From assembly GCA_017450825.1 (NCBI GenBank), contig JAFSSV010000042.1, positions 1-38,156 on the forward strand: DNA of 38,156 nucleotides. Direction: 5' to 3'. The position numbers and the translations under genes are program-made. The notes beneath the pieces were generated by a model that was given only the letters and a program-made list of their open reading frames with translations, did no database searches and was not told the origin of the DNA. Source of the stretch: Synergistaceae bacterium (GTDB taxonomy: Bacteria > Synergistota > Synergistia > Synergistales > Aminobacteriaceae). Every line of letters starts with the position of its first letter. Positions within the stretch are counted from its first letter, which is position 1. Positions 1-38,156 of the stretch are shown one piece after another.

Positions 1-108
1 CCCTTACACAGGGGGGACGAGAGAGTTTTTCGACCTTCGCTATTCTCTTTACACCGTGCCTCCCCTGCGTAAGGGGAGGTGGTGAGCGCAGCGAACCGGA
101 GGGGTTGT
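1..108. repeat. Composite palindromic repeat, truncated by window edge
   Basis: Two arms of the window's GC-rich palindromic element face each other. The left arm (1-26, CCCTTACACAGGGG then CGAGAGAG) is cut by the window edge. The right arm (56-108) has the hairpin CCTCCCC-N7-GGGGAGG at 59-79 followed by GGTGAGCGCAGCGAACCGG and AGGGGTTGT. The spacer between them, read on the minus strand, resembles the core of the copy at 12449-12622 (GTGTAAAG.GAATA, then ACTCTC), so this looks like a near full-length copy in reverse orientation. A short fragment (AGAGGCCGGAGGGGCTT) follows at 121-137. Confidence 0.75.
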
Positions 109-136
109 AGCTAAAATAAAAAGAGGCCGGAGGGGC

Positions 137-166
137 TTGTGCTTTGAAAAATTTTTGCTGTAAAAT
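137..166 (+). promoter_or_regulatory. Weak sigma-70-like promoter candidate for the S1 gene
   Basis: TTGTGC (137-142), an 18-nt spacer and TAAAAT (161-166) lie upstream of the S1-domain gene in an A/T-rich stretch. The match to consensus is partial and there is no supporting evidence beyond position. The ribosome binding site GGGGAG at 201-206 is rather far (13 nt) from the ATG. Confidence 0.25.
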
Positions 167-219
167 ATCAAGACTATTTAAAAATTTTTTCAAGTTCTAA
201 GGGGAGTTATTTTTTCAAA

Positions 220-789
220 ATGTCTACGGCTAATAACGTGGAACTTTCAGCCGGATTGAACACGGGAGAAATAGTTGAATGTATCGTCGAGCAGATCATG
301 CCCTACGGAGCATTCGTAAGAATTACAACCAATGGCCGCAAAGGAATGATTCATATTTCCGAGCTGTCATACAATTTCGTGAAAGACATTAACGAAGTCC
401 TGAAGATTCAGGACAAAGTCCAAGCAAAAATTATTAAAATTGATGAGCGCGGACGAATTGATCTATCACTAAAGCAAGCTCAAGACCCTCCCGCGCCGCA
501 GGCCAGACCTGTACGCGAAGGGCACGAAAATTTTAGACAGTTCCGAACACCTCCTAAACCCAACGAACAAAGAGAACAGTTTCAAAATTTTGCACGAAGA
601 GAATTCAAAGGCACGCGTGACTTTCACGAACTCCGTGAAGCTTACCGCGAGAACAACCCCGAAGAGGCCGACAATTTTGAAAAGAAAATGGCCTCGTTCT
701 TAAAAACAAGCGAAGCCAAAATCACCGACCTCAATACAAGAAATTCCGCACGCACCGGAAGAAGTTCACGCCGCCGGAGTAGGGATTAA
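220..789 (+). CDS. S1-domain RNA-binding protein (YabR-like)
   Basis: 189 aa. An S1 (OB-fold) domain fills about residues 13-85. GEIVECIVEQIMPYGAFVRI and KGMIHISELS are the classic S1 strands, and DLSLKQA closes the domain. The remaining ~100 residues are charged and low in complexity, ending in an Arg/Ser-rich tail (RSSRRRSRD) likely to contact RNA electrostatically. Stand-alone S1 proteins of this size (YabR / general stress protein 13 type) are thought to bind RNA or ribosomes; the exact target here is unknown. The gene stands alone, with a hairpin terminator about 50 nt downstream, so it probably forms its own transcript or ends one. The product class is secure, the specific role is not. 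Confidence 0.85.
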   Translation: MSTANNVELSAGLNTGEIVECIVEQIMPYGAFVRITTNGRKGMIHISELSYNFVKDINEVLKIQDKVQAKIIKIDERGRIDLSLKQAQDPPAPQARPVREGHENFRQFRTPPKPNEQREQFQNFARREFKGTRDFHELREAYRENNPEEADNFEKKMASFLKTSEAKITDLNTRNSARTGRSSRRRSRD

Positions 790-815
790 CAAGCTTATAA
801 CTACACGATTTAATT

Positions 816-1403
816 ATGTATACTCCTTTTTTCAGAAAGGGCGGGAGATGTTTCAGAGCATCTCCCGCTTTTAATATTAAGCCCGATAAAAAACGGCGCT
901 TCGATAATTCGTTAATAATTTCCGTGAGGCTTTGCCCGTTCAATCACGCGCAAGTGATAATCTGCAAAGCCCTTTCAAAAAAATTACGGCCTTTTCCTAC
1001 TACTTTCTGGCTCACCTGCCCTCACTTGATTAAACTTGCAGGAACTGTAGAGTCTCAAGGAGGAGTTCACGAGCTGGAAGAGTATTTAAAAAATAAAAAT
1101 CTCTTTCATGAATGGCACAGATATAATTTTTTACATCAGGTCATAAGATTAAATTTAATCGAAAAGAATTTAAAAGCCTTCATGAAAAAATATCGCAGCA
1201 AAATTTTTCGCGGACTCATTCGCGGCGGCATCGGCGGAATTAAATACGGTGAAGATCTAAAAATTATCAACGTCAAGTGTCTTCACCTTCAGGTGGCTTC
1301 GTGCCTCGGGCTTGGCTTTCACCCCGGAAAGGAATGGTTAGAGGCAAAAGGCCTCTGTTCAGACTGTGGGCGCGGGCTATGCTCTATAATTAATAAAAAA
1401 TAA
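816..1403 (+). CDS. DUF501 family protein (start uncertain)
   Basis: The conserved part begins near residue 38 with RLCPFNHAQVI, continues with RPFPTTFWLTCPHLIKL (typical of DUF501), and ends in a Cys-containing segment around GLCSDCGRGLC. The biochemical function of DUF501 is not known. The ATG at 816 gives 195 aa, but its first codons run through a strong transcription terminator (841-872), so translation probably begins later: an ATT at 876 or the GTG at 924 in the same frame are candidates, neither with a good Shine-Dalgarno. The family normally has a short N-terminal extension before the RCPFG-like motif, which fits a start close to 876. Family call is good; the exact 5' end is open. Confidence 0.7.
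   Translation: MYTPFFRKGGRCFRASPAFNIKPDKKRRFDNSLIISVRLCPFNHAQVIICKALSKKLRPFPTTFWLTCPHLIKLAGTVESQGGVHELEEYLKNKNLFHEWHRYNFLHQVIRLNLIEKNLKAFMKKYRSKIFRGLIRGGIGGIKYGEDLKIINVKCLHLQVASCLGLGFHPGKEWLEAKGLCSDCGRGLCSIINKK
841..872 (+). terminator. Rho-independent terminator after the S1 gene
   Basis: A perfect 10-bp stem, GCGGGAGATG (841-850) pairing with CATCTCCCGC (859-868), encloses an 8-nt loop and is followed by TTTT. It lies 52 nt after the S1-protein stop codon. It also falls inside the longest possible DUF501 reading frame, which argues against the ATG at 816 as that gene's start. Confidence 0.85.
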
Positions 1404-1425
1404 ATTAGAAGGGAGAAAGATTGTT

Positions 1426-1602
1426 ATGACATTGCGCGATAAGCCGCGATTATTAGGCGCTCTTGAGGGAAAAATTTATGTAGCTGATGATTGCTTTGAT
1501 GATCAGTGGGAGCTTGTTTCGCCGGAAGAACTGGATATGCTGGAAACACTACGCGCCAGCAAAAAGATGAAAGAGAAAGTGCTGAAAGAGGTAGCTATAT
1601 AA
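1426..1602 (+). CDS. Short antitoxin candidate (VapB / DUF2281-like tail)
   Basis: 58 aa, starting at an ATG preceded by GAAGGGAGAAAG (1408-1419). Its stop TAA (1600-1602) directly abuts the ATG of the PIN-domain toxin, so the two are translationally coupled. The motif LLGALEGKIYVADDCFDD resembles the LGxLKGKIWxxDDFDE tail seen in many antitoxins partnered with Sll0205-type PIN toxins. There is no obvious N-terminal DNA-binding domain, so it would be a toxin-neutralising peptide without strong autoregulatory capacity, unless an upstream segment has been lost. The assignment rests on this motif and on the neighbour. Confidence 0.65.
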   Translation: MTLRDKPRLLGALEGKIYVADDCFDDQWELVSPEELDMLETLRASKKMKEKVLKEVAI

Positions 1603-3449
<1,847 letters not shown>

Positions 3450-3468
3450 AAAGGAGAAAAAAAATATC

Positions 3469-4380
3469 ATGGGGAATTTTGAGGCGGATTTAATTTTTTC
3501 ATGCGGGGAAAATATTTTTTTGCCGGTCGTTGACTCTTGGATTGTCATTGACGTTCTAAGAGCTACGACAGTTATAACACGTTGGTTTGAACTTGACGGC
3601 CCTGAATTATTTCCCGTCAAAGGAACTAACGAAGCCCGACAGCTCGTAACAAAATTAAAAGAGCTTGGCCGCAAGCCGTTATTAATGGGCGAGGTCAACG
3701 GCATTCCCCCCGAAGGATTCGATCTCGGAAATTCCCCCGTAGAATTAAATAAAGAGCTTATAAAAAATTATGACTGCGGCGTTATGTCTACGACTAACGG
3801 GACTGTCGCTTTAAATCAAGCGCTTGAGTCCGGAAGTTATGTCGTCGCGGCGAGCTTTCGTAACGCGTCGGCCTGCCTTGCTCACGCGCTGAGTGTCGGT
3901 CCGCGTGTCGGGCTTTTATGTTCAGGAAGAAAGAGGCGGCCTTCTTGGGAAGATACTCTATTAGCCGGAGCAATTCTCGAAGAGCTTAACTCATTGGGCC
4001 AAGTCTTAATGACAGACAGCGCGAAAATCGCCTTGGCCTTATGGAAAAATCGTGACGAAAATCTCGAAGCCTGCGTAAAAAAATCTGAACACGCTGAATA
4101 TCTTTTACGGATTGGCTACGAGAACGACATTAAATTCGCATGTGAGAAAAATATTTCAAGCGTCGTTCCGGTTTATGGAATTGTCAGAACTGACGGCTGG
4201 AGTGATTACCCTTCAGCTTCCCTCAAGGCCGTTAGACTCTCCGGGCCTCACGTAAAAATTTCTCAAGCTCCAGAGCCTCAAAAAAATCCCGGGCTTGAGT
4301 CTCCCGTAGATCCTTTTGAAGAATTATTAGCTTACACTAAAAAAAATTCGCCTGATTTCTTTTTAGGAAGGAAGAATTAA
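3469..4380 (+). CDS. comB: 2-phosphosulfolactate phosphatase family protein
   Basis: 303 aa, with an ATG 8 nt after an AGGAG-type site. Family signatures: IDVLRATTVI near residue 27, GEVNGIPPEGFDLGNSP around 73-89, STTNGT near 107 and the CSGRKRRPSWEDTLLAGAI block around 160-180. ComB is a Mg-dependent acid phosphatase acting on 2-phosphosulfolactate in coenzyme M-type sulfonate metabolism. Bacterial homologues are common where no coenzyme M pathway is evident, so the physiological substrate here is uncertain. It sits 6 nt before larC, implying cotranscription. Confidence 0.87.
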   Translation: MGNFEADLIFSCGENIFLPVVDSWIVIDVLRATTVITRWFELDGPELFPVKGTNEARQLVTKLKELGRKPLLMGEVNGIPPEGFDLGNSPVELNKELIKNYDCGVMSTTNGTVALNQALESGSYVVAASFRNASACLAHALSVGPRVGLLCSGRKRRPSWEDTLLAGAILEELNSLGQVLMTDSAKIALALWKNRDENLEACVKKSEHAEYLLRIGYENDIKFACEKNISSVVPVYGIVRTDGWSDYPSASLKAVRLSGPHVKISQAPEPQKNPGLESPVDPFEELLAYTKKNSPDFFLGRKN

Positions 4381-4386
4381 AAATAC

Positions 4387-5754
4387 ATGAAGACTTTATA
4401 TCTTGACTGTTTCGCCGGGATTGCCGGCGATATGTTTATTGGGGCATTGTTGAATCTCGTGCCCGATAGAAATATTTTAATCGAAGGCATAAAAAAAATT
4501 ACGGCGCTCGATCCTTCGGAGTATGAATTAATAATAGAAGACTCCACCAAGAACGGGATCGCCGGAATAAATTTTGACGTTAAATTAAATCATTCTCACC
4601 ACGACCACTCCCCTTTAAGTTCTAACCACAACCCCTCCGACCTCACTTCGTTCGGGCACCTCCCCTTACACAGGGGCGGCGAGAGTGTAGAAGAAACAGA
4701 GTCTCATCATCATGACCATGAACACCATCATCACGAGCATAGACACTTAGCCGATATCGAAGCAATGATACTTTCAAGCGGTCTTTCAGAAAGAGTCAAG
4801 CGCGAAACTATACGGGCCTTTTCGATTTTGGCGGAAGCTGAAGCCCATGTCCACGGCACAACGCCCGATAAGATTCATTTTCATGAAGTCGGCGCGGTCG
4901 ACTCGATTATAGATATAACAGGAGCTTTTATCTTAATGGAAGCGCTAGGCTGGCCGCGTGTATTTTGTTCGGCGATTAACGTAGGCTCCGGGACGGTTGA
5001 ATGCGCTCATGGAATTTTGCCAGTGCCTGCTCCTGCGACTGAATATTTATTGCGTGGGCTTCCGATTTTTTCGGCTGGTTCTCCAATGGAAAGAACGACA
5101 CCGACAGGCGCATTATTAGTAAAAATTCTTGTCGATGATTTCTGCACAGTTCCGGGCGGAACTATTCAAGCCTCCGGGTTCGGTCTTGGCAATCGTGACT
5201 CGGAAGATATGCCGAACGTTTTAAGAGCGTTGCTGTATAAAAATTGTATCTTCGGGCCTGACGTTTTCTCGTTGAGATCTTTATTAAAAGACTCTCAGAA
5301 AGAGATCGAACAAGACGGAATGATTCAAGAAAAAATTTCTTTGCTTGAAACCAATATTGACGATATGAATCCCCAAGACTTCGAGCCTGTAATAGAAAAA
5401 TTATTTGAGGCCGGAGCCCTCGATGTCTGGACAGAAAATATAAACATGAAAAAAAGCCGCCCGGGCGTAAAATTCTGCTGCCTTGCCCGTCATGAAGACA
5501 GCGCGAAATTTTCAAAAATAATTTTGCAGCATACAACTTCACAGGGCGTTCGCCTTCATGATGTTGAGCGCCTGCGTCTGAACTGGAAGCTCGAAGAGGT
5601 TGAAACTTCCCTCGGGAAAATTTCAGTAAAAACTACGGAGCTTGAAGGAAAAACCTTGCGCCGTGTCCCGGAGTACAAAGACCTCAAAGCCTTGGCCGAA
5701 CGTAATCAACTTCCTATGTATGAAATCAGAAAGCTTATCGCAAAGGAGATTTAA
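4387..5754 (+). CDS. larC: LarC, nickel insertion for the nickel-pincer cofactor
   Basis: 455 aa in one continuous frame. LarC carries out CTP-dependent Ni insertion into the pyridinium-dithiocarboxylate precursor of the lactate racemase cofactor. The N-terminus (YLDCFAGIAGDMFIGALL), the HFHEVGAVDSIIDI block, ERTTPTGALL and the C-terminal LETNIDDMNPQ region are all typical. In some bacteria larC is read through a frameshift (larC1/larC2); here no shift is needed. A His-rich linker around residues 69-120 has been expanded by an in-frame copy of the window's palindromic repeat (4628-4692, residues about 81-102). The linker is poorly conserved in the family, which may explain tolerance. larB is 31 kb away on the other strand. 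Confidence 0.92.
   Translation: MKTLYLDCFAGIAGDMFIGALLNLVPDRNILIEGIKKITALDPSEYELIIEDSTKNGIAGINFDVKLNHSHHDHSPLSSNHNPSDLTSFGHLPLHRGGESVEETESHHHDHEHHHHEHRHLADIEAMILSSGLSERVKRETIRAFSILAEAEAHVHGTTPDKIHFHEVGAVDSIIDITGAFILMEALGWPRVFCSAINVGSGTVECAHGILPVPAPATEYLLRGLPIFSAGSPMERTTPTGALLVKILVDDFCTVPGGTIQASGFGLGNRDSEDMPNVLRALLYKNCIFGPDVFSLRSLLKDSQKEIEQDGMIQEKISLLETNIDDMNPQDFEPVIEKLFEAGALDVWTENINMKKSRPGVKFCCLARHEDSAKFSKIILQHTTSQGVRLHDVERLRLNWKLEEVETSLGKISVKTTELEGKTLRRVPEYKDLKALAERNQLPMYEIRKLIAKEI
4608..4692 (+). repeat. Palindromic repeat inserted in frame within larC
   Basis: ACAACCCCTCCGACC at 4628-4642, then CACTTCG, then CACCTCCCCTTACACAGGGG (4657-4676) and CGGCGAGAGTGTAG match the arm and core-start of the repeats at 1-108, 12449-12622 and 34545-34640. 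It is read as residues NPSDLTSFGHLPLHRGGES in the LarC His-rich linker. Nothing like this peptide is expected in LarC. Confidence 0.85.
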
Positions 5755-5762
5755 ATTAAAAC

Positions 5763-6032
5763 ATGAAAGCAATCGTAACTGTAATCGGTCATGACCGGGT
5801 AGGGATCATTGCCGCCGTATGCAACACTCTGGCCGGACTCAACGTAAACGTCTTAGATATTTCTCAAACTATAATGCAGGGAAATTTTACTATGATTATG
5901 GCCGTAGATATTTCAGAAGCAAGCGTGAACTTTTCTGAAATTAAATCTGCTCTTGCCAAGACTGGCGAAGAGTTAGGGCTGTCGATTTTGATTCAGCGAG
6001 AAGAAATTTTTGAGGCTATGCAGAAAATTTAA
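5763..6032 (+). CDS. ACT-domain protein (UPF0237 family)
   Basis: 89 aa, essentially one ACT domain. The N-terminus [20 protein letters not shown] gives the first strand and helix, with the small-ligand loop at GHDRVGI. ACT domains bind amino acids or similar ligands and regulate a partner. This family is repeatedly found just upstream of DUF711 (UPF0210) proteins, exactly as here (1-nt gap), suggesting the pair works as a unit. The ligand is unknown. It follows larC by 8 nt. Confidence 0.88.
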
Positions 6033-6033
6033 A

Positions 6034-7392
6034 ATGCTAAACAGAAAAGATATTCTTTCAACTATAAAAATGATTGAGCAGCAGCATTTAGATATTCGTA
6101 CCGTTACGATGGGAATATCTCTTTTGAGCTGCTCCGATGAAAATATTTCCCGGGCCTGCGAAAAAATTTACGAAAAAATTTGCCGCGCCGCTGGAAATTT
6201 GGTTAAGACTTGCGAAGATATTGAAACAGAGTTCGGGATTCCTATTGTTAATAAAAGAATTTCAGTTACTCCGATTGCGCTTGTTGCGGCTGCGTCAGAA
6301 GCTGAAAATTATGTCCCCTTTGCTCTTGCTCTTGATAAGGCGGGCAAAGCCTGCGGAGTAAATTTTATCGGCGGTTATTCTGCTCTTGTTCAAAAGGGAA
6401 TGACTCTGAGCGACGAAAAATTAATCCGTTCTATTCCAGAGGCTTTGACTTGTACGGATATAGTCTGCTCATCGGTCAACGTTGGTTCGACCCGGGCCGG
6501 GATTAACATGGACGCTGTAGCATTGCTAGGCCAAGTTATATGCGACACGGCCAAGAAGACCGCGCAAAAAAATTCTATCGGCTGTGCAAAGCTCGTAGTA
6601 TTTTGTAATGCTGTCGAAGATAATCCGTTTATGGCCGGTGCATTTCACGGGACGGGCGAAGCTGAAAAAATTATTAACGTTGGAGTCTCAGGGCCGGGAG
6701 TTGTTTATAATTCTTTGCAGAGCTGCAAGGGTGAGCGGCTTGAAGTTGTAGCTGAAACTATCAAGAAGACAGCTTTCAGAATCACTCGGGCCGGACAGCT
6801 TGTAGCTTCAGAGGCTTCAAAGAGATTAGAAGTTCCCTTCGGAATTGTAGATCTTTCGTTAGCCCCGACTCCGGCTATAGGGGACTCGGTTGCCAGAATT
6901 CTTGAGGCTATGGGGCTTGAAACCTGCGGCACTCATGGAACTACGGCGGCGTTAGCGCTTTTAAATGACGCAGTAAAGAAAGGCGGGGTTATGGCCTCTT
7001 CTTCAGTTGGAGGATTATCGGGGGCTTTCATTCCTGTATCCGAAGACGAAGGAATGATAGCCGCGGCCAACAAAGGCACGCTTTGTATAGATAAACTTGA
7101 AGCTATGACGTGTGTATGTTCGGTCGGGCTTGATATGATTGCCGTACCCGGTGACACTCCGCCCGAAACTATTTCGGCAATAATTGCGGACGAGGCGGCT
7201 ATAGGAATGGTGAACTCAAAGACTACGGCCGTGAGAGTCATTCCGGCAATCGGGAAGAACACGGGCGATTCTATTGAGCTAGGCGGCCTGCTTGGCAATG
7301 CTCCAGTAATGCCCGTACATAATGAAAGCAGCAAAGAATTTATAAACCGCGGCGGACATATCCCGGCACCTTTGCAGAGCTTGAAGAATTAA
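6034..7392 (+). CDS. DUF711 / UPF0210 'PFL family' protein
   Basis: About 452 aa from ATG 6034, directly after the ACT gene's stop (6030-6032), consistent with translational coupling; an in-frame TTG at 6010 inside the ACT gene is less likely. Diagnostic stretches include [48 protein letters not shown]-like sequence and NNAPVMPV-like C-terminal sequence ([10 protein letters not shown]). The fold is related to glycyl radical enzymes (hence 'PFL'), but no glycyl radical loop is evident and no catalytic activity is established. Its 3' end overlaps the convergent LRAT-like gene by 4 nt. Confidence 0.88.
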
Positions 7393-7859
7393 AATCTCTT
7401 GCCTAAAAAATACGTGAGCATATCTAAGATCTGATTGACCTGAGAAGATTCTTTTACACCTGTCTTGCACCATACGGCGAAGTGTTCGCAGTTATTGAGC
7501 GCAAGATTATAACCTCCTTGGCCGAGCTTGCTTCTTGCGCGCTGTATAGTTTCCTCAGGGGAATATAAGTGATAATTTTTTTGATTGGCCATTTTTATTA
7601 ATTGCCAGAGCCTGAAGATCGTCGGGCCTATTGGCAAAGCGTGAGCCGGGTGTTTAGGAAAAGAACATACGCTGAAATCTTCGGAGCCGTTCAAAAATTC
7701 TTCGAGCGAAGTTTCCCGGACAATGCCGTTAAAATCATTCGGGCCTGTTGCGCCGGTATAGTGAATTACGTGATTGCCTTCGGCGACATAAATTCCGTAG
7801 TGGTTATACAGGCCTCTGTTCACGCGAATAACATCGCCGTTCTTTAATTCTTTATTCAT
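7389..7859 (-). CDS. LRAT-domain (NlpC/P60-like) protein
   Basis: 156 aa. The N-terminal [17 protein letters not shown] supplies the candidate catalytic histidines (H20, with H30 or H33), and [13 protein letters not shown] near residues 122-134 supplies the nucleophile C124, the permuted His/Cys arrangement of LRAT/HRASLS thiol enzymes. Members act as acyltransferases or phospholipases in eukaryotes; bacterial versions are mostly uncharacterised. There is no signal peptide, so it is probably cytosolic. It is the second gene of a two-gene minus-strand unit with the YkvA-like gene (18-nt gap). Confidence 0.8.
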
Positions 7860-7877
7860 TTTTAAATTAAAATTTTT

Positions 7878-8258
7878 TTAATCGAGTCCGTCTGAAGTTC
7901 CGCGGCCAAAAATTCTGTCGATTGTATCGCGGGCCATTTGTTTAATCTCTTCGGTGACATAGCTTTGAGCAGTCATTAAAGCCCACCCAACGGCAAGAAG
8001 ATCATCGCTGAAGCCTACGACCGGGATAACGTCCGGGATAATATCTAGCGGCGAAATAAAATATCCAAGCGCAGCAACGATTGCCGCCTTAATATGAATA
8101 GGACAGTCCGGAAGCTGCATGACGTAGTAAAGCTGAAGAGCTTTGTAAATTATTTCAAGCCCCGCGCTCTTTAACACGCCTTTGATCTTCTCCCAAAAGC
8201 TGTCCTCTGAATAATCTTTCGCGTACTTGGGATCAACTTCTTTAAAATTCTCAGGCAT
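7878..8258 (-). CDS. YkvA / DUF1232 family membrane protein
   Basis: 126 aa. The core ALGYFISPLDIIPDVIPVVG followed by FSDDLLAVGWAL (residues about 63-94) is the DUF1232 signature, a short hydrophobic hairpin predicted to associate with membrane. Function is unknown; it recurs in diverse bacteria as a small accessory protein. ATG at 8258 is preceded by GGAAGGAGA on the minus strand. It is first in a unit with the LRAT-like gene and is transcribed from the minus-strand promoter at 8307-8335. Confidence 0.85.
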   Translation of the reverse strand: MPENFKEVDPKYAKDYSEDSFWEKIKGVLKSAGLEIIYKALQLYYVMQLPDCPIHIKAAIVAALGYFISPLDIIPDVIPVVGFSDDLLAVGWALMTAQSYVTEEIKQMARDTIDRIFGRGTSDGLD

Positions 8259-8287
8259 TGAAAAAAATCTCCTTCCAATAAAAAAAT

Positions 8288-8316
8288 TTTACTTTACGAT
8301 AGCGCTATTATATAAT
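8288..8316 (+). promoter_or_regulatory. Sigma-70 type promoter for the 8389-12433 operon
   Basis: TTTACT (8288-8293), a 17-nt spacer and a perfect TATAAT (8311-8316). A perfect 10-bp palindrome ATAGCGCTAT (8299-8308) lies in the spacer and could be an operator. A wider inverted repeat GATAGCGC (8298-8305) / GCGTTATC (8319-8326, one mismatch) is centred on the -10 box. Confidence 0.6.
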
Positions 8317-8335
8317 CAGCGTTATCACACGTCAA
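8307..8335 (-). promoter_or_regulatory. Divergent sigma-70 promoter for the YkvA/LRAT unit
   Basis: On the minus strand TTGACG (8335-8330), 17 nt and TATAAT (8312-8307). The -10 box overlaps the + strand -10 because ATTATATAAT is self-complementary, so polymerase can occupy only one promoter at a time. Matches to consensus are strong for both boxes. Confidence 0.65.
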
Positions 8336-8388
8336 TAAAATTACAACAGTAAAACAACAGAAAACTTAACAGAAAAGGAGATGAATTT

Positions 8389-8940
8389 ATGAGCGATGAA
8401 AAATTTTTTACGGTTTCAGAGGCTGCGAAAATTTTAGATCTTACGGAATATACAGTGAGAAAAAAAATTCGCGAAGGACAAATTAACGCCGTCCCAGGGG
8501 CAAGCGACCGCGAAGGCTATAAGATTCCTTATGACGAAGTTATACGCTATGCACAGGCTAATAAACATTCGGACTTTACCGGAGTCGCCGCTGGAATTTT
8601 GGGCGGGCTTGGCCTTGGGCTTGGGATTGGCTTGCCGATTATGGCGATAGGCTTCGGGATCTCGAAGCTCCTTGACGGTATCGACGACGAGAAAAAGAAC
8701 GAGGCTGATTATAAAAAAATTCAGGATCTCAGCATAGAAAGCATTAAAGACGAGATTCAGGCAATTAAATTTTATATCGAATCCCTTGAGCTTGAAGGCG
8801 AAAATCTCAGCAGCGAAAGCAAGAAAAAAATTCTCGAAGGCCGCGCGCGAATCAAATTGCTCGAACGTGAAATAAAAGAAATAAAATTAAAACACTTAAT
8901 AAAAAATCTGGAAGGGGAAAATTTAAATGAAGGACGCTAA
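8389..8940 (+). CDS. HTH (excisionase/MerR-like) protein with membrane segment and coiled coil
   Basis: 183 aa. Residues about 7-54 form a winged-HTH of the excisionase/MerR type (FTVSEAAKILDLTEYTVRKK, then YKIPYDEVIRYA). A glycine-rich hydrophobic stretch follows (residues 65-92, GILGGLGLGLGIGLPIMAIG), long enough for one membrane helix, then a charged region (about 105-178) with heptad-like spacing of Ile/Leu, probably a coiled coil. A DNA-binding head tethered to membrane suggests a membrane-linked regulator or scaffold. It is the first gene of an operon and its last codons overlap the next gene's start by 14 nt. ATG follows AAAAGGAGATG. No named family recognised. Confidence 0.75.
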   Translation: MSDEKFFTVSEAAKILDLTEYTVRKKIREGQINAVPGASDREGYKIPYDEVIRYAQANKHSDFTGVAAGILGGLGLGLGIGLPIMAIGFGISKLLDGIDDEKKNEADYKKIQDLSIESIKDEIQAIKFYIESLELEGENLSSESKKKILEGRARIKLLEREIKEIKLKHLIKNLEGENLNEGR

Positions 8941-10084
8941 AAAATTTTTTATCGCAATAATTTTTTGCCTTGCGTTGTTCAGGACAGCCTGCGCTGAAAT
9001 TCAAGTTGACCTTTCAAAAATTCCCGTGCCTGTTTCAAAACTTAATTTTTTGACTCTCTATAAAACTCAATGGAGTCTCTTCGGCATGGAAAGAAAATTA
9101 CGCGCCGCTATTGACGAGGCTTTTCATGAACAGACCGCCGATTTATTATGGGGCACTAAAGGTCTTCAGCTTGCCACGAACAGAAATAATATAATTGAAA
9201 AAATCCAGCAGTCCTTAGAATTTAAATTTGCCGCGTCCTATGACAAATTCCTTCAGGAACTTGAAATGACTTGGGGCGAAAAACTCCGAGAAGATATTTT
9301 GACGTTCTATAAACGCTCAAACGAAGCCTTATATTTTGAGCTTCAAGATAACCCGATGGCTCAGGCTTATCTCCGTCAGGATTATGACATAGTAACCGAA
9401 GATAAAGGCTTGTCCGTCATGAACAGGATAAGCACGAATCTTGCAGGTAAATATAAACTAACGGGGGCGACTCTTATCGGCGGAGGATTGTTGCTCTTGG
9501 CCCGCAAGCATTTAGCAAATCACGTTACCAAGACTCTGCTTCATAAAGTCGCGGGGAGTGCCGCCGGGAAATTAGCTTCAGGCGCTGTACCTGTTATAGG
9601 CTGGGCTATGTTGGCTTGGAGCGCATGGGATTTATACACAATGGCCGCTGAAACTGAAGACGATCTCAAGAAAAAATTTTACGAGCTCAACTCTGCAAGG
9701 TAGTGCGAAGAAGTTCCGTTAGTTTATTGGGAAGGAATGGAAGGCTACGTGCGTGACGCTTATATTATTGCTTATGAGAAAATTCTTTCGGGAGTCAACA
9801 AAGGTATCGCGGGCTATGACAATCAAAAAATTAAGGAGCTTAAAGCCGGGCTTTCAAAGTCAGAGGAAAGATTTTTTTTCGACAGGTTAGCACTTGTTCA
9901 GGAAGTTTTAGAAGGCTATGACCTTGATAAAATTCTCGACGCGTTCGGTCCGACCATACGCGATTCAAATTTAAAGGATTTCGATAAATTAATCTTAACT
10001 CTTCGAGATCTTCCGCCGGAAAAATTAGAAGAGTACATCGCGGCCCGTCAGACTTCGGAAGATATAAATAAAAGGGAGGAATAA
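8927..10084 (+). pseudogene. Exported/membrane protein, paralogue A, interrupted by in-frame TAG
   Basis: No known family recognised. Residues 1-24 are a signal peptide or N-terminal anchor (KKFFIAIIFCLALF, then ACA). The body is alpha-helical and the segment around residues 180-240 has two hydrophobic helices joined by SAAGKLASGAVPVIGWAMLAW. Codon 259 is TAG (9701-9703). After it the same frame continues to 10084 and still aligns with the downstream paralogue: CEEVPLVYWEGMEGYV here versus VNEMPEVYWDVMEPYV there, with the stop facing Tyr299. So a TAT/TAC to TAG change splits one ~385-codon gene. It lacks the third membrane helix and C-terminal domain of paralogue B. It may be a decaying duplicate or a sequence error. 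Confidence 0.75.
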
Positions 10085-10091
10085 AAAAATC

Positions 10092-12089
10092 ATGAGCAGG
10101 AAAATTTTTTTAGCGGCGTTTATTTTTGTTGTCTTGTGTTTTGTGCCTGAGGCATTGGCTGAAAGTTCGGGCGATCTTGCGCCGGAGGCAACAGCTTTGC
10201 ACAAGACCGAAGCCGAACGCGAGGAAGATTTTAATAAAGCCCTTTCAAATTTCAAAGAGCCTGTTTCAGATTTAGAGCGCGTTAATTTCAAGGACGGTAT
10301 CAGGAAGAGCCGCGACAATTTCCGCCGGATCTACCGCGCCCGCTGGAAGGCACTTGGAATGTCACAAAAACTTGAAGGCGTTATCAGCGAGGCAATTAAC
10401 GAACATACGGGCGATTTATTTTTCGGTACGGCCGGGATTCAACTCGGCACTAATTACGGCGGAATAGTTGATACGATTCAAGAGAGCATAGCTTTCAAAT
10501 TCGCAGAGCCTTATGATGATTTTCTGCGTGACGTTGAAGAGAAATGGGGCGAGTCCCTTCAAAAAGATCTTGAAGATTTTTACAAGCGCGGAAGTGTCAC
10601 GCTTCTTGCAGGCGATAAGAATCCTATGAGTCGCGCTTATATTCGACAGAACACTACGGCACAGGACAGCGGAGCTAAAGTTACACACGAAGTATTAAAA
10701 AGCCTCCAGAAAAAAAATCCTGATATTTCTACACTTGGCCTTACAGCGGCGGGCGGGGCGCTTGTCTTGATCTTCAGAAAAAGAGTCATGAGCTACATAA
10801 CAAAAAAATTCGGCGGTGCTGTCTTAGGCAAGCTTACGGCTAGTTCAGCCGGGAAACTTGCGGCCGGAGCTGTGCCGGTAGTTGGCTGGCTTATGATGGC
10901 ATGGAGCGCTTACGACGTAGCTTCAATAGCATGGAACGCCGAGTCCGACGTTAAAAAAATTCTTGCTGAACGCAATCAATCAATGTACGTCAACGAGATG
11001 CCCGAAGTTTATTGGGACGTAATGGAGCCGTACGTTATGGACATGTTAATGTCTTCGTATGAAGTCCTCTTGAACGTAAGAAAACAGGCCGAAGATTTTG
11101 CAAAAGATCCGAGAATAATTGCGCTCGGAGAAAATTTAAACGACTCTGAAGCCTCACAGCTTGCCGAGCGTACGGCCTTGGCCGTTGAGACTCTTGGCGG
11201 CGATAAATTTGATTACCTTCTTGAAAATTTTGGAGAGGCAATAAAAAATTCTTCGCCTCAAAATTTCAAAACGCTTTTAAGAATTTTACAGACTCAAAAT
11301 CCCGCGCAGGTTCGCGAATGGTTGAACGTTGCCGGAGCAAAATATTATGATTTTTATTCCCTCTTCCCTAATGACACATGGGAGAACTTCCCGCCCAATG
11401 AAAATTCTTTAGAGATTCTTGAATGGTTGTCGCGCAAGCTTACTCCCGGGGCAAGGCTTACGGCTTCGAAGCTTTCTGTTATGGATCTGAACTGGATAAT
11501 AAACGAACTCCCAGAACGTTTTGTGCCTCAGCTCTTCGGGAGTCGCAACAACGACGCAGACACTATACATTATGAGATTGCCAGGCTTGCTGAAATTCCT
11601 GACCGGGATTCCCGCCGTCCTTATCAAAGTAAATTTGAATATATTTGGTCACGTTACAGTCTTTATATTTTTGCGGGGCTTGGAGTCTTTCTGGGCGCTT
11701 TGATTTTAAGAATCTTTCTTGCGTTCTCTAAGGCCCGTTCTAAAAAAGAAAGAGCGTCCGAAAAAAAATCGGAGCAGGTTATTATTTATAACACCATGCC
11801 CCCAGCGCCTCAGCCTGTGTATCAAGAGCCGGTGAAAAAATTTGACGTGCGATTAAAAATTTCTCCGGAACTTGTTGAAGAGGCCAGAAATATTTTATGG
11901 GACATTACGCAGACTCTTACGCCCGATCCTTCGGACAGCGGAGCTAGGATTCTTTCGGTCAAGCTTGACAGTCTTGAAGATATTAAGCGCTGGATCAAGA
12001 GTCATAGTCATGATGTTGAGATCTTGCAGTCTGAAGAATTAAAGCAAGAGCTGAAACAATTACCGCAAGGCGAGATTAAAAAAATTTAA
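10092..12089 (+). CDS. Exported/membrane protein, paralogue B (unknown family)
   Basis: 665 aa. Signal peptide at about 1-23 (IFLAAFIFVVLCF, cleavage after ALA). Residues about 70-320 match paralogue A throughout: RWKALGMSQKLE, LFFGTAGIQLGTN, FKFAEPYDDFL, then the hydrophobic pair around 213-280 with SSAGKLAAGAVPVVGWLMMAW. A further membrane helix sits near residues 522-545 (YIFAGLGVFLGALILRIF), followed by a ~120-residue, probably cytoplasmic tail with a Pro-rich linker (PPAPQPVYQEPV). The architecture suggests a large extracytoplasmic helical domain, a re-entrant or two-helix hydrophobic hairpin and a cytoplasmic domain. No enzymatic motif seen. A GGGAGGA site precedes the ATG. Likely cotranscribed with its neighbours. 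Confidence 0.75.
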   Translation: MSRKIFLAAFIFVVLCFVPEALAESSGDLAPEATALHKTEAEREEDFNKALSNFKEPVSDLERVNFKDGIRKSRDNFRRIYRARWKALGMSQKLEGVISEAINEHTGDLFFGTAGIQLGTNYGGIVDTIQESIAFKFAEPYDDFLRDVEEKWGESLQKDLEDFYKRGSVTLLAGDKNPMSRAYIRQNTTAQDSGAKVTHEVLKSLQKKNPDISTLGLTAAGGALVLIFRKRVMSYITKKFGGAVLGKLTASSAGKLAAGAVPVVGWLMMAWSAYDVASIAWNAESDVKKILAERNQSMYVNEMPEVYWDVMEPYVMDMLMSSYEVLLNVRKQAEDFAKDPRIIALGENLNDSEASQLAERTALAVETLGGDKFDYLLENFGEAIKNSSPQNFKTLLRILQTQNPAQVREWLNVAGAKYYDFYSLFPNDTWENFPPNENSLEILEWLSRKLTPGARLTASKLSVMDLNWIINELPERFVPQLFGSRNNDADTIHYEIARLAEIPDRDSRRPYQSKFEYIWSRYSLYIFAGLGVFLGALILRIFLAFSKARSKKERASEKKSEQVIIYNTMPPAPQPVYQEPVKKFDVRLKISPELVEEARNILWDITQTLTPDPSDSGARILSVKLDSLEDIKRWIKSHSHDVEILQSEELKQELKQLPQGEIKKI

Positions 12090-12106
12090 ACAGGAGAAAC
12101 TTAATC

Positions 12107-12433
12107 ATGAGCGAAAAAAATTTTCAGGCAAGTACTCGGAGTTTTCCGCCGTCGGGAGCTGTTGACTTGGGAGTTGTTTACGGGGTGTGCTGTATGAGCG
12201 CAAATTTTTTCAAGGACACAATGTCCACTTTAAAGAATGCCACAGTAGGCGGCGAACTCACGAGCTATACACAAATGATTCGCAAGGGGATTGAATTGGC
12301 CGAGCAAAATTTATTTGAAGAGGCCCGCAAGCTTGGAGCAGATGGAGTTTATGCTGTGAGCGTTGCAACTCCGCAAGTGTCCACAGGGTCAGCAGAGATT
12401 GTTATTTACGGCACGGCATATAAAAATTTATAG
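12107..12433 (+). CDS. YbjQ-like (UPF0145 / DUF74) protein
   Basis: 108 aa. The pattern ELAEQNLFEEARKLGADGVYAVSV followed by a C-terminal strand IVIYGTAYK fits the YbjQ / DUF74 family, small proteins that form ring-like oligomers; sometimes labelled heavy-metal-binding but with no firm function. The usual VTGE-type N-terminal strand is weaker here (LGVVYGVCCMSANFFKD). Last gene of the 8389-12433 operon, with a CAGGAGA site; it ends with TAG, showing that TAG is a normal stop in this genome. Confidence 0.7.
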   Translation: MSEKNFQASTRSFPPSGAVDLGVVYGVCCMSANFFKDTMSTLKNATVGGELTSYTQMIRKGIELAEQNLFEEARKLGADGVYAVSVATPQVSTGSAEIVIYGTAYKNL

Positions 12434-12448
12434 CCGTTTCTTTTAACT

Positions 12449-12622
12449 ACAACCCCTCCGCCTCCTTTCAGTCGGCACCTCCCCTTTCAGGGGAGGCAAG
12501 AGTGTAAAGGGAATAAAAGATGTCGAAGAACTCTCTTGCGCCCCGCCGTCCCTGTAAGGGAAGGGGGACCGCTTGCGGTGGAAGGGTTAGGGGAGAGGGC
12601 CACGAAGTGGCGAGGGGGTTGC
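12449..12622. repeat. Longest palindromic repeat copy (MITE-like), intergenic
   Basis: Fills most of the 295-nt gap before flgM. The left arm begins ACAACCCCTCCG (12449-12460) and carries the hairpin CCTCCCCT-TTC-AGGGGAGG (12478-12496). A central core, AGAGTGTAAAGGGAATA through GTCGAAGAACTCTCT, has AGAGT/ACTCT inverted ends. The right arm includes GACCGCTTGCGGTGG (12567-12581), the hairpin GCCACGAAGTGGC (12599-12611) and ends GAGGGGGTTGC. Outer ends AACCCCTC / GAGGGGGTT are inverted relative to each other. No coding sequence is seen inside. Confidence 0.8.
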
Positions 12623-12638
12623 TTTTAAAAATGGCTGC

Positions 12639-12666
12639 TAAAGAATTTTTGCGTATCCTCCGAAAA
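12639..12666 (+). promoter_or_regulatory. Candidate flagellar sigma-28 (FliA/SigD) promoter for flgM
   Basis: CTAAA at 12638-12642, a 16-nt spacer and TCCGAAAA at 12659-12666, compared with consensus TAAA-N15-GCCGATAA (6 of 8 in the -10 box). It lies 63 nt before flgM, the anti-sigma-28 gene that is commonly under sigma-28 control. Confidence 0.45.
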
Positions 12667-12728
12667 TCATTACAAAATGAGAAGGTCTTAACGACTTAGA
12701 AATCTATTCAGAAGGAGGAGCGTAAAAA

Positions 12729-13022
12729 ATGATTGGCAGAATATCCGGGCAATACAATCTCGATGCCCTTAACAATAAAAAATCTCGGCGCAGTGTTTCT
12801 TACAACGGCAACACCGGAACTGAAAGCGATAACGCGAAGTTCAGCTCGTTCGGAACGTTACTGGCCAAGGCCGGCGCTGAAATGAAAAATATTCCCGACA
12901 TTCGCGAGGATATTACAGCGAAATTTAAATCGCAGGTCGAAAACGGAACTTACAATCCCCCGCTGAACAAAGTCGCCGGGGCCTTATTATCAGCCGGAAT
13001 ACTCGACGCAATATTAGAATAG
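12729..13022 (+). CDS. flgM: Anti-sigma-28 factor FlgM
   Basis: 97 aa, preceded by GAAGGAGGAG. The C-terminal half is the FlgM helix region: IPDIREDITAKFKSQVENGTY, then LNKVAGALLSAGI, matching the R-x-D-x-V..K..I..G.Y pattern by which FlgM binds sigma-28. The N-terminal half is polar and presumably disordered until bound. FlgM holds sigma-28 inactive until it is exported through the completed hook-basal body, timing filament gene expression. First gene of flgM-flgN-flgK-flgL. Confidence 0.88.
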   Translation: MIGRISGQYNLDALNNKKSRRSVSYNGNTGTESDNAKFSSFGTLLAKAGAEMKNIPDIREDITAKFKSQVENGTYNPPLNKVAGALLSAGILDAILE

Positions 13023-13036
13023 AATAACATGATACC

Positions 13037-13492
13037 ATGCGTCAAGAAATTGAAAGGCTCATAAATGTAATTCTCGATGAAGTTGACTGCATAGATGATT
13101 TAGTTGACGCAATGCGCGAACAGCGGCAGGCAATGCACGACCGCGACAACGAAGCAATAAATTCTCTTATGAATGAAACCCGCGATCTTTCATTTGAAGT
13201 TCAAGCCTGTGAAACTCTACGCAGTGATCTTTCCAAAAAATTAGCCGCTATGTTATCTTGTGAACCTAAAGCAAGTTCGCTTTCAGCGGCAATGTCAAAC
13301 GAAGAACAAGAAAATTTTAACGGGGCTGTGGATAAATTAACGCAGTCCGTTTTTGTTTTAAAATCAGAAATTATGATTCTATCCGGCCTCATTGAACAGA
13401 ATGAAAAATATACGTCAATGCTATTATCAGAATGGCGAAGGATTAACGGCGATAATATTTCAAATTCCGGTGGGGCTGATTTCAGGGGGTAA
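13037..13492 (+). CDS. flgN: FlgN-type flagellar export chaperone
   Basis: 151 aa, predominantly helical and acidic: LINVILDEVDCIDDLVDAMR at the start, then a long helix with ETRDLSFEVQACETLRSDL. FlgN chaperones the hook-associated proteins FlgK and FlgL to the export gate; both follow directly. No good Shine-Dalgarno is seen, so expression may depend on coupling with flgM 14 nt upstream. Identification rests on helical character and position more than on sequence identity. Confidence 0.8.
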   Translation: MRQEIERLINVILDEVDCIDDLVDAMREQRQAMHDRDNEAINSLMNETRDLSFEVQACETLRSDLSKKLAAMLSCEPKASSLSAAMSNEEQENFNGAVDKLTQSVFVLKSEIMILSGLIEQNEKYTSMLLSEWRRINGDNISNSGGADFRG

Positions 13493-13499
13493 ATAAAAA

Positions 13500-16400
13500 A
13501 TGAGCAGCACTTTCGGCGGCCTCGAAATGGGCAAGAGCGCCTTAAACGCCTTCCGTTTAGGAATGCAGACCGTAGGCCATAATATTTCTAACATGAACAC
13601 GGAGGGATATTCCCGCCAGCGCGTGAACTTTGCAACCGTTACGCCGGAAGATATTGCACACGTCGGACAGCTTGGACAGGGCATGTATGCCAGCGATATT
13701 GAGCGTATACGGGACGAGTTTCTGGATTTTCAATACAGAGATAACAACGCTACTTTAGGTTATTGGGAAAAACTGAATGACCTTTACGACTCTATTCAGA
13801 ATTATATCGCCGAGCCTAATTCCAGCGGGGTACGCGCCGCAATGGATACATTCTTTACGAATATGCAGTCCGTACAGCAAGCCCCCGAAGACGTTGCCGC
13901 CCGGCGGGCTTTAGTTGAAAGCGCACAGTCTGTAGGGAGTATGCTGTCGAATTTAATCAGCAATTTCGATACTTATAACGAGACAGTTAATATGCAGGTC
14001 AAACAGGCCGTTGACGAGGCTAACGGAATGTTGCACGACCTAGCGGCCCTCAATAAAAAAATTACAGAAGCCGAAGCCTTGGATCAAAACGCCAATGATT
14101 TATACGATCAGCGCGATTTGATTCTTGATAAGCTTTCTAAAATGATGGACATCTCTTATAACGAGCCTATGGAACATAACGGCGTTAAAGGAGAATTCTT
14201 TTTATCTGTCAACGGGCGCGTCTTAGTTCAGGGAATTCACGTGAGGGAATTAAAAGCTCATGCTTTCATGTGGGACAATCAAGTTTATTATGATGTTCAA
14301 GTTGACGAGAACGAGTTTGATATAGTCGCCGATCCCAACATAGCAGAAGCTCTAGCGGTCGGCCCGGAAGGAACTTATCAGCTTACAGTTGATCGCGTAG
14401 CCAACGGCCTCGAATGGACAACAGGCGGCGGCAATGCTCATTGTTTAGAAACAAGCGCGGCCTTGACTTCGGACTTTGCTGAAAAAATAGTTTTAAATTC
14501 TTCATCTGCTGATATTCCATATAAATTATCGTTCAGAGTCCTTGACGCTGACGACAAGCCTTCAGTTCTTAATATTAAAATAGATAAAGATTCTTCACGC
14601 TGGAAGCTGCGCGCTGAACTTAACGGCGACGCTCTTGACGATTTAACCACCTATACAGACAGCACGGACTTGACACTCGAAAAATTAATGAGTTTCATAA
14701 ACGACGCGGCCTCCAGTGAAAATATAGCGCTCGAAGCTCAAGAGAGGGGCAACGCGCTTTTATTTGTTCCTACTGAAAATTCTTCGATTGAAGTTACGGA
14801 CTATGCAGGAATCTTGGGAACGTTGACCGAGATTAAGCGCGAACTTCCTTCCGTAAACATGAGGACAGAGCCCGAAAAAATCACGGACGCGTTGAATATT
14901 TCCGGGTCATTCAGAATTCAAGTAGGGACTCAAGGTACGCGAGTTACGTCAAATAATTTCGGAGCTAACTCCGGGAAAAATCTTGAAGCCGGAGAAATTC
15001 TAGGCGAAGGAACGGTCGGAGAGCGTCATACGTTCCGGATCGGTGTCGCCGGCGATCAGGTTGATTTTACAGTTAGCTGGAACGCCTCCACAAGTAAATG
15101 GGTTTTAAGTTCTGACTTAGGAACAAGCGCAACCGCTGGCGAAACTTTAACTGTAAAAGATCTTACGGATTTCATGAGCGACACGATAATAAATTCAACT
15201 GACGTTGACGCTCAGGCGCTGGACAGTTTAGGAATCACTACGGGGAAATCTTCATCGGGAGTTGTAACTCAATTTTATATTGAAAGCCGTGATAATCATT
15301 TGCTTTCAATTTCAGATGTTGAAGGCAACTTGGCCGAGCAGCTTGGCATAGTCAACAAAAATCCCGTGATAACGATTGACGTAGAAAATACTGACAGCCT
15401 CGTAACGATCCGCAACAAAATCAACGAAAAATATCAGGAAGAGTTCGGGCTTACTTCGCCTGAACAATGGGTTCATGCTTCAGTTGATAAAGGCTATCTT
15501 GAAATTTCCGCCAACGTTGCGGGCGAAGCTCAGCGCATAACTTTAATGGGCTCGACTGATGGAAATATGCAGGTGCTGCGCCGCCTTGGCCTCACGAGCA
15601 ATCATAAAATTGTTACAGATATTCTTGACGACAACGACGAAAAAATGATCAGCTACAGGGAAGTAGCTTATATTCCAGATAGCGGCGTAGCTCAAGACGC
15701 TTCATTCAGTTTGAACGGCGTACATTATCTTTCTTCTGATAATAAATTCAATCTTGCCCGAAGAGTTCCTGCTTTGACGGGCGATGTCGGCGACCGTTAT
15801 TCAGCTAAAGAACTTACAACGGTAAGCGACGGCTTATGGCTGAACTTGAAAGAGGCCGGCAGCACGATAATAACCGTAAGACACCATATTCAAGACGGAA
15901 CTATTAAGGGCCTCGAAGAAGCCCGTGACGAAATGATACCGAATTTGAAGTCCGAGCTTGATGAATTAGCTTACGGGTTAATAAATTCTATTAACGCCTA
16001 CCAGTATTCAGGCTACGGAGTCTCCGGCGATATAACGACAACGGGCGTAGCTTTCTTTAATCCTCTTGGCACTAAGGCCGGAGCTGCTCAAAGATTAAGC
16101 GTAAATGAAAAAGTCAGTGCAGATCCTTCATTAATTGGCGCGGCAATGGGCGCTAAAGATGAAAACGGCTTGGCCCTCAAAGGCGTAAGCGGCGGCTCAG
16201 GCGACGGCACTAACGCTTCACGCATGAATAATTTGAACTTCGCTAAAGTCCTTGAGAACGGAACAATGACTATAGCCGGAGTCTATGACGCTATGTTATC
16301 TCAAATCGGAACTGAAGCGGGTCATACAAAATTAATGTACACGACTCAAGCAACCGTGAGCGAACAAATAGACGGCCAGCGTCAAGCCGTGAGCGGCGTA

Positions 16401-16529
16401 AACCTGGACGAAGAATTAATGAACATGGTAATTTTAAATCGTGCCTTCGGTGCTATGTCGCGTTATATTTCTACTATGGACGAAATGTTAAATACAATTA
16501 TTAACGGCATGGGCCTCGTAGGACGATAA
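13500..16529 (+). CDS. flgK: Hook-associated protein FlgK (HAP1), unusually long
   Basis: 1009 aa; most FlgK are 450-650 aa. The N-terminal rod-type motif LRLGMQTV-like sequence (NAFRLGMQTVGHNISNMNTE) and the C-terminal helix (DEELMNMVILNRAFGAMSRY) are canonical, so the axial D0/D1 parts are intact. The extra length lies in the middle (residues about 250-800), which has several beta-rich repeats of similar kind (LNIKIDKDSSRWKLRAELNG; TFRIGVAGDQVDFTVSWNAS; ITIDVENTDSLVTIRNKINE), likely surface-exposed decoration domains. FlgK forms the junction between hook and filament. It starts 8 nt after flgN. The repeat-rich centre resembles that of FlgL downstream. Confidence 0.92.
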   Translation: MSSTFGGLEMGKSALNAFRLGMQTVGHNISNMNTEGYSRQRVNFATVTPEDIAHVGQLGQGMYASDIERIRDEFLDFQYRDNNATLGYWEKLNDLYDSIQNYIAEPNSSGVRAAMDTFFTNMQSVQQAPEDVAARRALVESAQSVGSMLSNLISNFDTYNETVNMQVKQAVDEANGMLHDLAALNKKITEAEALDQNANDLYDQRDLILDKLSKMMDISYNEPMEHNGVKGEFFLSVNGRVLVQGIHVRELKAHAFMWDNQVYYDVQVDENEFDIVADPNIAEALAVGPEGTYQLTVDRVANGLEWTTGGGNAHCLETSAALTSDFAEKIVLNSSSADIPYKLSFRVLDADDKPSVLNIKIDKDSSRWKLRAELNGDALDDLTTYTDSTDLTLEKLMSFINDAASSENIALEAQERGNALLFVPTENSSIEVTDYAGILGTLTEIKRELPSVNMRTEPEKITDALNISGSFRIQVGTQGTRVTSNNFGANSGKNLEAGEILGEGTVGERHTFRIGVAGDQVDFTVSWNASTSKWVLSSDLGTSATAGETLTVKDLTDFMSDTIINSTDVDAQALDSLGITTGKSSSGVVTQFYIESRDNHLLSISDVEGNLAEQLGIVNKNPVITIDVENTDSLVTIRNKINEKYQEEFGLTSPEQWVHASVDKGYLEISANVAGEAQRITLMGSTDGNMQVLRRLGLTSNHKIVTDILDDNDEKMISYREVAYIPDSGVAQDASFSLNGVHYLSSDNKFNLARRVPALTGDVGDRYSAKELTTVSDGLWLNLKEAGSTIITVRHHIQDGTIKGLEEARDEMIPNLKSELDELAYGLINSINAYQYSGYGVSGDITTTGVAFFNPLGTKAGAAQRLSVNEKVSADPSLIGAAMGAKDENGLALKGVSGGSGDGTNASRMNNLNFAKVLENGTMTIAGVYDAMLSQIGTEAGHTKLMYTTQATVSEQIDGQRQAVSGVNLDEELMNMVILNRAFGAMSRYISTMDEMLNTIINGMGLVGR

Positions 16530-16562
16530 TAAATAAAAGCAAACACAGTTTATTTTCTATAA

Positions 16563-16810
16563 ACCCACGCCGACCCAAGGAGAGGCTTTGTGTAGAAGGA
16601 ATCCTAGCCTCCCTCGGGGGAGGGGAACCGCTTGCGGTGGTGGGGGTTATTTCAAAGTAAAGAGGAACCGCTTGCGGTGGTGGGGGTTATTTCAAAGTAA
16701 AGAGGGCCGCTTGCGGCGGGGGGATTCCTTACCACAACCCCCTCCGGCCTTTTGGGCCACCTCCCCAAGGGGAGGCTTTGCGGTGGTGGGGGTTATTTAA
16801 AAGAGGGCCA
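16563..16810. repeat. Palindromic repeat cluster between flgK and flgL
   Basis: Fills the 301-nt flgK-flgL gap; no gene seen. It contains a perfect 40-bp tandem duplication (16625-16664 and 16665-16704) starting GAACCGCTTGCGGTGG and ending CAAAGTAAAGAG, a related GGCCGCTTGCGGCGG module (16705-16720), and an arm ACAACCCCCTCCGGCC-TTTT-GGGCCACC joined to the hairpin CCTCCCC-AA-GGGGAGG (about 16733-16776). A third partial copy of the tandem unit (GCGGTGGTGGGGGTTATTT) follows at 16779-16798. Confidence 0.85.
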
Positions 16811-16830
16811 ACGAAGGAGAATAAATAAAA

Positions 16831-19800
16831 ATGTACAGTCGTTTAACTACATCTACAATGTACGGAAGCTTAATGAATTCTTTACAGAGCGCACAGAGAA
16901 ATATTCAAGACTTGCAGCAGCAAATAGCTTCCGGCAATAAATATTCCAAGCTTTCAGACAATCCATCAGCGATTTCACGTTCTTTGACCGTCCAATCGGC
17001 ACTGAACGCTAACGATAAATATCAAGAGAATTCTCAAAATGCCGTTACACTGCTCCGGCATTCCTACAGCGCATTAAATAACGTCCTTGACGCAGTGCAG
17101 ACAATAAAAAATTTAATCATTCAGGCCGGTGATGCGGCGCTAGACTCAAGCCAGTTAAAAGATATTACAGAACAAATAGAAGCCAATAAAAAAATCATGC
17201 TCGACAATTTAAATACAAAAGTTGCCGGGCAATATCTTTTCGGGGGAACTGATACAGCTACAGTCCCTTTCATAGAAAAATCCGACGGCTCTATCGTATA
17301 TCAGGGAACTGACGACAGAATTAAATACGCCTTGAGCGAGAGTCTCTTAGGAGATGTAAGCTTCGCCGGAAGCGACATAGTACCGGAGAACGAAGACTCT
17401 TATTTTATTTGTTCGCATTATGTCCCTATGGACTGGAAATGGACAGGCCGCGAAGAGAAAGTTCAAATCACCGTAGGAAATCGTACGCTTTCAGTTTTTA
17501 TTCCGGAGGACTGGAGCGACAACGACATTTCAAAAACTAACACCGACACCGTAAATTATTCAGACAATAACGGCTACAGAGATCCCAATGAAGTTTCAGG
17601 CATAAGCCTTGACGATCTCGCTACTATAGTTAATCGTTCGCTCGAAGAACAAGGCGCGGATATGTTAGTAAGCGCTTATATCGAACGTGATTATGACGCT
17701 GGAAGACAGCAGCTCATAATAAAATCCAACACCGGCGAGAAGGTCGGCATAACCGGCTGGCCCGATACTGATTATATGCCGGTGCCTGCGACTGTAACAA
17801 GCAAGGACTTTGACGACGTAGAATTTTCAGGCGACGACGAAAACCCTTCAGGCACTCTGAAAATTAAATTAAACAATGACGAGTCAACTTTAGTCACCGT
17901 TAATTTAATCGAAGGCGATACAGTGGAAACCGTAGCTGAAAAATTAAATTCTATCGAAGGAGTTTACGCCCGGACTTCGGCCGATAAAAAAAGCTTGATA
18001 GTATCGGCAACCCGTACCGGAGATCTTCCGGCGGATCGGCTTAACGTTGACGAAGCTCAAGAAGCTTTACATTATCCAACGCTCACAATTACGGGCGAAG
18101 GTACAGCGCTTGAAATTTTTGACTTCAACAAAGACACCGGCTCGATATTGGCCAAGCCTACGACAAGACTCTTAGATCAAAGCCAAATAGATATTTTTGA
18201 TTATCTCGGCATGGAAACGGCAACAAAGAGTCGCGAATTTGCTCCGGGCGAAACTGTCACCGTAGACGATGGAACGCAACTACATTGGCGCGTCATGAGC
18301 GGAGGACGGAGCGTAGATATAAAATTAAATTCCGGCGAATATACTATTAACGATCTTGCCGAAAGACTCCGTAATGCCGGAACGGGCTGGCTTGAAGTTA
18401 CTGTCGAACCGGGCGGCGTTGACGTTGACGACAGTTGGAAGCGCGGCACCCTTGACGGCGAAGCACAGACCGAACGACTCATTATGCGCGGCTATAACGG
18501 CGAACAGGTTATATTCTTAGATATGAATCAATATAACTACGCCGACAAGCTCGGAGTCTCTACGGCTTTGAGATCTGATCCCTATACTTCAGCCTCCGTG
18601 GGGCGCGGTATGAAATGCGTGAATTTTCCTTCGGCTCCGTGTGTCGATGATAACGTAGGCATTCAAATGCGCGTTCAAATGAATTGCGGAATGTCTTATG
18701 ACGTTAATATTAAAAAGGCTGATGTCGTTGACGTTCAGACAGGCTTTGTAGATCGCGCCCTCCTCATGAAACAAATAGTTAATCAAGTCAACGAACAGGA
18801 AGGCTATAACGTTATGGGTTTTGTTCAGCATGTTGACAGCACCGGACAGAACATAGACGAGTCATGCTCAATGTATTTCCTTTCGGGCGAAGCCTTTACA
18901 GTTGTTGATCTTCCTTTTAATGATCCGGAATGGGACGATTATTCCGGAGGCTTGGCCGCTCAAATGGGAATTCACGGCGGAGTCACTTCAAACTTAAAAC
19001 AGACTCATGTAAAAATTAAAGACAACATGACCTTTGCTGAAGCCTATGACGACAGCGATATGAATCCCGACAGCTTGACCTTCAGAGAAGGGACTGTGAG
19101 ATTTTCAAACCTTGCTCACAGCGTTGAAATAGACATTCATTCTGATGATACAGTTAAAGATGTAATGGATCGCTTGCGCATTCAGGCGGGCGATTGGCTC
19201 TATGTTAATTATTATGACGAGCATATGGGACAGGAGGCCACGCGCAACACCGGCGACTTTCCTTTGATTTCAATCTCTTCGATTGACGGCTCGGCCGTGA
19301 ACGTCTTAGACATTAAAGGACACTTGGCCGAAGACGCGTTAGGACTCTCAACAGGAATTCAGGGCCGCTTGAATTATGACGGCGACACTTCCGAAGATGC
19401 CGGGATAATGTCAAAGTCTTGGGACATTGAAGGACAGAATTTTGATGCTGATCTCTTGAATATAACCGTAGCTGGCTACACACATACGCTTGACCTTCGC
19501 TCTATCCGTGACGTTACGAGCAACAACTCAACCAGCGGCGAAGCTAAGGCCGATGACATCGCAGAATTCATTAATGCCCGTATGCAGGACTTCGACGTTA
19601 AAGCAGAAATCAACGAAGACAAAGAACTCGTAGTTTATTCGCCGCGGGGCTATTCAATCGAGATTGCTTTTCTTGATGACGTGAACGACGATTTTATTAA
19701 CTCAACCCCTTCGGCCAAAGCCTACAACGAAAAAATTTATTCTGACCTTGAGAACACTTCGGCACCAATTAAAACGACTCAAACTTTTGCTGAAGCTTAT

Positions 19801-20892
19801 TCAAGTTTCAGGGACAGCACAATAAGAGTCTATGACTCAAAAAATAACAGCGTTGACATTAACATCACTGGCACCGACACCGTAGAAACTTTCACGAACA
19901 AATTAAAAGCCGCCGCGGGGAGCTGGCTCAACGTTGAATATGACGGCTCGGGAACTTATCCAATAATCTCTCTTTCTTCGACAGGCAACAACGGCGAAGC
20001 TATCAGCGTTATAGATTTTCAAGGTCATATTGCCGAGGACGTACTCGGAATTTCAACAGGCGTTCAAGGCCGGATTAATCCCAGCGGAACAGGCCAAGGC
20101 GTTATGGATTTGACTTGGGACTTAGACAACAGGGACGACTTCGCCGCCGAAGAATTTGTCGCAACGATTGACGGAAAAAATTATCGCGTTAATTTAACTG
20201 AGATAGATAAATTTGTGACGGGTACTACCGTTACTACAGAGAACGTTGTAGACTTTATAAATTCAAAGCTCGGTGACTATGATTTTAAATTGGCAATCAA
20301 CGACGACAAAGAACTCGTAGCTTACGCGCCGGGCGGCTCGTCAATCAAGATTGCTTTCTTGAATAATAACAGCAAAGAATTTTTAGGCGATGATACTTGC
20401 GTCTTAGACCGGACGCATTACAGAGGCGGCTATAACCTGGAAGGGCAGGCTTATAAATCAGACAGCACTGACCCGCGCGGAGTCTCTGAGGGGTTATATG
20501 ACATTGGCATTCATACCCAGAACGCTACGATTAGAAGCGGCGCTAACACCATGAAGCAAAACGGCTTCGGAGTAATTAATGACGTTATGGCGGCAATAGA
20601 AGCAGGCAACCGTGACGACCTTTTAGAGAAAATGCTCCCGAGGGTTGACGCTTTCATGGATAATATTCTTAGCGTCATGGCGGAGAACGGAGCCTTACAG
20701 GCACGATACGATTACAATAATCAAAGGCTTGTGAGCGAGAATGCTATTATGGTCGAAGAGTATGACAATCTCGTCAAAATAGACCCGGCCGAGTCAATTT
20801 CTCAGTTAATGGTCGCTGACTATATGTATCAGGCTAACCTTGCTGTAATAGCGAGATTGATTCAGCCGAGCCTCTTGGACTTCTTAGGATAA
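16831..20892 (+). CDS. flgL: Hook-associated protein FlgL (HAP3), giant form with internal repeats
   Basis: 1353 aa; typical FlgL are about 300-500 aa. The N-terminal 150 residues (QQIASGNKYSKLSDNPSAIS; KVAGQYLFGGTDT) and the C-terminal ~150 (ENAIMVEEYDNLVKIDPAES) are the flagellin-like coiled-coil ends of FlgL. Between them lie ~1000 residues of beta-rich repeats. Two long units, residues about 725-955 and 982-1187, are clearly related: FAEAYDD/FAEAYSS, VEIDIHSDDTVKDVMDRL/VDINITGTDTVETFTNKL, GHLAEDALGLSTGIQGRL/GHIAEDVLGISTGVQGRI, INEDKELVVYSPRG/INDDKELVAYAPGG. Shorter related motifs occur earlier. GAAGGAG precedes the ATG. Its 3' end overlaps the convergent DUF1667 gene by 9 nt. Confidence 0.92.
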   Translation: MYSRLTTSTMYGSLMNSLQSAQRNIQDLQQQIASGNKYSKLSDNPSAISRSLTVQSALNANDKYQENSQNAVTLLRHSYSALNNVLDAVQTIKNLIIQAGDAALDSSQLKDITEQIEANKKIMLDNLNTKVAGQYLFGGTDTATVPFIEKSDGSIVYQGTDDRIKYALSESLLGDVSFAGSDIVPENEDSYFICSHYVPMDWKWTGREEKVQITVGNRTLSVFIPEDWSDNDISKTNTDTVNYSDNNGYRDPNEVSGISLDDLATIVNRSLEEQGADMLVSAYIERDYDAGRQQLIIKSNTGEKVGITGWPDTDYMPVPATVTSKDFDDVEFSGDDENPSGTLKIKLNNDESTLVTVNLIEGDTVETVAEKLNSIEGVYARTSADKKSLIVSATRTGDLPADRLNVDEAQEALHYPTLTITGEGTALEIFDFNKDTGSILAKPTTRLLDQSQIDIFDYLGMETATKSREFAPGETVTVDDGTQLHWRVMSGGRSVDIKLNSGEYTINDLAERLRNAGTGWLEVTVEPGGVDVDDSWKRGTLDGEAQTERLIMRGYNGEQVIFLDMNQYNYADKLGVSTALRSDPYTSASVGRGMKCVNFPSAPCVDDNVGIQMRVQMNCGMSYDVNIKKADVVDVQTGFVDRALLMKQIVNQVNEQEGYNVMGFVQHVDSTGQNIDESCSMYFLSGEAFTVVDLPFNDPEWDDYSGGLAAQMGIHGGVTSNLKQTHVKIKDNMTFAEAYDDSDMNPDSLTFREGTVRFSNLAHSVEIDIHSDDTVKDVMDRLRIQAGDWLYVNYYDEHMGQEATRNTGDFPLISISSIDGSAVNVLDIKGHLAEDALGLSTGIQGRLNYDGDTSEDAGIMSKSWDIEGQNFDADLLNITVAGYTHTLDLRSIRDVTSNNSTSGEAKADDIAEFINARMQDFDVKAEINEDKELVVYSPRGYSIEIAFLDDVNDDFINSTPSAKAYNEKIYSDLENTSAPIKTTQTFAEAYSSFRDSTIRVYDSKNNSVDINITGTDTVETFTNKLKAAAGSWLNVEYDGSGTYPIISLSSTGNNGEAISVIDFQGHIAEDVLGISTGVQGRINPSGTGQGVMDLTWDLDNRDDFAAEEFVATIDGKNYRVNLTEIDKFVTGTTVTTENVVDFINSKLGDYDFKLAINDDKELVAYAPGGSSIKIAFLNNNSKEFLGDDTCVLDRTHYRGGYNLEGQAYKSDSTDPRGVSEGLYDIGIHTQNATIRSGANTMKQNGFGVINDVMAAIEAGNRDDLLEKMLPRVDAFMDNILSVMAENGALQARYDYNNQRLVSENAIMVEEYDNLVKIDPAESISQLMVADYMYQANLAVIARLIQPSLLDFLG

Positions 20893-21258
20893 ATCCCTGC
20901 TTGCTACTATATCAACATCAGTGCCGCAGACGTTATGAATTAAAACCTGGCCGATTTTGACCGGCGCTTTAACATTCAGAGCCGCTACGGCCTTCGCAAT
21001 TTCTTTCAGTTTGTTTTTGGGCGCAGGAGTCTTGCTGCGTATAGGACATACGGGAAGCCTCCCGCCCTTGACACGAACTGTCGAAGCAAAAACCCTCCGT
21101 GGATCTTTCACTTCTGTTTTAGCATAAGCCGCTCCGCGCGGACAGCTGTTGCCCGTCACGCTCAAAACTTCTTGCTTGTCATTTATGACTACGGTCAAGC
21201 CGCAGCCCAAAGGACACGACACGCAGATAAATTTCTTTTCGATTAAATTTTCGCTCAT
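20884..21258 (-). CDS. DUF1667 protein (Fe-S subunit of the glycerol cluster)
   Basis: 124 aa. C12-x2-C15-x3-C19 and C39 (ICVSCPLGCG, GNSCPRG) give a C-x2-C-x3-C...C spacing like the 4Fe-4S site of molybdopterin oxidoreductases, so a metal cluster is likely. DUF1667 proteins sit with a FAD glycerol-3-phosphate dehydrogenase and a FAD-NAD oxidoreductase in many anaerobes and probably complete an electron-transfer complex; the role is inferred from context. Last gene of the glycerol operon. Confidence 0.85.
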   Translation of the reverse strand: MSENLIEKKFICVSCPLGCGLTVVINDKQEVLSVTGNSCPRGAAYAKTEVKDPRRVFASTVRVKGGRLPVCPIRSKTPAPKNKLKEIAKAVAALNVKAPVKIGQVLIHNVCGTDVDIVASRDLS

Positions 21259-21290
21259 GTGCTGCTCACTCTTTCTTAAAAAAAATTTTC

Positions 21291-22595
21291 TTACAACGGC
21301 AGAACGTCAATCACGATTTCTTTTAAGTCCGGATTGGCTTTTATCATTGACGCTTTGATTCGCGCCTCGTTCATTTCTCCCGGGCGGGCGTAGCGTAATT
21401 TTTGGGTGTAGAGGCCCGGCTCAGCCGTGACTTTGCAAGCCTGTTCGATCGGGTGAGTGACTCGCATATAAATTATAGTGTCGCTCTCTCCCGTTACAAA
21501 CTGCGGGGAAAATAATCTTACATTCTGGCCTCCCTTAACAGGAATACGCTTCTGTTCAGGCGACAACTTCCCGGCCGCAAACTTGGCCGCGTTAGTTCCG
21601 GCTATGAGTCCCTCGTCGCTCACGTTGTCAACGAGGTCATAAACTATTACGACATTTCCAGCTGCAAAGACAGCAGGGTTAGAAGTCTGCAATAAATCAT
21701 TGACAACCGGCCCGCCCGTCACCGGATGAATTTCAATCCCGGCCATTCTTGAAAGTTCGTTCTCAGGTATCAAACCAATCGCAAGCAACAGCGTATCACA
21801 CTCAACAAATCTTTCAGTGCCTTCGATAGGCTTCATTTTCTCGTCAACCTTTGCAACAGTCACGCCTTCGAGTCTATCCTGTCCGTGAATTTTTGTTACG
21901 GTTGTCTGAAGGTGGAAAGGTATCCCGTAATCGTCAAGGCATTGAGCTATATTTCTTCTCAAGCCGCCGGGCCAAGACATTACTTCGTACACTCCTTCGA
22001 CTTCAGCGCCTTCCCAGATCATTCGCCTTGCCATTATCAAGCCTATATCTCCAGAGCCAAGAATTACAGCTTTCTTGCCGGGCATATAGCCTTCCATGTT
22101 CACGAATCTTTGAGCAGTTCCGGCCGTATAAATTCCAGCGGGACGCGAGCCTGGAATTCTTATCGCTCCCAATGGACGCTCACGGCAGCCCATAGTTAAG
22201 ACTATTGCGCCGGGTTCAAGGCATTCAATGCCGCGCTCTTTGTTCATTGTCCAGACTTTCACGGGAACAACCCCTCCACCGTAAGCGGTTCCCCTCCCCT
22301 TAGACAGGGGCGGCTGAGTTTCTATCTGGAAGACCATTGTATTTGTTCTGAACTCTACTCCGGCTTCATGAGCTTCTTGAATAAATCTGTGCATGTATTC
22401 CGGGCCTGTGAGTTCTTCCCTGAAAGTCCTAAGCCCGAAGCCCGGGTGTATACACTGCTGTAAAATTCCTCCGAGATCCCAATCTCTTTCAAGTACTACG
22501 ACATTTTCAGCGCCTTGTTTCTTTGCTCCGATCCCTGCCGCGACTCCAGCGGGGCCGGCTCCAATAATTAGAACGTCAATTTTTTTATTAGTCAT
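21291..22595 (-). CDS. FAD/NAD-dependent oxidoreductase of the glycerol cluster
   Basis: 434 aa. The FAD Rossmann motif VLIIGAGPAGVAAGIGA is at residues 9-25, and a second nucleotide-binding motif (AVILGSGDIGLIMARRM) around residue 155-170 fits NAD(P)H binding. MGCRERPLGAIRIPGSRPAG is characteristic of this family, which partners GlpA-like dehydrogenases and DUF1667. Likely role: passing electrons from glycerol-3-phosphate oxidation to or from NAD(P). Residues about 93-112 (between QIET and VWTMN) are encoded by an in-frame copy of the window's palindromic repeat (22260-22319) and have no counterpart in the family as I know it. The frame stays open through it. Confidence 0.87.
   Translation of the reverse strand: MTNKKIDVLIIGAGPAGVAAGIGAKKQGAENVVVLERDWDLGGILQQCIHPGFGLRTFREELTGPEYMHRFIQEAHEAGVEFRTNTMVFQIETQPPLSKGRGTAYGGGVVPVKVWTMNKERGIECLEPGAIVLTMGCRERPLGAIRIPGSRPAGIYTAGTAQRFVNMEGYMPGKKAVILGSGDIGLIMARRMIWEGAEVEGVYEVMSWPGGLRRNIAQCLDDYGIPFHLQTTVTKIHGQDRLEGVTVAKVDEKMKPIEGTERFVECDTLLLAIGLIPENELSRMAGIEIHPVTGGPVVNDLLQTSNPAVFAAGNVVIVYDLVDNVSDEGLIAGTNAAKFAAGKLSPEQKRIPVKGGQNVRLFSPQFVTGESDTIIYMRVTHPIEQACKVTAEPGLYTQKLRYARPGEMNEARIKASMIKANPDLKEIVIDVLPL
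22266..22318 (-). repeat. Palindromic repeat inserted in frame within the oxidoreductase gene
   Basis: The + strand reads ACAACCCCTCC-like sequence, ACCGTAAGCGGTT (22278-22290) and CCCCTCCCCTTAGACAGGGG (22291-22310), i.e. the same arms and CCGCTTGCGG-type module found in the intergenic copies. In gene direction it is translated as QPPLSKGRGTAYGGGVV. Relative to its host gene the element is in the opposite orientation to the larC copy. Confidence 0.85.
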
Positions 22596-22611
22596 AAATT
22601 TTCAGCCCCTT

Positions 22612-24072
22612 TTACTTATTCAGCAAGAATTCTTTTGTTTTTCCTACGAGTAATTTTGACTCGCCGCCGTGCCTTGTGATTTCGTCAAGCGGAATATTTA
22701 ACTCACGCGATAAAATTTCTACAACCCTAGGACAGCAGAAACCGCCTTGACAGCGTCCAGTCCCTGCACGCGTCATCATCTTGACAGCCGTAACAGTCCT
22801 TGCGCCCCTTCTAATAGCTTCGAGGACTTGGCCTTCTGTCACTGTCTCACAGCGGCAGACTATTTGAGCATAAGCCGGATCGTTTTTGGCAAGCTCTTGC
22901 CGCTCTTCCATATTTAAATATAAAAATCTCGGAATGTTTTTTCGGGTAGGAATAAATTTTTCGTTGGGAGTTAATTTGATTCGGTCGGCGAGTTCTTCTT
23001 TCAAGAGGCCGGCTATGTGTTCGGCGATTGCAGGAGCAGAAGTGAAGCCCGGTGATTTAATTCCGGCAACGTTGACGAAGCCGCGGGGATTTTTAAGAAC
23101 GCTGATTTCAAAGTCGCCGCTTTCTGTATTAGCGCGAACGCCTGCGAAGGTCGTTATATTTAAATTTATCGGGAAGTCAGGGACGAGCCGCCTTGCTCCC
23201 TTGAGAACTTCGGCGAGTCCTTCGGGAGTTGTCGATCTGTCTTCGGGGTCTTCCTGTTCTGTAGCCGTTGGGCCGGCCATTAAATTTCCCTCGGCTGTCT
23301 GCAAAACCGTAACGCCCTTTCCGGCCTTTGAAGGACAAGAGAATAAAAAGCTGTGAATAAATCCCTGTGTCGTTCGGTCAAGCAAAAAATATTCGCCCTT
23401 GGTCGGAATAATTTTGAAGCTCGTATCGCCTGCCCATGAGGCTATCTCCCCCGCATGAACTCCGCCCGCATTAATCACAACCGGAGCAAGAAATTCGCCT
23501 TTGTTGGTGCTAACGCCTCTGATATTTTTCTCGTCGTCGAATAACAAACCCGTTACAAGAGTCTCTAAAAATAATTCAGCGCCGTTGATCTTCGCGCTTT
23601 CTATTAAGGCATTGACGGCCTCAAAATTATTTATTATTGCAGCCTCCGGAGCATAAAGTCCCGCGATAATTTCTACTGAAGCCTTTGGCTCTTTCTCGCG
23701 TAACTTGTCGCCGGAAATTATTTCAACGCCGGGGACTCCGTTGGCCTTGCCTTGAGCTAATAATTCTTCAAGGTGTTTGGCCTCTTTATCATTGAAAGCA
23801 CAGACGTAAGACCCGCATTCGTCCAAGTGAACATCAAGCTCATCTTTTAATTTGTGCCATAATTTATTCCCGGCCACACAGAATTTTGATTTCACTGTCC
23901 CGGGTTCGTCATCGAAGCCGCCGTGAATCATTGAACTGTTAGCGCGGCTTGCTCCCGAAGGAAGCTCGGAAGCTTTATCAAGCACAGCGATTTTTAATTT
24001 ATATCTGGAAAGCTCGCGGGCTATAGCTGATCCCGTTACGCCCGATCCGATTATTATTACGTCATAATTCAT
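22612..24072 (-). CDS. glpA: FAD-dependent glycerol-3-phosphate dehydrogenase (GlpA-like)
   Basis: 486 aa from ATG 24072, which follows GGAGG; a longer frame to 24201 runs into glpK and is not supported. The N-terminus YDVIIIGSGVTGSAIARELS is the DAO-fold FAD motif, with GASRANSSMIHGGFD next, a typical glycerol-3-phosphate dehydrogenase substrate/flavin region. The C-terminus is a BFD-like [2Fe-2S] domain with C406, C408, C441 and C446 (CRCETVTEGQV, GRCQGGFCCPR). It oxidises glycerol-3-phosphate to dihydroxyacetone phosphate. It lies 20 nt after glpK. Related proteins with this architecture can oxidise other hydroxy acids, but the glpK linkage supports this reading. Confidence 0.88.
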   Translation of the reverse strand: MNYDVIIIGSGVTGSAIARELSRYKLKIAVLDKASELPSGASRANSSMIHGGFDDEPGTVKSKFCVAGNKLWHKLKDELDVHLDECGSYVCAFNDKEAKHLEELLAQGKANGVPGVEIISGDKLREKEPKASVEIIAGLYAPEAAIINNFEAVNALIESAKINGAELFLETLVTGLLFDDEKNIRGVSTNKGEFLAPVVINAGGVHAGEIASWAGDTSFKIIPTKGEYFLLDRTTQGFIHSFLFSCPSKAGKGVTVLQTAEGNLMAGPTATEQEDPEDRSTTPEGLAEVLKGARRLVPDFPINLNITTFAGVRANTESGDFEISVLKNPRGFVNVAGIKSPGFTSAPAIAEHIAGLLKEELADRIKLTPNEKFIPTRKNIPRFLYLNMEERQELAKNDPAYAQIVCRCETVTEGQVLEAIRRGARTVTAVKMMTRAGTGRCQGGFCCPRVVEILSRELNIPLDEITRHGGESKLLVGKTKEFLLNK

Positions 24073-24092
24073 GAAAGACCTCCAAATTTTAA

Positions 24093-25625
24093 TTAATCTG
24101 TCCAAGCTCTTGATTTTTCGATAGCTTTCTTCCAGCCTGCGTAAGCTTTTTCGCGTTCGTCCTCGTCGATTTCGGGGGAGAATGTATGATCCTGCGCCCA
24201 ATTCGCTTTTATGTCACCTGCGTCCTTCCAGAAGCCCACGGCGAGTCCGGCGGCGTATGAAGCTCCGAGCGCTGTCGTTTCATTCACGACAGGGCGAATG
24301 ACATCAACGCCTAATATATTCGCCTGTAACTGCATTAGAAGATTATTAACGACTGCTCCTCCGTCAACTTTCAAAGCCGCAAGCTTTTTGCCCGAGTCCT
24401 TTTCCATTGCTTCGATAACGTCGCGAGTCTGATAGCAAAGACTTTCAAGCGTTGCCCTTATGAAATGCTCTTTACGAATGTAGCGCGTAATTCCGACAAT
24501 AGCTCCGCGCGCTGTCATGTCCCAATAAGGCGCGAAGAGTCCAGAGAAGGCCGGGACAAAATAAATTCCGCCCGAGTCTTTGACCTTGCCTGCAAAGTAT
24601 TCAGTAACTGGAGCGTCGTCAACGAGTCTAAGATTATCCCTTAGCCATTGAATAGCAGCTCCGGCGATAGCGATTGAACCTTCAAGCGCGTAATAGCACT
24701 TGCCCGGTTCTCTTGAATAAAAAGCAGTAGTAAGCAGTCCATTCTTTGAAGCGATAGGCTTGTCGCCGATGTTCATAAGCATGAAGCAGCCGGTTCCGTA
24801 AGTGTTCTTGGCCTCGCCTTCACTGAGGCAAGCTTGACCGAACAACGCGGCCTGCTGATCTCCAAGATCTCCGGCGACAGGAATTTCCCCACCGAAGGGG
24901 CCTTCCTTAACTGTATAGCCGTAAACGTAACTTGAAGGCATTATCTTCGGGAGCATGGAGGCGGGGATTTGTAACTCTTTCAACATTTCCTCGTCCCATT
25001 GGCAAGTCTTGATGTTCATTAAAAGAGTTCGGGAAGCGTTTGAAACGTCCGTAACGTGAACGCCGCCTTTGACTCCGCCGGTCAAGTTCCAGATAAGCCA
25101 AGTATCTGTATTGCCGAAGAGTAATTCGCCGCGCTCGGCTTTTTCTCTTGCGCCTTCGACGTTATCAAGAATCCAACGAATTTTAGTCCCGGAGAAATAC
25201 GGATTAATAAGAAGGCCGGTTATGTCTTTGACTTTTCCTTCGCCTTTTTCGTTTTGACCCCAGCCTGGTTTCTTTAACCATTCCGCGCAAAAATCTTGAG
25301 TCCTTGTGCATTGCCAGACAATAGCGTTATATATCGGCTTGCCTGTAGCTTTATCCCATACAACTGTAGTTTCGCGCTGATTGGTAATGCCTGCGGCGGC
25401 AATGTCATCGGCGGAAGCGTTGACTTCAGCAAGAGCGCTGCGGATAACGTCCTGAGTCCTGCTCCAGATTTCCATAGCATTATGTTCAACCCAACCGGGC
25501 TGCGGGAAGATCTGTTCATGTTCCATTTGAGCAGATGCAGCCGGGCGGCCGTCCCTTGTGAACAAGATACAGCGCGTACTCGTTGTGCCTTGGTCGATTG
25601 CAGCTATATATTTTTTTTCAGTCAT
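24093..25625 (-). CDS. glpK: Glycerol kinase
   Basis: 510 aa, full length. FGGY-kinase features: [17 protein letters not shown] phosphate loop at the start, [19 protein letters not shown], and [12 protein letters not shown], with the C-terminal [18 protein letters not shown] and [16 protein letters not shown]. It phosphorylates glycerol to sn-glycerol-3-phosphate for the adjacent dehydrogenase. First gene of the minus-strand operon glpK-glpA-oxidoreductase-DUF1667; AGGAGGA precedes the ATG. The shared upstream region with the divergent pfk gene holds a candidate operator at 25708-25729. Confidence 0.95.
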
Positions 25626-25707
25626 TAAAAAATTATCCTCCTTCTGACCCTGTGCAGGCGGTCTGGAAATTTTTTACGAAAAAATTTTTTTGAATTTTTA
25701 ATCTGTG

Positions 25708-25729
25708 AATGGAATTATTTTAATCCATT
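25708..25729. promoter_or_regulatory. Inverted repeat between glpK and pfk, possible operator
   Basis: AATGGA (25708-25713) and TCCATT (25724-25729) are perfect inverted arms with a 10-nt A/T spacer, about 83 nt upstream of the glpK start in an otherwise A/T-rich region. Placement suits a glycerol repressor site, but no regulator gene is nearby. Confidence 0.35.
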
Positions 25730-25737
25730 ATTTTTTT

Positions 25738-25766
25738 ATGTCATTAGAGATTTTGCGGTATATAAT
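25738..25766 (+). promoter_or_regulatory. Candidate promoter for pfk
   Basis: ATGTCA (25738-25743), a 17-nt spacer and a perfect TATAAT (25761-25766), about 68 nt upstream of the pfk start. The -35 is weak (4 of 6). Confidence 0.45.
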
Positions 25767-25833
25767 TAACTATATTTATCTAGTTCATAAAATTTCATGT
25801 TAATTCAATAATTTTTTGAAGGGAGTTTTTATT

Positions 25834-27066
25834 TTGGCGGACGAAAGACGCAAAATGAAGAACATCGGTATTATTCCTTCGGGCGGCGACTGCGGCGGAC
25901 TTAATGCAGTCATTAGTGGCGCGTACATGGCGGCCATTCTGCGCGGAATGCACACCTTCACGATTCCCAACGGCTACGCAGGACTCTATAACCTTGTAAA
26001 TTTTGATCGCCTCGTTGAACTTGACGAAGAAAGAACAGATCACGTTAATTCACAGTTCGCCGGAAGCGACGCTGGACACAGCCGCGTAAAAATTTCCAAG
26101 ATCGACGACCCCGACAAATACGACCGTATAATGATGGGCCTTCGCAAGCATAACCTTGACGGGCTTGTGATTTCCGGCGGCGATGACACGGGAAGCGTAG
26201 TTGTTGACCTTTCAGAACACGGGATCCCTTGCGTTCATGCTCCGAAGACAATGGATCTTGACCTTCAGACTTATTCAGTCGGAGGCGACTCGGCAATTAA
26301 TAAAATTGCTAACATAGTTGACGACCTCAAGACAACCGGAACGACTCATAACAGAATCATGGTAATCGAAGTCTTCGGACGTTACGCAGGACACACGGCC
26401 TTCAGAGGCGGCATTGCGGCGGACGCGGACTGCATATTAATTCCTGAAGTCCCGGTAGACTTCAACGCCGTATACGCTCACTTGAAACATTATTATATTC
26501 GCAGGATTTTGAACTCAGACGTTCACGCCGGAACTTATACGATCGTTGTAGCTGAAGGAGTAAAAGGCGAAGACGGAAAGTTATTCTCCGACGGTGGCGG
26601 CAAGGCAAGCGACTCATTCGGTCACCCCAAGCTTGCGGGCGCGGGCCTCTTCGTTAAGAACAGACTCGAAGAAATGATGAAAGTAGACCCGGAGATTAAA
26701 CAGTTCATGAAAACTTCCGGAATGTATGTCCCCGGAGTTTTTGAAATTCCTGAAATCCGTGAGGTCATTCCAAGCCACATAGTCCGCAGCGGCTCGACAG
26801 CGGCCTATGACGTAAAATTCGGCAAACAGATCGGAGCGGCCGCAGTGATTTTGCTTTCAGAAGGCGTGAGCGGCGTTACGGTTGTAAAAATGTATGACGG
26901 AAAGATTCGTTACATGCCTACATCTGAAGCTATTGTTCAGAGATTTGTAGGACTCGATACAGTTTCATTCTATGAACAGATGGACGTATGCTTCGGGCGT
27001 TATCCTCAGCCTTACGAGCCGAAGCTCGAAGAAGTTCACGGAGCAGTTGAAAGACTTTACAGTTAA
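25834..27066 (+). CDS. pfp: Phosphofructokinase, pyrophosphate-type signature
   Basis: 410 aa from TTG 25834, 8 nt after GAAGGGAG; an upstream in-frame TTG at 25816 overlaps that site and is unlikely. The fold is PfkA: SGGDCGGLNAVISG near residue 16, ISGGDDTGS near 114 and PKTMDLDL near 137. Asp at the second position after GGD (GGDD rather than GGDG) and Lys in PKTxD are the known signature of PPi-dependent enzymes, so it should use PPi for reversible fructose-6-phosphate phosphorylation. Asn of the usual TIDND motif is Leu (TMDLD), though both Asp are kept. A terminator follows at 27089-27116. Confidence 0.85.
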   Translation: MADERRKMKNIGIIPSGGDCGGLNAVISGAYMAAILRGMHTFTIPNGYAGLYNLVNFDRLVELDEERTDHVNSQFAGSDAGHSRVKISKIDDPDKYDRIMMGLRKHNLDGLVISGGDDTGSVVVDLSEHGIPCVHAPKTMDLDLQTYSVGGDSAINKIANIVDDLKTTGTTHNRIMVIEVFGRYAGHTAFRGGIAADADCILIPEVPVDFNAVYAHLKHYYIRRILNSDVHAGTYTIVVAEGVKGEDGKLFSDGGGKASDSFGHPKLAGAGLFVKNRLEEMMKVDPEIKQFMKTSGMYVPGVFEIPEIREVIPSHIVRSGSTAAYDVKFGKQIGAAAVILLSEGVSGVTVVKMYDGKIRYMPTSEAIVQRFVGLDTVSFYEQMDVCFGRYPQPYEPKLEEVHGAVERLYS

Positions 27067-27088
27067 GTAAAAAAAATTTTTAAGATAA

Positions 27089-27116
27089 CCCCTTGCTATT
27101 TTGCGAGGGGCTTTTG
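27089..27116 (+). terminator. Rho-independent terminator after pfk
   Basis: CCCCTTGC (27089-27096) pairs with GCGAGGGG (27103-27110, one G-U) around a 6-nt loop, followed by CTTTTG. Its GAGGGG half also lies 11 nt before the next gene's ATG, where it could serve as ribosome binding site. Confidence 0.75.
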
Positions 27117-27121
27117 TTAAT

Positions 27122-27673
27122 ATGATTTTATTTATTAATACATGCGTTCGCCCTGCGTCAAGAACGTTATGGCTTGCGCAGCGAGTCCTTGAGCGAATAA
27201 AAGGCGACAGAGAAATTTTAGAGATTAAACCCGATAATACCCCGTTAGATTATTCTATGCTTGAATATCGAACGAAGTTATCAGAGCGTGAAGATTTTTC
27301 TGATCCGCTCTTCAACGATGCAAAAATTTTTTCGGAGGCTGAAGAAATTTTAATCGCCGCGCCTTTTTGGGATTTATCGTTCCCGGCGATTTTAAAAAAT
27401 TATATTGAGGCTATTAATATAGTCGGGCTTACGTTTAAATATTTGCCGGACGGACAACCTTTAGGACTCTGCAAAGCCAAGAGGCTTATATACGTAACGA
27501 CAGCCGGCGGAAAAATTTTCAACGAAGCTTACGGCTACGGATATATTAAAGACCTTGCGGAAAATTTTTACGGGATCCCGATTGTAAAATTAATCAAGGC
27601 CGAGGGCTTGGACATAATCGGAGCGAACGTGACGGAAATTCTAAACGACGCTGAAAAAAATATAGCGCTGTAA
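27122..27673 (+). CDS. NAD(P)H-dependent FMN reductase / flavodoxin-like protein
   Basis: About 183 aa from ATG 27122, just after the pfk terminator; an in-frame TTG at 27101 lies in that hairpin and is rejected. The flavodoxin-like fold is indicated by ILFINTCVRPASRTLWLAQ (phosphate-binding first strand and helix), AAPFWDLSFPAILKNYIE (typical azoreductase / NADPH:quinone reductase loop) and YVTTAGG. Likely a cytosolic FMN-dependent oxidoreductase such as an AzoR-type quinone or azo reductase; substrate unknown. Confidence 0.82.
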   Translation: MILFINTCVRPASRTLWLAQRVLERIKGDREILEIKPDNTPLDYSMLEYRTKLSEREDFSDPLFNDAKIFSEAEEILIAAPFWDLSFPAILKNYIEAINIVGLTFKYLPDGQPLGLCKAKRLIYVTTAGGKIFNEAYGYGYIKDLAENFYGIPIVKLIKAEGLDIIGANVTEILNDAEKNIAL

Positions 27674-27680
27674 AAAAAAT

Positions 27681-27710
27681 CTCCCCTTCTTAATTAATTA
27701 AGAGGGGGAG
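27681..27710. terminator. Long A/T-rich hairpin, bidirectional terminator
   Basis: CTCCCCTTCTTAATT (27681-27695) is followed directly by its near-perfect complement AATTAAGAGGGGGAG (27696-27710). The run of eight A at 27672-27679 makes it a strong terminator for minus-strand transcripts (poly-U after the stem), with a weaker tract in the + direction. Confidence 0.7.
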
Positions 27711-27749
27711 TTATACTAAGCACACTTAAAAAACTATAACCTGATGGCG

Positions 27750-27935
27750 AACAAACCCTTCCACCGCAAGCGGTTTTTGAGTAAGGAATCCCCCCGCCGC
27801 AAGCGGCCCTCCCCCCTTAAAAGGGGGGCTTATGGTAGTGCTAATCAAGCCTCCCCTTGGGGAGGTGGTGAACGAAGTGAACCGGAGGGGGTTGTTAAAA
27901 AATAGGAGGTGCCTGGCCGAAGGGAAGGCGGAGTG
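27750..27935. repeat. Composite palindromic repeat, left arm of a long inverted pair
   Basis: Fills the 297-nt gap between the FMN-reductase and the minus-strand operon; no gene seen. Modules in order: CACCGCAAGCGG, GAATCCCCCCGCC, CCGCAAGCGG, the hairpin CCCCCCTTAAAAGGGGGG (27811-27828), the hairpin CCTCCCCTTGGGGAGG (27850-27865), GTGAACGAAGTGAACCGG and GGGGGTTGTT, then GGAGGTGCCTGGCCGAAG. The section 27761-27921 is repeated in inverted orientation at 34566-34724, with about 68 bp identical. Confidence 0.85.
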
Positions 27936-27970
27936 GTTTTATAAAAAATAAACTGTGCTTATAATATTTT

Positions 27971-28546
27971 TTATTTTACTGACATTTTTAAGAATAATAA
28001 CACTACTGCGTCCCGTTCTTCTTCGTCTTGGTCGTCCGGAGTGCCGTCGCCAATATAAATAAAATAGTCTTGAGTTCCGGCGGGAATTTTATAGCTTGCT
28101 TTCTTTTTCTTGGCCGAGTCGCTTACGTAATCTCTTTCGTCTTCTGTAAGCTTGCCGGGGTCAACTGGGACTAATTTAAGCACGGCTTCTTCGCCTTGTT
28201 CTTCGCTTTTTTCAAGTTTATAGACCGTAAGGACTTTAGCACCGCCTATCGTGAAGGGCTTTGAAGTTGTGACGGTCAAGGCGGCTTTTTCGGTCAAGCG
28301 TCCGTCTTCTTTAAAAGCCATAGGAATTGCTGTGACGTGATCGTCTTGAGTTTCTGCTCCGAAGGGCTGCGGCATGGAAATTTTTCCGGAGCCTTGGATT
28401 TGAGTTTCTTGGCCGTTAGCTTCGACAGTAAGATCGCCGGTGAAAGTTATTTCATCAGAATTTTTGGGGGCGGCTGTAGCTGGAGCTGCAAGAGCTATCA
28501 CTAACACAAACAAGACAAGCGCAACGAAAAAATTTTTTCTCGTCAT
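27971..28546 (-). CDS. Small exported protein of unknown function
   Basis: 191 aa. A signal peptide occupies residues 1-25 (FFVALVLFVLVIALAAPATAA, cleavage probably after TAA-A). The mature part is acidic and beta-rich (ITFTGDLTVEANGQETQIQG; AALTVTTSKPFTI) with a Lys-rich turn (SAKKKKASYKI) and an Asp/Glu-rich stretch (PDDQDEEERDA). No family recognised. Last gene of the long minus-strand run; GGAGG precedes the ATG. Confidence 0.7.
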   Translation of the reverse strand: MTRKNFFVALVLFVLVIALAAPATAAPKNSDEITFTGDLTVEANGQETQIQGSGKISMPQPFGAETQDDHVTAIPMAFKEDGRLTEKAALTVTTSKPFTIGGAKVLTVYKLEKSEEQGEEAVLKLVPVDPGKLTEDERDYVSDSAKKKKASYKIPAGTQDYFIYIGDGTPDDQDEEERDAVVLLFLKMSVK

Positions 28547-28568
28547 GATAAGACCTCCTTAAAAATTT

Positions 28569-29465
28569 TTATGAATCCTTTTGGGATTTTAACACTTCGC
28601 CTAGAGTGAGTCCGTTTTTATTTTTCCAATAAATTAAAGCGTTTATCGAGCCTCCGTTCAAAAATTCTACAGCGGCATGTGGACTTTTAAAATATTCGTC
28701 GCTTGTTAAGACTCTATTTAACAATTTACCTTCCGCCTCGAATTGCGCTCGTTGTTGTAAAACTGAATCTCGTCCTCTCCATTCTAAAAGCCCGTCTGAA
28801 ATTTTAGAGCCTGCTTTGAGAATGAAATTTCGTGGGGTGTCGCTAGTAATGATTAGCGTGCCTTCTGCGTCTCGACTAGAATTTTTGAAATAAAATTCTT
28901 CTTCGGGCTGAAGGTTGTTTTCTTCAGGCGGCTGAGGCGGTATAGAAATTTCCCCAAAAAGTCCGCCTAGTCTTTCAAAGGTCTCAAGATAAAATTCCAT
29001 ATCTTCGAGATAACTTTGACAGAGGTGAAGGTGAGCAATTCCGAATGGATAGATTTTTTTGCGGTAGGCTTCATTACAATTTTCGCGAGCCGGGCTGCTT
29101 GTTTCACAGTGACCATATTTTTTATATACGTGTTCACACATCGCATTCTCAATAAAACGTAACTGGCTGTCGTCTATCCAGTCAGGAAACGCAAATGCTA
29201 TGACAGTATGCCACCGTGAATCAATATTGCCGGTATGAGGAGCAAACATACGGTTATCTAACAAGTTTGAAGTTTGCCCAACGTAAATATTATCCTTCTC
29301 CATCAAAAGGAAATAAATTCCGCGTGTGCTTAACTCCTTCCCCTTCCCGAAGTGAGGAATGTCCTCTCTTCTTACACGAAGGGCTTTGACTTTCGAATCA
29401 TGGCTCTCCATGATTACATTGCCGCCAAAACTTCCATCTTCCAAGTAGATATTAAGCTCTTTCAA
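28569..29465 (-). CDS. GIY-YIG nuclease-domain protein with DUF4357
   Basis: 298 aa. The GIY-YIG core is at residues 49-110: RGIYFLLMEKDNIYVGQT with G63, Q64, T65, R72 in DNR, and E106 in RFIEN as the expected metal ligand. The C-terminal ~80 residues (GRDSVLQQRAQFEAEGKLL, ending NKNGLTLGEVL) match DUF4357, a domain often fused to GIY-YIG in restriction- and phage-linked genes. Role unknown; candidate for DNA defence or a selfish nuclease. It lies downstream of flgJ in the flagellar run but has no obvious flagellar link. AGGAAT precedes the ATG. Confidence 0.82.
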   Translation of the reverse strand: MKELNIYLEDGSFGGNVIMESHDSKVKALRVRREDIPHFGKGKELSTRGIYFLLMEKDNIYVGQTSNLLDNRMFAPHTGNIDSRWHTVIAFAFPDWIDDSQLRFIENAMCEHVYKKYGHCETSSPARENCNEAYRKKIYPFGIAHLHLCQSYLEDMEFYLETFERLGGLFGEISIPPQPPEENNLQPEEEFYFKNSSRDAEGTLIITSDTPRNFILKAGSKISDGLLEWRGRDSVLQQRAQFEAEGKLLNRVLTSDEYFKSPHAAVEFLNGGSINALIYWKNKNGLTLGEVLKSQKDS

Positions 29466-29500
29466 AATTTTATTCCTCCATAAAAATTTTTACTTTGCTT

Positions 29501-29869
29501 TCAGCCCAATGCGTTAAAGCCTGCGGCTTCTTCGTCAGCCTGCTTGCGCTGTGCTGCTTCATGATCTGCGGCAACCTTGCTGATCATACTGTCGTATAAC
29601 ATCTTCCAGAGGCCCGCCCCGCCGGAGCTTTCTACAAGGTCATCAGTCGCCATTTCAAGTGAAAGCTCTTCCATTTGTTTATAAGGCCGTCCTTGATCTG
29701 CGCCGCTTATGGACATAGCAGAGTTACGCATATCCTTCCAGAGCTTGGCCCATAAAATACTTTCAAACTGCTGGCAGGTTTCTTTTAATTTTTTTGCCTC
29801 GTCAGTCTTGTGAATTTCCGGATCAATTTTTGTGTTTACAATTTTTGAACTGCTTATGCCTCGTATCAT
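29501..29869 (-). CDS. flgJ: FlgJ rod-binding (capping) protein, short form
   Basis: 122 aa: only the rod-binding N-terminal domain, without the peptidoglycan hydrolase domain found in enterobacterial FlgJ. KLKETCQQFESILWAKLWKDMRN and the GLWKMLYDSM helix are characteristic. It caps and assists rod assembly in the periplasm. The ATG at 29869 lies inside the end of the upstream glycosyltransferase gene (47-nt overlap in another frame), preceded by AAAGGAGA on the minus strand. Another enzyme must supply wall-cutting activity. Confidence 0.85.
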   Translation of the reverse strand: MIRGISSSKIVNTKIDPEIHKTDEAKKLKETCQQFESILWAKLWKDMRNSAMSISGADQGRPYKQMEELSLEMATDDLVESSGGAGLWKMLYDSMISKVAADHEAAQRKQADEEAAGFNALG

Positions 29870-30983
29870 GATAAAAAATTTCTCCTTTGAGAATTAAATT
29901 TTTTGCGGCTTCAAGATCTCCGCATTTAATGACGCGTGAATTTTTTAATCTCACAGTTTCGGGCGATCCTCCGGTGTCGTAAGTTATAACCGGAGTTCCG
30001 CAAGCCTCGGCCTCAAGATTAACAGTCGGGTAATTATCTTCGTAAGTCGGATTAAAAAGAACGTCCGCGGCAGTATAAATTTCTGCTAACTCTTCGGCGC
30101 TGTTCGTTCGGGGAATGTCGATAATTTTTTCTGGAAGGCTGCGAACTTCCTTTGGCTTAAAGCCAACGAGAATAACAGCAAATTTTTCGGGATCAAGAAC
30201 TTCAGACAGCTTTATGAAATCTCCAAGACCTTTGCGCGGCTCCCATATGTTAGTGACTCCGAGAATGATTTTTTTATTTTCAAGCTTAAATCTTTTTCTA
30301 AAGTCGCTAGGGGTCGGCTTGAAAATATTTTTATTGATAGTGTTGTAACGAACTTCGCAAGGGTATTCGCTCAAGAAGCTTTGAGCTACTAAACCTGCTA
30401 ACCATTTTGAAGGCGTTATCAGAGTCATATCTTTAACGCCGGTGAATAAATTTCTTTTGCGCTCGAAATTTTTATAACTGTTGTCGACAAAGCTTGCGGG
30501 GTAATTATTTTTTTGCGGGCAATCGAAACAATGAGTCTTCCATTTCTCACAACCAACCGCCGTAAAGAAAGCGCAATGCCCCGTGAAGCTCCAGCAGTCG
30601 TGAAGAGTCCAAAAGACTTTCATTTTGGGCCGGGCTTTGATCCAGTTGAAGAGCAGTTCAATATTTATAAAATACCCGTGAATATTATGCAGCCATAAAA
30701 AATCCGGGTCGAACTTATCGGCCCAGCTCAAAAATTTTTTAGTAGCGTGTCTTGAAAAAAATCCGTTGCGGTCTGTAAGTCTTGTAAGCAAAGCATGACC
30801 GTACATATCAGGAACAGATCCAATCCTTACGGCAAATTTTTTTAATCGTTCAGGAAATTTTGAGTCGCGCCCATAAGCTATTTTTACTTCATGCCCTTGG
30901 CTTGCAAACTCTTCGGCTTGAGCGGCGGCGATTTTTCCGTGACTCCCTGTTCCGCATAAGACATTTATAAATAAAATTTTCAT
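29823..30983 (-). CDS. GT-B glycosyltransferase (family 4, WcaC-like)
   Basis: 386 aa. The N-terminal domain begins ILFINVLCGTGSHGKIAAAQ; the WTLHDCWSFTGHCAFF segment is typical of colanic-acid-type GT4 enzymes; the C-terminal nucleotide-sugar site is NPTYEDNYPTVNLEAEACGT. It transfers a sugar from an activated donor, acceptor unknown. It lies between flgI (2-nt gap) and flgJ (47-nt overlap), an unusual place, which could mean a role in glycosylating flagellar or surface structures or a later insertion. The last ~15 residues (FYHDTRHKQFKNCKHKN) look unlike a GT tail and read across flgJ's ribosome site. Confidence 0.85.
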   Translation of the reverse strand: MKILFINVLCGTGSHGKIAAAQAEEFASQGHEVKIAYGRDSKFPERLKKFAVRIGSVPDMYGHALLTRLTDRNGFFSRHATKKFLSWADKFDPDFLWLHNIHGYFINIELLFNWIKARPKMKVFWTLHDCWSFTGHCAFFTAVGCEKWKTHCFDCPQKNNYPASFVDNSYKNFERKRNLFTGVKDMTLITPSKWLAGLVAQSFLSEYPCEVRYNTINKNIFKPTPSDFRKRFKLENKKIILGVTNIWEPRKGLGDFIKLSEVLDPEKFAVILVGFKPKEVRSLPEKIIDIPRTNSAEELAEIYTAADVLFNPTYEDNYPTVNLEAEACGTPVITYDTGGSPETVRLKNSRVIKCGDLEAAKNLILKGEIFYHDTRHKQFKNCKHKN

Positions 30984-30985
30984 GC

Positions 30986-32119
30986 CTACATAGTAACAAG
31001 TTCCCCGTGCAAAGCTCCGGCTCTGTCGATTGCCTGTAAGATTTCTATAATATCGCGGGGACGAGCGCCAAGAGAATTCAAAACTCTAACTAAATCTCTT
31101 ACGGTTGTTGTAGCCGGCATAGCGATCATGCTTCCGCCCTCTTCATCAACTGTAATATCAGTTCGGCGGGTTACAACCGTACGGCCTTCGCTGAAGCTTT
31201 CAGGCTGAACTACGTTAGGATCGTCAGCAACATTTACGACAAGATTTCCATGAGCGACTCCTACTGAACTTATTCTTACGTTGCCGCCCATTACGACAGT
31301 TCCTGTTCGTTCGTTGACGGCAACCTTTGCGCTTGTATCAGGTTCGACCTCAAGCCCGCCCATGTTAGCAAGAAAAGCCGTAGGAGCTTGGACGTATTGT
31401 CCGGGCAAATTAACTTCAACCCGTCCCGCGTCAACGGCATAAGCTACGACTCCGTAAGTCCTGTTAATTGCGTCGGCTATTCTTTGAGCTGTCGTAAAAT
31501 CCGGCTCGCGCAATAACAAAGCAACTTGTCCTCCGGCCGTAAAATCGCTGGGGACTTCTCGTTCAACTATAGCGCCTCCGGGGACTCTTCCGGCCGTAGG
31601 AATATTTTGTGTCCGTGTAGCTGCTGCACCTTGGGCGCTCATTCCTCCGACTATAACAGGCCCTTGAGCGACAGCGTAAACTTTCCCGTCAGCAGCTCTG
31701 AGCGGCGACTGAATCAACATTCCGCCCTGCAAGTTTGAAGCGTTGCCCATTGTGTTGACGTTCACGTCAATATTTTGTCCGGGCCTTACGTAAGGCGGCA
31801 GGTTTGCTGTAAGAGCTACTACTGCTACATTACGAGTCCTTACTGAACGGGTATCAAGAGTTACGCCGAAATTTCTCATTACGTTTCTAATCATTTGAAC
31901 GGCCATTGGTGAATTATCGCCCGTCCCGTTCAAGCCCGTTACGAGTCCGATACCTGTGAGCTGATTTCCCCTAGCTCCTTCGACTTCGGTAATATCTTTT
32001 ATTCTTACAGAAGGATTGACTCTCGTGAAGTCCATATCCTGCAAGTTCACGGCCGCAAAAGAAGTTTCAGCTTTAAGAGCAAGAAATATTATTAAGAGCG
32101 TTAAAAAAATTTTTCTCAT
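30986..32119 (-). CDS. flgI: Flagellar P-ring protein FlgI
   Basis: 377 aa with a signal peptide (residues 1-22, IFLTLLIIFLALKAETSFA). Canonical FlgI sequence: IKDITEVEGARGNQLTGIGL, GLNGTGDNSP, VRPGQNIDVNVNTMGNASNL. It forms the periplasmic ring in peptidoglycan around the rod. Cotranscribed with flgA and flgH upstream. The stop is TAG, again showing normal use of that codon. Confidence 0.95.
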   Translation of the reverse strand: MRKIFLTLLIIFLALKAETSFAAVNLQDMDFTRVNPSVRIKDITEVEGARGNQLTGIGLVTGLNGTGDNSPMAVQMIRNVMRNFGVTLDTRSVRTRNVAVVALTANLPPYVRPGQNIDVNVNTMGNASNLQGGMLIQSPLRAADGKVYAVAQGPVIVGGMSAQGAAATRTQNIPTAGRVPGGAIVEREVPSDFTAGGQVALLLREPDFTTAQRIADAINRTYGVVAYAVDAGRVEVNLPGQYVQAPTAFLANMGGLEVEPDTSAKVAVNERTGTVVMGGNVRISSVGVAHGNLVVNVADDPNVVQPESFSEGRTVVTRRTDITVDEEGGSMIAMPATTTVRDLVRVLNSLGARPRDIIEILQAIDRAGALHGELVTM

Positions 32120-32125
32120 GATCTT

Positions 32126-32695
32126 TTAAAATACTTCCTGTAAAATTTTTGTAATGATTCCGACCTTTTGAGTCCGTGAGATTACTCCCTTGCCTTTGAC
32201 AGCAAGTTCGGCATTAGCTATTAACTGGCTGCTGATTTGATTGTCTGCCGTAACGTCTTGAGGACGAATGACCCCGATTAACTGGAACTGTAAAATCTCT
32301 TCGCTTGTTCTTATGTCACGTGTGCCTTCTATGACGAGATTTCCATTAGGCAATACTTCAGTTACAAGACAGGCCAGCGTACCTGTAGCATGGTGCTTGC
32401 GTTCGACCGAACCGTCACCGGCCGCGGCGTTAGTTGAGCTGAAAGTTATGCCGCGTATAAAGTTTAGAATTCCTGTCCCGTTGCTTACGGTGTTGCTTGT
32501 AGCTTTTTGAACGTCCATTGTCGCCTCGTCTTTAGCGTCCGTACGTTCATTAATTAATACGGTGATAATGTCGCCGACTCTTCCGGGCCGGGCATCAGCA
32601 AACCAGTTCGCGTTATCGTTCCAGAGTGACTGAGCGCCTGCTGAAACGCTAAGACCCAAAACAAAAATTATTGAGCATAAAAAAATTTTTCGCAT
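32126..32695 (-). CDS. flgH: Flagellar L-ring protein FlgH, without lipobox
   Basis: 189 aa. SLWNDNANWFADARPGRVGD and GDIITVLINERTDAKDEATM are diagnostic of FlgH, the outer-membrane ring. Classical FlgH is a lipoprotein with Cys at the mature N-terminus; here the signal peptide ends in SVSAGAQS with no Cys at the cleavage site, so it is probably cut by signal peptidase I. GGAGGAGA lies just upstream. Presence of FlgH supports a diderm envelope. Confidence 0.92.
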   Translation of the reverse strand: MRKIFLCSIIFVLGLSVSAGAQSLWNDNANWFADARPGRVGDIITVLINERTDAKDEATMDVQKATSNTVSNGTGILNFIRGITFSSTNAAAGDGSVERKHHATGTLACLVTEVLPNGNLVIEGTRDIRTSEEILQFQLIGVIRPQDVTADNQISSQLIANAELAVKGKGVISRTQKVGIITKILQEVF

Positions 32696-32716
32696 AAGAC
32701 ATCTCCTCCTAAAAAA

Positions 32717-33685
32717 TTATTCTACCTGAACTTCGACTTGATTTTCATTAATGACTCTTGCCTGAAGTGTAACGCGCCTGTCGTCAACCCTACGAACTCT
32801 TACCCATTCGCCGGGCCTTGCGTCCTCCAGAAGAATTCCATCAACGCTGGCACTTGCCGGGCCGTAACGCGCAATAATTTTTACTTGTCTTCCCCTTTTA
32901 ATAACATTCGAGCTTGTTAAATCTTTTAAAGTTACAGGCTCGCCCTGCTTGAAATTTTTTTCAGCAACGAAGCCAGCGATCTCGTTCGGGTTAGAGGCGT
33001 AGACTCCGGGCCGGGTTATTTTCATTGGGCGTGAGATTAAATCCTGCGGCCTGATCTTGTCGCCTTTTTTAATATTATGAGCGGCTATCATTGCATTTTG
33101 AGTCCATGTCAAACGAACAGGAAGCGATTTTACTTTGCCGTTTGAGTCACGAAATCTTAAATTAACCGTGCCTGTTCCTGGGGTAATGCTTGGAGGGTCG
33201 ATTAATTTTCCGTCAGGGACGGGAGCGTTAGAAGAAATTTCCAAGCCTCCGTTCCAAGCTGAAAGATTTTTTATAAGGGGTACGAGGTCTTGAACTGAAC
33301 GTGAAATTTTTTCGGGCGGAGTCTCTGTAAAATTTCCTTCGTAAGCCGGAGACTCAATTCTTGAATAAGAAGGCATGTATAATTCTATTCTTGCGTCGCT
33401 TGCGTCGCTTTGATTTATAGCGCGGAGGACTTCTTGACGGGAAAGAGTCCTACCGTCTGAAAAAAGAGTCAAGCCTCCTAAAATTTTTCGGGTCTTGGAA
33501 TTTCCTCCGGTGATCCTTGCAACGCTTGACAACGGGAAAGAATTTTTACCGGCGTAAATTACTTCGGGGATTTCTATGATTATATTTTGAGCGGCTCTGG
33601 CACTGTCCGCAAAAATAATCAAGCTCAAGAATGTAAAAAAAAGGAGCAATCTTATTTGCCCCTGCTTAAAAAATTTAAAATTCAT
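32717..33685 (-). CDS. flgA: FlgA, P-ring assembly chaperone
   Basis: 322 aa. Long N-terminal signal/anchor (RLLLFFTFLSLIIFADSARA), then a periplasmic domain and an SAF-type domain starting near AAHNIKKGDKIRPQDLISRP and EKNFKQGEPVTLKDLTSSN. FlgA chaperones FlgI during P-ring assembly in the periplasm. Longer than the enterobacterial protein (about 220 aa), with an N-terminal extension of ~100 residues between signal peptide and core. Sits directly before flgH-flgI. Confidence 0.9.
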   Translation of the reverse strand: MNFKFFKQGQIRLLLFFTFLSLIIFADSARAAQNIIIEIPEVIYAGKNSFPLSSVARITGGNSKTRKILGGLTLFSDGRTLSRQEVLRAINQSDASDARIELYMPSYSRIESPAYEGNFTETPPEKISRSVQDLVPLIKNLSAWNGGLEISSNAPVPDGKLIDPPSITPGTGTVNLRFRDSNGKVKSLPVRLTWTQNAMIAAHNIKKGDKIRPQDLISRPMKITRPGVYASNPNEIAGFVAEKNFKQGEPVTLKDLTSSNVIKRGRQVKIIARYGPASASVDGILLEDARPGEWVRVRRVDDRRVTLQARVINENQVEVQVE

Positions 33686-33705
33686 AACGTCTAAAAAATT
33701 TTTTT

Positions 33706-34497
33706 TTATCTCTTCAAGCCGTTCGCGATTCTTAATAAATCATCAGCGGTCTGAATCCCTTTTGAGTTAGCCTCGTAAGCTCGTTGCGCGACTATCATTT
33801 CTACCATTTCTTCAACGACTTGAACGTTAGACATTTCAACGACGTTTTGAGTCACCTGCGGCATTCCGTCAGTACCGGGAGCGGCCACGATAGGTTCGCC
33901 GCGTGCGTCAGTTCTAACGAAGAGTCTATCGCCGACTGCTCTAAGTCCGGCCGGGTTGATAAAGCGCGCTAATTCGATCTGTCCGACCTCTTGTAATTCT
34001 TCTTGATCGGGAGTACGGACGCTTACAACTCCAGTAGGCGACAATTGAATCGACATTGCATTCTGAGGAATCGTGATTGCCGGTTCTAATAAATATCCGT
34101 CCTCGTTGACGATCTGGCCTTCGTTGTCGAGCTGCCATGATCCGCCCCTTGTGTAGCCGATTTGTCCGTTGCCCATATTAACCTGAAAGAAGCCGTTAGT
34201 GTCAATTATTGCCCAGTCCAGAGGGCCGTCAGTGATCTGGAAATTTCCCTGAACCATGAAGCTCGGAGTTGCTATGACTCTTGTGCCAAGTCCGACCTGA
34301 ACTCCCGTAGGAACAACTGAACCGTTCTCAATCGGCGAGCCCGGCTCCCTGTTAATCTGATACATTAAATCTTCAAAATCGGCGCGGCGTTTTTTATAGC
34401 CGTGAGTGTTTACGTTTGCCAAGTTATGAGTGACTACATCCAAGTGAGTCTGCTGCGCTATCATTCCCGTAGCGATTGTCCATAAAGATCTAAGCAT
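33706..34497 (-). CDS. flgG: Distal rod protein FlgG
   Basis: 263 aa, normal length. N-terminal LRSLWTIATGMIAQQTHLDV and HNLANVNTHGYKKRRADFED are the rod/hook motif; the C-terminus VEEMVEMIVAQRAYEANSKG is typical of FlgG. It builds the distal rod outside the inner membrane. It follows flgF, from which it is separated by a ~310-nt repeat cluster. Confidence 0.93.
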   Translation of the reverse strand: MLRSLWTIATGMIAQQTHLDVVTHNLANVNTHGYKKRRADFEDLMYQINREPGSPIENGSVVPTGVQVGLGTRVIATPSFMVQGNFQITDGPLDWAIIDTNGFFQVNMGNGQIGYTRGGSWQLDNEGQIVNEDGYLLEPAITIPQNAMSIQLSPTGVVSVRTPDQEELQEVGQIELARFINPAGLRAVGDRLFVRTDARGEPIVAAPGTDGMPQVTQNVVEMSNVQVVEEMVEMIVAQRAYEANSKGIQTADDLLRIANGLKR

Positions 34498-34544
34498 GTT
34501 TTAATTTTGCGCTCCTTTTTTAAAAAATTCTTCTATTCTTCTTA

Positions 34545-34790
34545 ACTGCAACCCCTCCGACCTCACTTCGGCCAAGCACCTCCTATTTTTTAACAACCCC
34601 TTCCGGCCCTTCAGGCCACCTCCCCAAGGGGAGGCTTTGTTAGTAATACCCTAAAGCCCCCCTTTTAAGGGGGGAGGGCCGCTTGCGGCGGGGGGATTCC
34701 TTACTCAAAAACCGCTTGCGGTGGTGGAGGTTGCTTTCTAACAAAAGGCCAAGCTTGCTGGCGAGGGGTTGCTTTCTAACAAAGGGTTAT
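34545..34790. repeat. Composite palindromic repeat between flgF and flgG
   Basis: Fills the 313-nt flgF-flgG gap; no gene seen. Modules in order: CAACCCCTCCGACC..ACTTCGGCC, CACCTCC, CAACCCCTTCCGGCC-CTTC-AGGCCACC with CCTCCCC-AA-GGGGAGG (34619-34634), CCCCCCTTTTAAGGGGGG (34658-34675), GGCCGCTTGCGGCGG, ACCGCTTGCGGTGG (34711-34724) and twice GGTTGCTTTCTAACAAA. 34566-34724 is the inverted partner of 27761-27921. Confidence 0.85.
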
Positions 34791-34810
34791 TTATTAAGAG
34801 GGTCTTTCTT

Positions 34811-35620
34811 TTACCCTCTGCTGAATGAAGTTATGAGCTTGCTTGTCTGTTCGTCATGAGTCATTAAGGCCTTTGACGCTCCCTCATAGACTCTTTGAGC
34901 TTCGATCATGCGCACCATTTCTTCAACTACACTTACATTTGACATTTCAAGAGCGCCGCTCCAGACGCGGGCGTTCTCGATTGCTTCGGGTTCGCCTGAA
35001 GCTTCGGTGGGAGATAAAAGATTTCTTGCCTCGTGTCTTAAATAAGTAGGGTTAGCGAAGTTGAAGACGCTCACGCGCCCGACGATTTCATTATTAGCTA
35101 TAACCTGTCCTGTTCGGTTAATCGTTACGCTCCGAGCATCAGCGGGGATTGTGATTGCTCCGCCCTCGCCCTGAACTGTCATTCCGTTGGGCGTGATTAT
35201 ATTGCCTTCGTTATTGAGCAAAAAATTTCCCTGACGAGTATAAAAAGTATTTCCTTCGTTGTCGGCAACGGCGAAGAATCCCGGGCCGTCTATAGCCATA
35301 TCAAAAGGATTTTCGGTGGGCTTGACTACGCCGGGACTTGTGTCCATTACGTCCTCTGAAAAGACCGTGGCAAGAGCAACCGAGCCTATAATCTGCCGGC
35401 CCTTGAAAGGCATATCGGCCGGAAGCACTGTAGTTAATTTTGTTTCGCCGTCCTCTGAAACTTTTTCTATACGGTCAAGCAAAGCTGAAAAATCTGCGTT
35501 AGCGCTGACACGTCTTTTGTAGCCGGGACTGTCAACGTTGGCAAGATTATTTGTAACTACGTCTAAATTTGTTTCCTGCACGAGCATTCCTGCCGCGGCT
35601 GAATATATACCTCTGTTCAT
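34811..35620 (-). CDS. flgF: Proximal rod protein FlgF
   Basis: 269 aa. MNRGIYSAAAGMLVQETNLD and NNLANVDSPGYKRR at the N-terminus, with VEEMVRMIEAQRVYEGASKA at the C-terminus, mark a rod protein; position before FlgG and the sequence FAVADNEGNTFYTRQGNF favour FlgF. It follows the mreB-like gene by 3 nt, the same order as mbl-flhO-flhP in Bacillus. Confidence 0.9.
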   Translation of the reverse strand: MNRGIYSAAAGMLVQETNLDVVTNNLANVDSPGYKRRVSANADFSALLDRIEKVSEDGETKLTTVLPADMPFKGRQIIGSVALATVFSEDVMDTSPGVVKPTENPFDMAIDGPGFFAVADNEGNTFYTRQGNFLLNNEGNIITPNGMTVQGEGGAITIPADARSVTINRTGQVIANNEIVGRVSVFNFANPTYLRHEARNLLSPTEASGEPEAIENARVWSGALEMSNVSVVEEMVRMIEAQRVYEGASKALMTHDEQTSKLITSFSRG

Positions 35621-35623
35621 TTT

Positions 35624-36670
35624 TTAATATCGCTTTCTCCCTGAACGTTTTAAATTAATCAGCATATTTGAACGCCCTGAAATCTTTAAGTTGTCGATTT
35701 CAGCGAGCGCCTTGCCTGTTCCAAGCGCTACGCTTTCCATTGGGTTTTCTGCTGTGAAGCAAGTTATTCCGACCTGCTGTGCTATTAACTCCGGGAGTCC
35801 TCTTAACAAAGCGCCGCCGCCCGTCAAGACGATCCCTCTGTCGATTATGTCGGCCGATAATTCCGGCGGGGTTAGCTCTAAAACATTTCTTATTCCGTCT
35901 ATCAAAGTCTGCACCATTTCTCCGATAGCCATATTAATCGCGCTGCTTGTGACTTCTATTGAGCGCGGCAAGCCTTGAACTAAATCGCGGCCTTTAACTA
36001 TCATGCGTTCGTCTTCTTCAAGCGGCATACAAGTTCCAATCATAATTTTTATATGCTCTGCTGTCTGTTCGCCGATTGCGAGATTATATTGACGGCGTAA
36101 ATATTTCACGATGCCTTCGTCAAATTTATCGCCGCCAAGCCTCAAAGATTTTGAGGTAACGACTCCTCCAAGAGAAATAACGGCTATATCAGTCGTGCCG
36201 CCTCCTATGTCAACTATCATTTTTCCGAGGGCTTCTTCGACTTTTAAATCAGCTCCGATTGCGGCGGCCATTGGCTCTTCGATTAAATAAGCTTCACGCG
36301 CTCCGACTTCTAACGCTGCTTCGAGGACTGCGCGCCTTTCAACGTCAGTAGCTCCGGAGGGTACGCAAATCATTGCCCGGTTCTTAAAAAATTTTTGAGC
36401 GCCTTTAGTGACGCGGCGAATAAAATATTGCAGCATTGCTTCTGTCATTGCGTAGTTAGCTATAACTCCATCGCGCAAGGGCCTTACGGAAATAATGCTC
36501 CCGGGCGTTCGGCCTACCATGCTTTTCGCGTCAGCTCCAACGGCTAAAATATTTCCTGTGTCCTGATCAACGGCAACAACCGAAGGCTCACGCAATACAA
36601 CGCCGTGATGTTTTTCGTAAATAAGAACTGTAGCCGTTCCTAAATCTATTCCTATGTCAGTTCCGAACAT
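35624..36670 (-). CDS. mreB: MreB/Mbl actin-like cell-shape protein
   Basis: 348 aa. Actin-fold ATPase motifs: TDIGIDLGTATVLIYEKHHG (phosphate 1), VDIGGGTTDIAVISLGGVV (phosphate 2) and IVLTGGGALLRGLPELI (adenosine). It polymerises under the inner membrane and guides wall synthesis. Location directly before flgF recalls the Bacillus mbl-flhO-flhP cluster, so this is likely the Mbl-type paralogue rather than the mreBCD copy; no mreC or mreD is beside it. Confidence 0.93.
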   Translation of the reverse strand: MFGTDIGIDLGTATVLIYEKHHGVVLREPSVVAVDQDTGNILAVGADAKSMVGRTPGSIISVRPLRDGVIANYAMTEAMLQYFIRRVTKGAQKFFKNRAMICVPSGATDVERRAVLEAALEVGAREAYLIEEPMAAAIGADLKVEEALGKMIVDIGGGTTDIAVISLGGVVTSKSLRLGGDKFDEGIVKYLRRQYNLAIGEQTAEHIKIMIGTCMPLEEDERMIVKGRDLVQGLPRSIEVTSSAINMAIGEMVQTLIDGIRNVLELTPPELSADIIDRGIVLTGGGALLRGLPELIAQQVGITCFTAENPMESVALGTGKALAEIDNLKISGRSNMLINLKRSGRKRY

Positions 36671-36676
36671 GCTTGA

Positions 36677-37339
36677 TTAACAACTCCTGAATGCCTTTTT
36701 TAAAAAAATCATTATTAATAAAACTGAAAGCAAGTTCCAGCCGGAATTACAACCGCTTCCGGTGCTGCTGTCCATTGCGGGGCGTTCGGTATTTTGCTTC
36801 CAGATTGCGCTGTCTATATTAACTTCACAGTTACCTATTGTATCAACATCAACATAACCTTTTATTCTGAGCTTGCCGGAAGTTTCAGAAGTAAGGGAGA
36901 TTGTACAGGTCAAGTTATCAAGACTCTTAGAAGGGAACACAAAAGGATAGCTGGCTGTCGGAGGATTTTTAGGAAGCAGCAAAGGATAATCGAGAATGTT
37001 CGGCGAATAATCCTGATCGACCTTCAAGCCCCAGTCAGTAGCGTAAATGCTTAGATCAATATCACAGCTCTTCACAACCGTAACATTTCCTTCAACAAGA
37101 TCGCGGCTTATATATTTATCGAGGCTCTGTAAGATTTTCACGGTGCTGTCAATCTTATCTAAAGAAACGCACTGTAAATTCAAATAGCCTTCGGCAGTGA
37201 AAGCTATTCTTACAAATTCTTTTTCAGTCCAGCCTTGGCCGTAAATTTCCCAGCGGCCGCTTTCAATTACATCGGCCGGGCTTGAAGGCGCTAAGACTAA
37301 TACAAAAATAAAAACTAAACAAAAAATTTTTTTGCTCAT
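36677..37339 (-). CDS. Exported protein with Synergist-CTERM sorting signal
   Basis: 220 aa. Signal peptide at residues 1-22 (IFCLVFIFVLVLAPSSPA). The mature part is beta-rich with Cys pairs and no recognised catalytic motif. The C-terminus has a short Ser/Gly linker, GSGCNSG (194-200), a hydrophobic helix (201-213) and basic residues (KKAFR): the tripartite form of the Synergist-CTERM protein-sorting domain known only from Synergistetes, where the Cys is probably the processing or anchoring site. Function is unknown; surface attachment is inferred. Lies between larB and mreB. Confidence 0.78.
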   Translation of the reverse strand: MSKKIFCLVFIFVLVLAPSSPADVIESGRWEIYGQGWTEKEFVRIAFTAEGYLNLQCVSLDKIDSTVKILQSLDKYISRDLVEGNVTVVKSCDIDLSIYATDWGLKVDQDYSPNILDYPLLLPKNPPTASYPFVFPSKSLDNLTCTISLTSETSGKLRIKGYVDVDTIGNCEVNIDSAIWKQNTERPAMDSSTGSGCNSGWNLLSVLLIMIFLKKAFRSC

Positions 37340-37367
37340 GAAATAAAAAAATTTCCTTTTAAATAAA

Positions 37368-38117
37368 TTAATTTTTGATTTTATTTATCATGCTTGCGAG
37401 ATAGCCTGCTCCGAATCCGTTGTCGATATTAACGACACTCACTCCGCTTGCACAGGAGTTCAGCATAGCGAGCAAGGCGGCGACTCCTCCGAACGAAGCC
37501 CCGTAGCCAATGCTTGTAGGCACGGCGATAACCGGACAATCGGCCAAGCCTCCGAGTACGCTGGCTAAAGCTCCTTCCATTCCTGCGACTGCGACAATAA
37601 CAGAGGCGCTCATGATCTCGTCAACATGAGAAAGGACTCTGTGAAGGCCGGAGACTCCAACGTCATATAATCGCGTTACATGATTGCCGAGAAATTCAGC
37701 GGTCAGGGCGGCCTCTTCAGCGACAGGAATATCGCTTGTGCCTCCGGTAGCGACGACAATAAAATTTTTCCCTTCGGGCTTGGGAAATTCTCCGAACACT
37801 CCGAGCTGAGCTTGAGAAAAATAATTTATTTTGCAGCCAATTTTTTCAAGCTCGTTAAATTTTTCTTGAGAAAGGCGGGTTATTAAGATTGCTTTTTGAT
37901 TATGAGCCTGCATTAGATTTATAATGCCTGCGATTTGTTCCGGAGTTTTTCCTGCGCCGTATATAACTTCGCTTGCCCCTTGGCGTAATTTCCTGTGAAA
38001 ATCTATTTTTGCGTAGCCAATATCTTCAAAGGGAGCTTCTTTTAATTTCAAGTATGCTTCTTCGACTGAGATATTATTTTCGTGGAGTTCCTGTAAAATT
38101 TTTTTAATTTCGTTCAA
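37368..38117 (-). CDS. larB: LarB, nickel-pincer cofactor biosynthesis carboxylase/hydrolase
   Basis: 249 aa. LarB carboxylates nicotinic acid adenine dinucleotide and hydrolyses the phosphoanhydride, the first step of the lactate racemase cofactor. The C-terminal two thirds is PurE-like: IVVATGGTSDIPVAEEAALT, YDVGVSGLHRVL, AGMEGALASVLGGL and PTSIGYGASFGG are diagnostic. Start is TTG at 38117 with GAGGTG 7 nt upstream (minus strand). Partner larC is at 4387-5754 on the other strand; larE and larA are not in this window. Confidence 0.93.
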   Translation of the reverse strand: MNEIKKILQELHENNISVEEAYLKLKEAPFEDIGYAKIDFHRKLRQGASEVIYGAGKTPEQIAGIINLMQAHNQKAILITRLSQEKFNELEKIGCKINYFSQAQLGVFGEFPKPEGKNFIVVATGGTSDIPVAEEAALTAEFLGNHVTRLYDVGVSGLHRVLSHVDEIMSASVIVAVAGMEGALASVLGGLADCPVIAVPTSIGYGASFGGVAALLAMLNSCASGVSVVNIDNGFGAGYLASMINKIKN

Positions 38118-38156
38118 AAAATTTCACCTCTAGCTTGAAATAATATCACAAAAAAA

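Follow-up and report, generated by a model that had tools for sequence, protein, structure and literature searches.

The stretch of DNA that was analyzed as a whole, hereafter the window (38,156 nucleotides), carries a full-length larC gene, whose product matched the profiles Pfam Ni_insertion (438.7 bits) and NCBIfam LarC1 and LarC2. The source genome is a fragmented MAG of 1.90 Mb in 209 contigs (95.5% complete), and its named close relatives are MAGs of ruminant-gut Synergistaceae. A single unbroken reading frame runs across repeat DNA in larC, where an insert lies between the two halves of the His-rich linker (Table 1). The first-pass annotation had read this as a repeat copy without frameshift or stop, which was confirmed by the intact 455-aa frame and by a nucleotide alignment to an intergenic copy that spans 4605–4700. 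It had put the insert at about 20 residues, whereas 32 were measured (residues 75–106), since on its left the insert takes in the tail of a neighboring unit, and on its right some of the element's middle. In the predicted LarC model, low confidence was restricted to residues 70–116, with pLDDT below 50, and 290–303; the insert is predicted to be disordered. The peptide LNHSHHDHSPLSSNHNPSDLTSFGHLPLHR is a tryptic peptide of LarC.

Table 1. Coordinates of larC, its insert, and further repeat copies (positions in the window unless another contig is given)
Feature	Position	Strand	Details
larC, nickel pincer cofactor biosynthesis protein, 455 aa	4387..5754	+	Pfam, NCBIfam
In-frame insert in larC, residues 75-106 (32 aa)	4609..4704	+	SPLSSNHNPSDLTSFGHLPLHRGGESVEETES; relatives' LarC, nucleotide alignment
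Core of repeat arm in larC (left arm)	4631..4678	+	ACCCCTCCG, hairpin, CACCTCCCC-loop-GGGGCG
Intergenic element	1..135		
Intergenic element	12443..12628		
Intergenic element array	16582..16800		
Intergenic element array	27713..27900		
Intergenic element array	34542..34775		Best long match in the window to the larC copy
Diverged in-frame copy in FAD/NAD(P) oxidoreductase gene (21291-22595, minus), ~residues 93-109	22270..22312	+	TQPPLSKGRGTAYGGGV
TmcAL-like gene with repeat, genome G001	L319:2-1258	minus	Pfam HIGH_NTase1, two stretches

The full element consists of two inverted arms of ~50–65 nt, each with two small hairpins, and a linker of ~25–35 nt. The full non-coding composite element of 142 nt folds at -68 kcal/mol (z -4.4), with the arms pairing end to end. 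The coding copies in larC, ValS, and TypA each consist of one arm and show no excess folding. The larC copy had been called palindromic, but it is the left arm alone, folding no better than shuffled sequence (z +0.66); a single arm folds poorly, so that this copy alone forms no palindrome. The larC arm matched a copy on another contig at 97% over 61 bases, and its identity to many further copies was 88–92%. Within the window, the reported identity of the arms held for 34543–34583 (85%) and 1–26 (88%), but not for 12444–12484, which was only 63% identical without gaps. Rfam gave no match in the window. The window also holds a second, putative coding insert, the diverged copy in the oxidoreductase gene, which is 84% complementary to 16608–16645.

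A genome-wide search for the 14-base core motif ACAACCCCTCCGNC, allowing up to two mismatches, returned 595 matches against 45 for the control, the motif read backwards, so the copies are not due to chance. Most counts in the other 42 genomes of the same genus lay close to those of the controls, but some exceeded them, as in G009 (102 against 33) and G007 (69 against 20). When the full element served as query, in a more sensitive search, relatives of it were found in 18 of the 182 other genomes searched within the order, 14 in the same genus, two elsewhere in the family, and two beyond, and G001, of the same genus, gave 55 matches to the repeat at the peptide level. Loci of other genomes, 957 kb in all, gave no hits to a strict arm pattern (regular expression), but this understates the relatives' copies, as the full-element search showed. 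Strict species-specificity was rejected, given the fewer related copies elsewhere in the family and the many in G001. The repeat family is thus common to relatives, and it is the size of the expansion that marks the source genome.

The LarC alignment contained 29 other proteins of the same genus, of which 28 were readable at the insert site and one (L043) was masked there. None of the 28 had the repeat segment; 27 had a plain His/Glu linker, and the remaining one, from G013, a different insert. In most of the same-genus genomes searched, the LarC matches stopped at residues 71–79 and restarted at residues 93–111. The insert was also absent from LarC homologues of 17 named genomes, partly the same organisms as in the same-genus set, and relatives thus lack the segment as the first-pass annotation had anticipated. 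In the closest LarC (G013, L032), the linker holds an unrelated insert, SSRLAAPPAGAGGES. Because its DNA is nearly single-copy, with only one further partial match in G013, it was ruled out as a high-copy repeat.

The count of in-frame copies covered 864,543 bases, or 45% of the genome, read in stretches selected for the copies they contain. Sequences judged to be something else were excluded: ankyrin-type repeats (L073 and L089), a GGGDFNNNEGQSG repeat (L115), and short k-mer matches (L078, L093 [6837], and L096). After this filtering, 266 element segments were obtained, 19 of them in frame inside 15 genes, and the repeat made up ~6% of the DNA read, a figure that reflects the choice of stretches around copies. 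According to the first-pass annotation, a genome with few copies would have spoken against an insertion; hundreds were found, and larC is joined by many further in-frame carriers. The carriers encode LarC, an RsmB-like protein, LigA, HisH, a CopA-type ATPase, ValS, MutL, TypA, RbgA/YlqF, CobB/CbiA, HydF, a Dus-type dihydrouridine synthase, an Mrr-like nuclease, and two low-complexity proteins, one of them with a TPR region. Some of these genes are essential. The counts are lower bounds, since diverged copies such as 22270–22312 were missed. The sample is ~86% coding, yet only 7% of the segments (19/266) lie inside genes, and most copies are intergenic.

At most four segments overlapped the 3′ end of a gene, each by 25 nt or less, and broken genes therefore look rare, although they could be under-counted in a census that starts from open frames. 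With these four overlaps taken as possible truncations, the proportion of frame-preserving copies, 15/19, exceeds one in three (p ~6e-5), a value that is only indicative because a census built from open frames can miss broken genes. Among the coding copies, both orientations are represented, as are at least five of the six frames. The share of non-coding arms that were open was 77%, 93%, and 91% for the three sense frames and 62%, 68%, and 53% for the antisense frames. Low-complexity, mostly acidic linkers were seen in the repeat-carrying proteins at L118:4584-6083, which has the Mrr-like nuclease domains, L120:1-2220, and L275:5255-6328; in the latter two, the frames used are the same for left and right arms. 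A papain-like cysteine protease reading frame (L073:13631-15655) appears to start in or beside a repeat, and its N-terminal region may be repeat-derived.

Eleven repeat-carrying genes were compared with six relatives. Recovery of the sites was incomplete across genes and relatives, and the repeat-derived insert was absent from the orthologues (up to six relatives per gene) wherever the site was recovered. The TypA alignment had 197 query residues against 182 in relatives, and the Dus alignment a query gap of 63 residues against one. The boundaries of the insertions in HydF and CopA are less sharp, because these loops vary in length and sequence among relatives. A search of the assembly for a second copy of ValS or TypA returned distant paralogues only. 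In the alignments to solved homologues (ValS/1GAX, TypA/4ZCI, Dus/1VHN, and LigA/1DGS), the inserts fell in gaps between conserved blocks. A full palindromic copy, NPSVSLREPPPLDMGGKGNIAPPEKGERASLLARGL, was found in frame in the TmcAL-like nucleotidyltransferase gene of G001, and the in-frame effect is therefore not peculiar to one assembly.

Rickettsia palindromic elements (RPE) and the palindromic elements of Wolbachia are repeats of ~100–150 bp that insert in frame into unrelated, conserved genes at sites tolerated by the protein (PMC2229807, PMC3767692, PMC10969869), and the present repeat is like them in lying in frame in several such genes. Its inserts, which fall in alignment gaps and in the LarC linker predicted to be disordered, may likewise occupy exposed, tolerated positions. 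The full non-coding element, at ~142 nt and strongly palindromic, is within the size range of RPE (100–150 bp), but the larC, ValS, and TypA copies are single arms, and in many coding copies an arm or an array takes the place of the whole palindrome. The host also differs, being a member of Synergistota with ruminant-gut rather than intracellular relatives, unlike the Rickettsiales hosts of RPE, and set against RPE the present repeat uses both orientations and at least five frames. Inserts in R. japonica are common to orthologues across Rickettsia (PMC3767692), whereas the inserts tested here are absent from same-genus species.

The parallel with Rickettsia drawn in the first-pass annotation is apt for the effect, but in-frame palindromic repeats outside Rickettsia had already been reported (PMC3733652). 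Intragenic GTAG/CGTC REPs occur in open reading frames of Opitutus terrae, Thauera, Stenotrophomonas, and others; they are single, dimeric, or grouped, encode 20–82 aa, and affect DNA ligase and tRNA synthetases among other proteins (PMC3733652). Most REP copies are intergenic, mainly between unidirectional or convergent genes, and CGTC REPs have no dedicated transposase (PMC3733652). Similarly, LigA and ValS are hit here, arrays reach ~90 aa, and intergenic elements show an enrichment at convergent genes, which flank 43 of 169 placements but form only 62 of 637 gene pairs in the sampled segments. Unlike those REPs, the present repeat has no consistent GTAG/CGTC tag: CTACA, the complement of GTAG, adjoins 39 of 509 arms and CCACA a further 18, the other end has no single tag, and CGTC is present only in some right arms. 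Unlike GTAG/CGTC REPs with RAYT, it is also found in a genome without a RAYT-type Y1 transposase. Bacterial MITEs with open frames include ERIC/RU-1, RU-2, and the 107-bp Correia element (PMC2229807), and the likeness of the present repeat to MITEs rests on its terminal inverted repeats and the end-to-end pairing of the arms in the 142-nt element. No description of protein-coding palindromic repeats in Synergistota was found in our literature search, most subscription papers being outside its scope, and the first-pass annotation likewise knew of none. The repeat is a new family of a known type, in a new phylum and at a high load, with RPE compared by description.

Taken together, these results make it very probable that larC took up, recently and in frame, a single arm of a mobile-type palindromic repeat (MITE/REP-like), which has expanded to several hundred copies. 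Mobility is suggested by the dispersal of the copies and by the filled and empty sites seen between species. A stop-poor palindromic element would have expanded recently in the Synergistaceae lineage of the source genome. With arms that are G+C-rich and stop-free in most frames of most copies, a copy of frame-keeping length would be read through. Insertion would be roughly indiscriminate, with selection sparing those in-gene copies that keep the frame in tolerant loops or linkers, such as presumably the His-rich linker of LarC, and the census pattern fits indiscriminate insertion followed by selection. Inserts of the LarC type would then be tolerated rather than useful. The repeat may spread via transposition in trans or via copying between repeats, driven by a putative enzyme. 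A RAYT/Y1 transposase was rejected as the mover, since a PF01797 search found none in the 95.5% complete genome; such transposases are present in 15 of 43 same-genus genomes. A phage or plasmid vehicle was rejected as well, as two exact arm patterns were absent from viral contigs and the full element was absent from plasmids.

A false join at a repeat, which would make the larC insert unreal, might be expected in a MAG this fragmented, many contigs of which have ends at or near repeats, but the insert is in the middle of a contig, flanked on either side by larC homology in one frame. Moreover, the frame-preserving pattern was seen in 15 genes, whereas joins of this kind would in most cases disrupt the frame or fuse genes that are unrelated, and we consider such an artefact very unlikely. 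It is scarcely conceivable that the segment is an ordinary, variable, low-complexity LarC linker that resembles the repeat by chance. The linker is indeed His/Glu-rich with a length that varies across the genus, and at this position G013 carries another insert, of low copy number; this reading is nevertheless contradicted by the nucleotide identity, namely the arm's close matches to the copy on another contig and to many others, and by the homology to the intergenic copy, which runs into the flanks.

Given a true insertion, selection might have put the translated arms to use as linkers or domains, and coding copies might have produced more coding copies. GGCGAGAG (Glu) is common to the three left arms that code in the NPSDL frame (larC, C209, and C154), while 20 of the 21 other scorable copies have GGCAAGAG (Lys), and it is the C209 copy that matches the larC copy best. 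However, a pattern of three copies is too few to build on, and the number of frames and both orientations used by the coding copies argue for chance landing rather than for one selected peptide, so that we regard such use as quite unlikely. It is also unlikely that the repeat is currently active and that its translated copies make up a separate coding lineage, in which in-gene copies seed in-gene copies; if this were true, the element would supply essential proteins with new linker segments.

The present repeat extends protein-coding palindromic repeats to Synergistota, with at least 15 genes affected, including those of valyl-tRNA synthetase and DNA ligase. As same-genus species without the tested inserts supply uninterrupted orthologues, both an effect on enzyme function and mere tolerance are testable. 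The repeat-derived segments in MAG proteins of this group will mislead analyses of domains and linkers, which should serve as a warning for annotation. Two further proteins of the window are long for their families, a FlgK-like protein (13500–16529, 1009 aa) and a FlgL-like protein (16831–20892, 1353 aa), the latter with internal repeats at 19588–19670 and 20275–20357 that are 80% identical.
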